Part shown: positions 1 to 58,062 of the stretch, piece by piece
Layout: the number at the start of each line of letters is the position of its first letter
Numbering within the stretch: position 1 is the first letter of the stretch
Assembly: GCA_030431755.1 (NCBI GenBank)
Contig: JAUIIK010000014.1
Span: forward strand, 1 to 58,062
Reading direction: 5' to 3'
Source of the DNA: Chloroflexia bacterium
Lineage (GTDB): Bacteria; Chloroflexota; Chloroflexia; Thermomicrobiales; CFX8
DNA: 58,062 bases
Position numbers and translations under genes: made by a program
The notes under the pieces: model-generated
What the model was told of the DNA's origin: nothing
The model's database searches: none
Seen by the model: only the letters and a program-made list of their open reading frames with translations

Positions 1-102
1 GTCACAACAGTCGATGTCATCCTGCAACAGCTTATGCAATCAGGATTTCGGCTGAGTGATGACATCGCAACCCAGATTCTCACGGAAGCCGGCGAACTCT
101 GA
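1..102 (+). CDS. DUF3368-like (PIN-type) protein, C-terminal end only
   Basis: Frame 1 is open from the window edge and stops with TGA at 100-102, encoding the last 33 residues of a protein. The tail (LMQSGFRLSDDIATQIL, then EAGEL) matches what I remember of the C-terminus of DUF3368 proteins, which are PIN-domain-like and usually the toxin half of a two-gene module with a small UPF0175-type antitoxin. The active-site part lies outside the window, so function cannot be judged. It ends 11 bp before the stop of the convergent HxlR gene. The call rests on a short tail, so confidence is moderate. Confidence 0.55.
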   Translation, partial: VTTVDVILQQLMQSGFRLSDDIATQILTEAGEL

Positions 103-113
103 CACAAGGTTCG

Positions 114-821
114 TTACGAAACCGACAGTGGGGCCTCGACATGGGCGAAGATGCTGAGGCCGATCCAGTCCTGGAAGCTGAGGCGGAGAGCGCGGGAACC
201 GTGGAGCTTCACCGCGCCGGAGCGCAGAGCGATCGATACGTCCATCTCCCCCATCCATACCCGGGTCATAGATTCCAGATCGGCTTCCACTCTGAGGTCG
301 ATCTCGTAGCCGGGATCGTGCAAGCACAGTTCAATCTCGCCAGCGCCCGCTTCTTTCAACAACCACCAGCGCCGCTGGGCGTCGGTCTGATCGGTGAACT
401 CGAACTCGATCACGACCTGCTCGGCCGGTAGGTGTCGAATCTGAATGAGCCGGCGGATGTCCCACATCAAGAGCGACGGATCGAGATCCTGGTGCTCGAA
501 ATTACTGCGAACGTAGCGCTGTCCCCACTCGCCGATTGCGATGATGATCGGACGCAGGGCTTCGCCCGACTCGGTGAGGAAGTATCCGTTGACACTTTCG
601 CCCGGGATCTCCTTCCGAACGATGATTCCGGCGTGCTCAAGTTCCCGCAGCCGCTTCGAAAGCAGCGACTTTGACATCAGCGGAACACCACGGTGAATAT
701 CGTTGAAGCGATTGCAGCCAGTGATCATCTCACGCAGCACCAGAGGCGTCCAGCGCTCGGCAATGACTTCGGACGCCTTGGCTACCGGACAGAACTGTCC
801 GTATCCGGTTCGGCGCGGCAT
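114..821 (-). CDS. HxlR-family transcriptional regulator with C-terminal SCP2-like domain
   Basis: A 235-aa protein. Residues about 8-105 form an HxlR winged helix: CPVAKASEVIAERWTPLVLR is the family entry motif (Cys near the N-terminus, then the ERWTxLVLRE helix), followed by RFNDIHRGVPLMSKSLLSKR and LTESGEAL. The remaining 120 residues, ending GAVKLHGSRAL...WIGLSIFA, resemble an SCP2/sterol-carrier-like sensing domain that some HxlR proteins carry. ATG at 819-821 is preceded by GGGAGG. It is divergent from the FAD oxidase gene and the two share a 259-bp intergenic region, so it may regulate that gene. Function as a DNA-binding regulator is well supported; the ligand is unknown. Confidence 0.88.
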   Translation of the reverse strand: MPRRTGYGQFCPVAKASEVIAERWTPLVLREMITGCNRFNDIHRGVPLMSKSLLSKRLRELEHAGIIVRKEIPGESVNGYFLTESGEALRPIIIAIGEWGQRYVRSNFEHQDLDPSLLMWDIRRLIQIRHLPAEQVVIEFEFTDQTDAQRRWWLLKEAGAGEIELCLHDPGYEIDLRVEADLESMTRVWMGEMDVSIALRSGAVKLHGSRALRLSFQDWIGLSIFAHVEAPLSVS

Positions 822-1080
822 CGACTACCTCCCATTCAGCTGATCGAGGAGTCTCCGGCAGGTTGACTCCAGAATCTGTACCAGCCTAAGTGTGCGGAAT
901 CCGGCCGTTACCGCGAGAATCGGCGCTGTAGCGAGCTCATCCGGGCTGTTTCACGCAAGATCGACCCGAGTAGCGGTACAGAAATCGAACTTGAGTCCAT
1001 CTTATCCGAACCATAGCCTGATATCGGCGTTGCAACGGAGCAGCGCAACACGCACATCACCAACGGATGGGGTGACACAT
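822..1080. other. Shared divergent promoter region between HxlR gene and FAD oxidase gene
   Basis: A 259-bp region between two divergently transcribed genes. It must hold both promoters and probably the HxlR operator. I could not pick out a convincing -35/-10 pair or a clean inverted repeat. The open frame of the oxidase extends back to 892, but the extension lacks family similarity and is better read as untranslated. Confidence 0.4.
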
Positions 1081-2559
1081 ATGAACACACTACGGATCCA
1101 GACCAGAGACGGCCGCAGGACCGATATCTCCGCCGACACGCTTGCTACGTTGACCGCAACGCTTCGGGGCAGACTGCTCACCGAGGACGCTCCCGGCTAT
1201 GACGCAGCCCGCCGCATCTGGAATGGCATGATCGACCGCAAGCCGGCGCTTATCGCGCGCTGCCTGGGAGCGTCCGATGTCGTCGCAGCGGTGAACTTCG
1301 CGCGCGAGCACGAGCTGCTCTTTTCGATACGGGGAGCGGGACACAACATCGCCGGGACTGCCGTCGCCGACGGCGGGCTGATGATCGACTTGATCGAGAT
1401 GCAGGGCATCCGTGTCGACCCCGAAGCGCGCCGTGTCTGGGTGCAGCCCGGCACAACCTGGGCCGATGTCGACCGCGAAACCCAGCTGCACGGTTTGGTC
1501 GTGCCTGGCGGGATCGTCTCGACGACCGGGGTCTCCGGCTTCACGCTCGGCGGCGGTTTTGGCTGGCTAACCCGCAAGTGGGGCTACACCGTCGACCTGC
1601 TGCGCTCGGTCGAGCTCGTTACGCCCGACGGCCAGTTCCTGAACGTCACGGCAGAGAGTCACCCGGATCTCTTCTGGGCGCTCTGTGGCGGTGGCGGAAA
1701 CTTCGGTGTCGTTACCGGCTACGAGTTCGACGCCAAGCCGCTCGGCCCGACGGTCATGGCAGGTATCGTCTTCTACTCTTTTGAGCGGGCCGTCGATCTG
1801 CTCCGCCACTTTCGTGAGATCACCGGTAACGCGCCCAACGAGCTCGCCTGCCTGTTCGCCGTCCGAACCGCGCCGGCAGCACCGTTCATTCCCGAGGAGC
1901 AGCACGGCAAACTGATCGTCGGGATCGCGATGAACTACGCGGGGCCACTGGACGACGCCATGCGCTACGTCGACCAGATCCGCAACTTCGATGCCGAACC
2001 GATCGTCGACCTGATCCGCCCGCAGCAGTTCATGGAACACCAGAAGTTCCTCGACGCCGGCCAGCCGTACGGGCGGAACTATTACTGGAAGTCGGACTTC
2101 TTCGACCGCATCGACGATGAGCTGATCGACGTTGCCGTCGATCACTGGGCCCAGATCACCTCGCCGCTCTCGTCGTCGCTCATCATGCATCTCGGCGGCG
2201 CGGGGCAGGCGCGGCCACTTGATTCCACTGCCGTTGGTTTCCGGAACACGGAGTTCGTCTTCAACATGCAGTCAGCGTGGGACGGCGACGCCGGATCGGA
2301 GGAGCACATCGGCTGGGCACGGGCGATGTTCGATGCGGTGCATCCTTATTCCGGCGGCTCAAGCTACATCAATTTCCAGACCGAGGATGAGGGCGACGAG
2401 CGCGTGCGCCAGTCCTACCCGGCGGAGATCTACGAGCGCCTCGTCGAGGTCAAGGATCGCTACGACCCGACCAACATGTTCTGCTTCAACAAGAACATCC
2501 AACCGTCGGCAGCAGTCTTGCGCCGGCAGCGCGCCGACACAAGCCCGGTCAGCGACTGA
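1081..2559 (+). CDS. FAD-binding oxidoreductase, berberine-bridge-enzyme type
   Basis: A 492-aa flavoprotein oxidase of the PCMH/BBE family. The FAD-binding PCMH domain spans residues about 30-205: LFSIRGAGHNIAG carries His88, at the position of the 8-alpha-histidyl FAD link in this family, followed by GGLMIDL, VPGGIVSTTGVSGFTLGGGFGW and LCGGGGNFGVVT. The usual Cys of bicovalent members is absent (TLGGGFGWLTRKWGYTVD), so one covalent FAD bond is expected. The C-terminus has the BBE signature YDPTNMFCFNKNIQP. ATG at 1081 was chosen over upstream codons because it follows GGGGTGA and the family match begins there. The substrate cannot be deduced; relatives oxidise sugars, alkaloids or phenolics. 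Confidence 0.9.
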   Translation: MNTLRIQTRDGRRTDISADTLATLTATLRGRLLTEDAPGYDAARRIWNGMIDRKPALIARCLGASDVVAAVNFAREHELLFSIRGAGHNIAGTAVADGGLMIDLIEMQGIRVDPEARRVWVQPGTTWADVDRETQLHGLVVPGGIVSTTGVSGFTLGGGFGWLTRKWGYTVDLLRSVELVTPDGQFLNVTAESHPDLFWALCGGGGNFGVVTGYEFDAKPLGPTVMAGIVFYSFERAVDLLRHFREITGNAPNELACLFAVRTAPAAPFIPEEQHGKLIVGIAMNYAGPLDDAMRYVDQIRNFDAEPIVDLIRPQQFMEHQKFLDAGQPYGRNYYWKSDFFDRIDDELIDVAVDHWAQITSPLSSSLIMHLGGAGQARPLDSTAVGFRNTEFVFNMQSAWDGDAGSEEHIGWARAMFDAVHPYSGGSSYINFQTEDEGDERVRQSYPAEIYERLVEVKDRYDPTNMFCFNKNIQPSAAVLRRQRADTSPVSD

Positions 2560-2589
2560 ACGGCGCCGGAAGCCCATGTGCTTCCCGTG

Positions 2590-2943
2590 TCAGCTGCTCT
2601 CGCTCTGCCAGGGGAAGCGCCCGCTGATCTCCAGCTCGAGGGTGATGCTCAAGAAGGTCCGGATCAGCACGATGACAGCGAGGACGCCGACACTTTCGAG
2701 TGTCGGCGTCACCGCAATCGTCCGGATGATGTCGCCGGCGACCAGCAGCTCCAGGCCCAGCAGCAACCCTCGCCCCAGGTGCCGGCGAAAGTTCACGTAG
2801 GCGACGCCGTACTCGCGCGTGCGCCGCAGGTGGTCGAGAAAGAGCCCGGTCGAGATCAAGACACCGAGGACGATCACAACGACCCCGGCCAAGTCGACAG
2901 CTTTGCCGACAAGCTCGACAGATTCGGTGAATTCCAGGTCCAC
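2590..2943 (-). CDS. DUF1622 family membrane protein
   Basis: A 117-aa protein with three hydrophobic segments (AVDLAGVVVIVLGVLIS; GRGLLLGLELLVAGDIIRTI; ESVGVLAVIVLIRTFLSI) and the DUF1622 hallmark run from RRHLGRGLLLGLE through DIIRT to VLIRTFLS. A GTG start at 2941-2943 is preferred because GGAG lies 7 nt upstream and the family match begins there; the open frame continues to 3069 without similarity. The biochemical role of DUF1622 is unknown to me. It is convergent with the FAD oxidase gene, with 30 bp between stops. Confidence 0.85.
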   Translation of the reverse strand: MDLEFTESVELVGKAVDLAGVVVIVLGVLISTGLFLDHLRRTREYGVAYVNFRRHLGRGLLLGLELLVAGDIIRTIAVTPTLESVGVLAVIVLIRTFLSITLELEISGRFPWQSESS

Positions 2944-3074
2944 GTGCTGGCTCCAATCGCGGTGCGCCGGCAGGGTCGCGAACTGTCCACGAGGCGCGTG
3001 GACAGCGCAGGCGCGAAATACATCCGTTCTACAATCGCACCATCGTATCAGCGAGTCGCGAGCGGACATAGCGC

Positions 3075-4022
3075 GTGAAACAGCAATTCAGAGCTGGGTT
3101 CAGCACCGATCAGTTCATCGGATGGGAGCATTTGCCTGGCCGCTGGAGGCTTATCGAGGAGGCCAGCTATGACAGCATCTGGCTCGCCGACCACCTGCTG
3201 CCCTGGTGGACTGACCCCGGCACACGCTCGCGCAAACCCGTTCCCTGGGATGAGCCAGAGAGCGGCGACAGCGATCCATACCTCGAAGGCTGGTCGCTCC
3301 TGAGCGCCGCGGCCACGCTGACCGACCGCGTTCAGCTCGGGATGCTCGTCACCGATAACCTGCTGCGCCACCCCGTCATCACGGCGAAGATGGCGGTCAC
3401 CGTCGATCACATCAGCGGCGGCCGGGCCGCGCTCGGGATGGGCGCGGGCTGGATGGAGCTTGAGCACACCGCCTACGGTTTCCCCTTCGGCACGCCCGGC
3501 GAGAAGGTCGACCGGCTGGCCGAGTCGCTGGCGGCCATCAACGGGCTGATGCGCCACGAACGAACCACATTTCGCGGCGAATATGTCCAGATCACCGACG
3601 CGCCTTTCGAGCCAAAACCGGTCAACGGAGCGATGCCGGTCGTCGTCGCCGGGCGCGGCAACCGCATGTTGCGCTTGATCGCCCGCTACGCCGATGTCTG
3701 GAACGCGATGCTGACGCCCGACGAGTTCCGGGAACGGGGCGCGCGATTGAACGCAGAGTGCGAAAAGATCGGGCGCGACCCGGCGGAGATTCGCTGGTCC
3801 TATTACGGTTTCGGCGAGATTCTGGGCCTCGATCCCTTCGCCGCGGCCACCAACTTCCAGGAGATCGCCGAGCGCTACATCGAGGCCGGCGTCTCTGAGC
3901 TCCTGCTCGAAGCGCCCCCTCCGGAAGCTGGCCAGGATGAGGTCGTCCGAGAGATTGGCGCGGACGTCCTGCCCCGGCTGCGCGCTGCGACCACAGCTAC
4001 GGATGTGACGGACGGGGGATAG
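3075..4022 (+). CDS. LLM-class flavin-dependent oxidoreductase
   Basis: A 315-aa bacterial-luciferase-like TIM barrel. Typical motifs are YDSIWLADHLLP near the N-terminus, LGMLVTDNLLRHPVITAKMA, the phosphate-binding region GGRAALGMGAGWMELEH and VVVAGRGNRMLRLIARYADVWN. Length fits F420- or FMN-dependent members of the class; the sequence alone does not decide between the cofactors. The GTG start at 3075 is the first in-frame start matching the family N-terminus (FRAGFSTDQ). The substrate is unknown. Confidence 0.88.
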   Translation: MKQQFRAGFSTDQFIGWEHLPGRWRLIEEASYDSIWLADHLLPWWTDPGTRSRKPVPWDEPESGDSDPYLEGWSLLSAAATLTDRVQLGMLVTDNLLRHPVITAKMAVTVDHISGGRAALGMGAGWMELEHTAYGFPFGTPGEKVDRLAESLAAINGLMRHERTTFRGEYVQITDAPFEPKPVNGAMPVVVAGRGNRMLRLIARYADVWNAMLTPDEFRERGARLNAECEKIGRDPAEIRWSYYGFGEILGLDPFAAATNFQEIAERYIEAGVSELLLEAPPPEAGQDEVVREIGADVLPRLRAATTATDVTDGG

Positions 4023-4122
4023 ACGCGCAGCCCCGCAGCCGACAGGCTCAATGGTGATTGGCGCCGACCAGGGCTATCCGGCTCTGTAACGGGTTTACGC
4101 GAGATCTCCGAAAGGGCGTGCG

Positions 4123-4938
4123 GTGGACTGGCTAGAATTCATGGATGGCCGGTTCGTCATCTCCGGCATCATCGGCTTCGCCATCGCCGGGACGCTCTTC
4201 TACTTCGTGATCCAGGGGCTCACCAACCGGGTCCTGACAGCCCTGCAACCGGAACCCAACACCGACCTACGGATGCCGAGCTGGATCGAGAAACAGCTAC
4301 CGAACCGCCTCGACGACACCGTCCGCGACCTCCGCGACCTCGGGTTCTTCGCCAACCGCGCCGATGTCGACGACCGGACGCTATCCAGCATGGTCCATCT
4401 GGCAATCACGGAATCGCTCGAACGACGCAGCTTCAACAGCGTCATCCCCGGCCGCGCCTCGGGCTGGGTCGATCTCGCACAGCGGTACTCGATAGGGCTC
4501 CTGAAGCAACCGGAGCGCGATCTGCTGACCTTGGCCGAGGACCGCGAGCGTGTCTGGTGGCAGGATCTGGACCAGGTGCAGCCCGGCCAGCGCCCGTATG
4601 CGCGGATGATCGAGAGCTGGGCGGCGATATCGCGTGGCGCGTTCCAGCCAACCGACGTCCAGGAGTCCTGGGGCGCGGAGGGCGAGTCGATCTATGTGAC
4701 CTTCAAGCACGCCGGCAGCGAACAGCTATTCATCCACCTCACCAGCCACGACACTATGCTGGATACCGCTGGAGTGCGCGCCGTGATCAACCCGTTGATC
4801 GCCGCGACCGGCGTGCAGTTCGAGATTGTCGGACTCCGGGGAACGCCGGACACGATCATCGCGCTGACTGCTCGCGAGCGGGAGCAGCTGGAGCTGCGCA
4901 ACTGGAGCTTCGCCGAGCCGCCGGTGCTCGTCCTCTAA
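4123..4938 (+). CDS. Membrane-anchored protein of unknown function
   Basis: A 271-aa protein. Residues about 10-33 form one transmembrane helix (FVISGIIGFAIAGTLFYFVI); the rest is soluble, with an alpha-helical middle (RLDDTVRDLRDLGFFANRAD) and a C-terminal alpha/beta part containing ESIYVTFKHAGSEQLFIHLT. I recognise no domain. GTG at 4123 follows AAAGGG at a spacing of about 6 nt. It sits just upstream of purEK in the same direction, 68 bp away, so co-transcription is possible but not implied by function. Confidence 0.75.
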   Translation: MDWLEFMDGRFVISGIIGFAIAGTLFYFVIQGLTNRVLTALQPEPNTDLRMPSWIEKQLPNRLDDTVRDLRDLGFFANRADVDDRTLSSMVHLAITESLERRSFNSVIPGRASGWVDLAQRYSIGLLKQPERDLLTLAEDRERVWWQDLDQVQPGQRPYARMIESWAAISRGAFQPTDVQESWGAEGESIYVTFKHAGSEQLFIHLTSHDTMLDTAGVRAVINPLIAATGVQFEIVGLRGTPDTIIALTAREREQLELRNWSFAEPPVLVL

Positions 4939-5006
4939 CCCGCCACCGCCACAATTCGGCTATGCTCAACTCCGGATAATGGACGGTTGCGAGAGCGGGG
5001 GAGGGC

Positions 5007-5516
5007 ATGGAGCAACAACCACTCGTCGGCGTGATCATGGGATCGCGCTCCGACTGGGAGACGATGTCGCATGTGACGGAGACGCTCGACGATCTCGACG
5101 TGCCCTACGAAGTGCGTGTCGTCTCCGCCCACCGAACACCAGACCTCATGTTCGAATACGCCGAAACAGCTGAGGAGCGCGGGCTGGAGATCATCATCGC
5201 CGGCGCGGGTGGCGCGGCACACCTGCCGGGCATGACGGCTGCCAAAACGGTCCTGCCGGTGCTCGGCGTGCCGGTGCAGTCGCGGGCATTGAGCGGACTC
5301 GATTCACTGCTCTCCATCGCCCAGATGCCGGCCGGCATTCCCGTCGGTACACTGGCTATCGGCAACGCAGGCGCGACGAACGCGGCCCTCCTGGCCGCCG
5401 CGATGCTTGGCGCGCAACATCCCGAAATCCGCGAAGCACTCCGCCGCTTCCGCGAGCATCGGACCCAGACCGTGCTGGACGACCCCGATCCTTCAATTCC
5501 ACTGGAGTCGACATGA
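5007..5516 (+). CDS. purE: N5-carboxyaminoimidazole ribonucleotide mutase PurE
   Basis: A 169-aa class I PurE, which converts N5-CAIR to CAIR in de novo purine synthesis. The family motifs are [13 protein letters not shown] at the N-terminus, [16 protein letters not shown] (the SAHRTP loop binds substrate and carries the catalytic His), [13 protein letters not shown] and the GxPVQS-type segment [19 protein letters not shown] at 5007 follows a strong GGGGGAGGG. The last four bases overlap the purK start (ATGA), an arrangement that suggests translational coupling; the partner enzyme PurK makes its substrate. Confidence 0.97.
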
Positions 5517-6613
5517 GAGTCGGCATCCTCGGTGGCGGCCAGCTCGGCCGCATGCTGGCCCTGGCCGGTTATCCGCTGGGCCACACCTTTCGCTTCTTCG
5601 ACCCCTCGCCCGAAGCGGGCGCAGGCGAGGTTGGCGAACTCGTCAACGGCTCCTACGACGAGGAGGAGGCGCTCAAGCGCTTCGCCGACGGCCTCGACGT
5701 CATTACCTACGAGTTCGAGAACGTGCCGGTGGAAGCCGCCCGTCTGCTGGAGCAGTACGCGCCGGTCCACCCGAATCCCGCTGCATTGGAAGCGGCTCAA
5801 GATCGGCTCGTCGAGAAGCGCTACTTCCGCACCCTCAACATCCCGACGGCGCAGTTCCGGGACGTCGACTCCCGCGCCGACCTCGACGCAGCTGTTGAGG
5901 CGCTCTGGCTGCCAGCAGTCCTTAAGACGCGCCGAGAGGGGTATGACGGCAAGGGCCAGCGTGTGCTCCGGGAGCCGTCAGACCTCGACGCCGCCTGGAG
6001 CGATCTCGGCGACAAGGCGCTGATCCTCGAACAGTTCGTGCGCTTCGACCGGGAGCTGTCGATTGTCGCGACGCGCTCTACTGGCGGCGACTTCCGCTAC
6101 TACCCCTTAGTAGAGAACACTCACGTCGACGGCATCCTGAGCCGCACCGTCGCGCCCGCGCCGGACGTTTCCGAGCGTCAGCAACGCGCCGCCGAAGGCT
6201 ACGCCCACCGCATCCAGACGGCCCTCGACTACGCTGGCACGCTGGCGGTCGAGCTGTTCGAGGTTGACGGGCTACTGATGGCCAACGAGATGGCGCCGCG
6301 CGTGCATAACTCCGGCCACTGGTCGATTGAAGGCGCTGAGACAAGCCAGTTCGAGAACCACATCCGCGCCGTCACCGGCCAGCCGCTCGGCTCGACAGGG
6401 CTCCGCGGACAGGCGACGATGCTCAACCTGATCGGCACGACACCGGACCCGGCCGACATGCTGAAGGTCGATGCCAGCCATCTACACCTCTACAGCAAAG
6501 CTCCTCGGCCCGGACGCAAGCTCGGCCACATCACGGTCCGCAGCGACCATCTCGAACGGCTAGAGACAAGCGTCGCCGCGCTCGAAGCGTTGATCTCGGG
6601 GACAGAGGAATAG
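5513..6613 (+). CDS. purK: N5-carboxyaminoimidazole ribonucleotide synthase PurK
   Basis: A 366-aa ATP-grasp enzyme that carboxylates AIR with bicarbonate and ATP to give N5-CAIR. The N-terminus [20 protein letters not shown] is the dinucleotide-like fold typical of Pur[27 protein letters not shown] (ATP-grasp loop), [12 protein letters not shown] and [20 protein letters not shown] (metal and substrate region) follow in order. The start ATG overlaps the purE stop by 4 bp, with GGAG upstream inside purE. Full length for the family. Confidence 0.97.
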
Positions 6614-6657
6614 GCGCTCTCCGGTCACTGCAAACACCGCACATTTCCAGGATTGCG

Positions 6658-6732
6658 GTAGGGCCGGGGCTCGTCCCCGGCCGCGTTTGGATAGAGTCTC
6701 GTTGACCGGCCGGGGACGAGCCCCGGCCCTAC
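6658..6732. repeat. Inverted pair of REP palindromes (class 1, GTAG head)
   Basis: Two 25-bp units face each other across a 25-bp spacer: 6658-6682 starts GTAG followed by the hairpin GGCCGGGG-ctcgt-CCCCGGCC, and 6708-6732 is its inverted copy ending CTAC. The pair lies between the convergent ends of purK and the 6786-7067 gene. The head GTAG, the stem-loop and the CTCGT loop are the same as in the REP units that flank the RAYT gene at 26.4-27.0 kb, so this is a distant copy of the same family. Confidence 0.85.
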
Positions 6733-6785
6733 GAGATTGGCCACCGGGTCATCGGCCATACCGACCAGGACGATTACTGCGCCCG

Positions 6786-7067
6786 TTATGCCCCGCCATC
6801 CTCCGCGAACGCGAACTTGCGTCCAGCGTCGGTTACGCGAACGCCGTCCGGGACAATCTCGATGTAGCCATGATCCAGCAGCCGGCGGCGTTCGTCCGGG
6901 GAGATGAGCGCGGCCGGCTCGATCAGGTCCGGCTCTAGTGACATGAAGTCACCAGCATAGTGAAATCCGCCGTCATGGCAGATCATGGCATCCTCGCCGG
7001 CTTCGATCTCCAGAAGGCTCCGGACGAGCTCGGCCAAACCACGCTTTTCTCGATGTTTATCGCACAA
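6786..7067 (-). CDS. Hypothetical protein, possible winged-helix fold
   Basis: A 93-aa acidic protein not assigned to a family. The C-terminal half (LISPDERRRLLDHGYIEI, then DGVRVTDAGRKFAF) reads like the recognition helix and beta-wing of a small winged-helix domain; this is an inference from pattern only. The TTG start at 7065-7067 is supported by GGGAG 7 nt upstream. It diverges from the SOS-controlled annealing-protein gene at 7244 and may share its promoter region. Confidence 0.55.
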   Translation of the reverse strand: MCDKHREKRGLAELVRSLLEIEAGEDAMICHDGGFHYAGDFMSLEPDLIEPAALISPDERRRLLDHGYIEIVPDGVRVTDAGRKFAFAEDGGA

Positions 7068-7163
7068 TACTCGACTCCCGTGGATACAGGCGCGATACGT
7101 CTGAGCGCCCCGCGAATCTTGAAATTGCCCTCTACGAGACGTGCATTTCAGTCACAGTTGCTG

Positions 7164-7183
7164 TACAATTAGAACATCTGTTC
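7164..7183 (+). promoter_or_regulatory. SOS promoter core: -10 TACAAT overlapping a LexA-type box
   Basis: A -10-like TACAAT at 7164-7169 is followed immediately by GAACATCTGTTC at 7172-7183, a perfect GAAC-N4-GTTC palindrome. That is the LexA box pattern of Gram-positive and actinobacterial SOS genes (CGAAC-N4-GTTCG type). A repressor there would cover the -10 and the transcription start of the gene at 7244. No convincing -35 is visible. The same core, TGTAxAATTAGAACATCTGT, recurs at 32194. Confidence 0.72.
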
Positions 7184-7243
7184 TGCGAGGGCAGAACGCC
7201 AGTCGCTCTGGTAAGTGATCGTAACGTAAAGGAGTTTCAAGCG

Positions 7244-7903
7244 ATGAGCGGCAAGACGAACGGACAGGCCACCAAGCAGTTCAATCCGAACGAGCACATG
7301 CGTGTCTTCGAGCGCCGCCAGCGGCAGCTCGACGGCAGCTACAAGACGGTGCGCGTCGACTACCTCGACGTCAAATGGCGCATTGTCTGGTTCCGCACCG
7401 AGCATCCCAACGGCTCGATTGCTACCCGCTTGCTCTCCGATCCCGGCGTCTCGCCGGCGGTGTTGCAAGCCACGGTAACGCTTGAGAACGGTGTCTCGGC
7501 GACCGGCTTCGGCCAGTGCGGCGAGGACGACTGGAGTGACTGGCTGGAGAAGGCAGAGACTCGCGCCATTGGCCGCGCGCTCGCCCTGCTCGGCTACGGC
7601 ACCCAGTTCTGCGAGGACTTCGACGAGATCATCTCCGACGCGCCGGTCGAGGCGACACCGGCGCGCTCGAGCGGCAGCCAGCAGCCGGCGCTGCCATCGA
7701 CCGACCCGATGACGGCCAACCAGCAGAAGTACCTCTTCTCGCTGGCGCGTGAGGCCGGTCTCCCGAACGACGAGCTTGATGAGATCGTGCACGCGCGCTT
7801 CGGGCATAGCGTCGGCGACCTGCTCAAGAGCGAGGCCAGCGCCCTGATCGGCTCGCTCCAGGAGTTGCGCGACGAGCGCCAGCTCGGAAACGCCGCCGCC
7901 TGA
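7244..7903 (+). CDS. Rad52/DdrA-like single-strand annealing protein (putative)
   Basis: A 219-aa protein. The N-terminal domain (about 14-125) ends with the segment WLEKAETRAIGRALALLGYG; the AETRAIGRAL helix followed by LGYG is the signature I associate with the Rad52/22-like fold of DdrA and phage Sak/ERF annealing proteins. After a Pro/Ser linker, the C-terminal part (about 155-208: MTANQQKYLFSLAREAGL, ERFG-like ARFGHSVGDLL, SEASALIGSLQEL) is a small helical domain also appended to phage annealing proteins. Start ATG follows AAAGGAG. The SOS box upstream fits a role in DNA repair. No phage genes surround it, so it looks chromosomal. The exact family needs a profile search. Confidence 0.7.
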   Translation: MSGKTNGQATKQFNPNEHMRVFERRQRQLDGSYKTVRVDYLDVKWRIVWFRTEHPNGSIATRLLSDPGVSPAVLQATVTLENGVSATGFGQCGEDDWSDWLEKAETRAIGRALALLGYGTQFCEDFDEIISDAPVEATPARSSGSQQPALPSTDPMTANQQKYLFSLAREAGLPNDELDEIVHARFGHSVGDLLKSEASALIGSLQELRDERQLGNAAA

Positions 7904-7931
7904 TAGACCGACGACCCTTTCCCCACAACCC

Positions 7932-7961
7932 GACCCCGCCTGGAGCAATCCGGGCGGGGTC
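7932..7961 (+). terminator. Candidate terminator hairpin after the annealing-protein gene
   Basis: GACCCCGCC (7932-7940) pairs perfectly with GGCGGGGTC (7953-7961) across a 12-nt loop, 28 bp after the stop codon at 7903. No strong T-tract follows (tcacctta), so termination efficiency is uncertain. Confidence 0.5.
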
Positions 7962-8060
7962 TCACCTTAAATGAGCATTGCCTATTGACATCCAGTCGCA
8001 GGCGCTTCTACGTTGACTGAATATACCCGTCGGGTTCTCATGAGGAAAAGATTGCCTGAT

Positions 8061-11000
8061 ATGAAGATCAGACTGGCCGGCCGCTCGCTCACGGTGTCGA
8101 TTGCCCTCTGCACGGCGTTGCTCGCTGCGTCGCTGCCGATATCGCCGGGCCGGTTTCAAGCGCCCGCGCCATCCCCGGCGGTCGCCGCCTCGCTCTCGAT
8201 CCCGCACGTACCCGGCGAGCTAATCGTGCGCTTCGCCGAAGATGTGGACGAGGAAGCCCGCAAGGAGGCGCTCGCCACCGGCAACCTGACCGAGCTCCAG
8301 TCGCTCGACGAGATTGACGCCAAGATTCTCGAAACCGATCCGGACAACCTCGAATTCGTCCTGGCGGAGCTCAGTCTCGATCCGCGCATTCTCTACGCCG
8401 AGCCCAACTACCTGCTCTCAATTGACAGCGTGCCGGAGGATCCACAGTACCCGTTGCAGTGGAGCCTGGACAACACCGGCCAGGTCGTCGAAGGCAACCC
8501 CGGCATCCCGGACGCCGACATCGACGCGCCCGAAGCCTGGGAGATCACGACTGGCGACCCCGGCGTCATCGTCGCCGTGATCGACAGCGGCGTGAATTTC
8601 AACCATCCCGAATTTGGCGGGAACAGCCGCAGCAACCCGGCGATGTGGACGAATCCCGGCGAGATGTGTCCCGGATGCTCGACCGACGGCCTCGACAACG
8701 ACAACAACGGCTACATCGACGACTGGCGCGGCTGGGACTACGTGAACCTCGATAGCGACCCGCGCGACGACAACGGCCATGGCTCGCACGTCGCCGGCAT
8801 CCTCGGCGCGCGTGCCAACAATGGCGAGGGCGTCGCCGGCATCGCCTACGACACGACAATCATGGCCCTGAAGTCCTTCGGCGCGGGCGGGGGCGGAGCA
8901 ACCGGCGCGACGGCCGCGGCGGTCATCTACGCCGCCAACCACGGCGCGGACGTCATCAACGCCTCCTGGGGCGGCATCGCCCCGGCGATCGCGCTGCGGG
9001 ACGCCATCGAGTACGCCGGCCAGCAGGGGACGCTCTTTGTCGCGGCCGGCGGCAACGACGGCTTCGACACCGATCTGATCGGCCACTTCCCCTCGGCCTT
9101 GGACCTGAACAACCTCATCTCGGTCGGTGCGACGAACAACCGCGATGAGCTATCAGACTTCTCCAACTACGGCCTCAAGACGGTCGATCTCGGCGCGCCG
9201 GGCGAGGACATCTACGCGCCCTGGTACCGGGACGATCTGACGCTGCCCTACCGGCACGCTTCCGGCACCTCGATGGCCGCGCCACATGTTGCCGGCGTCG
9301 CGGCGCTGATCCAAGCCCAGTTCCCGGACGCCACGCCGCTCGGGATCAAGAACCTGATCCTGAACGCGGCGGACCCGAAAGAGTCGCTTGAGGGTCTGGT
9401 CAGCTCCGGCGCGCGGCTGAACGCGGCCAACGCCGTCACCTGTAGCAACGAACCGCAGGTCTGGGTCGACCGGCCGGTGCCGGGCTTCGCCGCCGTGCCG
9501 GGCGAGCCGGTGGAAGTGCGGGTACTGGCCTCGAACTGCGCCAGCCCGGATGGCGTCGTCGTCAGTGCCAGCGCCGGCGGCGAAGCCTTCGAGCTCACCG
9601 CCCAGGGCGGCGGGCTCTACACCGGCACGATGGTCCCAACCGACGCCGGCCAGATCGTTATCACTGCGGAAGCACGGCTTGGCGACCTCGTCGACACGCA
9701 TGCGGTCGCGGGAGAATCGGTCCTCAACTACCGCTTCCAGAATGACACCTTCGATTGGATCGACGCCACCGGCGGCACGCAAATCACCTTCGATGGTGAG
9801 CGGGACTTCCAGGTTCCAGCGGCGCTGCCATTCTCGTTTACCTTCTACAACCGCGCTTTCGATGAGCTGGTTGTCGGCGAGAATGGGCTGCTTGGCTTCG
9901 GGGGCACGAACGTCACGACCCCGTTGAACGCGGAGATCCCGGATGTCCTCGCGCCCAATGGCTTCATCGCGGCCTTCTGGGACAACCTCGATCTCGAGGA
10001 TGGCGGGGAGATCTGGTACGACACCGTCGGTGCAGCGCCGAACCGCCAGTTCGTCGTCTCCTGGATCGACATCCCGAACTCGATTCAATCGAGCGGAACG
10101 TCATCAAGCAGCGGCCCCTTCGATGGCATCACCTTCCAGATCATCCTGGAGGAGACATCGAACCACATCGTCTTCCAATATCTCGACGCCGACTTCAACC
10201 TCTCGAACATCGACTATGGCATCCGTGCCACCATCGGCGTCGAGCACTTCAGCGGCACGGTCGGCCGGCAGTTCTCCTACAACGAAGATGCTTTGCGCCC
10301 CTACGAGGGCACCCAGGCGCTCCGCCTGTCACTCCGCGATCCCGCGCAGCCGGAGATCCTGACCCGCGCATTGGACAACGCGGCAGTCGGCAAACCCTAT
10401 GCCCAGCAGCTAGCGGCCGACGGCGGCGCGTTGCCGTATACGTGGTCGCTTGTGGACGGTAGCCTGCCAGGCGGCATCGGCCTCGACGCAGCGACCGGCT
10501 ACGTCGCCGGCACAGCCTACGAGACGGGCAGCTTCCCATTCACCGTCCAGCTCACCGACGCCAACGGCGCGGCGGTCCAGCAGTTCTATGAGATCGACGT
10601 GGCCTCCGGCTACGAGTGGCTCGATGATGCCTATGGCTGGATCGACCCGACCGGCGGCGAACAGCTGCCCTTCACCCGTGACGATCAGGCCTTCACCAGA
10701 GACCTGCCCTTCACCTTCAACTACTTCGGGACGGACTACGACCAGTTCCAGATCAGCAGCAACGGCTACGTCGCCTTCACCGACGAGCGCGCGACGAGCT
10801 TCATCAATACTGACCTGCCCAACCCGCGCGATCCCAACGGCACGGTCGCCGTCTTCTGGGACGACCTCAGCCCTCAAGATGGCGGCAGCATCTGGATGGA
10901 CACCGTCGGCGAAGCGCCCAACCGCAAGGTCGTCGTCGCCTGGGTCGGCGTGCCGCGCTTCAAGGAGCACTTCGAGGGCACATTCCAGGTGATCTTCGAG

Positions 11001-12053
11001 GAGGGCACGAACGATATCGTCATGCAGTATGAGAACCTGAACTTCAACGACGAGAGCTACGACCTTGGCGCGTCGGCCACGATCGGCATCGAGAACGGCG
11101 ACGGGACCATCGGCCTCGAATTCTCGGTCGATGACCAGATCCCCGCGCAATACGTCGGCGAGACGGCCATCCGCTACACCAGCGGCGGCGCAGAGTTACC
11201 GCAGATCAACACCGCTGAGACATTGGCGGATGCCCAGTTCGGCGAGCCCTACTTCAGCCTGCTCTCGGCAGCCGGCGGCAGCCCGCCCTTCAGCTGGAAC
11301 GTGACCGGCGGCGAGTTCCCGCCGGGGCTAACGCTTGATCCTGCCACCGGCATGATCACCGGCGCGCCGGCGCAGACGGGCCTCTACACATTCACCGCCG
11401 AGGCTACCGATAGCGGCGAGCCCGCCCAGGCGGTCTCCAGCGAATTCACCATCGACGTCCTGCCGGACTACGAGATATCCGACGGGCTATTCGCCTGGAT
11501 CGACGGCCAGGAGGCCGCGACGCGGCTGGAGTTCGCCGGTGACGACGCGGCCGTCACCGTCCCGCTGCCCTTCACGTTCGAGTTCTACGGCGACGCTTTC
11601 GGCGAGGTCCAGGTCGGCACGAATGGCTACCTCGTCTTCGGCGACAGCGAAGCGCGCTCGCTCCGCAACATGCCGATCCCGACGCCGAGCGACCCGAACG
11701 GGATGATCGCCGTCCTCTGGGACGACCTCGATCCGGACAACGGCCAGGGCGTCTGGGTGAAGACCGTCGGCGAAGCGCCCAACCGCCGCTTCGTCGCGAC
11801 CTGGATCGACACAGCCCGCTTCAGGGAGATCGGCGCGGTGACGTTCCAGGTCATCCTGGAAGAGGGCACGGACCAGATCGTCTTCCAGTACCTGAACGTC
11901 TACTTCGATGACGAGCGCTATGACTACGGCGGCTCGGCGACGATCGGTCTCGAAACGCTGAACGGCACGCTCGGCAACCAGTTCAGCTTCGACACGCCGC
12001 TCCTCGGCCCCTACGAGGGGCAGAAGTCGATCGTCTTTACGGTTGTCGAGTAG
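8061..12053 (+). CDS. Secreted subtilisin-family (S8) serine protease with He_PIG and three repeated beta modules
   Basis: A 1330-aa exported protease. The N-terminus has a basic stretch, a hydrophobic signal core (SIALCTALLAASLPI), then an inhibitor-like propeptide (GELIVRFAEDVDEEARKEAL). The S8 domain (about 130-450) holds the triad: Asp175 in VAVIDSGVNFNHP, His240 in NGHGSHVAGI, Ser404 in SGTSMAAPHVAG, with oxyanion Asn332 in AAGGND. Downstream are three copies of a roughly 170-aa beta module (opening YxWIDxxGGxxxxF, with NGxxxFG and APNRxxVxWI motifs), separated by two putative-Ig (He_PIG-like) domains. ATG 8061 follows GAGGAAAAG; TTG 8013 and ATG 8040 are alternatives. It probably degrades extracellular protein. 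A CTAG-type MITE directly abuts its stop codon. Confidence 0.93.
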   Translation: MKIRLAGRSLTVSIALCTALLAASLPISPGRFQAPAPSPAVAASLSIPHVPGELIVRFAEDVDEEARKEALATGNLTELQSLDEIDAKILETDPDNLEFVLAELSLDPRILYAEPNYLLSIDSVPEDPQYPLQWSLDNTGQVVEGNPGIPDADIDAPEAWEITTGDPGVIVAVIDSGVNFNHPEFGGNSRSNPAMWTNPGEMCPGCSTDGLDNDNNGYIDDWRGWDYVNLDSDPRDDNGHGSHVAGILGARANNGEGVAGIAYDTTIMALKSFGAGGGGATGATAAAVIYAANHGADVINASWGGIAPAIALRDAIEYAGQQGTLFVAAGGNDGFDTDLIGHFPSALDLNNLISVGATNNRDELSDFSNYGLKTVDLGAPGEDIYAPWYRDDLTLPYRHASGTSMAAPHVAGVAALIQAQFPDATPLGIKNLILNAADPKESLEGLVSSGARLNAANAVTCSNEPQVWVDRPVPGFAAVPGEPVEVRVLASNCASPDGVVVSASAGGEAFELTAQGGGLYTGTMVPTDAGQIVITAEARLGDLVDTHAVAGESVLNYRFQNDTFDWIDATGGTQITFDGERDFQVPAALPFSFTFYNRAFDELVVGENGLLGFGGTNVTTPLNAEIPDVLAPNGFIAAFWDNLDLEDGGEIWYDTVGAAPNRQFVVSWIDIPNSIQSSGTSSSSGPFDGITFQIILEETSNHIVFQYLDADFNLSNIDYGIRATIGVEHFSGTVGRQFSYNEDALRPYEGTQALRLSLRDPAQPEILTRALDNAAVGKPYAQQLAADGGALPYTWSLVDGSLPGGIGLDAATGYVAGTAYETGSFPFTVQLTDANGAAVQQFYEIDVASGYEWLDDAYGWIDPTGGEQLPFTRDDQAFTRDLPFTFNYFGTDYDQFQISSNGYVAFTDERATSFINTDLPNPRDPNGTVAVFWDDLSPQDGGSIWMDTVGEAPNRKVVVAWVGVPRFKEHFEGTFQVIFEEGTNDIVMQYENLNFNDESYDLGASATIGIENGDGTIGLEFSVDDQIPAQYVGETAIRYTSGGAELPQINTAETLADAQFGEPYFSLLSAAGGSPPFSWNVTGGEFPPGLTLDPATGMITGAPAQTGLYTFTAEATDSGEPAQAVSSEFTIDVLPDYEISDGLFAWIDGQEAATRLEFAGDDAAVTVPLPFTFEFYGDAFGEVQVGTNGYLVFGDSEARSLRNMPIPTPSDPNGMIAVLWDDLDPDNGQGVWVKTVGEAPNRRFVATWIDTARFREIGAVTFQVILEEGTDQIVFQYLNVYFDDERYDYGGSATIGLETLNGTLGNQFSFDTPLLGPYEGQKSIVFTVVE

Positions 12054-12275
12054 CTAGTGCTCTGTTACTCATGAAGTGAAGGGATTATCCAACCTCACCA
12101 GGCAACTCAACCGTAACGAAACTGTCATTTCGAGAGGAGCGAGAAATCTCAGTTTTGCGCCAGAGCGACGTCAGACTGAGATTTCTCCCGCTGGTCGAAA
12201 TGACAAGGTTGATGCGTGTTGAGTCACCCGGGATGCGCCAGATCATAGATTAAATCATGTGTCACAGACCACTAG
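12054..12275. mobile_element. CTAG-bounded MITE, copy 1 (222 bp)
   Basis: The element begins CTAGTGCTCTGTTACTC and ends GTGTCACAGACCACTAG; its ends are inverted repeats over about 15 bp. Inside is a second, near-perfect inverted repeat, CATTTCGA...GAGAAATCTCAG facing CTGAGATTTCTC...TCGAAATGAC. A second copy lies at 23328-23548 with the same architecture. It encodes nothing. The terminal CTAG on both sides could be a 4-bp target duplication. The left end touches the subtilase stop codon; the right end overlaps the stop region of hicB. Confidence 0.82.
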
Positions 12276-12772
12276 TCGGTGTCCTTGAAGATGGATCGAG
12301 GGCTTGCGAGAAACGCGGCGCGCGCGTCATCGGGCGTAGCGTTCGTCGCCTGAGTGTCCGTGGCGCTGACTCGCGGTTCGAAGCTGCGGCGCACGATTGC
12401 TTCCGAGAGCATGCTCACGACTTGCTGATTCAAGCTCACGCCATCAAGCGCCGCGGACTCGACCAGACGACGATGTAGTGACTTCGGCAAGCGCACGTTG
12501 AAGCGGCCACTGTAGGTTTCGGGAAAACTCGGAAGCGGAATATCCCAACCGCTCTCGAGCGCCGTTTCGAGCCAGAGTGCCTTTGCCTCTGCTGCCATTG
12601 CGCCGAGCTCGTCGAGTGACTCCGCCTGCGTCATACATCCCGGAAGATCCGGGAATTCAATGACGTAGCCGCCATCATCCTCGTCCACTGTGACGACGAA
12701 CGGATAGTCGCGCTCGAGTAGGTCAGTCAGTTCTATGCCTGATTCTCTCACCCGTGACCTCATGCTACTCAT
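12272..12772 (-). CDS. hicB: HicB-family antitoxin
   Basis: A 166-aa antitoxin. Residues about 20-75 are the degenerate RNase-H-like HicB fold (YPFVVTVDEDDGGYVIEFPD, LPGCMTQAESLDELGAMAAEA). The C-terminal part has a ribbon-helix-helix-like DNA-binding domain (GRFNVRLPKSLHRRLVESAA, GVSLNQQVVSMLSEAI). The start ATG overlaps the end of hicA by 8 bp (ATGAGTAG), the usual translationally coupled toxin-first order. It should neutralise HicA and autorepress the operon. The right end of the CTAG MITE overlaps its last codons. Confidence 0.92.
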   Translation of the reverse strand: MSSMRSRVRESGIELTDLLERDYPFVVTVDEDDGGYVIEFPDLPGCMTQAESLDELGAMAAEAKALWLETALESGWDIPLPSFPETYSGRFNVRLPKSLHRRLVESAALDGVSLNQQVVSMLSEAIVRRSFEPRVSATDTQATNATPDDARAAFLASPRSIFKDTD

Positions 12773-13001
12773 CCAATCCCAGCCGCTCGCAAATCAAGTC
12801 GAGATAGCGGCGTTTCACTTTGCGGCCGCCGACTAATGGACCGGTGATTATTCCTTCTCCAGCCTTGCTAAACACGACGTGGCTACCGCGTTGGCGAGTC
12901 CGCTCCCATCCGAACATCTCCAAGAGACGCTCGACATCTCGAAAGGTCGCTTCAGACGGCCGCGCCCGAATTCGGTCGACGAGTTTCGTATCACGACTCA
13001 A
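12765..13001 (-). CDS. hicA: HicA-family mRNA interferase toxin
   Basis: A 78-aa protein of the HicA dsRBD-like fold, which cleaves mRNA and blocks translation when unbound. The core is RDVERLLEMFGWERTRQRGS followed by HVVF: the RxxGSH motif contains the catalytic His. The usual GxxxKxxYLxxI tail is present as GGRKVKRRYLDLICERLGL. The start is TTG at 12999-13001; no better start lies upstream. The gene precedes hicB with an 8-bp overlap. Confidence 0.9.
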   Translation of the reverse strand: MSRDTKLVDRIRARPSEATFRDVERLLEMFGWERTRQRGSHVVFSKAGEGIITGPLVGGRKVKRRYLDLICERLGLDE

Positions 13002-13020
13002 TACAACATCTCAGCTATCT

Positions 13021-13038
13021 TCATAGTACCGCTTATGG
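13021..13038 (-). promoter_or_regulatory. Inverted repeat upstream of hicAB, candidate autoregulatory operator
   Basis: TACC-gcttat-GGTA lies in an 18-bp near-palindrome (AGTACCGCTTATGGTACC), about 20-37 bp upstream of the hicA start codon. HicB proteins with a ribbon-helix-helix domain typically bind such short palindromes to repress their own operon. The assignment is by position and symmetry only. Confidence 0.45.
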
Positions 13039-13096
13039 TACCACGTGCGAATGCTCTGACAAACCAAATTCGAGGCGATTGCCGACGCCCGTCGTG

Positions 13097-13909
13097 TCAA
13101 CCGCGTTGCTCCAGGTCCTCGATGCGGACATCTGTGATGAACATGTGGCCGGGGGCGTGGGTGATCATCAGCTCCGGCTTGCTCGCCAGGGCGACGGCCT
13201 GGGGTGTGACACCGCAGGCCCAGAACACCGGCACGTCGCCAGGCTGTGACTGTGGCGGATCGCCCCAGTGGGGCGCGTCGAGATCGTCGATGCCCAGCGC
13301 GGCGGGATCGCCGGAATGAACCGGCGCGCCGTGGACATCGGGGTAGAGCCCGGTGATCTCGGTCGCGAGGTCGACAAGCTCGGCGGGCACGGGACGCATC
13401 GAGACGACCATCGGCCCCTGGAAGCGGCCAACCGGCGCGCACAGACGATTCGTGCGGTACATCGGGACGACGGTGTTCGCGTCGATGCTCCGCACCGGCA
13501 CACCAGCCGCAATCAGCGCCGGCTCGAAGGTGAACGAGCAGCCCAGGAGAAAGGCGACGAGATCATCCCGCCACCAGTCGCTGATGTCCGCCGGCTCGGC
13601 GACGAACTCACCCACCTCGAAGACCCGGTAACCCGGCAGGTCCGTGCGCAAATCAGCGCCCGGCGCGGTCTTCAAGGGCGTCGGCGAGCCGGCCTCGGTG
13701 ACATCGAGCAGTGGACAGGGTTTCGGGTTCTGCCGGCAGAACTCCAGGAAATCCCCGGCGTCGCTCTCCGGGAGAATCGCCAGATTCGCTTGGACATAAC
13801 CTGTAGCCATGCCGGCCGTCTGCTGGGCCCAGTGCCCGGCGCGAATCGCCGCGCGGGCCTGCGCGGGTGAAAGTGCGCCAATCTCATTGAGCGTTGGTGT
13901 CGCGGTCAT
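13097..13909 (-). CDS. Putative hydro-lyase, DUF1445 / D-glutamate cyclase-like family
   Basis: A 270-aa protein covering the whole length of the DUF1445 'putative hydro-lyase' family. Diagnostic runs are [59 protein letters not shown]-type [19 protein letters not shown] and, near the end, [18 protein letters not shown] followed by [12 protein letters not shown]. Mammalian relatives have D-glutamate cyclase activity; the bacterial substrate is not settled. ATG at 13907-13909. No functional partner is evident nearby. Confidence 0.9.
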
Positions 13910-13989
13910 GGTTGGTCCGCCCGTTCATGTATGCGCTGCTGCTACTGGTTGATTCTAGACGCTCGCACACAGCAGGCGCGGAAAAGGGC

Positions 13990-14027
13990 GACCGCCGGCC
14001 CTGTTGGTGTGGGGGAGGCCGGCGGTC
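13990..14027. repeat. Perfect 11-bp stem hairpin
   Basis: GACCGCCGGCC at 13990-14000 pairs with GGCCGGCGGTC at 14017-14027 across a 16-nt loop, in the intergenic region upstream of the hydro-lyase gene. Both neighbours are on the minus strand. It may be a second terminator for the NHL gene or a leader structure of the hydro-lyase transcript. Confidence 0.45.
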
Positions 14028-14116
14028 AGAAGGGGAAAGATCAAGGGTGTTGGGGGTCACCCTCTGATAGATAGACGTCGGTTCGATTCGATTTGTTCCC
14101 TGCTTCCGTTGTGATC

Positions 14117-14144
14117 TGCCGGTCCCGCTCATACGGGACCGGCA
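14117..14144 (-). terminator. Candidate terminator hairpin of the NHL-repeat gene
   Basis: TGCCGGTCCCG (14117-14127) and CGGGACCGGCA (14134-14144) form a perfect 11-bp stem with a 6-nt loop, starting 27 bp past the stop codon of the minus-strand gene. A U-tract is missing, so it may need Rho or simply stabilise the 3' end. Confidence 0.6.
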
Positions 14145-14170
14145 GCCGTTGATCGCAGTGCCCTCACACG

Positions 14171-16972
14171 CTAGGGCACGGGCACGAACTTCTGCACCCG
14201 GAAGTTAGCAACATCCAGGACGTAGACAGCCCCGGCGGCGTCGACCTCGACCCGGTAGGGCGAGATGAACTGGCCGTTGCCGCTCCCGGCGATGCCAAAC
14301 TGCGCGAGGTAGCCGCCGTCCGGCGTGAACTTCTGGACGCGGTCGTTGTCGACGTCGACGACATAGACATAACCGTCGTCATCGACATCGATGCCAACCG
14401 GGCCATCGAACTGCCCGTTGCCGGTCCCGACACTGCCCCACTGGCCGAGGTAGTTGCCATCAAGATCGAAGTACTGGACACGGTAGTTGTCGCTGTCGAC
14501 AACGTAGACGGTGTCGCCATGGACCGCGATACCGGATGGAGCGTCGAACTCGCCATTGCCGTTGCCGTTGATGCCCCACTGGTTCATGTACGTGCCATCG
14601 CTGGCGAACTTCTGGACGCGGTCATTACCGTTGTCGACGACGTAGATGTTGCCGCTGCTATCGACAGCGACGGCCCACGGGCCATCGAACTGGCCGTTGC
14701 CCGTACCGAAGTTGCCCCACTCGGTCACGAAGCTTCCGGCCTGGGTGTACTTGAGCACCTTGCTGTTGCCGGTGTCGGCGACATAGATGTGCCCGTCCGG
14801 GCTGGCAACAACCGCGACCGGCGCATCCAGTTGACCGACCCCGGAGCCCTGCTCACCGATATCAGCAAGCCAGTTGCCGCTCGGATCGAACTTCTGGATA
14901 CGATCGTGGAAGACATCCGTCACGTAGCTGTTGCCGCTCGCGTCGAGCGCCATCCCGAGGGTGAACGGTCCGAGACGGCCGCGCCGGTCGTCCTGGAACT
15001 GATCGAGATAGGTCCCATCGTTCGCGAACTTCTGCAACCGGTCGTTGCCGTAGTCGATGACATAGAGATTGTCGGCGTTGTCGACGGCAATCATCGTCGG
15101 GTTCTGGAGCTCGCCATCGTTCGTGCCGACAGTGCCCCAGGTAGCCAGGAACGTGCCGGTGTGGTCGAACTCCTGAACGCGCTCGTTGCCATTGTCGACG
15201 ACGAAGACGTGCCCGGCGCTGTCGATGGCGATGCCGGCCGGGAAGACAAACTCCCCGTCGCCAGTTCCGTTCATGCCCCACTTGGTCAGGTAGGTTCCGG
15301 TGCTGTCGAACTTCTGGACGCGGTTGTTGAAGACTTCAGTGACATAGATGTTGTCGCCGCCGTCGACGGCGATGCCGTAGGGCCAGTTGAACTGGCCATT
15401 GCCTACCCCGCCTGAGCCAAACTCATCCAGCGGCGTGCCGTTCGCGTTGAAGATTTGCACGCGGTTATTGCCCGCGTCGGCGACCAGGACACGGCCGTTG
15501 CTATCAATGGCGATGCCATAGGGGGCATTGAATTGGCCGAGCGCGGCCCCGGCGGAGCCCCACTGCGTCTGGTACGCGCCGTGGGAGTCGAACTTCTGGA
15601 CGCGGTTGTTGGCGGTGTCAACGACGTAGACGTAACCGTTGGCATCGACCGCGACACCTGAGGGATCAGTGAACTCGCTATTGCTATTGCCAACGCTGCC
15701 CCAGCGGGTCATGAACTCGCCGCCGGTCGTGTACTTCTGGACGCGGTCCGTGCCGGTCTCGGTGATGAAGAGCTCGCCGGTCGCGCTAATCGCGATGCCG
15801 TTCGGATTGTCGAAGGTGCTCGTCGTGTCGATCGCCTCGCCCCACTGGTCGTCGTAGCTGTAGTTCAGCGCGGGTTCCGGTGTCGGCGTGACGGTCGGCT
15901 CGACTGTCGGTTCAACCGTCGGCTCGGCAGTCACCGTCGCGGACGGTTCGACAGTTGGTTCTTCCGTCGATGTCGCCGTCGCGGTGCTCGTCGGCTCCGG
16001 AGTGGCCGTGCCACCCTCGGCCGGGATCTGGACATAGCGCCAGTCGTAGTAATGCTGGCCGACGTTGCCAGCCTCGACCTGCCAACCGGATGGGTTGTCC
16101 GGAGTGAAGGTCAGGCAGCGACGCTCGAAGCACTGGAGTAGGACATCCTTGTAGGTACCGGCAACCTTCACATTGGCCCAGTAAGCCTCGGTGATCGGCA
16201 GGCCGGTCGCATAGAAGGGGTCCTCAAAGAGCGGGGCGTAGCCGTACTCATCGAAGGCATAGATGGTGCCCGAAGAGTTCATGAATGCCCAGAATGGCGA
16301 GGCAACCTGGTGGTCGATACCCGGCACGACGACGTGGTGGGCAGCCGAGACGCCGGCAGCCGCTAGCGCTGGGTCATCACTGATGACGCCGGCCTGGTTG
16401 ACACGCTGGGTGATTGTCGAGCCGCTCGGGAGCGCGGGCTCACCGGTCAGCATGGCAATCGTCTCGTAGGTTGGGCCGGTCGGATCGTCCGCGTCGCCGG
16501 CGACATTGCCGGTTGCGGGATCGTGCTGCTCGAACATGTTGTCGCCGAGCTGCAGGTTTCCGGTGATCAGCTCGACGACAAGCAGACCGTTGGTGACATA
16601 CCAGGGCGAATCCTGGTCGCCGGCCGGATTGGTGATCTCCATGCGGCTCTTGTCAAAGTACTGCACCGTGCGCATGCCGCCGGGCGCTTCCGCGTACTCC
16701 TCGGACATCGAACCGGTGAAGCCATCGGGCCCCCAGAGCCAGGTGCGATCCTCGGTGCCGATTGCGACCGGCTGATCGGTTCGCGCCCAGGTCTTCTTGA
16801 AATGCGGATTGGCCGGTTCCGCCGCCGATGCTTGCAGCAGGGCAACGAAGACCAGCACGAAGGTCAGGCCGAAAATCGCCACGAGGCGGCGCGGACTGCC
16901 GACGAAGAGATCCGGCCGCGGGGAGACCCCGCCACCTCGATCTCGGTTGAATGCAAACTGTACGCGCGTCAT
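14171..16972 (-). CDS. Secreted NHL-repeat protein with Chloroflexota N-terminal module
   Basis: A 933-aa exported protein. After a signal/anchor segment (FGLTFVLVFVALLQASAAEP) comes a module of about 265 residues that is shared with the clostripain-like protein at 40.5 kb and ends QCFERRCLTFTPDNPSGW then EAGNVGQHYY. A Thr/Pro/Glu-rich linker (PTVEPTVEPTVTPTPEP) leads to twelve NHL repeats of about 47 aa (consensus PxGIAVDxxGxVYVVDxxNxRVQKF), enough for two six-bladed propellers. Such domains bind protein or glycan ligands at the cell surface. ATG 16972 is preferred to the preceding GTG because GAGGAG lies 6 nt upstream. The ligand is unknown. Confidence 0.9.
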   Translation of the reverse strand: MTRVQFAFNRDRGGGVSPRPDLFVGSPRRLVAIFGLTFVLVFVALLQASAAEPANPHFKKTWARTDQPVAIGTEDRTWLWGPDGFTGSMSEEYAEAPGGMRTVQYFDKSRMEITNPAGDQDSPWYVTNGLLVVELITGNLQLGDNMFEQHDPATGNVAGDADDPTGPTYETIAMLTGEPALPSGSTITQRVNQAGVISDDPALAAAGVSAAHHVVVPGIDHQVASPFWAFMNSSGTIYAFDEYGYAPLFEDPFYATGLPITEAYWANVKVAGTYKDVLLQCFERRCLTFTPDNPSGWQVEAGNVGQHYYDWRYVQIPAEGGTATPEPTSTATATSTEEPTVEPSATVTAEPTVEPTVEPTVTPTPEPALNYSYDDQWGEAIDTTSTFDNPNGIAISATGELFITETGTDRVQKYTTGGEFMTRWGSVGNSNSEFTDPSGVAVDANGYVYVVDTANNRVQKFDSHGAYQTQWGSAGAALGQFNAPYGIAIDSNGRVLVADAGNNRVQIFNANGTPLDEFGSGGVGNGQFNWPYGIAVDGGDNIYVTEVFNNRVQKFDSTGTYLTKWGMNGTGDGEFVFPAGIAIDSAGHVFVVDNGNERVQEFDHTGTFLATWGTVGTNDGELQNPTMIAVDNADNLYVIDYGNDRLQKFANDGTYLDQFQDDRRGRLGPFTLGMALDASGNSYVTDVFHDRIQKFDPSGNWLADIGEQGSGVGQLDAPVAVVASPDGHIYVADTGNSKVLKYTQAGSFVTEWGNFGTGNGQFDGPWAVAVDSSGNIYVVDNGNDRVQKFASDGTYMNQWGINGNGNGEFDAPSGIAVHGDTVYVVDSDNYRVQYFDLDGNYLGQWGSVGTGNGQFDGPVGIDVDDDGYVYVVDVDNDRVQKFTPDGGYLAQFGIAGSGNGQFISPYRVEVDAAGAVYVLDVANFRVQKFVPVP

Positions 16973-17202
16973 CACGCGCTCCTCTCCGTTGAGTAACGTG
17001 TCCTCGGCCGGGCGCGGGGATCATCCCCGGCGTCCTGGCCGGCCTGTTACTAGGACAGGAGCGGCGCTGAGTTCTTACAGTTTCGAGATGAGATCGCCAG
17101 CTTTGGCCGCAGCGCCTAAAGGAATCTGCCGGCATCATGCGTGTGTCGCTACTTGCATCAACGCCCGATAGGCCCGCGGTTGGGGACTCATCGGCGCGCA
17201 TC

Positions 17203-17272
17203 GGAGGGGCGGAGTTCATATCCACCCGGCTCGGGGCTTGCATTCGTACGTGGGCGGAGATGAACTCCACCC
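17203..17272. repeat. Pair of class 2 REP-like hairpins
   Basis: Two units with stem GGGxGGAG and CTCCACCC-type arms: 17203-17227 (GGAGGGGCGGAGTTCATATC then CACCC) and 17250-17272 (GTGGGCGGAGATGAACTCCA then CCC). They are degenerate copies of the cleaner palindrome at 21472-21500. Confidence 0.6.
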
Positions 17273-17361
17273 TTCATGCATCACGTTAAGCCGTTCGCTT
17301 ACCGTGCGCCCGAGATCTGGCGACACCCAGTGCCATGCAGCAGACGCGACAGCAACAACAT

Positions 17362-17527
17362 GGTCATCCCGCGGAAGGCTTTGCGCCCGAGGGATCTTGT
17401 TGCGCGCGTGCCACCCGCCGGTGCAGGAGACGGTGATCGACCGCGCTCCGGCGACCGTTACGGGCCTCGTCGGAGCGCGGCGCTGGCGGTCGGAGATCCC
17501 TCAGGCGCAGAGCCTTCCTCGGGATGC
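17362..17527. repeat. Palindromic element of the CATCCCG family (MITE-like)
   Basis: The left end reads CATCCCGcGGAAGGCTTTGC, then GAGGGATC; the right end reads GATCCCTC, then GCAgAGCCTTCCtCGGGATG. An inner inverted repeat CCGCGCTCCG / CGGAGCGCGG is also present. The same end sequences occur in the long palindrome at 47372-47567. No coding capacity. Confidence 0.65.
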
Positions 17528-17626
17528 CAGGTGCGGAGCGGGGCGTCGGCAAACGACGGTGCTTGGCGGCGTGCGGCGGAGAGAACGGGTGCAATCTGAT
17601 TGCCCGACACCTCACTTGATGCATGA

Positions 17627-17653
17627 GGAGTGGAGATGAACTCCACCCCCTAC
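17627..17653. repeat. Class 2 REP-like hairpin
   Basis: GGAGTGGAG-atgaa-CTCCAC followed by CCCCTAC: the inverted orientation of the GTAG-headed class 2 unit found whole at 21472-21500. It lies alone in the gene-free region. Confidence 0.65.
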
Positions 17654-17829
17654 AGTTCCATACGCCATCGTTGCACTGTCAAGACAGTCTTACTGTCGGC
17701 GTTTCGCATGCGTGCAATCCAACACGCCGAGATTCGGAACTCATCTAGGCGACGGATGCGCTGTACCGTGTCCAGGCTCACCTCGGCTTCATTGCGAAGC
17801 CACGACGATCTCTACGAACGGCCTGGCAA

Positions 17830-18216
17830 CTACCCCAACGCAGCGTAGAGATCGACCGGATTGCCGTCGGGGTCGAAGACGGTTGCGTAGCGTTGGCCCC
17901 AGAAGGCGTCGAAGGGCTCGGCTTTCGACGCGTAGCCGGCGTCGGTGATCATGGCGTAAGTGCTATCGACCTCAGCCGGCGCGGCGCAGCGGAAGGCGAA
18001 ACCAACACGGTGGCCGCCGGTTGCCGGTTCGTACTCGCTGAAGCTCTGAACCACCTCGACAGTGTCGAACATCAGCCGGAAGCCACCGGCGAGCTCGGCT
18101 TCGACGTGGCCCTCGGACTCCGCACCGTCCAGGAACTCGAGCCCGAGCAAGCGGTAGAAGGCGAGGGTCTTGGTCATGTCAGTCGAAACTACACCGATGG
18201 CGTCGAAGGTCGGCAT
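17830..18216 (-). CDS. VOC-family (glyoxalase/bleomycin-resistance fold) protein
   Basis: A 128-aa vicinal-oxygen-chelate protein: MPTFDAIGVVSTDMTKTLAF then YRLLGLEF, a central GGHRVGFAFRC and the end YATVFDPDGNPVDLYAAL. The terminal FxDPDGNxxxLY motif and the length fit the glyoxalase/dioxygenase superfamily. Metal ligands are not complete in the sequence, so catalysis is uncertain; many such proteins bind drugs or small molecules. ATG 18216 follows AAAGGA. A GAAC-N4-GTTC palindrome lies 94 bp upstream. Confidence 0.85.
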   Translation of the reverse strand: MPTFDAIGVVSTDMTKTLAFYRLLGLEFLDGAESEGHVEAELAGGFRLMFDTVEVVQSFSEYEPATGGHRVGFAFRCAAPAEVDSTYAMITDAGYASKAEPFDAFWGQRYATVFDPDGNPVDLYAALG

Positions 18217-18309
18217 CGTGGGTTCCTTTCGGTAGCTGACGGGCTGAAAACGACTCCGAGGCCGTTGATCGCATTGGATTGCGGGCACCGGAGTCACCGC
18301 CTACGAAGC

Positions 18310-18321
18310 GAACATATGTTC
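18310..18321. promoter_or_regulatory. GAAC-N4-GTTC palindrome, candidate LexA box upstream of the VOC gene
   Basis: GAACATATGTTC, with a preceding C (CGAACATATGTTC), is a full match to the Gram-positive SOS box. It lies in the 320-bp intergenic region between the VOC gene (minus) and the GNAT gene (plus), 94 bp from the former and over 200 bp from the latter. No clear -10 is seen beside it, unlike the two other boxes in this window. Confidence 0.45.
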
Positions 18322-18536
18322 TTACTCTGACACTGTAGCACAAGCGCCTGACAGCGCAAGCGGTTAAGAGCGCCGAGGGTAGCATGCGGCGGGCGTTGGT
18401 CGCGTATCCCGTTTGGTAGAGCTGATGATGACATTGTGCGCCGCGCACAAAGGAGCAGTTCAACTTCGGCATCCGGCATCTTGCCAACCGGCTAAGATCT
18501 CGCTAGCTTCATACAGCACCGGAGAGGGGGAGCGGA

Positions 18537-19085
18537 GTGAGTGAGATCGTCATCCGCCCGGCACGGCTCGATGACGCCGCCGAGATCGCTGTGATCTACA
18601 ACCAGGGCATTCGAGGGCGCAACGCCACCTACGAAACCGAAGAACGTAGCGCCGAAGAACGTCGCGCCTGGCTCGCAGCAAAGGACAACCATCACCCAAC
18701 GCTCGTCGCGATGCTCGGCACAGATGACGACGCGCCGGTCGTCGGCTGGGTTTCGGCAAGCGATTACCGTCCGCGCGAGTGTTACCGCGGCATCGCCGAG
18801 TTCTCCGTCTACGTTCACGACGACTATCAGGGCCGGCAGATCGGCCGGAAACTGATGGACGCCTTCATCCCCGCCTGCGTCGACGCCGGGCTCTGGAAGA
18901 TTCTCTCGCGTGTCTTCCCGGAGAACGTCGGTAGCCTGGCGCTCTGCAAGGCGGTCGGCTTCAGGGAGGTTGGCCTCTACGAAAGCCACAGCTATCTCGA
19001 CGGCGTCTGGCGCGATGTCGTGATCGTCGAGCGGCTCTTCCCGGAGAATGTCACCGATCCTCCGCCAGATCCCGCCGAATGGTAG
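18537..19085 (+). CDS. GNAT N-acetyltransferase, phosphinothricin-acetyltransferase-like
   Basis: A 182-aa acetyl-CoA-dependent N-acetyltransferase. The order of motifs is that of the PAT/arsinothricin group: IRPARLDDAAEIAVIYNQGI, ATYETEERSAEERRAWL, VVGWVSASDYRPRECYRGIA, EFSVYVHDDYQGRQIGRKLM (acetyl-CoA-binding motif A) and LCKAVGFREVGLYESHSYLD. Relatives acetylate small amino-acid-like compounds. GTG 18537 follows GAGAGGGGGAG. The 3' end overlaps the MFS gene by 7 bp, so the two are probably an operon; together they suggest modification plus export of a toxic compound. Confidence 0.9.
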   Translation: MSEIVIRPARLDDAAEIAVIYNQGIRGRNATYETEERSAEERRAWLAAKDNHHPTLVAMLGTDDDAPVVGWVSASDYRPRECYRGIAEFSVYVHDDYQGRQIGRKLMDAFIPACVDAGLWKILSRVFPENVGSLALCKAVGFREVGLYESHSYLDGVWRDVVIVERLFPENVTDPPPDPAEW

Positions 19086-20272
19086 CCGGGACAGCCGGAG
19101 ACGAACGCTCGATCTTCGCCCGGACGCTGCCGCTGCTTGCCGTCGTCTTCATCATGGTCGGCAGCGTCAGCACCCTCTGGCCGGTCCTGACACCCTATGC
19201 CCGCGACCTCGGCGCAAACGGCTTCGAAATCGGCCTCGTGGTTGGCGCGATCTACGGCACGCGGCTGATTCTCCAGCCGGTCATCGGTGGCTTCGCAGAC
19301 CGCCACGGCTACCGCGCCCTGCTGCTCTTCGGGACGTTGCTCTATATCCCGATTGGCCTTGTCTATGCCGCCGCCGGGAGCGTCGCCGTGCTCGTGGCCG
19401 CGCGCCTGCTGCACGGGGTTGGCTCGGCGATTGTCCTGCCGATGGTCATGGCCGTGCTCGGCTCCCACGCCGGCACGAAGGGCGGGGCAGCGATGGCCCG
19501 CTTCAACGTCGCCCAGTGGCTCGGCTACGCCGTCGGACCGGTCCTTGGCGGCTTGATCATCGAGTTCTTTGGATCAGAGACCGTCTTCATGCTGCTCGGC
19601 CCGGCCGGCGTCCTCTCGGCGGTCGCCGTCGGCTTGACCGACCGCGAGCTGATGGCCGCGGAATCCAACGCAACGACCGCTGATGCCCGGTCCGCCCGTC
19701 CCGCGAACGACCGCATACGCTCGGACCGTCTCGCGGTAGCGTTGCTGGCCTTTAACTTTCTGGCTGCGCCGGCCAGCCTGATCATCCTCTCGTTCTTCCC
19801 GCTGCTCGGCGACGACCGTGGCTATAGCCCGATTCTCATCGGCGTGCTGCTGGCGATCGCCAGCTTCGTGACCGCCGCTGTCCAGCCGTTCTGGGGCAAC
19901 GTCGCCGACGAACGCGGGTTGAAGCCGCTGCTGCTTACCGGCGGCCTCGGCTCGCTGGTGGCCCTGGCGCTGCTTGGGCTCATTGACTCGCTACCAGTCG
20001 CAGTCGTCGCGACGTTGCTCGCCGGCGGGACGCTCGCGGCGCTCGTCGCCGGGACAGCGACGGCGGCAGTCGAAGCCGGCCAGCGGCGCGGCATGGGAGC
20101 GTTCATGGGCTGGTTCGCCTCGGCCGGCAGCACCGGTCAGGCAATCATGCCGCTGATCTACGGGCTGCTCCTCGGCGTGCTTGGCGTCGACGGACTCCTC
20201 GCCGCCGTCGGCGTCCTCATCGCCATCGGCTCGCTGGCCTACCTCTTCGCCCGCGAGGCAGCGCTGGAGTAG
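19079..20272 (+). CDS. Major facilitator superfamily transporter
   Basis: A 397-aa protein with about 12 hydrophobic segments. Typical MFS loop A follows helix 2 (GGFADRHGYRALLLFG) and the second half repeats the pattern (WGNVADERGLKPLLLTGGLG). The length fits 12-TM drug:H+ antiporters or sugar efflux proteins. ATG 19079 lies within the end of the GNAT gene (7-bp overlap). The substrate is unknown; the context favours efflux of the acetylated compound or its parent. Confidence 0.92.
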   Translation: MVAGTAGDERSIFARTLPLLAVVFIMVGSVSTLWPVLTPYARDLGANGFEIGLVVGAIYGTRLILQPVIGGFADRHGYRALLLFGTLLYIPIGLVYAAAGSVAVLVAARLLHGVGSAIVLPMVMAVLGSHAGTKGGAAMARFNVAQWLGYAVGPVLGGLIIEFFGSETVFMLLGPAGVLSAVAVGLTDRELMAAESNATTADARSARPANDRIRSDRLAVALLAFNFLAAPASLIILSFFPLLGDDRGYSPILIGVLLAIASFVTAAVQPFWGNVADERGLKPLLLTGGLGSLVALALLGLIDSLPVAVVATLLAGGTLAALVAGTATAAVEAGQRRGMGAFMGWFASAGSTGQAIMPLIYGLLLGVLGVDGLLAAVGVLIAIGSLAYLFAREAALE

Positions 20273-20399
20273 CGTTCTCACGCGGGACAACCGGAGCCAC
20301 GCAATTGGGACTTTCAGGGACTTACCGCGCGTCAACTGAGACCGCACACTGGAAGCCGACCGCGCGACAGTCGGCCACTTGCGCCAGAGGTACGGTTTC

Positions 20400-20954
20400 A
20401 TGGACGAACAACAGCAGCACCCGAGCGACGCACCCGCGAGCGGCAACGACGACGCCGCTGCATTTCTCGACACGGTAACCGGGCGGCTCGCCGTCGTCTT
20501 CATGGTGGCGCTGATCCTGGCCGGGTCGGTCGCAATCGTCAAGGTCGTGCGCGACCGCAACGACGCCAGCGCGAACCAAGCGCCCAGTGCGCGGCTACTC
20601 GACCGCGACTTCGCCGTCACTGGATCGGAAGTCTTGAGCATCACGCCACCGGTCATCACCGGCGCTTGCCCGGTCGAGACGCACTTCACCGCCAACATCC
20701 AGACAACCGGCGCTGAAGGCATCATCCGCTACCGCTGGTTCTTCGACGACGCCGGCGCGACCGAGCCGGAAGAAGTGTTGCTCCCGGCTGAGGTGTCGAG
20801 CATCGATGTCGAGCTCGTCAAGCCGATGGGCGGCCCCGATGGCAAGTACTCCGGCATGACCGAGCAGGTCTCGATCCAGATCCTCGAGCAGAACGGCGAA
20901 GAGATTCCGGTCGCCTCCCGCAAGAGCTCCTTTACCATCGCCTGCGGCACGTAG
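20400..20954 (+). CDS. Membrane-anchored protein with extracytoplasmic beta domain, unknown function
   Basis: A 184-aa protein: a short cytosolic tail rich in Gln, Ser and Asp, one TM helix (LAVVFMVALILAGSVAIVKV) and an outside part of about 130 residues with alternating beta pattern (PVITGACPVETHFTANIQTT, IRYRWFFDDAGA, VSIQILEQNGEEIP). The two Cys (CPVETHF, FTIACGT) could form a disulphide closing an Ig-like sandwich. ATG 20400 was chosen over TTG 20379 by the AGAGG spacing. No family recognised. Confidence 0.65.
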   Translation: MDEQQQHPSDAPASGNDDAAAFLDTVTGRLAVVFMVALILAGSVAIVKVVRDRNDASANQAPSARLLDRDFAVTGSEVLSITPPVITGACPVETHFTANIQTTGAEGIIRYRWFFDDAGATEPEEVLLPAEVSSIDVELVKPMGGPDGKYSGMTEQVSIQILEQNGEEIPVASRKSSFTIACGT

Positions 20955-20999
20955 CGCTCAGCCTCCAACACGTTTTCGACCCAAACCCTCAATCCCACC

Positions 21000-21050
21000 G
21001 ATTGTTGCCATTGGGTGGCAGCAATCGCCGTTACGCTCAAGGCTGAGCGT
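21000..21050 (+). terminator. Two small hairpins downstream of the 20400-20954 gene
   Basis: GATTGTTGCC (21000-21009) pairs with GGCAGCAATC (21017-21026) with one mismatch, and ACGCTCA (21033-21039) pairs with TGAGCGT (21044-21050). One may be a terminator, but neither has a T-tract. Confidence 0.35.
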
Positions 21051-21091
21051 CGATGTACGGCGCATCGGTGTGTAGCGGTGAGGGAGTCGAT

Positions 21092-21415
21092 ATGTCTGTA
21101 TCGCAGGTTTGGACGTTCCGAGTGAAACCCGGTCGCATGGGCGATTTCATGGGCTGGCTGGCAGAAAACATCGACACCTCACGCCGGCTCGATGGCAGCG
21201 ACCAGGGTATCCGCGTCTTCCGGCGCAGCATCGCCGGAGAGCAGACCGGCCTGATCGATATCATGGTGGACTACGCGAACCTCGCCACGGCCGGCGCGGC
21301 AACCGACCTCCTCGTGGCGGAGCCAGACTACCAGCAGATCATGGCGCGAGGCGCAGCAGCAGACGCCCCGGCAACCATGATCGGTTGCCAGGTGCTCACC
21401 GACATCACTCCTTGA
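21092..21415 (+). CDS. Small conserved protein, possible dimeric alpha-beta barrel
   Basis: A 107-aa protein. The opening SVSQVWTFRVKPGRMGDFMG, followed by a helix, and the GLIDIMVDYANLATAG segment resemble the ferredoxin-like NIPSNAP/antibiotic-monooxygenase folds, in which a beta strand ending KPG is followed by a helix. The similarity is by pattern only. ATG 21092 has GAGGGAG upstream; the frame is open from 21053 but without a better start. The 101-aa gene at 27982 shows a similar layout. Confidence 0.6.
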   Translation: MSVSQVWTFRVKPGRMGDFMGWLAENIDTSRRLDGSDQGIRVFRRSIAGEQTGLIDIMVDYANLATAGAATDLLVAEPDYQQIMARGAAADAPATMIGCQVLTDITP

Positions 21416-21471
21416 TAGCCTGGGATGACACAACGATGGACCACCAACACAGAGGAGGCGCGGACGACATC

Positions 21472-21500
21472 GTAGGGGTGGAGATGAACTCCACCCCTAC
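21472..21500. repeat. Class 2 REP palindrome, complete copy
   Basis: A 29-bp perfect palindrome apart from a 5-nt centre: GTAGGGGTGGAG-atgaa-CTCCACCCCTAC. It lies between two convergent genes (stops at 21415 and 21552). The head GTAG and hairpin layout are the same as in class 1 units near the RAYT gene, but the stem sequence differs. Confidence 0.75.
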
Positions 21501-21551
21501 GATCCGCAAGTAGTGACCAACCCTTAGTACAGCTTGGTCTAGTCGATGGCG

Positions 21552-21917
21552 CTAGAGCGTGATCACCTGATCGGGCATGTTGCCCGACAACGCCGCATAG
21601 AGCTCCGGGAAGCAGCCGACCTGGACGCCGGCGACGGTGCCGGTTGGCGTCGCGTTGCGCGGTCCGCCCTCGGCCAACCCACGTTCGATGGCGCACTGAT
21701 CGCACATCATCAGCAGGATGTTCTGGTCGGCGGCCACCTGCGCCAGCCGTTCGCCGGTCGGGTCGCCCGCCCGCAGGATGTAGTTGTTGTCGTCGAAGAA
21801 GAACATCCCGACGACCTCGACCCCATGATCGCCGGCTTCGAGCTGCGGCAGGATCATCTTACCCAGCTTGTAGCTGGCCGTGTGGCCTGACGTCGCGAAT
21901 ACGTAGGCTACTTTCAT
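21552..21917 (-). CDS. DsrE/SaoD-like sulfur-relay family protein
   Basis: A 121-aa protein of the DsrE/DsrF-like fold: MKVAYVFATSGHTASYKLGK, VEVVGMFFFDDNNYIL and the Cys-bearing stretch ILLMMCDQCAIERGLAEGG. The CDQCA cysteines match the position of the reactive Cys in SaoD-type members, so a thiol or sulfur-transfer role is plausible; the partner proteins are not in this window. ATG 21917 follows AAAGGA. Confidence 0.78.
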   Translation of the reverse strand: MKVAYVFATSGHTASYKLGKMILPQLEAGDHGVEVVGMFFFDDNNYILRAGDPTGERLAQVAADQNILLMMCDQCAIERGLAEGGPRNATPTGTVAGVQVGCFPELYAALSGNMPDQVITL

Positions 21918-22047
21918 GAGAGCGTCCTTTCGGTATACCTGATCTCATCGTCCACTTGACCGCGTGCGAGCCGCGATCTAGCCTGAATCCCGATGACGCT
22001 AGTCGGAATTATCCGGCGTGTCAAATCATCACCGATTGGAGCGCGTC

Positions 22048-23331
22048 GTGAGTGTCGACAACCAGCTAACAAGCCCATTGAGCCCGCGCCTGGCAACGAT
22101 AAGCGCAACGGCAACCAGTGACGCTCGGGCTGCTGCGGTCGAAGACTTCTGGCGCGAGGTCGAGCGCAGCGGAGCCCCGCTCTTCGAACGCGCCGACACC
22201 GGCGACGCCGGCAGCTGGCTCGTGACCTTCATCTGGCAAGACGACGGCGCGACAGATACCGTGGCCGGTGTTCATGCCCTCGGGAGCCGCGATCTAGCTG
22301 ACTCACAACTCGAATTACTGCCCGGCACCGACATCTGGTTTCGTACCTACCGCGCCGTTGCCGGTGTGCGGACGCAGTACAGCCTGGCTATCAACGACTC
22401 GCTCGCGCCGTTCAGCCTTGGCGAAGACGCCTCTGAGCGCATCGCCGCCTGGCGGGCCGATCCCTTCGGCCGGGAGACGATCTCATTTCAGCGCCCGGCA
22501 GGTCCCGGAATCGACATTGACGTCACGATGTCGGTCCTCGCTGCGCCGGACGCCGAAGCGTTCGCACCACCACCTGAAGCCCGGTCCGGCACACTGACAC
22601 AGCACAGGTTCGCCAGCGCCACGCTCGACAACGAACGCGATATCTGGGTCCACCAACCCGCGCAGACAGGCGCGGCACAACCGGATCACCTGCTCGTGCT
22701 CTTCGACGGCTATCACTGTACGACGGTCCTCGACGTTCCGGCGACGCTCGACCATCTCTATGCCTCCGGCACGACCCCACCGGCAGCGACGGTGATGATC
22801 GGGAATGTCGACCGCAACCTCGAGCTGCCCTGCCACGCGCCATTTGCGAGCTTCGTCGCCGACGAGCTTGTGCCCTGGATGACCGACCGGTTCCAGATAC
22901 AGCACGACCCGGCGCGCACGGTCGTCGGAGGGCTCAGCTACGGTGGCCTGGCGGCGGCCTACGCCGGGCTCCAACACCCGGACGTCTTCGGCAACGTGTT
23001 GTCCCAATCAGGGTCCTTCTGGTGGGGTCCGGACTTCCTCGACGCGACCGACATCGCCGGCAGTGGCGCGCAGTGGGAATGGTTGACCCACGTCTATGCC
23101 CGCTCCGCGCCGCAATCGCTGCGCTTCTACCTGGAAGCCGGACTGTTGGAGAACCAGCCGCTTGGCAATGGCCAGGGACCGAGCCTGCTGGCGAGCAATC
23201 GCCACTTCCTCGATGTCCTGCTGGCCCACGGCTACGAGGTCGACTACGACGAGTTCGCCGGCGGCCATGACTACGTCTGGTGGCGTGGCCGATTCGCCCA
23301 GGGGCTACACACGCTGCTCGGCAGCCGCTAG
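22048..23331 (+). CDS. Enterochelin-esterase-like alpha/beta hydrolase
   Basis: A 427-aa hydrolase. Residues about 30-190 resemble the N-terminal beta domain of Fes-type enterochelin esterases (RSGAPLFE-like, VTFIWQDDG, WFRTYRAV). The C-terminal esterase-D domain has the nucleophile elbow VVGGLSYGGLAAAYAGLQHP (Ser in GLSYGG), SQSGSFWWG, and a late His in FAGGHDYVWWR. GTG 22048 is chosen because GGAG stands 6 nt upstream; GTG 22018 is also in frame. No signal peptide, so it may act in the cytosol on imported ferri-siderophores. Its TAG stop is part of the left terminus of a MITE. Confidence 0.87.
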   Translation: MSVDNQLTSPLSPRLATISATATSDARAAAVEDFWREVERSGAPLFERADTGDAGSWLVTFIWQDDGATDTVAGVHALGSRDLADSQLELLPGTDIWFRTYRAVAGVRTQYSLAINDSLAPFSLGEDASERIAAWRADPFGRETISFQRPAGPGIDIDVTMSVLAAPDAEAFAPPPEARSGTLTQHRFASATLDNERDIWVHQPAQTGAAQPDHLLVLFDGYHCTTVLDVPATLDHLYASGTTPPAATVMIGNVDRNLELPCHAPFASFVADELVPWMTDRFQIQHDPARTVVGGLSYGGLAAAYAGLQHPDVFGNVLSQSGSFWWGPDFLDATDIAGSGAQWEWLTHVYARSAPQSLRFYLEAGLLENQPLGNGQGPSLLASNRHFLDVLLAHGYEVDYDEFAGGHDYVWWRGRFAQGLHTLLGSR

Positions 23332-23548
23332 TGCCCTGTTACTCGTGAAATGAAGGGCATTTCTCACCTCGCCAGGCAACTCAATCGCAACGAAACTGTC
23401 ATTTCGAGAGAAGCGAGAAATCTCAGCTTTGCGCCAGAGCAACGTCAGACTGAGATTTCTCCCGCTGGTCGAAATGACAATTTCAATGCTGATGAGTGCC
23501 CCGGCGAGGTTGGCGATTACCGCCAATTCACGAGTAGCGGATCACTAG
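23328..23548. mobile_element. CTAG-bounded MITE, copy 2 (221 bp)
   Basis: The ends are CTAGTGCCCTGTTACTCGTG and CACGAGTAGCGGATCACTAG, inverted with few mismatches over about 22 bp. The inner inverted repeat CATTTCGA...GAGAAATCTCAG / CTGAGATTTCTC...TCGAAATGAC is the same as in copy 1 at 12054-12275. The bases TAG of the left CTAG act as the stop codon of the esterase gene. No open frame of interest inside. Confidence 0.82.
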
Positions 23549-23566
23549 GCGCACAACGCGAAGCGA

Positions 23567-23599
23567 CCCGGGCGATTCTTCGTCGTCCCGGGCCGCTAG
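23567..23599 (-). terminator. Candidate hairpin downstream of the 69-aa gene
   Basis: GCGACCCGGGCGA and TCGTCCCGGGCCGC form a GC-rich imperfect stem between the MITE and the stop codon at 23634. It could terminate the minus-strand small gene; there is no T-run, so support is modest. Confidence 0.35.
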
Positions 23600-23633
23600 G
23601 GCTGTGATTCTTCAGTTGTCACCAGTCTGCTCT

Positions 23634-23843
23634 CTATCCGCGCTCGACCTCGCCATTCTCATAGCGCCACTTGAGGAACTGGACCTGCTGGAACTCCTGG
23701 GCCGTCTCGAACTGCTCGCTAAAGGCGCTGTAGGTTGACTTGAGCTGCTGGAGCAGCGACACCTGCTCCTGGCTGAAGCCCATACCGATCAACTGTGCTG
23801 CGTCGAGGCTGGTCGTCGTCGTCGTTGCTGTCGCGGCGGTCAT
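23634..23843 (-). CDS. Small orphan protein, paralogue of the 32395-32625 product
   Basis: A 69-aa protein: a Thr/Ala-rich N-terminus (TATTTTTSLDAAQL) followed by a conserved helical core GFSQEQVSLLQQLKS, SAFSEQFE and FLKWRYENGEV. The 76-aa product at 32395 aligns over about 55 residues with the same fixed positions (GFxxEQVxxLxxL, SxFxEQF, F[LV][KR]WR). I do not recognise the family. ATG 23843 has AAAGGAG 8 nt upstream. No SOS box is visible upstream of this copy, unlike its paralogue. Confidence 0.7.
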   Translation of the reverse strand: MTAATATTTTTSLDAAQLIGMGFSQEQVSLLQQLKSTYSAFSEQFETAQEFQQVQFLKWRYENGEVERG

Positions 23844-24085
23844 TGTGGTGCTCCTTTCGGGCGGTCCTGCCGCCCCGCTGTGTTGTTCCTATGCTTCACA
23901 CTCTATGGCTGCGCGCCGGCTTGCGTGATCGCTGTCGATACACTCCGGCTGTTGTCTGCGCTACACCTGCGTGAGCTCGCTATACATCTATGACCGGCCA
24001 GCCGTGGATTTCTTACACGCTTCCGCAGCTCCGATTTCCCGGGTATCCTTCGCTGCATGGCTCGTGATTGCATACGTACCGCAAG

Positions 24086-24838
24086 ATGAATCTGCTCGAC
24101 GGCCGCCGGCTCGTTGATATCCATACGCACGTCCTACCCAAAGTGGATGACGGCGCGAAGGACGATCAGGCGGCGCTGGAGATGCTCCGGGCTGCCGCAA
24201 CCGACGGCGTTGGGACGCTCATTGCCACCCCGCACGCCCACCACGCCGACCCGGCCCGCATCGTCGACGACGTCGGACGGCTCAACGAGCTTGCCGCGGC
24301 GGAGGGCGTCGACGTGCGGGTTCTGCCCGGCAGCGAGGTCCGCATCGCCGCTGATCTGGTCGAGAAGTTCGAGGCCGGGCGGCTGATCACCCTCAACGGC
24401 ACGCGCCACATGCTGCTGGAGCTTTCGTTGGCCCACGAGTGGCGCATCGAGGTCGTCGAGAAGGTCATCGTCAAGCTACAGGACGCCGGGCTCAGGCCGA
24501 TCCTGGCTCACCCGGAGCGCTACCCCTTCATCATTATCGAGCCGCAGCTTGCTGAAGCGTTCGTCGGGTTGGAAGTGCCGCTCCAGATCAACGCGCTCTC
24601 GCTGAGCGGCTATCACAGCCAGGCGTCACAGCGCACCGCCTATGCCTTGATCGACGCCGGCCATGTCCACATTGTCGCCAGCGACGCCCACAGCGCCCGC
24701 TGGCGGCCGCCGCAGATCCGCGCAGCGCTCGAGGAGATTGCCGCGCGCCGTGGACTGGGATACGCCGAGCGCCTGATCGCCAACGCCGAGGCGGTGATTG
24801 CGGGCACGCCGGTGCACCTCGACCTCGGCAGCGCTTGA
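24086..24838 (+). CDS. PHP-family tyrosine phosphatase, CpsB/CapC/YwqE type
   Basis: A 250-aa metal-dependent phosphatase of the PHP fold. Ligand motifs in order: DIHTHVLPKVDDGAK (HxH and the Asp pair), IATPHAHH, a Glu in LPGSEVRI, LAHPERYPFI and VASDAHSARWRPP. The PHP entry D-I-H-x-H-x-L-P, DDGAK and HPERY are the hallmarks of CpsB-type enzymes, which dephosphorylate tyrosine kinases that control capsule or exopolysaccharide chain length. No polysaccharide genes surround it here. ATG 24086 is taken as start; TTG 24068 is in frame. It leads a three-gene cluster with an aldolase and a Nudix enzyme. Confidence 0.88.
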   Translation: MNLLDGRRLVDIHTHVLPKVDDGAKDDQAALEMLRAAATDGVGTLIATPHAHHADPARIVDDVGRLNELAAAEGVDVRVLPGSEVRIAADLVEKFEAGRLITLNGTRHMLLELSLAHEWRIEVVEKVIVKLQDAGLRPILAHPERYPFIIIEPQLAEAFVGLEVPLQINALSLSGYHSQASQRTAYALIDAGHVHIVASDAHSARWRPPQIRAALEEIAARRGLGYAERLIANAEAVIAGTPVHLDLGSA

Positions 24839-24901
24839 CTGATCGGCAATAATCGAGGTGGAACGCAGAGACTGCACGCACCGTCGCGCCGGGAGACCCG
24901 T

Positions 24902-25747
24902 ATGCCAGACATCGATGAATGGATCCATGAGATTGGCAAGGTCGGAGACCTGCTGCACCAGATGCAGGCGGCCGAAGGCGGCGCGGGCAACATCTCGCTC
25001 TTCCTGCCAGCCGAGACAACCGGTCTGCGCGGCTTCTGCCTGGCGCGCTTCCCTCGCGACCGCGAGTACCGCCTGCCCGGCGACGTTTCGCTACCGCACG
25101 GCACGCTGCTCGTCACCGGCAGCCGGCGGCGCTTGCGCGATGTGCTGACTCAGCCCGACACGGCACTCTGCGCGATCCAGGTCGAGTCCGACGGCACGAG
25201 CTACCTGCACCACTCGAAGAATCAGGTCATCGAGCCGACCAGCGAGATCGACTCGCACATCGGCATCCACGCCGTCCAGCTGGCCGGCGCGCCGAAGGTC
25301 AGCGCCGTCGTCCACGCACAACCGCCGAATCTGACGTATCTCACCCATGTCCCAGAGTACCGCGATCAGGGCCGTTTCAACCGCCAGCTCTATCGCTGGC
25401 AGCCGGAGACGATCGCGATGATCCCGCAGGGCATCCGGCTGCTCGACTTCGAGACGCCCGGCACGCCCCATCAGGGTGGGCTGACTCAGGACGCGATGGT
25501 GCGCCACAAGATCGTCATCTGGGCGAAGCATGGTGTCATCGCCCGCTCGACCGAGGGGCCGATGGAAGCGTTGGATCTGATCGAGTACGCCGAGGCCGCC
25601 GCAACCTACGAACGCTTCGACATCCAGGCTGGCCGCCCCGCCGATGGCCTATCGCTCGATGAGCTGAAGGCGATCACCGCGCGCTTCGAGATCCACGCGC
25701 CGGTGCTCGACAACATGCCCAGCGACATCCTCCAGCAGGCCGGCTAG
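24902..25747 (+). CDS. RhaD-like class II aldolase
   Basis: A 281-aa protein of the class II aldolase/adducin fold, closest to rhamnulose-1-phosphate aldolase by its layout: GGAGNISLFLP, LVTGSRRRLRDV, IQVESDGTSY, PTSEIDSHIGIHAVQLAG, VVHAQPPNLTYLTHVPEYRD and VIWAKHGVIARS. In E. coli RhaD the zinc is held by the HxH of MHCHATN, a later His in FHGV and a Glu; here the first motif reads HAQ, so the second His is replaced by Gln, while KHGV keeps the third. Activity on rhamnulose phosphate is therefore unproven. ATG 24902. Cotranscribed with the Nudix gene 5 bp downstream. Confidence 0.82.
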   Translation: MPDIDEWIHEIGKVGDLLHQMQAAEGGAGNISLFLPAETTGLRGFCLARFPRDREYRLPGDVSLPHGTLLVTGSRRRLRDVLTQPDTALCAIQVESDGTSYLHHSKNQVIEPTSEIDSHIGIHAVQLAGAPKVSAVVHAQPPNLTYLTHVPEYRDQGRFNRQLYRWQPETIAMIPQGIRLLDFETPGTPHQGGLTQDAMVRHKIVIWAKHGVIARSTEGPMEALDLIEYAEAAATYERFDIQAGRPADGLSLDELKAITARFEIHAPVLDNMPSDILQQAG

Positions 25748-25751
25748 GACC

Positions 25752-26276
25752 TTGCCAGCTCCGATCGAGGCCGCTGTCCTCGTCCCGCTTTACCGGGACG
25801 CCGACAACGCATTGCGAATGATCCTTATCGTGCGCGGACCGGACGGCCCGCATGGCAGCCAGATCGGCTTTCCCGGCGGCGTGCGGGAGCCGGAGGACGA
25901 GACACTCCTGCACACGGCTCTGCGCGAAGCATACGAAGAAATCGGACTGCCTCCGGCCAACGTCGAGATCGTCGCCGATCTGGAGACGATCGATACGATG
26001 TCGACCGGCTTCACCATCGCGCCCTACCTCGGCCGGATCATCCCGCCGCCGCGCTGGGTGCTCCAGGAAACGGAAGTCGCCGACGTCCTCGATGTCCGGG
26101 TCGAAGACCTCCTTGTGCCCGGTATCCATGCCAGCCGCATGGCCCACTTCGAGGGCTGGCCCGCGCCCCGCGAGATCAGCTTCTACCGCCTCGGACCCCA
26201 CGAGCTCTGGGGCGCAACCTACCGCATCGTCCAGCCACTCCTACCGCGCTTAATCGACGCGGAGTGGGATCTGTAA
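25752..26276 (+). CDS. Nudix hydrolase, CoA-pyrophosphatase-like
   Basis: A 174-aa Nudix enzyme. Residues 43-65 are a complete Nudix box: GGVREPEDETLLHTALREAY continuing EEIGL, with the metal-binding REAYEE. The preceding PHGSQIGFPGG matches the NudL/CoA-diphosphatase motif (xxHxGQxxFPGG), so the likely substrate is CoA or an acyl-CoA. TTG at 25752 is the only start close to the match and lies 4 bp after the aldolase stop, which suggests coupled translation. Confidence 0.87.
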   Translation: MPAPIEAAVLVPLYRDADNALRMILIVRGPDGPHGSQIGFPGGVREPEDETLLHTALREAYEEIGLPPANVEIVADLETIDTMSTGFTIAPYLGRIIPPPRWVLQETEVADVLDVRVEDLLVPGIHASRMAHFEGWPAPREISFYRLGPHELWGATYRIVQPLLPRLIDAEWDL

Positions 26277-26322
26277 ACCCGCGGGCAACGCGCTACTACC
26301 AGCAAGACCAACACCACCCCTC

Positions 26323-26347
26323 GTAGGGATGTGGCTCGTCCCCATCC
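26323..26347. repeat. Class 1 REP unit (outer, downstream side of RAYT)
   Basis: GTAG followed by GGATGTGG-ctcgt-CCCCATCC. One stem mismatch (T in GGATGTGG). With the inverted unit at 26391-26415 it forms a REP pair downstream of the RAYT gene. Confidence 0.85.
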
Positions 26348-26390
26348 GCCTCTCGGTCCCGAAGCATTCGTCGGTAGGAGCCAAAAACCA

Positions 26391-26415
26391 GGATGGGGAC
26401 GAGCCCCATCCCTAC
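26391..26415. repeat. Class 1 REP unit overlapping the RAYT stop codon
   Basis: Inverted orientation: GGATGGGG-acgag-CCCCATCC then CTAC. On the minus strand this reads GTAG-GGATGGGGctcgtCCCC..., and the TAG within GTAG is the stop codon of the RAYT gene (26412-26414). The stem is perfect, 8 bp. Confidence 0.87.
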
Positions 26416-26984
26416 GGGGTTGAGCGGGAGTTGTCACCGTGGGCGGACTGCGATCTCTGATCGAGAATCTGCTGCCAGGCTTGGTACTCGATGTCTTCAA
26501 GCCACCGTGGCGGATTGTCATCGATGTAAGCGCGGACACGATCAAGATCGCGATCATCACGGATGACATGGTCATAGAATGACTGCTGCCAGAGATGCCG
26601 CTCGAAACGCGGCCAGCGATCTCCTCGCACACCTGCAGCATAGGTGCGTGTCGTCAAAGACTTGAATGCGCCGATCACGGCGCTCAACGATTCCGTGCCG
26701 GTCGACTCTGCTGTGTTCAAGCCCACGATTGCATGCAGGTGGTTGGGCATCAGTACAAAGGCATCAAACTCGACATGCGGGAATCGGGTGGGCAGGCTTC
26801 GCCAATACCCCAAGACCATGTGACCTGCGTCGTTGAGACGGAGGCTAGCGTCAACAACGCTTCCGAATCTTGGCATCCTGTCAGCAACACAGATGGTTAC
26901 AAAATAGGAGCCCGGCTGTGCGTAGTCGAACTTCGGAAGGCGACGTAGTTTCCGTTGTCTCCATTCACGCCTCACACCTATCAC
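26412..26984 (-). CDS. REP-associated tyrosine transposase (RAYT)
   Basis: A 190-aa Y1/HUH single-strand transposase. The opening WRQRKLRRLPKFDYAQPGSY then FVTICVADR is typical of this family; the HUH motif is HLH in FDAFVLMPNHLHAIVGL; GAFKSLTTR follows; the catalytic Tyr is in LWQQSFYDHVIRDDRDLDR, and the C-terminus has RAYIDDNPPRWLED. RAYTs act on REP hairpins with a 5' GTAG-type tetranucleotide. Here the gene is bracketed by REP pairs with exactly this head: 26323-26415 and 27015-27089. GTG start at 26984. The stop codon is supplied by a REP. It looks intact. Confidence 0.93.
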   Translation of the reverse strand: MIGVRREWRQRKLRRLPKFDYAQPGSYFVTICVADRMPRFGSVVDASLRLNDAGHMVLGYWRSLPTRFPHVEFDAFVLMPNHLHAIVGLNTAESTGTESLSAVIGAFKSLTTRTYAAGVRGDRWPRFERHLWQQSFYDHVIRDDRDLDRVRAYIDDNPPRWLEDIEYQAWQQILDQRSQSAHGDNSRSTP

Positions 26985-27014
26985 CCCACACCGAAATCAA
27001 GCCCTAAACACCGC

Positions 27015-27089
27015 GTAGGGATGGGGCTCGTCCCCATCCGCTTGTTGATCGGCATCGTTTGCAGCATGGGGACGAGCCCCCGTCCCTAC
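27015..27089. repeat. Inverted pair of class 1 REP units upstream of RAYT
   Basis: 27015-27039 reads GTAG then GGATGGGG-ctcgt-CCCCATCC (perfect stem); 27066-27089 is its inverted, slightly degenerate partner ending CCCTAC. The pair is 31 bp upstream of the RAYT start codon and has the same 75-bp span as the pair at 6658-6732. Confidence 0.87.
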
Positions 27090-27107
27090 GAGTGGGCGAC
27101 CGTCAGG

Positions 27108-27905
27108 CTAATCCTGGTGCGCCAGCTCCGCGTCGCTGTCGGTGGCGAAGTCGTCGGGGTCGGGGCGCCAGTTCTTGGCGACGTGGAACTCCTCGGCGTA
27201 CTCGACGTCGTGGCGCTTACCGGTCTCGTGCATCCAACCGCGAATCATCTTCTCGAGCCGCTCGAAGTTCGCGCCGAGCTGGCTGTCGTGGGCACGGAGT
27301 GAGGCGATCTTGCGGTCGGCGACGCAGCTGATGTCGACATGCGTGTTGGTGTTTGGCGCGCCGACGAACCAGATCTCGCTGACTTTGTGCGGCTTGAGCC
27401 CTTCATCCATCATGAGCTCCGGGAAGTCCCACGGGTTCTGGGAGGCGGGGTAGATGGCCGCGACAGCCGTCTCGGCGACAGCCAGATGGTCCGGGTGGTA
27501 CATACCGATCATGTACTGCGGCTCCCAGTTGACGACCGGGGCCATGCAGACGACACGGCTCGGCCGGTGGGCGCGGAGCAGACGGACGATCTCCTTGCGG
27601 AGTTCGAGGGTGTGGAAGATCTGGCCGTCAGGGTAATCGAGGAAGGTGATGTCTGTCACGCCAAGCTCGGCGCAGGCGGCGCGCTGCTCTTCCTTGCGCA
27701 TTGCCGAGAGCTTTGCCCGCGCTTCCGGGCCGACGTCGGTCGCTTCGTCGCCACCGCCGGCGGTGCCATCGGTCACGATCACGTAGTGGACATCCCAGCC
27801 GTCATCGGTCCAGGTGGCGACGGTCCCGGCGCAGCTGAACTCCGCGTCGTCGGGGTGGGCGACGATGACCATTGCGCGTTTGTCGAGTTGGGTTTCTTCG
27901 GGCAT
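27108..27905 (-). CDS. PIG-L family N-acetylglucosaminyl deacetylase-like protein
   Basis: A 265-aa zinc-dependent deacetylase of the PIG-L/LmbE family. Zinc ligands are expected in AMVIVAHPDDAEFSCAGTVA (AHPDD) and in MIGMYHPDHLAVAETAV (HPDH). The TDGTAGGGDE loop and RxxEQxxA helix are also typical. Substrates in this family include GlcNAc-inositol (mycothiol), bacillithiol precursors and various N-acetyl glycosides; the neighbourhood does not point to one. ATG 27905 follows AAAGGAG. Confidence 0.9.
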   Translation of the reverse strand: MPEETQLDKRAMVIVAHPDDAEFSCAGTVATWTDDGWDVHYVIVTDGTAGGGDEATDVGPEARAKLSAMRKEEQRAACAELGVTDITFLDYPDGQIFHTLELRKEIVRLLRAHRPSRVVCMAPVVNWEPQYMIGMYHPDHLAVAETAVAAIYPASQNPWDFPELMMDEGLKPHKVSEIWFVGAPNTNTHVDISCVADRKIASLRAHDSQLGANFERLEKMIRGWMHETGKRHDVEYAEEFHVAKNWRPDPDDFATDSDAELAHQD

Positions 27906-27981
27906 TCTCAGGCTCTCCTTTGAGCTGACTCGGGCAATAAGAACGGCAACCGGCCAATGCTATCACCCGCTGCCCGGCGAT

Positions 27982-28287
27982 TCAGACTACCCGAAAGGTC
28001 AGGCGCTCGAAGTTGTCGAGCAGCGTGCCCATGTGCTGCCGGACGGCGGTGAAGGCCGCCGAGCCGCCGGCCCAGTCGAGGTCTACCTGGCGCGCGTCGA
28101 GGTCGGCGTACTCGCACTCCCAGACGAAGGTCGGCGCAGCGCCCTCCTGCGGGCCTTCCGACACCATGATCCGGCCGATCGGGCGCTCCTCGTCTGCACG
28201 CACCTGGCTGGCGCGGCGGCGGGTCGCCAGGCCTTCGTCCTCCTGGCCCGGCTTGATGAAGTAACGGTTCTGAACGACGATCGTCAT
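27982..28287 (-). CDS. Small dimeric alpha-beta barrel-like protein (putative)
   Basis: A 101-aa protein. TIVVQNRYFIKPGQEDEGLA opens a pattern of strand, KPG turn and helix as in NIPSNAP/EthD-type folds; PTFVWECEYADLDARQVDLD and the C-terminal MGTLLDNFERLTFRVV complete a beta-alpha-beta layout. No catalytic residue can be assigned. ATG 28287 follows AAAGGAGG. It is on the same strand as the PIG-L gene, 76 bp upstream, so they may be one transcript. Confidence 0.65.
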   Translation of the reverse strand: MTIVVQNRYFIKPGQEDEGLATRRRASQVRADEERPIGRIMVSEGPQEGAAPTFVWECEYADLDARQVDLDWAGGSAAFTAVRQHMGTLLDNFERLTFRVV

Positions 28288-28453
28288 CTCCGAATCCTCC
28301 TTTATGGCTAGTTGATAAGTTGGCGATGCTTATCGTAGCGTGCTACAAATGTTGCTGGTATAGAGGCGGTGGGGGATCGCTGGCCGCCTCCCGACGAACC
28401 GAAACGCTGCTCGCCTGGATTGAGCGCGCGACCGGCCGGTGGGAGGATCGACA

Positions 28454-29731
28454 TTGAGCCGAATGAGAATACGCCGGGGAAATACCCCCCGGGTCCGGTT
28501 GCTGCTTGCACTATTCGTCATCGCCGCATTCGCCGCGCCAGCGGTGAGCGCCGAGTCGCCGCAACCAGCGCAGCAAGCACGCGACCCTGAAGCCGGCTAC
28601 AACCCGGCGACAAACACCGCCCGCGTCTACGCGCACCGTGAAGGCCTGGTCGGCTACACGACCGCCAACGGCCATGTCATTCAACCCAACGATTTCTTCG
28701 TCGCGCTGCCCTGCTTCTGCGCCCTGTCGAGCCTGGGCGGCAACGAGTTTGAGGTGCGGCTGACCTACAAAGACACCTCGATCGTCGTGCCGGTCTGGGA
28801 TGTCGGCCCCTGGAACACAACCGACAACTACTGGGACCCGCCGGCAGAACGCGAGTACTCCAACCTGCCACAAGGTATGCCCGCCGCTGAAGCCGCCTAC
28901 TTCGACGACTACAACAACGGCCAGGATGGCTTCGGACGCAATGTCGCGTCGCCGGCCGGCATCGATATCGGCGACGGCGCGTTCTACGCGCTCGGCATGA
29001 CCGGCTCCGATTGGGTGGATGTCACCTTCCTCTGGCTAGAAGAGCCGACGCGCGAGTCGATCATGGAGTCGCTGCCACCGCTGCCGCGACGTTTCGGCGA
29101 CATCGAGACCGTCTGGTGGGACGAGCGGCCACCGGTCGACGACCACGTCGTGCCGATCCTCGACGATCGTTACGCCTATATTCCTGAGACGGGCCACAAC
29201 GTCCCGGTCGAGATGCTCGACTACTGGTACGACCACGGCGGCTGGCGCACGCTCGGCCTGCCGATCAGCGAGTTCCACCGCGCCATTGAGGAAGATGGCA
29301 CGGTCCACTTCGTCCAGTATTTCGAACGCGCGGCGCTCGCGCTCGTGTGGCCGGAGGCCGGCGGAGCGCCGGTCGTTGTGCCGGAAGCGCTTGGTTACGG
29401 CACCTTCATCAACCCCGGCGCATGGGAATCGGTCGAACCGTTTGAAGATGACGGCTGGGCCAGCTATTTCCCGGAAACCGGCCACTCAGTCGGTGGTGGC
29501 TTCCGCGTCTTCTTCGAAGCCCACGGCGGCACAGAAGTCTTCGGTCAACCGATCTCGGAGGAGTGGGGCATGGTGACGCCGGGCGGTGAACGCGTCGTCT
29601 ACCAGGTCTTCCAGCACGCCCGCTTCGAGTGGTGGCCCGACCGCGCCGGAAGTGGTGACGAGATCACCCTCGGGCTGCTCGGCCTGGAGCTGATGATCGC
29701 GCGCGGTTGGATCGAACCCGGTCCCTCCTGA
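28454..29731 (+). CDS. Secreted protein with RlpA-like double-psi barrel and C-terminal cell-wall-type repeats
   Basis: A 425-aa exported protein. Residues about 8-32 are a signal peptide (VRLLLALFVIAAFAAPAVSA). Residues about 60-190 resemble a double-psi beta-barrel of the RlpA/expansin kind: VALPCFCALSSLGGNEFEVR, VVPVWDVGPWNTTDNYW, ASPAGIDIGDGAFYALGM. The second half repeats a motif YxPETGHxV...YWxxHGGxxxxGLPISE / FFEAHGGTEVFGQPISEEWG and QYFERAALALVWPE / QVFQHARFEWWPD, as in LGFP-like surface repeats. TTG 28454 is preferred for GGGAGG 7 nt upstream. It probably binds or remodels the cell envelope. Confidence 0.78.
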   Translation: MSRMRIRRGNTPRVRLLLALFVIAAFAAPAVSAESPQPAQQARDPEAGYNPATNTARVYAHREGLVGYTTANGHVIQPNDFFVALPCFCALSSLGGNEFEVRLTYKDTSIVVPVWDVGPWNTTDNYWDPPAEREYSNLPQGMPAAEAAYFDDYNNGQDGFGRNVASPAGIDIGDGAFYALGMTGSDWVDVTFLWLEEPTRESIMESLPPLPRRFGDIETVWWDERPPVDDHVVPILDDRYAYIPETGHNVPVEMLDYWYDHGGWRTLGLPISEFHRAIEEDGTVHFVQYFERAALALVWPEAGGAPVVVPEALGYGTFINPGAWESVEPFEDDGWASYFPETGHSVGGGFRVFFEAHGGTEVFGQPISEEWGMVTPGGERVVYQVFQHARFEWWPDRAGSGDEITLGLLGLELMIARGWIEPGPS

Positions 29732-29890
29732 TCCACAGCGCGACGGGTTGGACGTTGGAGGCTGATTGAGCTCGGCAGGCGACAAGCCTCCATGCGCATC
29801 AAGATAAGCTCCAGACGCAGAGAATTGAGCCAGTATGCTCCGTAGCGCCACACCAACCAGTGCTTCCCACGAGCTATCCCGCACCGCCAT

Positions 29891-29997
29891 TGGCATCCCG
29901 AGGCACGGAACCCCGTCGCGACAGCCTCGTTGTCAGCGTTGCATCACGCCGGCATGTGACACGCTCGCAACAAGATCGCTCCTGCGTCGGGATGCCA
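29891..29997. repeat. Degenerate CATCCCG-family palindromic element
   Basis: TGGCATCCCGAGGCACGG at the left faces CGTCGGGATGCCA at the right, 107 bp in all; the interior shows AACAAGATCGCTCC, a worn form of the AAGATCCCTC arm of the family. It is a decayed copy. Confidence 0.45.
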
Positions 29998-30190
29998 CGG
30001 TTGTTGCTGTTGAGTCTGCTGTGTGGCGCAGCGTGCCGAACGATTACGGACGCACCGCGAGCGAACGAACTAACTTGGCGCATGAAGGCCGCAGTGGGTG
30101 ACAAGCCCCAGCCATTAAGCGGCCCGCCGGAATCACGCCAACATCAAGATAAGACGGCCTAAGCGACTCATTACAAAATTCAAACGGAAT

Positions 30191-30240
30191 GGTTAACGGC
30201 GTAACCGCTTGGATCTGCTACGATTCCATTATGTGGAATC
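30191..30240 (+). promoter_or_regulatory. Two inverted repeats upstream of the 30321 gene
   Basis: GGTTA-acggcg-TAACC (30191-30206) and GATTCC-attatgt-GGAATC (30222-30240) are close together in a locally AT-richer stretch, 80-130 bp before the start codon. They could be operators or an RNA leader structure. No regulator gene is adjacent. Confidence 0.35.
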
Positions 30241-30320
30241 ATCCAATCGTATCCGGCGCGCTTCCGACTCCCGCTTGATCCAATCCGCCGGGACAACGCA
30301 GAAGCGCGAGGGACACGGTA

Positions 30321-30836
30321 TTGACCTGGCTCCCTGGTTCGGGCGGCTCTCCGGGCCGCTCAAAGCTCAACAGCAGTGTCCGCTACGAGCCGTTTACGCC
30401 GACCGTGCCGGACTTCATACTCGAACGGCCAGCCATCGCCGGCGCGCTGCTCGCTACCGCGGGTATCAGCGCCAGCCTGCTGATCATTCAGACGATGCAC
30501 CGCTGGCCGCTCTGGTTGCTCATTCCAAGCATGGGGTTCGCCGTGCTGGCAATGACGGCGACGGTTATCGGCCTCGTCATCCTGATCGTCCTGCTCCTCC
30601 AACCGCTGATCGAGGGCAAGGACGACCTCGGCTGGGACGCTGAACCGCTCGCGTCGATGGGCATTCCACTGAGCTTGCAGCGCAAGGTCGAGGGGTTGGG
30701 CTACTGGACATGCGAAGCGCTGTCGGACGCCATCACCAAGGGCTTGTTCCCCTGGAACGATCTGAGCTATGACGAGCGCCAGCAAGTCCACCGGGCTATC
30801 GAGTTCTGGAGAGCCACGACAGTCACAGCGGATTAG
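30321..30836 (+). CDS. Two-TM protein with C-terminal helical domain resembling RNA polymerase alpha-CTD
   Basis: A 171-aa protein. Two hydrophobic helices (AIAGALLATAGISASLLIIQ; FAVLAMTATVIGLVILIVLL) are followed by a soluble part of about 60 residues: GIPLSLQRKVEGLGYWTCEA then LSDAITKGLFPWNDLSYDER. The pattern LSLxxKVxGLGxxTxxxLxxA...LSxDER has the spacing of the HhH-like alpha-CTD/SAM-type helical bundles. The resemblance is by eye. TTG 30321 follows GAGGGA at 7 nt. Function unknown. Confidence 0.65.
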   Translation: MTWLPGSGGSPGRSKLNSSVRYEPFTPTVPDFILERPAIAGALLATAGISASLLIIQTMHRWPLWLLIPSMGFAVLAMTATVIGLVILIVLLLQPLIEGKDDLGWDAEPLASMGIPLSLQRKVEGLGYWTCEALSDAITKGLFPWNDLSYDERQQVHRAIEFWRATTVTAD

Positions 30837-30944
30837 GACCATGACCAATGGGCTGAAACCGCAACGGCATGTCAAGCGTTAGTTAAGTAGGCGGGTCTGG
30901 GGTTTCACTCGCCGATCCGAAACAGTGAATAGAAACGTGAACAG

Positions 30945-32042
30945 GTGCTCACACGCGTCTCGTTGATCCTGGTCGCATTTGCCACGCTCGTTGGCCTCCT
31001 CGTACTGGCCGACATTGAGCTGCTTGTCCAAGTCTTGGACGCGCTACCAGCTTCGAGTCTCGCTCTCCTGATTGGCGTCTTCCTCGCCGGCGCGGTCCTG
31101 AAGGGCCTGCGCTGGGCCTTCTACCTGCGCTCGGCGCGCCTCGACATCCGCTGGCGCGATGGCATGACGACCTTTCTGGCCGGGATGTCGACCTCGCCGC
31201 TGCCGGGCGGCTCTTGGCTGGCCCCGCGCCTGGCCCAGGAGCACGGCATCGCCCGCATGAGCCAGGCCGCGCCGGCGCTCTTCGTGAGCTTCATCGTCGA
31301 CGCCATCACGCTGCCGACCATGATCCTGGCGCTCTTTATCATCACCGACCAGTCCCGCTATAGCTTCGCAATCCCGGTTGTCGGCATCGCCATCGGGTTG
31401 GTGCTGCTGGCGATGGGCCGCTCGACGCGGGTATGGAACATCGTCGCGCGCGTTCTCGACCGCAGCCGCTTCACCCGCCGCTGGCTGCCGCAGGAGCGCG
31501 ATGTGCAGATGCGCGTCCAGGCGTTGATGAGTCCGCGCGTGCTGCTCGGCGGCGCTGCGTTCAGTCTGGGCGCGACCATCCTCTCGGCGGCGTTTCTCTA
31601 TGGACTCGTCTCGGCGCTGACCTTCCGGGGCATCAGCCCCTGGGAGGCGCTCTGGATCCACAGCGTCTCCGAGACTGCCGGCATCGCCATTCCCATTCCT
31701 GGCGGCTTTGGCGTCACCGACTCGTCGATCACCGGGATGCTGACCCAGCACAACATCGGCCTCCGCCGCGCCACCTTCCTGGCGCTCGTCCTGCGCTCAT
31801 CCGACGCCGCCTTCCGGGTGGCTTTCGGCACCCTCGTGCTCTTCCTTCGCTACGAACGCTTCCTGCTCAACGCGCTCGACCTGCGCGGCCGGACCCGCGG
31901 CGCATACCGCCACGCCTGCCGGGTGCCGGGCTTCCGAATGGCGTGCGAGCCGCTGGCCAATGCCGTGCTGCTACACGTTATCCAACCGGTCGCGGCGCTC
32001 GTGGAATCCACCCCGGTCGAAGAGCCCTCGCCCAGCGACTGA
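30945..32042 (+). CDS. Flippase-like / UPF0104 (LPG-synthase TM) membrane protein
   Basis: A 365-aa integral membrane protein with about eight hydrophobic segments. It carries the family pattern KGLRWAFYLRSARLDIRWRD, then a PLPGGSWLAPRLAQEHGI loop and the late AIPIPGGFGVTDSSITGML, which corresponds to the conserved PGGxGxxE/D region of the lysylphosphatidylglycerol-synthase TM/flippase-like family. Members move lipids or glycolipids across the membrane. No synthase domain is attached. GTG 30945 is the start. Confidence 0.83.
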   Translation: MLTRVSLILVAFATLVGLLVLADIELLVQVLDALPASSLALLIGVFLAGAVLKGLRWAFYLRSARLDIRWRDGMTTFLAGMSTSPLPGGSWLAPRLAQEHGIARMSQAAPALFVSFIVDAITLPTMILALFIITDQSRYSFAIPVVGIAIGLVLLAMGRSTRVWNIVARVLDRSRFTRRWLPQERDVQMRVQALMSPRVLLGGAAFSLGATILSAAFLYGLVSALTFRGISPWEALWIHSVSETAGIAIPIPGGFGVTDSSITGMLTQHNIGLRRATFLALVLRSSDAAFRVAFGTLVLFLRYERFLLNALDLRGRTRGAYRHACRVPGFRMACEPLANAVLLHVIQPVAALVESTPVEEPSPSD

Positions 32043-32394
32043 CGCGTCGTCGGCGTCAATGTTCATGCCCGCCGATCCCGCCTTGCTTGCCAACCTGTCA
32101 TTTGCCAACTATACTGCGTACGTACGCATGCAATCGGCCATGCGTTGGACGCGAACACCACGTCGCGCGCCGTGCAATTCAACCCCGCGTCATGTAGAAT
32201 TAGAACATCTGTTCGACATAGAGATGAGGCTGGCGAGCGCGATGAGTAAGCGGGCTACGGACATCCGACGACCGTGTGAACGGCGACGGTCGAGCCACCT
32301 GGTTTCGACGGACCGGGCGCAGGAGCGCTGGACGTCGCAGCCGGCGCTGCGCTAATTCAACGAGCTTGCCGCCTGCCGGAAGGAGAGAGAAGCA
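32043..32394. other. 352-bp leader region of the 76-aa gene
   Basis: The region holds the SOS promoter core at 32195-32214 and then about 180 bp of leader before ATG 32395. The frame after the LexA box (AGATGAGGCTGGCGAGCGCG...) is short and without a homologue. The long leader is unusual for so small a gene. Confidence 0.5.
32195..32214 (+). promoter_or_regulatory. SOS promoter core: -10 TAGAAT overlapping a LexA-type box
   Basis: TAGAAT (32195-32200) is followed by GAACATCTGTTC (32203-32214). Except for one base in the -10 the block TGTAxAATTAGAACATCTGT is identical to the one at 7163-7182. Repression by LexA and induction by DNA damage are expected for the small gene downstream. Confidence 0.72.
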
Positions 32395-32625
32395 ATGACG
32401 ACATCAGCGGCGATGACGCAACAGTCACTGACGACGGCCGATCTCACAGAATCCGGGTTCGCCGTCGAACAGGTCGACCGGCTGGTCGCGTTGCGGGCCG
32501 ACCACAGCCCTTTCCGTGAGCAGTTCAGCGAGCGCGAGTACCGGCGGCTCAACTTCGTCCGTTGGCGGATTGACCACGGGCTGCTGCTTGCTGGCCCTGT
32601 CCGGGACAAGCGCGACCGCCGGTAG
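32395..32625 (+). CDS. Small orphan protein behind an SOS promoter
   Basis: A 76-aa basic-tailed protein. The core is TADLTESGFAVEQVDRLVAL, SPFREQFSEREYRRL and NFVRWRIDHGLLL, alignable with the 69-aa product at 23634 (GFxxEQVxxLxxL, SxFxEQF, [FV]xxWR). The C-terminus (GPVRDKRDRR) is Arg/Lys-rich, unlike the paralogue. ATG 32395 has AAGGAGAG upstream. The family is not known to me; mostly helical, no TM. The LexA box 180 bp upstream suggests a role in the damage response or a small regulator. Confidence 0.72.
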   Translation: MTTSAAMTQQSLTTADLTESGFAVEQVDRLVALRADHSPFREQFSEREYRRLNFVRWRIDHGLLLAGPVRDKRDRR

Positions 32626-33104
32626 CCCTTCATACATCAATGTTGGGTGTGTGATTCGAAATCCGGTTGAAGCGTTTCTGTTGCCAGGTTCGTGTCGTCG
32701 CAACCGGCGTCGTGTCGCCCCAAGGATTCCTGCCCCTGTAGCTGCGACGCGATGCGTCGCCATACCCGCCGCGCTCACTCTCGGAGGATGAGGAACTCAT
32801 CATCACGACTCCGTGTGACAGGAAGAACGCGGCTGTTTCTCCTCCGCACGTCGCCAAACAGCACCATGACGCACGTTCCGCTCCGAAGCTGGCATCCCGA
32901 GGGAGGCCGCGCGCCGAGGGATCTTCGACTGCCAGCGCCGCGCTCAGCTGAGGACTGCCCGGTTGCTTACTGTCTGCCACCCCGACATGTGGCAAGTGAG
33001 TGGTAAGATCCCCGTCCCTCGGGATGCCAGGAACGTTGCAGTCGTGTTTCGCGACGAGGTAGGGCATTCTCGACAGATCAATCCAAACAGCTCACGCCAC
33101 CGGT
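32626..33104. other. 479-bp gene-free region with a CATCCCG-family element
   Basis: Between the small SOS gene and the stop of the TetR gene. It contains one palindromic element (32890-33029). Short frames run through it in several directions, none with family similarity. Confidence 0.6.
32890..33029. repeat. CATCCCG-family palindromic element
   Basis: TGGCATCCCGAGGGAGGCC... and GCCGAGGGATCTT at the left; AAGATCCCCGTCCCTCGGGA then TGCCA at the right. The ends are inverted and match the family at 17362 and 47372, with a diverged centre. Confidence 0.55.
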
Positions 33105-33716
33105 CTACTCGGCCTTGATGCCTTTCCAAATAGTGTCGAGGACGCGCTCCGGGTAGTCCTCGGCGAACATGGCGTCCGAAGGCAGCTGGAAGAGCTTGTG
33201 GAAGATGATCCCGCCGGGGATCAAGTCGGCAATCAGATCGACATCGATGTCGGCGCGGATATCGCCGCGTTCGACGCCCCGCCGCAGGATCGCCTTGATC
33301 GATGCCTGACGCGGTTTCATCAGGTGCTCGCGGAAGGCGTCGAGGACAGCCGGGTTCGTCAGGGCCGTCCCGACGATCTGTCCCATCACCGGAAACATGA
33401 CAGCAGTGGCGGCCCGGCCGGCGAATGCCTGGCCAAGCAGCCGGAGGTCTTCCCACGTGTTCCCGGTATCCGGCACGTCGATGACAAGATCCATCTCGCC
33501 AAAGGCGGCAACCAGGATCTCCTCGACCGAGCTAAAACGCCGGTAGATCGTTGTCTTGCCGACGCCTGCGCGTTCGGCGATGCCCTCGATCGTCAGCGCC
33601 TGGTAGCCGGCTTCGGCGAGGAGCTCGACCGTCGCTTTGAGAATAGCCTTGTCGGCCCGAACGCTGCGGGGGCGTCCAGGCCGGCGTGGCGCTTGCGTTT
33701 CGCGGTTGCCGGTCAC
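33105..33716 (-). CDS. TetR/AcrR-family repressor
   Basis: A 203-aa regulator. The N-terminal HTH is ALTIEGIAERAGVGKTTIYR followed by RFSSVEEILVAAF, a strong TetR match; the rest is the helical ligand domain. GTG at 33714-33716 overlaps the end of the DHA2 exporter gene by 4 bp (GTGA), so the repressor is the second gene of the exporter operon. The threefold ACGTATCG array in front of the exporter is its likely operator; a drug-like ligand would release it. Confidence 0.92.
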   Translation of the reverse strand: MTGNRETQAPRRPGRPRSVRADKAILKATVELLAEAGYQALTIEGIAERAGVGKTTIYRRFSSVEEILVAAFGEMDLVIDVPDTGNTWEDLRLLGQAFAGRAATAVMFPVMGQIVGTALTNPAVLDAFREHLMKPRQASIKAILRRGVERGDIRADIDVDLIADLIPGGIIFHKLFQLPSDAMFAEDYPERVLDTIWKGIKAE

Positions 33717-35275
33717 GTCGTCACAGCCTCGGTTTCAGGTAGGTCGGCAATCTCCGTCGCCGCCTCATGCTCGCGAGCGGGCAGGAAGACCAGCGCGACA
33801 AGCGCGCCAGCGAAGGCAACAGCAGCGGCTGCGATGAATGCTACCCCCATCGCGTCAACGAAGCCCGCGTTCGCCGCATCTACTAACATCCGGCCTGGCT
33901 CGCCGCCGAGCCGGGCGGCGACGCCGAGCGCGCCACCGATCGAATCCTCCACCAGCGCCGCCTGCGGCTCCGGCAGCCCGCTCACACTCGCCGACATCTC
34001 GGAAGCATAGAAGGTCGAGAAGAGGCTGCCGAGGACCGCCACGCCCAGCGCGCCACCAACCTGCCGGGTCGTATCGTTGACCGCCGATCCGACGCCGGCG
34101 TTCGCCTCGGGGATAGCGCCCATGATCGCGTCAGTCGCCGGCGCCATCGTGTTGCCCATCCCGAAGCCAAAGAGCAGGAAGAGCAGGGCAATCGCCGGAT
34201 AGCCGCTCGACACCGTCAAGGTCGTGGCATAGAGCAACGCCAGCGCCACGACCGAGAGACCGCCGAAGACGACCAGCTTCGAGCCGAGCTTCTGGACCAG
34301 CCGCGTGCTCAGCCCGGTGCCGAGCCCGATGCCGATAGCGACCGGCAGCATCCGCAAACCAGCCTCGAAGGGCGTATAGCCAATGACGAACTGGAGATAC
34401 TGCGTCAGCAGGAAGATCGAGCCGAAGAGGGCAAAGAAGACGAGGCTGATCGACGCAGCGCCCGCCGTGAAACGCATATTGCGGAAGAAGTCGATCCGCA
34501 GCATCGGCTCCGGCGTGCGACGCTCCCACCAGATGAACGCGCCCAGCAGCACTACTGCGAGGACAAAGGCAACCAGCGTGCTCGGATCAAGCCAGCCGGT
34601 TTCCGGCGCTTCGATGATCCCGTGGAGCAGCGTCGCCAGCCCGGCGATCGAGAGGACGCCGCCGGGGATGTCAATGCGCGCCGCGTCCTTGTCCTGCGAC
34701 TCCGGGATCAGCCAGAGGCCGGCGATCAGCGCGCCGATGATGATCGGCACATTGACCAGGAAGATCGAGCCCCACCAGAAGTGGTCGAGCAACCAGCCTC
34801 CAGCGACCGGACCGAGCGGCACGCCGACGCCGGCCACCGCCGACCAGATGGCGATCGCCTTGGCCCGCTCCTCGCGTGGAAAGACATTGACCAGGATCGA
34901 GAGCGTCGCCGGCATGATCAACGCCCCGCCCACGCCCATGACCGAGCGCGCTGCGATGAGCGTTCCGGATGAATCGGCGTAGGCTGCGCCGAGCGAGGCC
35001 AGCCCGAAGATCGCGAAACCAGCATAGAGCGCCAGTTTGCGCCCGTAGCGGTCGCCCAGGCTACCCATCACCAGCAGCAGCCCGGCGAAGACGAGCACGT
35101 AGGAGTCGACGATCCACTGCAAGTCGCTGCCGGTCGCGTCAAGCTCCGTGACGAGCGTCGGCAGCGCGACATTCAGGATCGTGTTGTCAATCGAGATCAC
35201 CAACAAGCTGAGCGAGAGGACGACCAACGTCCACCAGCGCCGTTCATAACCCACCCGCGCATTGCTTGACGTCAT
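33713..35275 (-). CDS. DHA2-family multidrug exporter (EmrB/QacA type)
   Basis: A 520-aa MFS protein with 14 predicted TM segments. Family motifs: SLLVISIDNTILNVALPTLV (helix 1), GSLGDRYGRKLALYAGFAIF (loop A), GVGGALIMPATLSILVNVFP, and motif C in helix 5 (AVAGVGVPLGPVAGGWLL). Length and 14-TM layout fit the EmrB/QacA subfamily, which exports lipophilic cations and antibiotics with proton exchange. ATG 35275. First gene of a two-gene operon with tetR. Confidence 0.94.
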   Translation of the reverse strand: MTSSNARVGYERRWWTLVVLSLSLLVISIDNTILNVALPTLVTELDATGSDLQWIVDSYVLVFAGLLLVMGSLGDRYGRKLALYAGFAIFGLASLGAAYADSSGTLIAARSVMGVGGALIMPATLSILVNVFPREERAKAIAIWSAVAGVGVPLGPVAGGWLLDHFWWGSIFLVNVPIIIGALIAGLWLIPESQDKDAARIDIPGGVLSIAGLATLLHGIIEAPETGWLDPSTLVAFVLAVVLLGAFIWWERRTPEPMLRIDFFRNMRFTAGAASISLVFFALFGSIFLLTQYLQFVIGYTPFEAGLRMLPVAIGIGLGTGLSTRLVQKLGSKLVVFGGLSVVALALLYATTLTVSSGYPAIALLFLLFGFGMGNTMAPATDAIMGAIPEANAGVGSAVNDTTRQVGGALGVAVLGSLFSTFYASEMSASVSGLPEPQAALVEDSIGGALGVAARLGGEPGRMLVDAANAGFVDAMGVAFIAAAAVAFAGALVALVFLPAREHEAATEIADLPETEAVTT

Positions 35276-35304
35276 TGGCGGCTCCTTCTCTATGTGAGCA
35301 GTTT

Positions 35305-35354
35305 CGATACTTCTACGTATCGCTATCTTTACGTATCGTAACGTTGACGTATCG
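35305..35354 (-). promoter_or_regulatory. Iterated operator for the TetR repressor: three ACGTATCG units at 16-bp spacing
   Basis: ACGTATCG occurs at 35315-35322, 35331-35338 and 35347-35354, exactly 16 bp apart. The first is also half of an inverted repeat, CGATAC-ttctac-GTATCG (35305-35322). The array lies 30-79 bp upstream of the exporter start codon, where the promoter must be. TetR-family proteins bind such partially symmetrical sites, often cooperatively. Confidence 0.65.
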
Positions 35355-35416
35355 TATTGTCAAGCGCCGCCGGCACATAGCGCTGAGGCGAAGCGAACAC
35401 TGAACATGCACAACAC

Positions 35417-35452
35417 AAAGCCCCCGCCCGGCTCGCGCCGGACGAGGGCTTT
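35417..35452. terminator. GC-rich hairpin with A and T flanks, bidirectional-terminator-like
   Basis: AAAGCCC(CCG)CCCGGC-tcgc-GCCGG(ACGA)GGGCTTT: a long imperfect stem ending in AAAG / CTTT. It lies between the exporter operon's promoter region and the stop codon of the YciI-like gene (35516), both on the minus strand; it most likely terminates the YciI-like transcript. Confidence 0.5.
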
Positions 35453-35515
35453 AGTGAAGAGGACACACGCCGCTCAGGCTGCCACTGTGCCCTCTTCCCT
35501 GTTACCTCTTCCCTA

Positions 35516-35860
35516 CTACTCGAACTCCATCACCGGCCGCACCTCGATGGTGCCATCCTTCGCGCCGGGGATATCCTTGGCGGTCTCGATAGCCTTGTCG
35601 AGGTCGTCGGCTTCGATGATGTAGAAGCCGCCGAGGTGCTCCTTCGTCTCAGCGAACGGGCCGTCGGTGACGAGCGTCTCGCCGTCGCGCACGCGGACGG
35701 AGGTGGCGGTGCCAACCGGCAGCAGGGCGTCGCCGCCACGGATGACGCTGCCCCACTTTTCGCCGAATGCCATGTAGTCCTGGAACTGCTGGTTGCCCTC
35801 CGGCGTGTCGGGCTGCGGGTCGGTGTGGTGGTTCGTGTAAATCAGGCAAGCGTAGCGCAT
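35516..35860 (-). CDS. YCII-related (DGPF-domain) protein
   Basis: A 114-aa protein of the YciI-like ferredoxin fold. MRYACLIYTNHHTDPQPDTP, ATSVRVRDGETLVTDGPFAE then TKEHLGGFYIIEADDLDKAI and the end EVRPVMEF are textbook for this group, in which the D-G-P-F motif gives the family name. Many genomes pair it with an ECF sigma factor; none is seen here. ATG 35860 follows GGGAG. Biochemical function unknown. Confidence 0.92.
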   Translation of the reverse strand: MRYACLIYTNHHTDPQPDTPEGNQQFQDYMAFGEKWGSVIRGGDALLPVGTATSVRVRDGETLVTDGPFAETKEHLGGFYIIEADDLDKAIETAKDIPGAKDGTIEVRPVMEFE

Positions 35861-36236
35861 GGTAATGGGTCTCCCTTCGATAGACCAGCGCGATCATCGG
35901 CCGGCTCCCGGCCTTCATACTATTGTCGAACGGCAGCGCGCGATTTCGACATCAAACGACACCGATTTCGAAAATTCGTTCGAATTGTACGAACAGGCCG
36001 GGCCGGCGGTAGCGGAGCGCCTCACCAATCAGGCGCACCATGCCGGTCAGCGACGATAACGCGGCACGAGCGCGGGCAGCAGCTCGCGTCGCGCAATAGG
36101 AGCGAGGGCCGCTATACCGTTTCATCTTGTTGGCGGCATGAACTGACAGGCGTCAGTAGGGACGTGGACCCAAGGGTGCACACCTCTACAGCAAGCGCGA
36201 CAATCTCACCGTGAAACGGTGGTAGAGAATACGGGG
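35861..36236. other. 376-bp gene-free region upstream of the YciI-like gene
   Basis: Holds an AT-rich core (around 35965-35995) unlike its surroundings, with nested inverted repeats AATTCG-tt-CGAATT and GTTCG-aattgta-CGAAC, and farther on a small repeat CTGAC-aggc-GTCAG. Probably contains the promoter of the YciI-like gene. No credible open frame. Confidence 0.5.
35973..35994 (-). promoter_or_regulatory. AT-rich nested palindromes, candidate operator of the YciI-like gene
   Basis: AATTCG-tt-CGAATT (35973-35986) overlaps GTTCG-aattgta-CGAAC (35978-35994). On the minus strand a TACAAT that could serve as a -10 lies within (reverse of 35985-35990). It is 113 bp from the start codon of the YciI-like gene. 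No regulator is adjacent. Confidence 0.35.
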
Positions 36237-36407
36237 TTAGAGGCTCCCGGTCTGGAAGGTGAAGACGAAGTAGGCGACGACGAGCGCCATCGAGAGGGCG
36301 GTCGCGGCAATACCGGAGATAACCGGGTCCTTGTCGCGCCGGCGGAGCAGCCCGAAGAGGCCCATGCCAATGAAGAAGGGAACGATTACTGGGACATACG
36401 CGGTCAT
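36237..36407 (-). CDS. Small two-TM membrane protein, hypothetical
   Basis: A 56-aa protein: YVPVIVPFFIGMGLFGLL, a basic loop RRRDKDP and a second helix IAATALSMALVVAYFVFTF. ATG 36407 is chosen because GGGAGGG stands at the right distance; the open frame starts at 36431. The positively charged loop between the helices suggests a hairpin with both ends outside. No family recognised. Confidence 0.62.
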   Translation of the reverse strand: MTAYVPVIVPFFIGMGLFGLLRRRDKDPVISGIAATALSMALVVAYFVFTFQTGSL

Positions 36408-36549
36408 GCTTGAGCCCTCCCTGAGGCGCAACTCCGGATCACTCTCTCAGTGTAGGGACCGACACCGCGCCTGGGTGATCGCCCATTCGTCCCGTTTCGG
36501 AGACTAGAATACGTACAAGAGACCTGCATCTAGATATGAGGAAGAGCAC

Positions 36550-37380
36550 ATGACAACGTCATCGCTACGTCCCGATCCGATCGAGCTGGGACACGAATGG
36601 CGGCGCATCGTCGAGGAAGAATACGAACAGGTCGAGTCGATCCGCGAGTGGCGCGACGAGGACCACTACGAGCCCGTCGCCCACCACTTCGCCGCCGATC
36701 CCTATCGCGAAGACGATGAGATCGTCAACCGGCTCAAGTCATTTGCCGGTCCGGAGACGACCTGGCTCGACATCGGCGCTGGTGGCGGGCGCAACGCCTT
36801 CCCGCTCGCCCTGGTCAGCAGGCAGGTAATCGCCGTCGAGCCGAGCGCCGGCATGCGCGGCGTCCTTGCGAACCAAGCCGAAGAGCATGGCATCACGAAT
36901 GTCGCGGTTCACGACTACCACTGGCCGGATGGCGCGGACCAGCTCAGCGCCGATATCTCGCTCAACGCCCATGTTGGCTACGACATCCGCAACATCAATG
37001 AATTCATCGACGGCCTCGAACGCGCCAGCCGCTCGCTTTGCATCACGTTGTTGATGGATCGCTCGCCCAGCGGCGGCTTCGTGCGGCTCTGGGAGCAGGT
37101 CCACGGCTTCAAGCGCCAGCAGCTACCGGCCATGCGCGAGTTCCTGCACCTGCTGCTGGCCCGCGGCGTCTCGCCCGAAGTCGAGCTTTACCCGAGAAAG
37201 CATCGCGAGTGGGCCGAGGGTGATCTCATCCGCAGCGCCCGCCAGCGGCTCTGGCTGGTCGAAGGCTCCGAGAAGGACGGCAAACTCCAGCAGCTTCTGG
37301 CAGAAGAGCGCGCCGCCGGGGTCAACGACTACCAGCAGCCGACGATGATCGCGCTCATCCGCTGGACACCTAGCGAGTAG
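36550..37380 (+). CDS. SAM-dependent methyltransferase (class I)
   Basis: A 276-aa protein. Residues 72-82 are the SAM-binding motif I, WLDIGAGGGRN, followed by the acidic end of strand 2 (VIAVEPSAGM) and a later strand LSADISLNAHVGYDI. The segment LCITLLMDRSP takes the post-catalytic strand position. Substrate unknown. ATG 36550 follows GAGGAAGAG. Confidence 0.85.
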   Translation: MTTSSLRPDPIELGHEWRRIVEEEYEQVESIREWRDEDHYEPVAHHFAADPYREDDEIVNRLKSFAGPETTWLDIGAGGGRNAFPLALVSRQVIAVEPSAGMRGVLANQAEEHGITNVAVHDYHWPDGADQLSADISLNAHVGYDIRNINEFIDGLERASRSLCITLLMDRSPSGGFVRLWEQVHGFKRQQLPAMREFLHLLLARGVSPEVELYPRKHREWAEGDLIRSARQRLWLVEGSEKDGKLQQLLAEERAAGVNDYQQPTMIALIRWTPSE

Positions 37381-37435
37381 CCCGAACCTGCGGGACGGCC
37401 GGCACGGAGTCCGGTATCCAGCAGCCGGCAGGCGC

Positions 37436-40255
37436 TCACTCGCCGCTGACGATGCGGAGACGCGGAGTTTCGGGGAAGCGCACGACCGCGGCCAGGTCGC
37501 CGGACTCGATGTAGGCATCGATGTCGGCCGCCGAGAGCGGGCGGGCAATGAGATAGCCCTGGCCGAGCTCCGCGCCGAGCGAATCGAGGTCGCTCCATTG
37601 CCCGCGCGTTTCGATGCCCTCGGCCGTGACTTCGAGATTGAAGGAGTGGGCCAGCGAGACGACCGCGTTGACCAGCGAGGTCTCATCGGCGCGAATGCCG
37701 AGCCCACTAACGAATGAGCGGTCGATCTTGATGCCCGAGACTGGAAACTCGCGCAAGTAGGCTAGCGCGGAATAGCCGGTGCCGAAGTCATCAATGATGA
37801 CCTTCGCGCCAAGCTGCGCGATCTGCTCCAGCCGCTTGCCGGCCATCGAGACATCCCGCATCGTATGGTTCTCGGTAATCTCGAGCGTCAGGTATTCCGC
37901 CGACAGACCGCTCTGGCGCAACGCATGTGAGATGTCGTCGATGAGCGTCGGTTGCTCGACATGCTTGGGCGTGATGTTGACGCTGATCGACAAATCGGAC
38001 CAGCCCTCGCGCCCCTTGAGCCGCTCGCGCCAGCCGGCAACTTGACGGCAGGCAGTGTTCAGCACCCAGCGGTCGATCTGCATCATCAGCCCGGCTTCCT
38101 CCGCCGTTTGCAGAAAATCCGAGGGCGGCAGCTCGCCGCGCTCGGGGTGCATCCAGCGCAACAGCGCCTCGAAACCGGTGATGCGCCCTGCGCCAATCGA
38201 GACAATCGGCTGGTAATAGACTTCCATCTGCCCATCGCGCAGCGCCGCCCGCAGCTCGGTTTCGAGGCCCAGCCGGTTCCACTGGTGGACGAGCATCGAC
38301 GTATCGAAGATCGCCGCCCTGGAACGCCCGCGGCTCTTGGCCCAGTACATGGCGATGTCCGCATCGCGCAGGAATTCGTCCGGCGAGGAGTCGCCCGGTG
38401 TCGATGTGCGAACGCCGACGCTGGCGGTCACGACAACCTCCTGGCCAGTCACGACCATCGGCTGCCGAATCTCGTCGATGATGCGCTCGGCGACGAAGAG
38501 GACGGTATCGGGACTCTCGACGCTTTCGATGACGACGACGAACTCGTCGCCGCCGAGCCGCCCGGCGGTGTCGCCCGGCCGGAGGTTGGCTTCCAGCCGC
38601 TGGGCCACCGCCTCCAACACGCGGTCGCCGGCCTCGTGGCCGAGCGTGTCATTGATGATCTTGAAGCCATCGAGGTCGATGAACAGCACCCCGACCAGCT
38701 TGTCTTCCCTCGCGACTCGCGACAGGCTGTGGCGCAGGCGGTCGAGCAGCAGGGCGCGGTTGGGCAGCCCGGTCAGGGTGTCGTAGAAGGCGTAGTGCTC
38801 GAGCTGCGACTCCAGCTGCTTCTGCTGGGTAACGTCAGCGATGACGCCCTGCCAACGCAACGGCCCGCCATTGTCGTCGCCAATGATGACCGCCTCGTCA
38901 CGCACCCAGACGATCTCCCCGGAGGCGCGCCGTAAGCGGTACTCGGCGGCGAAGTTCCCGTAGAGCTGAGCCGCCCGGCGATGCGTCATCAAGACATGTT
39001 CCTGATCCTCGACGTGGATCAGTTCCGCCCAGATCGGCGGCTCGTCCGAGCAGATGGCCTCCGCGTCGTAGCCGAGAAGATCTTGCACTTGCGGACTCAC
39101 GTAGATCGGCTCAAGCTCGTCGGACCACTTGCGGATGTAGGTGACAGCCGGCATCTGTTCGATCAGCGTGCGGTAGCGCGCCTCGGCCGCCCGCAGCAAG
39201 CGCTCAGCACGGTCCTGTTCAGTAATGTCGCGGACGATGACCAGCCAGTGGCCGCTGGTTCGCGAGCCATTTTCATTGACGGCGGAGAGGCGCGTTTCCA
39301 GCACACGGTTTGACCCGGCGCTCACGGCGTCCGGAACCTCAATCCGCATGTTCGCCGTCAACTCGTCCGTAATCTGGAGCGCGGCAAGCGCCGGCACGGC
39401 CTCGTCAAGCTGGCTGCCAAGGACCGTCCGCCCGTCGAAGTCGAGCAGCGTGGCGGCGGCGGTGTTGTAATCGACGATGCGTTGGTAGTGGTCGAGCGCG
39501 ATCACTCCGTCGCTCATGCCCTCGATACTGCGCGCGCGGGGGAGCGGCCGGATATCGAGCAGGTGCCAGCGCCACAGCCCCCAGGCCAGCAGGAGACCGC
39601 TGAAGGCAACCGCCAGCGGCGTTGGGTCGACCGTCGTCGGACCGCCGAGCAGCAAATAGCCGATGTTTGTCAGCCACGGCACCTGCAAGCCGATGATCAT
39701 CAGAAGCGCGTGCCGCCGGTAGAGCCGCATCGCACGGGCGAACATCACGACGAGCGCGATGTTGCTCCCGAGCAGCGCAGAATAGGAGTAGACAGTGTGT
39801 ATCCAGAACCACGGCCCGCGCTCGACAACCAGGCCGGTGGGCGACGCATCGGCGTCGAATGACACTGCAGACCAGTGCAAACCCTGATAGGAGGTCGTCC
39901 AGATCAAGGCGATGGTGATGGCTGGCACAACCATGACCGCCGCGATTGTTCGGCGCGAGAGCCAGCGGCGTTTCGATGACAGGCTCACGGCGAAGAGCAA
40001 CCACACCGGCGGCAGCACCGCGATGCCGATGTATTCGATGCGGCCGGAATAGAGTTTGAGCGTCAACGTCGGCAGCAGGAGCCCCAGCGCCGACCCGGTC
40101 AACCAGAAGCAGGCGGCGAACAACACCGCGCCGAAGAGCCGCCCATCGAGCCCGCCGCGCTTCCAAGCCCGGGTTCCAGCAACCAGCAACACGATGGTCG
40201 CCAGCAGCATCAGGAATGCGGCAATATGAACCTGCGACGAGTGACCCACGCGCAC
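37436..40255 (-). CDS. Membrane PAS-GGDEF-EAL cyclic-di-GMP signalling protein
   Basis: A 939-aa protein. Residues 8-235 form about seven TM helices like the N-terminal 7TM sensor of histidine kinases; two PAS domains follow (about 240-355 and 365-480). The diguanylate cyclase has an intact GGDEF at 568-572 with an RxxD inhibitory site (RPGD) five residues before it. The phosphodiesterase has EAL at 696-698 (FEALLRW) and the downstream SVNITPKH, LEITE, DDFGTGYSAL, KIDRSF and TAEGIE motifs, so both activities look possible. GTG 40255 is taken; GTG 40249 is an alternative. It sets c-di-GMP level in response to an unknown cue. Confidence 0.94.
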   Translation of the reverse strand: MRVGHSSQVHIAAFLMLLATIVLLVAGTRAWKRGGLDGRLFGAVLFAACFWLTGSALGLLLPTLTLKLYSGRIEYIGIAVLPPVWLLFAVSLSSKRRWLSRRTIAAVMVVPAITIALIWTTSYQGLHWSAVSFDADASPTGLVVERGPWFWIHTVYSYSALLGSNIALVVMFARAMRLYRRHALLMIIGLQVPWLTNIGYLLLGGPTTVDPTPLAVAFSGLLLAWGLWRWHLLDIRPLPRARSIEGMSDGVIALDHYQRIVDYNTAAATLLDFDGRTVLGSQLDEAVPALAALQITDELTANMRIEVPDAVSAGSNRVLETRLSAVNENGSRTSGHWLVIVRDITEQDRAERLLRAAEARYRTLIEQMPAVTYIRKWSDELEPIYVSPQVQDLLGYDAEAICSDEPPIWAELIHVEDQEHVLMTHRRAAQLYGNFAAEYRLRRASGEIVWVRDEAVIIGDDNGGPLRWQGVIADVTQQKQLESQLEHYAFYDTLTGLPNRALLLDRLRHSLSRVAREDKLVGVLFIDLDGFKIINDTLGHEAGDRVLEAVAQRLEANLRPGDTAGRLGGDEFVVVIESVESPDTVLFVAERIIDEIRQPMVVTGQEVVVTASVGVRTSTPGDSSPDEFLRDADIAMYWAKSRGRSRAAIFDTSMLVHQWNRLGLETELRAALRDGQMEVYYQPIVSIGAGRITGFEALLRWMHPERGELPPSDFLQTAEEAGLMMQIDRWVLNTACRQVAGWRERLKGREGWSDLSISVNITPKHVEQPTLIDDISHALRQSGLSAEYLTLEITENHTMRDVSMAGKRLEQIAQLGAKVIIDDFGTGYSALAYLREFPVSGIKIDRSFVSGLGIRADETSLVNAVVSLAHSFNLEVTAEGIETRGQWSDLDSLGAELGQGYLIARPLSAADIDAYIESGDLAAVVRFPETPRLRIVSGE

Positions 40256-40508
40256 GCACCTCTACAGCGGTTTGCGACCGCCCACGCAATGGACTATCCG
40301 CTCCCGAATGCCCCTTACCGGGCGGTCTAGACCCGCACGATAACCCGCCGGAGCACTTGAAACCAAGATACCATGCGTACAGGTTCTTACGATATCATAG
40401 CGAGAATTTGAATGCCCGAACCCCTGTCTGCGACGCAATCTACTTGGAGCAGGCTACGCGCCTCGCGCCTGCGCGGCAGATGCGAGACGCGATGTTCTGC
40501 GTGCGACT
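40256..40508. other. 253-bp spacer between the c-di-GMP gene and the clostripain-like gene
   Basis: Both neighbours are transcribed leftward, so it holds the 3' end of the 40509 gene and the promoter of the GGDEF-EAL gene. A locally AT-rich stretch (40365-40415) is the likely promoter zone. No further feature seen. Confidence 0.4.
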
Positions 40509-43500
40509 CTAACCAATGCGGTCCGGACCTCGCGCGCTGGTGGCTGCGCCGTCTTCCAGCGTGACCAAGTCTGTCGTCGTGCAGACCTCATGTACGACAG
40601 CCCCATCATGCGCCTCGGCGCAGTTGACGATAGCTGCGGGGAATGCGGTCGAGGGCTCCGCGACAACGGCGACATTGAAGCGCAGCGTCAGCGTCTCGCC
40701 AGGAGCAAGCGTCGCGTCTTCCATATACACCATGTGGAGCGCTTCGTCGTAGCCACAGCTTCCGCCGCTGCACTCGCTTACGCCGGTGAAACTGACCCAC
40801 ACCGGTAGCTCGTCGACGATCCCGGCGTCGGCTGCTTCGCCGAGGCTGGCGCTCGCCGGCACGATGATCGTGTACTCGAAGCTCTCACCTGGGGACACCT
40901 GCTCCTGGTCGGCCAGCTTCGCAGGTTCCGTGGCCGGGCTCGTCTCGCTCATCAGCGTCGTCGTCGCGCAGACCTCTTCCAGGAAGAGTCCGTCATTGAC
41001 AGTCGCGCAATTGACGATCTCGGGTGGAAACTCCACTTCCGACGCTTGCGCGATGACGACGGTGAAGCGCAACAGCAACTGGTGGCCAGCATCTAGCGTC
41101 GCATCCGACAGCGTGACCTGGTGTTGCGCCGCGTCGTAGCCACAGGTTCCACCGGCGCACTCGGAGATGGACCCGAACTCAACAACATCAGGGAGGTCAT
41201 CGAGAATCGATGCAGGACTCGGACCAGTCAGCCCTGGATTGGCCGGGACGATGATCGTGTACTCGATCTCCTCGCCCTGCCCAGCCTCCGCCTTATCGGC
41301 TCGCTTGATCGGTTCCTCTAGCTCATCGGGATCACCACAGCGAATGACGACCTCGGCATCGTCGACGTTGAAGTGCAGCCAGTGGCGACCGTCGTTGTGG
41401 GCGCGCTCTTCGTAAGCCTCGCGCGACTGCCGGTGGTGCTCGTCCCAGACCATCAGCCGGATCGGGTACTCGCCCGGCGCGGCGCAGGTGAAGGGCACGA
41501 GCTTCCCGACGGCGTCCGCGTCATCATCGGTCTCGTCGATCTCGTCGCGGTCGCAGTCTTCGTTCTGGTTCTCGGCGTCGGTGCAGGCGAAGAAGCGGAC
41601 ATTGGGCCGGTAGTTCGGCAGCGGGTTCGGGTTGTCCTGGCTTGGGTCGAAGTCCCAGTAGTAGTCGACCAGCCCTGGCTCGTCGTCCAGCGGGCCGATG
41701 CTGCCGTCGCTGTCCGAGGAACCGTTGGCGCTCAGCTCGACGGTCTGGCCAACCTCGACGGACGCCTCGGGCAGGCAGTTGTTGCCAATGCGGACGCAGG
41801 CGTCGGCGACCGGTTTGTAGTAGCGGTGCAGGAACTCATCCCAGGTCGAGTCATTCGGGAACGAGAAGCCGGGGTCGTCGCGCATGGCGTGCGGCTCCCC
41901 GGCAAGCGACGGGAGCTTGATGGCCGCATCGAGCTTGTAGAGATGGGTTCTGCCCGGCAACGTCGGATCGCCCTTGGGATCATCGAAGGCGCGCGCATCG
42001 CCACAGAGCGGGGTCATCGCGAGACACGACGACGGCAGCTCGGCACCGCCCGCTGGGCGGTTCTGGCGACCGTTCCAATAGTCCGGGTGGAGTAGCGTCC
42101 GCGGGAAGTAGATCGAGAGGCCGTGCGACTGCTCGTAGGTCGCCGTCGGACCGTGGGACTCCCAGCGCACCGCCGCCTCGACACCGTCGATGACCGGCCG
42201 CGCGAGATCCGACGCCTCGAGCAGGGTGAACCGGACAAGTTCGGCGAAGCGCTGGAGATCGATGAAGTTCGAGTCGTCGTACTCCATGACCAGCTCGCGC
42301 GCATCGTGCTTGATGACGAGCTGGTGATTGTCATCGCGGAAGTCATGGATCTCGATCATCTCGATATCCTCGATCAGCGCGGTCGCGAAGGCGGTCACGG
42401 CCGGCACGACCTGGCCCGAGACGACCGACGTGTCAATCACTGACCAGGTATAGGCGCGCCGCTCATGCTCAATCTTGCGCAGCTCGTCCGCCTCGTCGCC
42501 CTCGGCTTCGAGGATGTCCAGCGCCAGCCAGCTCAAGATACGCTCGTAGGCCAGCGTGTGCAGCTGGGCCAGCCGGTCGGCGACCGTACCGCCGTCCATC
42601 GAGGGATCGTTCTGCAGCTCCTTCATGAAGGAAGCCCAGGGGAAGCCGCCCCAGGAGATCTGCTCGCTGGCGACCATCATCCGGGCCTGCGGTTCGATCT
42701 GGTGGGCGACCTCGACCTGCGCCATCAGGCAGGCGTCGAACTTCACGACATCGAACTTCTGGCCGAGGGCCGCGAGCCCGGCGCTGAGCTCGGACATCCG
42801 CAGGAAGTCCTGCTCCCGGTAGGGGAAGAGCGCCTTCCAGCCATTGCCGTGGCCGCCGAAGACGATGGCGTAGCGCTCGGCCGGGAAGTTGGCCTTGGCG
42901 TAGTTGATGAAGCTCGAGAGTGCCTGGGATGTGCCGGGATTGACGTTCGTGTCCCGTCGCAGCAGCTCGTAGCGGCCGTCGGCGACGTAGATCGTCGCCG
43001 CAACCCCGGCGCTGTGGTGGTTCCGCACGACGATGTTGACGTCGGCGTTGGAGCCGACAGTTCTCATCTCGCGCAGTTCGTCGATCAGCTGCTTCGAGAT
43101 GTTGCCGTCACGGTGATCGTTGTAGACGAGGATGGTCCAGGACTTCGCCGGCTGCGGCAGATCGAGCGCCTGCTGGAGCGCCCGTTGCTCCTGCGGGGCA
43201 TCGACGAGCGCGTTGTAGTCACTCAGGAAGACGGACTCGTTGCGCGCGCCGGGTGTCGGGTCGAGCGCGTCGGCCCCGCCAAACGCCGCCCAGTCCGCCG
43301 GTGTATTGGAGTCGGTTGCCGCGGCGTCGCGGCCGATGGACTCATCCGGGCCGACGGTGTGCCGTCGCTCGTGTGGCTCAATCTCATCTGGAGCGACACC
43401 GCCATTGACATTGTAGGCCGCGCCGTCAATCCAGATGCCGGCAGCCACCGCGTCCGCCTGGACAGCGCCGCCCGTATAGTCAGCACCGTACCCCCAGGCG

Positions 43501-44795
43501 ACGAAGTCGATGATTGAATCGACGCCCTCGGCGCTACCATAGAGACCAACGTCGAAGAAGAACGCGAAAGCATCAGCCTCCCCGGCATAGAAGGCCGCGC
43601 TACCGTCGGAGCTATCGGCGTCGTTGTCTCCGTTGCCGAAATAGACGGTCAGGTACGCGCCCGGCACGAGCGTCCAGCCGGGTAGCTCGACGGTGGCCGC
43701 GCCATCGCCGGTTGCCAGCCGCCAGCCAGAGAGATCGACGCCAACGCCGGCAGGATTGAAGAGTTCCAGCCAGGTCGTCGTCATCTCCTCACCGGGCAGG
43801 TAGAGGATCTCGTTGATGCGCATCGCGTCGGCGTCAGCCGGCGGCGGGGGCATATCATCGCCGTCGTAGGCGGAGTCCGTGCGCCAGGCGTAGTAATGCT
43901 GGCCGACGTTGCCGGCCTCGACCTGCCAGCCGGGGGCGTTATCCGGTGTGTAGGTCAGGCAGCGGCGCTCGAAGCACTGCGTCAGGACATCCTTCGGCGT
44001 CCCGGCCACCTCGACCGTCGCCCAGTACGCCTCGGTTACAGGCAAGCCGGTGGCGTAGAAGGGCGATTGGAACAGGTTATCCTCGACGAAGCCCGCTGCC
44101 TGGTCGTAGATCAGCCCGCTCGAGTTCATGAACTCCCAGAACGGCTGGGCGACCTGATGATCGATGCCCGGCTCGGTGACGTGGTATCCGGTCGTCACGC
44201 CGAAGCTCGCCAGGGCCGGATCATCGGTGACGTTGCCAGCGCGGTCAACCCGCTGAGTGATCGTCGCGCCATCAGCAAGCGGCGGTAGGTCGCGGAGTGA
44301 GGCGAAGGTCTGGTAGGTCGGTCCGTTCGGATCCCCCTGATCGCCGGCCACGATGTTCTCGGACGGCAACCGCTCGACGAACTCGGTGTCGCCAACCTGC
44401 ATCCGGCCGGTCATCAACTCGACGACGAGCAGGCCGTTGGTGACGTACCAGGGACTGCTCGGATCGCCGTCATCCGGGTTGTTGATCTCCATGCGTGATT
44501 TGTCATAATACTGAACCTCGCGCATGCCGTCCGGGGATTCCGCATACGGCTCGGTCAGCACGGCGGTGTTGGCGTCCGGCCCCCAGAGCCAGGTACGGTC
44601 GCTCAAGCCATCGAGCACCGGGAGGTCAACCCGGGCCCAGGTCCGCTCGAAGTGCGGCGGGGCCGGCTCGACGGCCGCAGCAGGTTGGGCGAGGGCCAGG
44701 CCCGCGATGAGCTGTATGCCGAGCGCGGCAAGCGCGAGCAGCCTCACAATCATCGGAGCGATCTGCCGGTTGGACTGGCTTGCGCGCGTCTCCAT
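40509..44795 (-). CDS. Secreted clostripain-family (C11) peptidase-like protein with LTD and DUF11-type domains
   Basis: A 1428-aa exported protein. Signal peptide about 15-41; N-terminal module about 46-305, shared with the NHL protein and ending CFERRCLTYTPDNAPGW, EAGNVGQHYY; lamin-tail domain about 325-445 (MRINEILYLPGEEM, TWLELFNPAGV, DLSGWRL). The C11 domain starts near 552: His649 in VFGGHGNGW and Cys689 in FDACLMAQVEVAHQ form the dyad. After a PKD-like, Cys-containing stretch come two DUF11-type domains with the same opening (EYTIIVPA). It probably cleaves proteins outside the cell or works on the cell surface. ATG 44795 follows GGGAGAGG. Confidence 0.92.
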   Translation of the reverse strand: METRASQSNRQIAPMIVRLLALAALGIQLIAGLALAQPAAAVEPAPPHFERTWARVDLPVLDGLSDRTWLWGPDANTAVLTEPYAESPDGMREVQYYDKSRMEINNPDDGDPSSPWYVTNGLLVVELMTGRMQVGDTEFVERLPSENIVAGDQGDPNGPTYQTFASLRDLPPLADGATITQRVDRAGNVTDDPALASFGVTTGYHVTEPGIDHQVAQPFWEFMNSSGLIYDQAAGFVEDNLFQSPFYATGLPVTEAYWATVEVAGTPKDVLTQCFERRCLTYTPDNAPGWQVEAGNVGQHYYAWRTDSAYDGDDMPPPPADADAMRINEILYLPGEEMTTTWLELFNPAGVGVDLSGWRLATGDGAATVELPGWTLVPGAYLTVYFGNGDNDADSSDGSAAFYAGEADAFAFFFDVGLYGSAEGVDSIIDFVAWGYGADYTGGAVQADAVAAGIWIDGAAYNVNGGVAPDEIEPHERRHTVGPDESIGRDAAATDSNTPADWAAFGGADALDPTPGARNESVFLSDYNALVDAPQEQRALQQALDLPQPAKSWTILVYNDHRDGNISKQLIDELREMRTVGSNADVNIVVRNHHSAGVAATIYVADGRYELLRRDTNVNPGTSQALSSFINYAKANFPAERYAIVFGGHGNGWKALFPYREQDFLRMSELSAGLAALGQKFDVVKFDACLMAQVEVAHQIEPQARMMVASEQISWGGFPWASFMKELQNDPSMDGGTVADRLAQLHTLAYERILSWLALDILEAEGDEADELRKIEHERRAYTWSVIDTSVVSGQVVPAVTAFATALIEDIEMIEIHDFRDDNHQLVIKHDARELVMEYDDSNFIDLQRFAELVRFTLLEASDLARPVIDGVEAAVRWESHGPTATYEQSHGLSIYFPRTLLHPDYWNGRQNRPAGGAELPSSCLAMTPLCGDARAFDDPKGDPTLPGRTHLYKLDAAIKLPSLAGEPHAMRDDPGFSFPNDSTWDEFLHRYYKPVADACVRIGNNCLPEASVEVGQTVELSANGSSDSDGSIGPLDDEPGLVDYYWDFDPSQDNPNPLPNYRPNVRFFACTDAENQNEDCDRDEIDETDDDADAVGKLVPFTCAAPGEYPIRLMVWDEHHRQSREAYEERAHNDGRHWLHFNVDDAEVVIRCGDPDELEEPIKRADKAEAGQGEEIEYTIIVPANPGLTGPSPASILDDLPDVVEFGSISECAGGTCGYDAAQHQVTLSDATLDAGHQLLLRFTVVIAQASEVEFPPEIVNCATVNDGLFLEEVCATTTLMSETSPATEPAKLADQEQVSPGESFEYTIIVPASASLGEAADAGIVDELPVWVSFTGVSECSGGSCGYDEALHMVYMEDATLAPGETLTLRFNVAVVAEPSTAFPAAIVNCAEAHDGAVVHEVCTTTDLVTLEDGAATSARGPDRIG

Positions 44796-44886
44796 CTGAA
44801 CCCATCCTCTCCCTGGGTCGTCGCATGTTGTTCGTGTTGATATGACCGTCGGGCCGGAGATTTCTTACACCGTGGCGAGCCGGGGA

Positions 44887-45654
44887 TCAGTGTCCGCGAA
44901 AGTCCGGCGGGCGGCGTTCGAGAAAGGCCTGGATGCCTTCGGCGGAGTCTTCAGTCGTATAGAGGTAGGCCGCGCGCTCCCGTTCGAGTTGGAGCGCCTC
45001 ATCGAGCGGCATGTCGAAACCGGTGTTGACGAGCATCTTGATCTCGCGCAGCGCCAGCGGTCCGCTCGCCGTCGCGATCTGCAGGGCGAGGGCCGTCGCG
45101 GATTCCAGCGCCGCGCCTCGCGCCGTCGCCTGATTGACCAGCCCCCAACGCTCGGCCGTCGCGCCGCTGATGTGCCGGCCGGTGAACATTAGATCCTTCG
45201 CGCGGCCAGGGCCGATCAGTCGCGGCAGGCGCTGGGTCCCGCCGCCGCCGGGCAGAATCCCACGCAGCACCTCCGGCTGTCCGAGCTGGGCAGTCTCGGC
45301 GGCGATCCGCAGATCGCAGCACATCGCCAGCTCCAGCCCGCCGCCGAGCGCGTAGCCCTCGATCGCCGCAATCACCGGGATCGGCACGGCAGCCAGCGCG
45401 TCATAGGCGGCTATCGTCGGTGACGGGCCTGCGGTCGGTGTCGCCCGCTCGCTCAAGTCAGCCCCGGCCGAAAACGCGCGCTCGTTGCCGGTGACAACCA
45501 GCACCCGCGCATCACCAAGTTGCCCGGTGGCGGCGACGATCTCCGCCGCCATCTGCCGGTTGATCGCGTTGAGCTTCTCCGGCCGGTTGAAAGTCAGCCG
45601 AGCGACATCGTCTTCGATGACGAACTCTATGGTGGTGAATTCACTCGCAAGCAT
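44887..45654 (-). CDS. Enoyl-CoA hydratase/isomerase family protein
   Basis: A 255-aa crotonase. The oxyanion motif is NERAFSAGADLSE; the active-site helix GYALGGGLELAMCCDLRIAA carries the first Glu; QLGQPEVLRGILPGGGGTQR carries the second. The two glutamates of hydratases are thus both present, so hydration of 2-enoyl-CoA is plausible. ATG 45654 (GGGAG upstream) replaces the longer frame that starts at 45717. It follows an acyl-CoA ligase gene on the same strand 163 bp upstream; together they fit a fatty or aromatic acid degradation unit. Confidence 0.93.
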   Translation of the reverse strand: MLASEFTTIEFVIEDDVARLTFNRPEKLNAINRQMAAEIVAATGQLGDARVLVVTGNERAFSAGADLSERATPTAGPSPTIAAYDALAAVPIPVIAAIEGYALGGGLELAMCCDLRIAAETAQLGQPEVLRGILPGGGGTQRLPRLIGPGRAKDLMFTGRHISGATAERWGLVNQATARGAALESATALALQIATASGPLALREIKMLVNTGFDMPLDEALQLERERAAYLYTTEDSAEGIQAFLERRPPDFRGH

Positions 45655-45817
45655 CGTGCACTCCCGAATCATCGTGGAAACATGCCGATTGTCGCACCGA
45701 GATCGACGTATCGACATCGTGTCTTACCGCCATGCCAATCGACGCTCCGCCCGACGGCCGCAGAATCCCCCCACACGTCATCCTGGCACTTGTTGCAGCT
45801 CCACGTCGCCACTGCAC

Positions 45818-47284
45818 CTACGACACTCTCTCCGCGACCAGCGCCGAGCGGCGGATCTTGCCGGCCTCATCACGTGGCAGCTGAGCGACGAACTCCCACG
45901 TCTTCGGCACCTTGTAGGAGGCCAGGCGCTCACGGCAATGGGCGTCCAGCTCCGCCTCACTCAGTTCCTGGCCCGGCTGCACAACGGCATGGACGCGCTT
46001 GCCCCACTCATCGTCCAGCAAGCCGATCACCGCGACGTCGGCGATGCCGCGATGCTCACTCAAGGCCGCCTCGACCTCGGCCGGGTAGACGTTCGCGCCG
46101 CCGGTGATGATCAGGTCCGTTCGCCGGTCGGCCAGGAATAGGTAGCCGTCGTCATCGACCCAGCCCATGTCGCCGACACTGACGAAGCCCTCCGGCGTCG
46201 TCTTGGCTGGGTCCGATCCGATGTACTCGTAGGTAGTCCGGCTGCCGTGTGGCCGCATGAAGATCTCGCCGACCTCGCCGGCTGGGACTGGCTGCCACTG
46301 CTCGTCAAGGATCGCCAGATCGCAGCCGACCGGCCTGCCGAGCGAGCCGGGGTGCTCCAGCCACTCGTCGCCGCGAATCCGGCAGCTGCCGACAGCCTCG
46401 GTCGAGCCGAAGCCTTCGTAGAGCTTCTCGGGACCAAGCAGCTCGATCCAGGCCCGCTTGAGCCACGGCGGGCAGGGGGCTGCGGTGTGGAAGAATGCCT
46501 CGACGCTGGAGAAATCGCGCTCCTCGATCCCCGGCATGCGGACGATGCGCTGCATCATCGTCGGCGCGAGGAAGCCGAAGTTGACCCGGTGGCGCTCGAT
46601 AGCAGCGACCACCCGCGCCGCGTCGAACTTCTCGAAGAGCACCAGCGTGTGATCCTCGAAGAGCCCCATGTGGCTCCAGCTGAACGGCGAGTTGTGATAA
46701 AGCGGCCCGGCGACGAGCTGGACCTGCCCCGGCCGCATCCCGACACCGACCCTTCCGACCTCGCCCGGCACGAAGGCCCAGGGACGCGGATCGACGATGA
46801 TCTTCGGCAGCCCGGTCGAGCCGCCGGAGCAGACCGACTTCCCAGGATGGGCGACAACGTCCGGCAACCAGCCATCATCGAGCGCGTGGGACTGATCGAG
46901 CTCCTCGCGGGAGATGTACGGGTGGGCGCTCTCTCTCCCCCATGGCGCGGCCACGACGGTCGGTTGCGCCAGTTCGAGCAGCGCATCGCGTTCCCGGGCC
47001 GGCAGGTTGTAGCGAATCGGGATCACCAACGCGCCGAGCTTCCAGGCGGCGATCGTCAGCAGAAAGTGGTCCGGGCTATTCGGCATCCCGACGACGACCC
47101 GGCTCTCATCGTCGACGCCCCGGCTCGCCAGTAACCGCGCCAGCTGGTTCGAGCGCCGTTCGAGCCGCCCCCAGCTCACGCGCAGCTCCTCGCCCTCCAG
47201 CGGCACGAAGATGATCGCATCCTGCTCCGGATGCTCCTCCGCCAGCATCGACACCCGCCGGCCAAACGAGACAGCCTCGGTCAT
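45818..47284 (-). CDS. AMP-forming acyl-CoA synthetase (acid-CoA ligase)
   Basis: A 488-aa member of the ANL superfamily. The P-loop is KSVCSGGSTGLPKIIVDPRP; then YEGFGSTEAVGSCR (A5), VSVGDMGWVDDDGYLFLADR (A7/A8 hinge) and DLIITGGANVYPAEVE; and the catalytic Lys of A10 in PRDEAGKIRRSAL. It activates a carboxylic acid to its CoA thioester. The substrate cannot be read from the sequence. ATG 47284. Upstream of, and probably co-transcribed with, the enoyl-CoA hydratase gene. Confidence 0.93.
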   Translation of the reverse strand: MTEAVSFGRRVSMLAEEHPEQDAIIFVPLEGEELRVSWGRLERRSNQLARLLASRGVDDESRVVVGMPNSPDHFLLTIAAWKLGALVIPIRYNLPARERDALLELAQPTVVAAPWGRESAHPYISREELDQSHALDDGWLPDVVAHPGKSVCSGGSTGLPKIIVDPRPWAFVPGEVGRVGVGMRPGQVQLVAGPLYHNSPFSWSHMGLFEDHTLVLFEKFDAARVVAAIERHRVNFGFLAPTMMQRIVRMPGIEERDFSSVEAFFHTAAPCPPWLKRAWIELLGPEKLYEGFGSTEAVGSCRIRGDEWLEHPGSLGRPVGCDLAILDEQWQPVPAGEVGEIFMRPHGSRTTYEYIGSDPAKTTPEGFVSVGDMGWVDDDGYLFLADRRTDLIITGGANVYPAEVEAALSEHRGIADVAVIGLLDDEWGKRVHAVVQPGQELSEAELDAHCRERLASYKVPKTWEFVAQLPRDEAGKIRRSALVAERVS

Positions 47285-47686
47285 CCCCGTTCTCCTGAAA
47301 TCTGCATGTCCGATGCGCCCATTCTCGCACAGTTGCGGGGATACTCGACGCCATTAGGCCGCCCCTGTCCTGTCATCCCGACCGGAGGCTTTGCGAAGTG
47401 GAGGGATCCCAACGAGGTGCCAAGGAGGGCTGCATAGCGGTACGAAGCTCTGGTCAATGTTGCCTTTTGAGGATGTGGGATTGACCAGAGCTTTGTACGG
47501 TATCGACTCTAACCCGTTGCTTGAGATTGGGATCCCTCCACTTCGCAAAGCCTCCGGTCGGGATGACGGCCGAGGATATGTCCGCGTGTCCTCGACGCAA
47601 TACGGCGGCGAACCTTCGCAACCTTAAGGCAAGACAGCGTGTACGATGTTCGCGGGTGATTCAGGGAAGGTGGGGAGAGAGTGACC
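47285..47686. other. 402-bp divergent region with a large palindromic element
   Basis: It separates the acyl-CoA ligase gene (minus) from the trans-sulfuration gene (plus) and so holds two promoters. Half of it is the palindromic element at 47372-47567. About 87 bp are left on the left side and 119 bp on the right for promoters. Confidence 0.6.
47372..47567. mobile_element. Palindromic MITE-like element with perfect 41-bp arms (CATCCCG family)
   Basis: 47372-47412 and 47527-47567 are exact reverse complements (starting GTCATCCCGACCGGAGGCTT). A second inverted repeat lies inside: GGTACGAAGCTCTGGTCAAT facing ATTGACCAGAGCTTTGTACG, one mismatch. The middle is AT-richer and encodes nothing. Perfect arms imply a recent insertion. 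Related, more worn copies are at 17362, 29891 and 32890. Confidence 0.78.
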
Positions 47687-48826
47687 ATGAGCACCGGGCA
47701 CGGGCAGGGCTTCGCGACGCGGGCGATTCACGCCGGGGAGGCGCGCGATCCGGCGACGAATGCGCACAACACGCCGATCTACCAGACGGCGACTTTCACC
47801 TTCGGCTCGGCCGAGGAGATGGCGGCGGCGATGGCCGAGCCCTTCGACAACTTCTTCTACTCGCGCACCGGCAACCCGACCCCGGCCGCGCTCGAACGCA
47901 AGCTGGCGTCGCTCGAAGGCGCTGAGGAGGCGGCCGCGACATCATCCGGGATGGCGGCGGTCTCGGCGGCGGTGCTGGCCAGCGCCCGGGCCGGCGACCA
48001 CCTGATCGTCGCCGACGATGTCTTCGTCATCAGCCGCCAGTTCTTCGAGCAGGATTGCGCCGACCTCGGCATCGCCGTTAGCTTCGTCGACATCACCGAC
48101 CACGACGCCATCCGGGCGGCCGTCCGCGAGAACACGACGCTGCTCTTCACCGAATCAGCCACGAACCCACATATGTGGATCGCCGACCTCCCGGTGCTGC
48201 GCACGATCGCCGACGAGCACGACCTGACCCTCATCGTCGACAACACCTTCCTAAGCCCGGCTTTGCTGCGGCCGATCGAATACGGCGCGGACCTCGTCGT
48301 CCATTCAGCGACGAAGTACCTGTCGGGCCACGGCGACACGATTGCGGGGGTCATCGCCGGGCCGCGCCATCGCTTCGAACGCATCCGGCTGAAGCTCGAC
48401 GCGCTCGGCCAGTGCCTGAGCCCCTTCAACGCCTGGCTGGTCCTGCGCGGTATCCGCACCCTGCCGATGCGGATGCGGGCGCACAGCGAAAATGCGCTGG
48501 CGCTTGCGAGCTTCCTGGCTGACCATCCGGCCGTCGAGTGGGTAAGCTATCCCGGGTTAGAGCAGCACCCGAACTACGAGCTAGCCCGGCAGCTTCTCGG
48601 CGAGCGATTTGGCGGGATGCTGTCGATGCGGCTGCACGGCGGGGTGGGCGAAATGAACCGCTTCGCCAACGCCCTGAAGCTAGCCGACCTCGGCGTTAGC
48701 CTTGGCGATGTCTACACATTGGCATACCCGCAGCCACGTCGTGATAATTTGATACGTGTCTCAGTGGGTTGTGAGGATACCGGCGACATCGTCGCCGATT
48801 TCCGCCAGGCGCTTGATCAGATCTAG
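47687..48826 (+). CDS. Cystathionine gamma-synthase/lyase family PLP enzyme
   Basis: A 379-aa trans-sulfuration enzyme. FATRAIHAGEARDPATNAHN then TPIYQTATF opens as usual; YSRTGNPTPAALERKLASLE contains the PLP/substrate loop; DNTFLSPALLRPIEYGADLV then VHSATKYLSGHGDTIAG holds the PLP Lys. The family includes cystathionine gamma-synthase, cystathionine gamma-lyase and methionine gamma-lyase; the sequence does not separate them with certainty. ATG 47687 is preferred to GTG 47681 by spacing from GGGGAGAG. Confidence 0.93.
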   Translation: MSTGHGQGFATRAIHAGEARDPATNAHNTPIYQTATFTFGSAEEMAAAMAEPFDNFFYSRTGNPTPAALERKLASLEGAEEAAATSSGMAAVSAAVLASARAGDHLIVADDVFVISRQFFEQDCADLGIAVSFVDITDHDAIRAAVRENTTLLFTESATNPHMWIADLPVLRTIADEHDLTLIVDNTFLSPALLRPIEYGADLVVHSATKYLSGHGDTIAGVIAGPRHRFERIRLKLDALGQCLSPFNAWLVLRGIRTLPMRMRAHSENALALASFLADHPAVEWVSYPGLEQHPNYELARQLLGERFGGMLSMRLHGGVGEMNRFANALKLADLGVSLGDVYTLAYPQPRRDNLIRVSVGCEDTGDIVADFRQALDQI

Positions 48827-48841
48827 AGTGGAGGTGACTTG

Positions 48842-49141
48842 ATGTATCAACGACTCAGCCAGCGGGAGTTCGTCGCCCACAAAGGCACAGCCTTCACCGT
48901 TATCATCGAGGGCCAGGAAGCCGTCTTGCTCACGCTGGTCGAGGTCAAGTCGCTCGGCACCCGCGAAACCGGCTCGCTCACCATCGAATCCTTCTCGCTG
49001 ATCTTCGAGGGCCCGACCAGCCCGATGCTCGCCCAGAGCAGCTTCGAGTTCGTCCACGACCACATGGGCGAGCTCGCCATCTTCATCGTCCCCCTCGGCC
49101 CCATCGAGGGTGTGATGCGGTATGAGGCGGTCTTCAACTAG
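48842..49141 (+). CDS. DUF6916-like protein, cytosolic copy
   Basis: A 99-aa protein without signal peptide. MYQRLSQREFVAHKGTAFTV, SLTIESFSLIFEGPTSPMLA, QSSFEFVHDHMGELAIFIVP and the end MRYEAVFN match the C-terminal domain of the exported 173-aa protein at 50146 (QPFSLLFTLG, VRFEHEALGKVELFVHQV, YEAVFN). The family, DUF6916 from memory, tends to sit next to tail-collar proteins, as here within 2 kb. GGAGGTGA precedes ATG 48842. Role unknown. Confidence 0.75.
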   Translation: MYQRLSQREFVAHKGTAFTVIIEGQEAVLLTLVEVKSLGTRETGSLTIESFSLIFEGPTSPMLAQSSFEFVHDHMGELAIFIVPLGPIEGVMRYEAVFN

Positions 49142-49144
49142 GTT

Positions 49145-49340
49145 GTAGTACGTAGTTTGTAGTTAACAGCCGCCCTCACCCCCAGCCCCTCTCCCAATTT
49201 TGGGAGAGGGGTGTCTCATTGTTTGTTCTTGAGTTCCCGATCCGGTCCTCCTTCTCGGGGCGCCCTCTGGGCCATTGGGAGAAGGGGGCAGGGGATGAGG
49301 TCTATCCCGGCTTTCCCACAACCTACAAACTACGCACTAC
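49145..49340. mobile_element. MITE-like element with 20-bp inverted ends between two stop codons
   Basis: GTAGTACGTAGTTTGTAGTT (49145-49164) and the reverse complement of 49320-49340 match at about 18 of 20 positions. Inside are the perfect hairpin CCCCTCTCCCA-attt-TGGGAGAGGGG (49186-49211) and, near the right side, its half copy ATTGGGAGAAGGGGGCAGGG. The element starts 3 bp after the DUF6916 stop and ends 3 bp before the stop of the convergent GNAT gene. Confidence 0.65.
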
Positions 49341-49343
49341 AAA

Positions 49344-49808
49344 CTACTCCCGCCATTCCATAAACACATTCACCCCGCGGTCCTCGATGGCCTGGAAGCC
49401 GAGGCGGTCGTAGAGGCGGCGGGCGGGGTTGTGTTGCTCGACGTGGAGGCGGACGGGTTTGCCGAGGGCGGCGGCGCGGTCCATGACGTCGCGGATGAGG
49501 CGCGTGCCGATGCCCTGGTTGCGTTGCTCCGGGAGCAGGGCGATGTCGATCAGGCGGACATCTTCTTCCCAATCGCCAACGTAGAGGCGGCCGATGGGCT
49601 GGCCGTCGCCCTCGATGACGTTGAACTCGGAGGGCGGCAGATGTTCCAGGTAGTAGCGGTGCTGGGCCATGAACTGCGTCGCCAGAAACTCGGCGATCTG
49701 GGCCTGGTTCCAGCCGGTCAGCGCCAGCTCGTCCTCGCGGGTCGAGGCGTAGAGGGCCGATAGGAAGGGCTCGTCACCAGGCTGGATCGGACGGAGTGTG
49801 ATCTTCAC
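49344..49808 (-). CDS. GNAT family N-acetyltransferase
   Basis: A 154-aa acetyltransferase: ITLRPIQPGDEPFLSALYAS, DGQPIGRLYVGDWEEDVRLI, DIALLPEQRNQGIGTRLIRD (motif A with Q/RxxGxG/A) and LHVEQHNPARRLYDRLGFQA then IEDRG. All four GNAT motifs are present. Substrate unknown. ATG 49808. Confidence 0.92.
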   Translation of the reverse strand: MKITLRPIQPGDEPFLSALYASTREDELALTGWNQAQIAEFLATQFMAQHRYYLEHLPPSEFNVIEGDGQPIGRLYVGDWEEDVRLIDIALLPEQRNQGIGTRLIRDVMDRAAALGKPVRLHVEQHNPARRLYDRLGFQAIEDRGVNVFMEWRE

Positions 49809-49871
49809 GCGCAGGCTATCCGGCGGATGGCATGAGCTTCACTGCAACAGGACGTTGCAGTGATCGTTCGG

Positions 49872-49896
49872 GTAGGGGTGGAGTTTATCTCCACCC
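49872..49896. repeat. Class 2 REP-like hairpin
   Basis: GTAG then GGGTGGAG-tttat-CTCCACCC; perfect 8-bp stem after the GTAG head. Same family as 21472-21500. Confidence 0.72.
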
Positions 49897-50078
49897 GTCA
49901 TACGCCAAGCAAAGCGTCGGACGGAGCGAAGCCGGTCCACGCATCCCGCATCGCAACGAGCGGTCTGACGCATGGCCGCTCGAAGGGTGTCAGTGGTGCT
50001 CTTCGGGATTGCAGTATCAAGTCGATACACGACGACTGCCGGCAGTCCGTTTCACTCTTGTTCGGCTCTGGCGTCACA

Positions 50079-50104
50079 AGATCCCTCGTGCCTCGGGATG
50101 ACAA
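50079..50104. repeat. End of a CATCCCG-family element (right arm remnant)
   Basis: AAGATCCCTCGTGCCTCGGG then ATGACA carries the two conserved words GATCCCTC and CGGGATG of the family. A clear left arm is missing. Confidence 0.4.
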
Positions 50105-50145
50105 CCTTGTTGCGATGGCTCTAGCAGTCACGACGATGGCGCGGA

Positions 50146-50667
50146 CTAGTTGAAGACGGCTTCGTAGGCCGGGGTGTCGCCGGTTGTCAGCACCTGATGG
50201 ACGAAGAGCTCGACCTTGCCGAGCGCCTCGTGCTCGAAGCGGACGAGGCTGCTCGCGCCCGGCGTGCCCGCGCCGAGCGTGAAGAGCAGACTGAAGGGCT
50301 GGCTCCGCAGGATAGAGGGGCGTTGCTCACCTGCGACCGCCTCCGGGATCGTCACGTCGGCCAGGACGAACTGCGCCCAGGTGTCGGCGGATTCGCCGCT
50401 GAGCACGCGCGCACTGAAGGTCTCGCCGACCAGTGGCAGGAACTGCTCGACCTCAAGGCCGGTCAGCGGGAGCGTCGTGATCGCTGTCGCTGAGCCGCCG
50501 GCGCTCGAAATCGGCAGAGCGGGCGCGGCCAGAGCTGCTCCCGCCACCGTCGCGCCGGCCAGGGCCAGCAAGCGGCGGCGGTTGAGCGCCACCCCGAGCG
50601 CCGGCGTCGCTTCCGGCACTGCAAGCGCGTCGCCGTCCCAGTGCAGTGTCTGATCAGTCTTTGGCAT
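50146..50667 (-). CDS. Signal-bearing DUF6916-like protein next to tail-collar genes
   Basis: A 173-aa protein. Residues 29-52 read as a possible Tat signal (LNRRRLLALAGATVAGAALA then APALP): consecutive arginines followed by a weakly hydrophobic core. The mature part of about 115 residues, from LEVEQFLPLVGETFSARVLS to AYEAVFN, is homologous to the 99-aa protein at 48842. It is the last gene of the surface-protein cluster, 31 bp after the third tail-collar gene. ATG 50667 was chosen at the family N-terminus; the frame extends to 50724. Likely a secreted partner or anchor for the collar proteins. Confidence 0.75.
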   Translation of the reverse strand: MPKTDQTLHWDGDALAVPEATPALGVALNRRRLLALAGATVAGAALAAPALPISSAGGSATAITTLPLTGLEVEQFLPLVGETFSARVLSGESADTWAQFVLADVTIPEAVAGEQRPSILRSQPFSLLFTLGAGTPGASSLVRFEHEALGKVELFVHQVLTTGDTPAYEAVFN

Positions 50668-50698
50668 GACGTGGAGACGTCCTTCCAGGGCTACGCGA

Positions 50699-51220
50699 CT
50701 AGCTCCGCGACGGGTAGAGGCCAACGAGCGCGATGATGTAGTTCATTGCCAGGAACGGTTGCATGTTGTTATGCGCTTGGCTGCCGCCGGCGGAGGGCAT
50801 CGCGGCCTCGTTGAGCGGAACCAGGCTGCCGCCGGTCGCTTCGTAGGCGAAGCCATTCTGGGAGCGGGCCAGCGAACGGTTCGTCGGCGAGAAGAGATCG
50901 CCGGGGTCGGAAAGCGCTCGCGCGGTGTGGTTGTGGTTCGGCATCTGCGCTTCGGTGAGCGTGACCGCATCGACCCCGCCCCGTTGTCCGAGGCGGCGGT
51001 CCGTCAGCCCCGGCCCGCGGCCCGGGTGCATCGGCGTGCGGCCCTGGAGGTCGGGCAGCTGGGTCGTCGTCCGGCCATCGCCCCCGTAGGTCGTGCCGAT
51101 CAGCGAGAAGAGCGCCGTGTTCTGGGCAACCGGCAAGAGCTGGCCGTCACAGAAGGCCCAGCCGCGCGGGGCGAAATTGCCCGCGAATATACGAATCTCA
51201 GCGATAAATGGCTCTGACAC
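50699..51220 (-). CDS. Phage tail collar domain protein (microcystin-dependent type), copy 3
   Basis: A 173-aa protein: SEPFIAEIRIFAGNFAPRGW then AFCDGQLLPVAQNTALFSLI, GTTYGGDGRTTTQLPDLQGR and the later MPNHNHTA. The FAPRGWAFCDGQLL...YGGDG...LPDLxGR pattern is the tail collar fold of phage short tail fibres and of bacterial MdpB-like proteins. The end is ALVGLYPSRS. GTG 51220 has GGGGGA 4-5 nt upstream. It overlaps nothing but follows copy 2 by 8 bp. Confidence 0.9.
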   Translation of the reverse strand: MSEPFIAEIRIFAGNFAPRGWAFCDGQLLPVAQNTALFSLIGTTYGGDGRTTTQLPDLQGRTPMHPGRGPGLTDRRLGQRGGVDAVTLTEAQMPNHNHTARALSDPGDLFSPTNRSLARSQNGFAYEATGGSLVPLNEAAMPSAGGSQAHNNMQPFLAMNYIIALVGLYPSRS

Positions 51221-51228
51221 AGATCCCC

Positions 51229-51750
51229 CTAAGTTCGCGAAGGATAGATACCGACGAGCGCCATAATGAAGTTGACGCACAGAAAAGGCATGAGATTCGT
51301 ATGTGACCGGCTGCCGCCGATGCTTGTGACCGCCGCAGTGTTGAGGTTTACGTCCTGCGGGTCGCCGCTATAGAGCTCGATGACGTTGCTCGCCGCCAAC
51401 ACAGCGTCCGAGGAGGGGTTCGGCAAAAACCCGCCATTGGAGGAGGCCATCAACGGGTGGCCGTGGGATGGCATCTGGTTGACCGTCAGCGTTACCTGCT
51501 CCGCGCCGCCCTTCGCCCCGAGCCGGCGCTCCGACAGACCCGGCCCATGACCAGCGTGGATCGGAATCCGGCCGCGCAGATCCGGCAACCCGAAAGTCGT
51601 CCGGCCATCGCCGCCGTAGATCGTCCCGAGGAGGCTGAAGAGCGCGTCGTTCTGGGAAACGGCCAGTAGCTGCCCATCGCAGAAGGCCCAGCCCCGCGGG
51701 GCGAAGTTTCCGGCGAACATTCTGATTTCGCCAACGAATGGCTCGGACAT
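51229..51750 (-). CDS. Phage tail collar domain protein (microcystin-dependent type), copy 2
   Basis: A 173-aa paralogue of its two neighbours: SEPFVGEIRMFAGNFAPRGW then AFCDGQLLAVSQNDALFSLL, IYGGDGRTTFGLPDLRGRIP and QMPSHGHPLM. The C-terminus ALVGIYPSRT matches copy 3 most closely. ATG 51750 follows AGGAGG. The variable segment lies between the MPxHxH motif and the C-terminus, where collar proteins differ in receptor or ligand contacts. Confidence 0.9.
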   Translation of the reverse strand: MSEPFVGEIRMFAGNFAPRGWAFCDGQLLAVSQNDALFSLLGTIYGGDGRTTFGLPDLRGRIPIHAGHGPGLSERRLGAKGGAEQVTLTVNQMPSHGHPLMASSNGGFLPNPSSDAVLAASNVIELYSGDPQDVNLNTAAVTSIGGSRSHTNLMPFLCVNFIMALVGIYPSRT

Positions 51751-51758
51751 CGTGCCTC

Positions 51759-52265
51759 CTAGTTACGGGACGGGAATAGCCCCTGCAGGGCAATGCAGAA
51801 GTTGACCGCGGTGTAGGGTTGCATATTCTCGTGCGCCTGGCCGCCCCCGACGTTCGTGATCGTGCCGGCCCGCAACGAGACCATGTTCTCGTCGGGGTCA
51901 CGGTAGATATCGGCAGCCGTCGTCCGGCCGAGGACGTTGCCACCCGAGACCGGCGTCGTGGCTTCAAGCGATGAGGCCTGGAAGTGGTGCTGGTGATTGG
52001 GCATCTCGTTGGCGGCCAGCGTGTGCGTTTCCTCGCCGCTGCGCTGCCCAAGCTGGTGGCCGTTGCCGACGTGGATTGGCGCGCGGCCACGGAGGTCCGG
52101 CAACGCGAAGCTCGTCCGGCCATCGCCGCCATAGGTGGTCCCAAGCAAGCTATAGAGCGACTGGTTCTGGTTGATCGGCAGGATCTGGCCGTCACAGAAG
52201 GCCCAGCCCCGCGGGGCGAAGTTGAACCCCATCATCCGTACTTCCGCCAGGAACGGCTCAGACAT
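51759..52265 (-). CDS. Phage tail collar domain protein (microcystin-dependent type), copy 1
   Basis: A 168-aa protein: SEPFLAEVRMMGFNFAPRGW then AFCDGQILPINQNQSLYSLL, TYGGDGRTSFALPDLRGRAP, EMPNHQHHF and the end ALQGLFPSRN. It is the most divergent of the three. ATG 52265 is preferred to the upstream in-frame start because of GAGGGA 6 nt before it. First of three tandem genes with 8-bp gaps. Confidence 0.9.
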   Translation of the reverse strand: MSEPFLAEVRMMGFNFAPRGWAFCDGQILPINQNQSLYSLLGTTYGGDGRTSFALPDLRGRAPIHVGNGHQLGQRSGEETHTLAANEMPNHQHHFQASSLEATTPVSGGNVLGRTTAADIYRDPDENMVSLRAGTITNVGGGQAHENMQPYTAVNFCIALQGLFPSRN

Positions 52266-52313
52266 TGCCAATCCCTCTCATCACGTCGATCTTCTCCCTA
52301 CCTACGCTCACAC

Positions 52314-55037
52314 TTACGGCGTCTGACACGCGCCCGGCGCAGCCGCGAACGCTGTCCCAATCACGATATCGGTTGTGCCGGAGTTGGCCTTGTCTACCGT
52401 CACCCAGGCTTCGATGTCGATCGCCACGCTGCCGTCGCCGGTGAAGTCCTGGAGCAGGAAGGCCGTGCCGGAGCGCTGGCGTAGCCGGTAGCCCTCTTCG
52501 CCGCTCGTGACGCCGCTGGTGTTGTTGGCCAGATTGAGGCAGACGGTGTTAGCGTCGCCGCCGGCGCTCGAACCGGACTCGACGTGGATGCCGTCCAGCG
52601 CCAGCGTCCCGGTGCCGTCAACGGTATTGTTCGTGATCGTCAGGTCCAGCGTGCCGCTGCCAGCGCGGGCGTGGCCGCGAATGCCGTGGCCGCTGCTGTC
52701 GCCGGTGAGCGTATTGCCGTCGACCAGAACGACCGCGCTGCCGTCGCCTTCGACGATGACCCGGACGCCGTCGCCGAGAGCCGTGTCGTCGATTTCGTTG
52801 TTCGCGACCGTGCCGGTGATGACGCCGCCGAAGAAGCTGGTGACGTTGACCCCGATGCCACCGGCAGCGGCGATCCCGCCACTATTGGCGCTGTTGTTGT
52901 CGGAGACGTTGAAGCTCACCGTGCCGCCGGAGAGCGCGCCGAGGTTCACCCCGACACCGGCGCTGGCGACGATACCGCTGCCACTGACCGCGACATCGAG
53001 GCTGCCGCCGGAGAGGGCGACCGCTTCGATACCGTCCTGGCCCCCGCTCAACGCGTTCGGAGCGACCGAGGCGTCGACGCTCACGGCCAGATTGCCCGAG
53101 GAAACCGCGCCGATGAAGATATTGTCCCGGCCAAATGCGCCGTCGGGTTCGTTCAGATCCAGCCCGGAGAGCGTCAGCGCGTCCGCCCCGGTCGCGACCG
53201 CATTCTGAATCGAGATATTGGAGCCGGCCGCACCGGAGATCGTCGTCGAGACGATCTGCGACGTGCCGAGCAGGTCGGTGATATCGATGCCGTGCTCGTC
53301 GGCCGCGTCGCCGCTTGCGTCAATGACGACGTTCTCAATGTTCAGCCCGGTGACCTCCGCGCCGAGGATCGCGTCGCCGGTCGAGCCGGTGATCGTCAGG
53401 TTGCTGAGGCTGACATTGGCGACCTGGTTGAGCGTGATGGCGTTGACATTGTTCGTCAGCGTGCCGTCGGCAATTGTCACCGCGCCGGTGAGGTTGGCCA
53501 GGGTCACGCCGCTGTCGACGTCCGCGGCCGAGGCCTCATCGAGCGTCACGACGACGTCGCCGTTGGCGATATCGACGGCCGCGCCGGCCCCATTGACCGC
53601 GACCTCTGCGACGGTCAGCCCTCCGACGCTTGCGCCGCTCAGGCCCACGCCGGTCGTGTCGCCGACATTCAGGCCGCTGACACTGTTGCCGGAGGCAAGC
53701 GCGATGCCGTCGCCGCCGGTATTCGTCAGCGTTGGCCGGTTGCCGGCCGGGATCGAGATCGCGCCGGCTTCGAGCCCGACGCCCTCGCCGAGCAGCGTCT
53801 GGTTGTCTTGCAGGACGATGCCGCCATCGTAGGGGCCACCGCCGGCATAGACGAAGATGGCGTCGCCCGGCTCCGGCAGCGGCGAGGCGTTGAACTGCCC
53901 CAGGCTGCTGAAGGGATCGTCGAAGGTTCCGTCGTAGTCTGGACCGGTAGCGGTGTTGTCGATGAACCAGAGCGTGCCAAGCCCGCCGTTGTCGATGAGG
54001 TTCAGCGTCACCGTGTCGCTGTCGCTGCCGGCCGCGTTCTCGGCGGTGTAGTTGAAGCTGTCGCTGCTGCCGTTGTCCGCGCCGGGCGGTGGGTCGTAGC
54101 TAAAGCTCCCGTCGGCATTGACCGTGACGCTGCCGCCGTTGGCCGTCGGCGCGTCGGACTGTGGCACAGCCGTCAGCTCGCTGCCGAGGTCGTTGCCCAG
54201 GACGCCGGGCGCTGCGACCGAGAGGCCGCTATTGATATCCGCGTCATAGGTGTCGTCAATGGCGTCCGGTGGGGCGGCGGCGAAGGTCAGGATCAACTGC
54301 GGTCCACCGGCGGCGGCCTCGCGGGAGGCGAAGCGCGCGTCGCCGGCCCCGAAGCTGTCGGTGCGGCGGATGATCCAGCCATCGTTGTCAGCTGAGCCGT
54401 CGAGCCATGCTTGAACATCGGCGGTGACGTCCCACTCGACTGGACCGGTCTGGCTAGTCACGACTGTTGCAGTGTCGCTGGCGGTGGCCTGCCAGGGGCC
54501 AGACGGTGCGGAAGCGTTGATCTCCCACTCAGCCGGGCCGTTGCAGTTCTTGAAGATATTGGCGATGTTGGCGTCGACGGCGCAGTTCCAGGTCGCGCCG
54601 GCGCCGTTCCCACGCGTCCACTCACCACCCGGGGCTTCGAACTGGTAGCCGTTGCCCTCGGCCCAGGCGCTGTTGAGACGGTGGACGGCGATGTCACGGC
54701 CATTGAAGCCCCACCAGCCGCTGTTCTCGACAAGCGTCAACCGCAGCGTGGCCGACTGAAGGGTACTGCCGCTGACGGCGCTCTCCAGCTCGGATTGGTC
54801 GAACTGGACGAGCGTGTGGTGGTCGATCAGGGCGCGCACACCGAGGATCGGCGAGCCGCCTTCGTTGGCGTTGCGGGCGACCTGGCGGACGAAGGTGTCG
54901 GCCGAGGCGTCGAGCGTCGCCGTCTGTTCGACGGCGGTGGCGTCGCGGGCCGCCAGCGCCCCGAGGATGCCCAGCGAGATGAGCGTTGCGACGAGCGCGA
55001 ATCTGGAAACGCGGCGACGACCGACTGCAATAGCCAA
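52314..55037 (-). CDS. Giant secreted protein: DNRLRE-type domain, cadherin-like domain and beta-helix
   Basis: A 907-aa exported protein. Signal peptide (RFALVATLISLGILGALAAR), then a DNRLRE-type domain (about 40-265: TLDASADTFVRQVARNANEG, TLVQFDQSEL, VEWDVTADVQAWLDGSADND), a cadherin-like/Ig domain (about 268-355, PDAIDDTYDADINSG, YDPPPGADNGSSDSFNYTAE) and a long right-handed beta-helix with GIALASGNSVSGLNVG-like turns. The C-terminal 110 residues (NTVCLNLANNTSG, EGYRLRQRSGTAFLLQDFTG, ending CQTP) are shared with the next gene. TTG 55037 has GGGAG 7 nt upstream. A surface adhesin or glycan-binding protein is likely. Confidence 0.85.
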   Translation of the reverse strand: MAIAVGRRRVSRFALVATLISLGILGALAARDATAVEQTATLDASADTFVRQVARNANEGGSPILGVRALIDHHTLVQFDQSELESAVSGSTLQSATLRLTLVENSGWWGFNGRDIAVHRLNSAWAEGNGYQFEAPGGEWTRGNGAGATWNCAVDANIANIFKNCNGPAEWEINASAPSGPWQATASDTATVVTSQTGPVEWDVTADVQAWLDGSADNDGWIIRRTDSFGAGDARFASREAAAGGPQLILTFAAAPPDAIDDTYDADINSGLSVAAPGVLGNDLGSELTAVPQSDAPTANGGSVTVNADGSFSYDPPPGADNGSSDSFNYTAENAAGSDSDTVTLNLIDNGGLGTLWFIDNTATGPDYDGTFDDPFSSLGQFNASPLPEPGDAIFVYAGGGPYDGGIVLQDNQTLLGEGVGLEAGAISIPAGNRPTLTNTGGDGIALASGNSVSGLNVGDTTGVGLSGASVGGLTVAEVAVNGAGAAVDIANGDVVVTLDEASAADVDSGVTLANLTGAVTIADGTLTNNVNAITLNQVANVSLSNLTITGSTGDAILGAEVTGLNIENVVIDASGDAADEHGIDITDLLGTSQIVSTTISGAAGSNISIQNAVATGADALTLSGLDLNEPDGAFGRDNIFIGAVSSGNLAVSVDASVAPNALSGGQDGIEAVALSGGSLDVAVSGSGIVASAGVGVNLGALSGGTVSFNVSDNNSANSGGIAAAGGIGVNVTSFFGGVITGTVANNEIDDTALGDGVRVIVEGDGSAVVLVDGNTLTGDSSGHGIRGHARAGSGTLDLTITNNTVDGTGTLALDGIHVESGSSAGGDANTVCLNLANNTSGVTSGEEGYRLRQRSGTAFLLQDFTGDGSVAIDIEAWVTVDKANSGTTDIVIGTAFAAAPGACQTP

Positions 55038-55170
55038 GGTGCACTCCCTGTTCGCTGGGCACTGAGGCTGCCGGGCCGCCCGTTTACGGGCTGGGCGGTC
55101 GGGCCTGCTTCACGATGCTCAGTTGCTTACCTGGGCTCATGCTAGACGAGGCGGATTTTCCTGACAATAG

Positions 55171-55206
55171 CCACAGCCGGGCAATTTGGAGATTGCCCGG
55201 CTGTGG
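55171..55206 (-). terminator. Perfect 15-bp stem terminator hairpin
   Basis: CCACAGCCGGGCAAT-ttggag-ATTGCCCGGCTGTGG, 23 bp after the stop codon of the minus-strand gene 55229. The stem is perfect with a 6-nt loop. Only a weak T-rich tail follows on the minus strand. Confidence 0.72.
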
Positions 55207-55228
55207 TCGTGCGGTCCCTGGTTTCAGG

Positions 55229-58062
55229 CTACGGCGTCTGGCAGGGCGATGGCGCGTTGACGAAGCCGGTGCCGTCGATAATGACCTGCGTCGTGCCGGT
55301 GTTGCTCTTGGTCGTGTTGATCCATGTCGTCACATCACCCGCATTCGCGCCATTCCCGATGAAGTCCTGGAGTTGGAATGTCGTTCCGGCGCGCTGCCGC
55401 AGCCGGTAACCCTCCTGACCGCCATTCGAAACACCGCTGTTGTTCGCCATGTTCAAGCAGACGGTGTTGGTGTCTCCGCCAGCACTCGAACCGGATTCAA
55501 CGTTGATGGCTTCGAGCGGGAATGCGCCTCCGGAGATGTCTACCGTGTTGTTCGTAATCGTAAGGTCCATCGTGCCGTTGCCGGCCCGTGCTTGCGCCCG
55601 GATGCCGCTCCCATTGTCGATGTTACTAATGTTGTTCATGTGGATCCGTGCGACAACAGAGCCGTTGCCCTCGACAATCGTCTGGATGCCCTGACCAGCC
55701 GTCGATCCATTGATCACGTTGTTCGAGATCGTCCCGCTGATCGCTGCCCCGCCGACACTTGTGGCGTTGATCCCGATGCTGCCGGTAGTAGTCGTCGTGA
55801 CGCCGCTGACGCTGAAGGTGAGCGTCGAGACGTTGAAGCCGCCGATGTTGATGCCAACGCCAGTGTTGCCCGTCACTGTCGCGTGGGTGATCTGGACATC
55901 GAGCGTGCCGCCGGTCCCAGTCGTCGCCTGGACGCCGTCCTGGCCGCCGGTGAAGCTGTTGTTACCAACCGAGGTGTCGACGACCAACTGCATGTTGCCG
56001 GACGCGCCGGCTTCGACAGAGAGGTTGTCACCGAAGAACGCAGTCGGCGTTCCGCCATCGGTGAAGGTGTTGCCGGAGAAGGTGACGATGTCCGTCGGCG
56101 CAGCCGGCGCTGCGGCCGTCGCCGAGGTGTTGAAGATACGAGCGTGGATCGTGCTCGAATCCTGGAAGAGCGTGCCGGTCACCGACGACGCGCCAAACAC
56201 ATCGGTCAGATCGATGCCGTGCTCGTTACCGGCGTTGCCGCTGTTGAGTACCTCGCTGTTCTGGATCACTAGCGCGGTCACGCCGCTGCCGGTGATGCCG
56301 TCGTTGCCAGAGCCGTCGAAGGTGACGCTGTTGAAGGTCAAGCCGTTGACGCTCGTGACATCGGCGTTGTTGTCGGTCGAGTTGAGCAGCCGCATCTGAG
56401 TCAGCGAGACACTCATCGTCGAGTTGAACGAGAGCGCGTCGCCGGTCGAATTCTGAATCAGACCGCCGGAGTTGTCGGCGGCGGTGCCGGTGACGGTCAA
56501 GCCGCCACTTGTGCCGGTGCTATTGAGACGGATACCGTTCAGCGCGCCATTCGCGGAGATCCGCAGGAATGTCAGACCGGAAGCGCCAATGGTCGTGCTA
56601 TCGACGTTGAGCGCCGTCCCGGAACCGCTGTCGATCGTGTTCGTCGCGCCGGTCACGGCCAGCGTCCCGCCGGTGCTGGCGTTGATGCCGCCGCCGGCCG
56701 TCGTGTCGATATCAAGGCCGCCGCTGAAGGTCGTCGTGTGGCCACCACTGCTGGTCAGCGACACTGCCGTGTTCGTGCCGGTGTTGGCCGTGACCGACCC
56801 GCTGAAGGTCGTCGCGCCACTGGTGTTGCTGTCGATCGTGATGCCCTGGCAGCTACCGGTGCAGCTCAACGTGTTGCTGAAGCTGACCGTCGCACCGGAG
56901 CGGTTCTCGACGTAGACGACCTCGCCGCTGTTGTTCTTGGTAACGCTCGCCGCCACCGTCACGTTGGCAGCGCCGCCATTGATCTGGACAGCATGGCTGC
57001 TCGTCGCGTCGGTGTCGGTGATCGTCCCGCCGTTGACCGCCACGGCATTGGTGGCGTTCAGCACCCGCAGGCCGTGATCGTCGAAGTTGGTTAGCGTCAC
57101 CGAGCTGAAGGTGACCGAGCCGTTCGCGTTCTGCAGGTCGATAGCATGGTTGCCTGCGCCGTTGACGTCGGTCGTGCCATTGAAGCTGAAGGTCGCCGGA
57201 GCGCCGTTGAGCAGCACGCCCGTCGTCGTCACATTATCGATGTCGACCAGACCGGTCACGGTGAAGCTGCCGGTCGCGTTGGTGATCGCGACGCCAAACT
57301 GGCCGTTGCTGGCGGTGACGCTGGCGAAGGTCAGGCCCAGATTGACCTGATTCGGGCTGGCCAATCCGTTGATCGCGACAGCCGGCACGTTCGTGCTGGC
57401 GAGCGTCCCGGTCGTCGCCGTCACGCTGAATGAGCCGCCCACGCCATCGAGCCGCACGCCTTCTTCACCAGTGCCTGCCGACGAGAGACTCGCCAAGACC
57501 ACGTCGATGGCCGCATTCGTCGTCGAGGTCAGATCGACGCCACCGCCGGTGCCCGAGATATTGACATCGCGGACCACCAGTGTCCCGACCTCGGCCCCGA
57601 AGAGGCCATGGCCGCTGGTGTTGCCGATATCGAGCCCGTGGATGACGTTGTTCGTCGCCAGGTCCACGGCATCGTCGCTGGAGGCAATCAATGTCGGGGC
57701 GTTCCCGCCGGTCGCCGGCAGGCTGCGGCTGAAGCTCGGCAGGGTGATGCTCCCGATATTCTCGATCGTGTCGTTGGCGGCTTCGCCGATCAGCTGCTGG
57801 CCATCCTGCAGGTCGATGCCGGTCGTGTAGTTGCCGCTGCCTTCATGGATGAAAATCGTGTCACCGGGACTGTCCGTCGCGGTCAGGTTGAAGACGTTGA
57901 TGCTGACGAACGGGTTGGTCAACGTGCCCTGGTTCGTCCCTCCGGCGCTGTTGTCGATGAACCAGACCATGTCCGCCACCGCCAGCGTCACCGTCGCCGC
58001 GTTCGACGTCCCGCTCGCGCCGCTCACCCGGTAGCTGAAGGTGTCGTTGCCGGTGAAGCCGG
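55229..58062 (-). CDS. Giant beta-helix adhesin-like protein, N-terminus beyond the window
   Basis: At least 943 residues; the frame is open to the window edge (GFTGNDTFSYR before the first in-window GTG), so the N-terminus is missing. FTGNDTFSYR is the end of a cadherin-like domain. It is followed by MVWFIDNSAGGTNQGTLTNP, DTIFIHEGSGNYTTGIDLQD and about 700 residues of right-handed beta-helix. The C-terminal 110 residues are clearly homologous to those of the 52314 gene (VESGSSAGGDTNTVCLNMAN, EGYRLRQRAGTTFQLQDFIG, ending CQTP). It is a second member of the same adhesin family. Confidence 0.83.
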   Translation of the reverse strand, partial: GFTGNDTFSYRVSGASGTSNAATVTLAVADMVWFIDNSAGGTNQGTLTNPFVSINVFNLTATDSPGDTIFIHEGSGNYTTGIDLQDGQQLIGEAANDTIENIGSITLPSFSRSLPATGGNAPTLIASSDDAVDLATNNVIHGLDIGNTSGHGLFGAEVGTLVVRDVNISGTGGGVDLTSTTNAAIDVVLASLSSAGTGEEGVRLDGVGGSFSVTATTGTLASTNVPAVAINGLASPNQVNLGLTFASVTASNGQFGVAITNATGSFTVTGLVDIDNVTTTGVLLNGAPATFSFNGTTDVNGAGNHAIDLQNANGSVTFSSVTLTNFDDHGLRVLNATNAVAVNGGTITDTDATSSHAVQINGGAANVTVAASVTKNNSGEVVYVENRSGATVSFSNTLSCTGSCQGITIDSNTSGATTFSGSVTANTGTNTAVSLTSSGGHTTTFSGGLDIDTTAGGGINASTGGTLAVTGATNTIDSGSGTALNVDSTTIGASGLTFLRISANGALNGIRLNSTGTSGGLTVTGTAADNSGGLIQNSTGDALSFNSTMSVSLTQMRLLNSTDNNADVTSVNGLTFNSVTFDGSGNDGITGSGVTALVIQNSEVLNSGNAGNEHGIDLTDVFGASSVTGTLFQDSSTIHARIFNTSATAAAPAAPTDIVTFSGNTFTDGGTPTAFFGDNLSVEAGASGNMQLVVDTSVGNNSFTGGQDGVQATTGTGGTLDVQITHATVTGNTGVGINIGGFNVSTLTFSVSGVTTTTTGSIGINATSVGGAAISGTISNNVINGSTAGQGIQTIVEGNGSVVARIHMNNISNIDNGSGIRAQARAGNGTMDLTITNNTVDISGGAFPLEAINVESGSSAGGDTNTVCLNMANNSGVSNGGQEGYRLRQRAGTTFQLQDFIGNGANAGDVTTWINTTKSNTGTTQVIIDGTGFVNAPSPCQTP

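Follow-up and report, generated by a model that had tools for sequence, protein, structure and literature searches.

The DNA analysed here (the window) is a stretch of 58,062 nucleotides from a Chloroflexota genome assembly of 5.15 Mb in 272 contigs that is 97% complete. At positions 26323 to 27089 it contains a gene for a small HUH/Y1 protein with GTAG-headed palindromes on both sides, which raises the question of whether gene and palindromes together form a REPtron and whether the enzyme, a putative REP-associated transposase (RAYT), serves to move such palindromes around the genome. We favor, with a probability of roughly 0.85, the reading that the block is a REPtron in which a group 4 RAYT is flanked on both sides by its cognate REPs and acts in trans to move paired REPs (REPINs). 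The features of the window that bear on this are collected in Table 1; genome positions and counts given below are from pattern searches and sampled stretches.

Table 1. RAYT gene and REP units located in the window
Feature	Position	Strand	Basis
RAYT1 (TnpAREP) gene, 190 aa, HUH/Y1 transposase	26412..26984	-	ORF list, Pfam/NCBIfam, AlphaFold model
REP unit A1, outer, one stem mismatch	26323..26347	+	pattern search
REP unit A2, inner, perfect	26391..26415	-	pattern search
REP unit A3, inner, perfect	27015..27039	+	pattern search, direct reading
REP unit A4, outer, degenerate	27064..27089	-	direct reading of sequence, pair folding
REPIN of family A with stem variant GGCCGGGG/CCCCGGCC and a 50-nt distance between unit starts	6658..6732		pattern search, folding
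Family C double-foot unit GTAGGGGTGGAG-ATGAA-CTCCACCCCTAC	21472..21500		pattern search, folding
Family C single unit, loop TTTAT	49872..49896	+	pattern search

The sequence-only reading had placed a RAYT between GTAG palindromes on both sides, and this was borne out, the RAYT1 ORF lying between two inverted REP pairs. The two inner units, A2 and A3, are identical (GTAG, GGATGGGG, CTCGT, CCCCATCC), and the heads of both point toward the gene. Unit A3 is situated 30 nt upstream of the RAYT1 start codon, and at the opposite end the stop codon TAG (26412-26414) falls within the GTAG head of A2 (26412-26415). The further claim that all units consist of GTAG, an 8-bp stem, and a CTCGT loop held strictly for A2 and A3 and only approximately for A1 and for A4, which by eye reads GTAGGGACGGGGGCTCGTCCCCATGC, with an extra G and one mismatch. 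When folded as single-stranded DNA, a perfect unit gave -8.9 kcal/mol (z = -4.6), and both pairs folded more stably than their shuffles (z = -7.9 for 26323-26415 and z = -7.1 for 27015-27090). The designation of the block as a REPtron, in the sense of a RAYT gene with flanking GTAG REPs, is supported.

RAYT1 passed the cut-off of Pfam Y1_Tnp (28.7 bits; cut-off, 23). With the NCBIfam model REP_Tyr_transpos it scored 72.5 bits (E = 3.2e-20), under the curated cut-off of 80. This cut-off serves annotation and is not a biological trait that defines the group, and other RAYTs of the class straddle it; the shortfall is therefore read as a limit of the model and not as an exclusion. The protein carries the motifs NHLH (residues 81 to 84), WQ (132 and 133), and YIDDNP (153 to 158). 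Across 29 aligned RAYTs, H82, H84, W132, R142, R151, and Y153 were among the invariant residues, and Q133 and N157 were nearly invariant. Y153 aligned with Tyr115 of YIYINP, the catalytic residue of the Escherichia coli RAYT, and the WQ..F(Y/W) segment aligned with the GTAG-contact region of that enzyme, the region of the WQ segment being known to touch GTAG there (PMC6006769). The catalytic tyrosine had initially been assigned to QSFYDH; this assignment must be given up, since QSFYDH is the WQ segment and, by alignment, it is Tyr153 of YIDDNP that is catalytic. A fold search with the AlphaFold model of RAYT1 (pLDDT 89) matched transposases of the IS200 type as well as 4er8, the E. coli RAYT in complex with REP, which is the best solved RAYT match (E = 1.5e-6; rmsd, 2.8; 22% identity), and a phmmer search of RAYT1 against solved structures gave no match. 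As is characteristic of the RAYT class, motifs, alignment, and fold match reveal a Y1 fold with the HUH motif and the catalytic Y---NP, and the four flanking units come from a family that is repeated in the genome.

A Y1 transposase with hairpins on either side is also what an ordinary IS200/IS605-type insertion sequence, moving as a unit and having REP-like ends, would look like. Indeed, the G+C content of the RAYT1 gene (56%, against 64% for the window, and within the lowest 0.2% of positions) suggests a foreign origin, and because of this low G+C content the gene may have been acquired horizontally. Such an insertion sequence is, however, very improbable here: the genome holds only two RAYT genes, which at 56% identity are not copies of one another, next to about 197 solo units. 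Moreover, the NCBIfam IS200 model gave RAYT1 a score of 20.9 against a cut-off of 55, REP_Tyr_transpos performing far better, and YIDDNP corresponds to the class 2 motif (Y---NP) and not to the Y[IV]ENQ of IS200 transposases.

The units around RAYT1 belong to what we term family A, defined by the pattern GTAGGG NN GGGG CTYGT CCCC NN CC with up to 2 mismatches. The case for a repeat family would have collapsed if only the copies at the locus existed; in fact, about 197 units were found in the genome, compared to 0 for a reversed control pattern. Since the window likewise contained 5 GTAG/CTCGT unit matches versus 0 in 100 shuffles, chance is excluded as the origin of the palindromes. Family A units occur mainly in inverted +/- pairs with GTAG outward and starts 48 to 50 nt apart, a spacing seen in 47 of the sampled +/- pairs, and in the sampled stretches the spacers and flanks vary from pair to pair. 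One REP pair of this genome (L094; contig 55, 11249-11633) has a spacing of 360 nt where about 49 is usual, 335 nt of other sequence separating its units. The two free stem positions were complementary in 59 of 62 sampled units, whereas shuffling the partners gave 23 on average and at most 35; they occur in five perfectly paired combinations, and the GATG stem type is represented by 30 identical units. In families A and C, the head is preceded by C at -1 in 84 to 97% of units and by T at -2 in 50 to 59%; with little conservation farther out, the edge of the element is placed at -1/-2.

The second RAYT gene (RAYT2; contig 260, L044) encodes 198 aa and is about 56% identical to RAYT1. It is accompanied by family B (stem GGGYGAAC, loop CTCGT), 11 of whose 17 genome units lie around RAYT2, giving a cognate arrangement in which RAYT1 goes with family A and RAYT2 with family B. 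The two families have the GTAG head and the CTCGT loop in common and differ in their stems. The end of the RAYT2 gene is also a REP head, and the gene holds one family B unit in frame. Family C (stem GGGTGGAG, loop TTCAT) comprises 88 genome units, and the 97%-complete assembly, when searched at the protein level and with Pfam and NCBIfam, yielded RAYT1 and RAYT2 and no third RAYT for this family. All three double-foot palindromes detected belong to family C (window positions 21472-21500; contig 123, 1857-1885; contig 244, 2150-2178), and each of these collapsed palindromes has GTAG at both ends. Some units combine a family C stem with the loop of families A and B. A hybrid C/B REP pair in this genome (L136; contig 104, about 32272-32426) lies in frame in a long ORF that by eye resembles the glutamate synthase large subunit, and the reading frame stays open.

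With strong hairpins close to gene 3' ends, the palindromes might be taken for intrinsic terminators or other structured RNA signals that have nothing to do with a transposase. We give this explanation next to no weight, since it would not account for the constancy of the CTCGT loop and of an unpaired GTAG head, for inverted pairs at constant spacing, or for unlike families around unlike RAYTs, and the window units have no T-run following them. A constant head and loop beside stems that drift but remain paired fit recognition of head plus loop by the RAYT, as judged from sequence conservation. It is conceivable, if doubtful, that the recognition code in this lineage consists of the GTAG head and the CTCGT loop with the stem free to drift, so that families A and B could be used by both RAYTs, and that family C, with its TTCAT loop, is an orphan with a changed loop, its enzyme having been lost or its movement being due to mixed pairing. 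Cross-use of the families is hinted at by the hybrid C/B pair in the glutamate-synthase-like gene.

RAYT homologues were present in 79 of 158 genomes of the class and, with RAYT2 as the query, in 101 of 400 genomes of the phylum. Among named genomes, a search for a close RAYT yielded only a distant match, from Dehalococcoidia (35%). None of the other 157 genomes of the class that were searched contained the exact family A pattern, while a looser GTAGGG/CTCGT pattern with other stems was present in several of them. One class genome (G071; 6.8 Mb, 100% complete) contained 49 GTAG/CTCGT-loop units and no RAYT of the RAYT1/RAYT2 clade; two weak matches that are not RAYT-like were considered as its RAYT and rejected, because neither offered a frame with both motifs or an adjoining REP. 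The occurrence of the same palindromes in genomes lacking such a RAYT had been named as evidence against the sequence-only reading. In the case of exact family A this did not occur, but units of the same architecture do exist in RAYT-less G071. This genome indicates that repeats of this kind can persist after a RAYT of the clade is gone, or can come into being in its absence.

These findings bear on the possibility that RAYT1 no longer mobilizes anything, the REPs being frozen relics kept for transcription termination or protection of mRNA 3' ends and the RAYT being kept for other processing of single-stranded DNA. The 55 classifiable sampled REP clusters were distributed, according to approximate gene calls by codon usage, over convergent (31), unidirectional (20), and divergent (2) gene gaps and the inside of genes (2), compared to 9 convergent, 30 unidirectional, and 9 divergent gene gaps in the window. 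A location of REPINs mostly at gene 3' ends, and of over half of them between convergent genes, is what relics with such functions would show, and the decay of the outer units at RAYT1 points the same way. Moreover, the 88 family C units without a detectable RAYT and the 49 units of G071 without one speak for relics and weaken the REPtron reading. On the other hand, the 30 identical units of the GATG stem type and the pairs with identical ends but unlike spacers and flanks suggest fairly recent spread, and the RAYT1 ORF and catalytic residues are intact. We therefore regard the relic explanation as unlikely, though it retains some weight. The proposal that this particular block is the active source of the family was not borne out: no excision, insertion, or empty site was seen, decay has affected the outer units, and family A is dispersed over many contigs with no clustering beside RAYT1.

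A survey of the class covered 77 distinct intact RAYT genes, matching RAYT1 at an E value of 1e-8 or better and including several genes from one genome, so that counts do not represent independent events. GTAG palindromes were found in the linker between HUH and WQ in 26 of the 77 (46 units; 3.0 per kb), whereas the N-terminal part of these genes held 0 units and the C-terminal part 3. REPs within a linker resembled REPs outside the same gene in 7.3 of 8 stem bases, as opposed to 4.9 for other loci (14 loci), and the linker REP of these relatives is best read as a local insertion tolerated at a surface loop. In three RAYTs of other class genomes (L142, L141, and L254), the linker carries long in-frame tandem repeats (GAKNV, VMDTD, and TNGV) that adjoin the embedded REP. 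The stop codon was supplied by a REP head in 11 of the 77 genes, a count that allowed a 6-bp stem with one mismatch and may include one or two chance cases. Neither peculiarity is put forward as new: REPs inside RAYT genes have been described for subclass 2.4 (Quentin et al. 2018), making our survey a replication, and GTAG ends supplying TAG stops were reported by Di Nocera et al. (2013).

In the preferred REPtron reading, binding, cleavage, and movement of REPs by RAYT1 would proceed as in related systems, the details of recognition being drawn from group 2 and 3 enzymes and not from group 4. At replication forks, where REP hairpins become exposed in single-stranded form, a RAYT dimer would bind them; it would recognize the GTAG foot together with the loop and need the stem chiefly to be paired. 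Tyr153 would then cut near the GTAG-hairpin, and REPINs would be moved in trans into intergenic gaps, mostly downstream of gene ends.

RAYT1 appears to fit RAYT group 4, or TnpAREP subclass 2.4, as placed by motifs and shared peculiarities and not by a tree. That subclass (Bertels group 4) is described as having a median length of 194 aa and the motifs NH[IFV]H, WQ, and YIxNNP, as going with long REPs and double-foot REPs, as harboring in-frame REPs between HuH and Y, and as occurring in various phyla (Quentin et al. 2018, PMC6006769). The system described here agrees with it in the lengths of RAYT1 (190 aa) and RAYT2 (198 aa), in NHxH, WQ, and YIxxNP, in flanking long GTAG REPs and a variable HUH-to-WQ linker, in REPs in frame inside the RAYT gene (RAYT2 and relatives), and in double-foot REPs (family C). 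It differs in that RAYT1 has L for I/F/V in the HUH motif and D for the first N of YIxNNP, and in that its families have a 5-nt loop and its host group was not highlighted for the subclass. Moreover, the RAYT1 linker is short and holds no REP, although the published in-frame REP feature is not universal either.

The locus leaves the general picture of RAYTs and REPs unchanged, and the arrangement that it clearly exemplifies is one familiar in many bacteria. Its value is as a clean case outside Proteobacteria, with two sister RAYTs, cognate REPs of common head and loop but unlike stems, and an orphan family C. RAYT1 and RAYT2 with families A, B, and C thus provide a natural panel of substrates for asking which part of the REP a group 4 RAYT reads, a matter that the assays consulted here address for groups 2 and 3 only; for a group 3 TnpAREP, both GTAG and the sequence of the loop are needed and the stem has to be paired (2021 NAR study, PMC8266576).

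The remark that a Chloroflexota example with a GTAG head is less familiar was overstated, in view of the multi-phylum subclass 2.4 (PMC6006769) and of published GTAG REPs from Chloroflexi, namely GTAG-23 of Thermomicrobium roseum (Di Nocera et al. 2013, PMC3733652). GTAG REPs were reported there to have stem subfamilies with alternative complementary bases, to form dimers, and often to supply TAG stops with their ends. Our families resemble them, GTAG-23 included, in the GTAG foot, 8-bp stem, alternative complementary pairs, and GTAG-outside dimers, as well as in their intergenic location near gene 3' ends, TAG-stop heads, units inside genes, and occurrence in Chloroflexi. As far as a comparison by description and not by consensus allows, GTAG-23 is clustered at few loci, whereas family A is dispersed. 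REPINs were defined, and palindromes arising by deletion within a REPIN mentioned, by Bertels and Rainey (2011, PMC3116915). Ours resemble the REPINs of Pseudomonas fluorescens SBW25 in that inverted doublets keep a fixed distance, each RAYT has one family, and both singlets and collapsed palindromes occur, but the RAYT is of another group and the spacing of units is shorter here. The E. coli RAYT (4er8) is alike in its HUH/Y1 fold and GTAG REP hairpins; unlike the system described here, it is a group 2 enzyme with a C-terminal extension, and its REPs are bulged. Together, the features of the locus agree with Quentin et al. (2018), Di Nocera et al. (2013), Bertels and Rainey (2011), and the 2021 NAR study.
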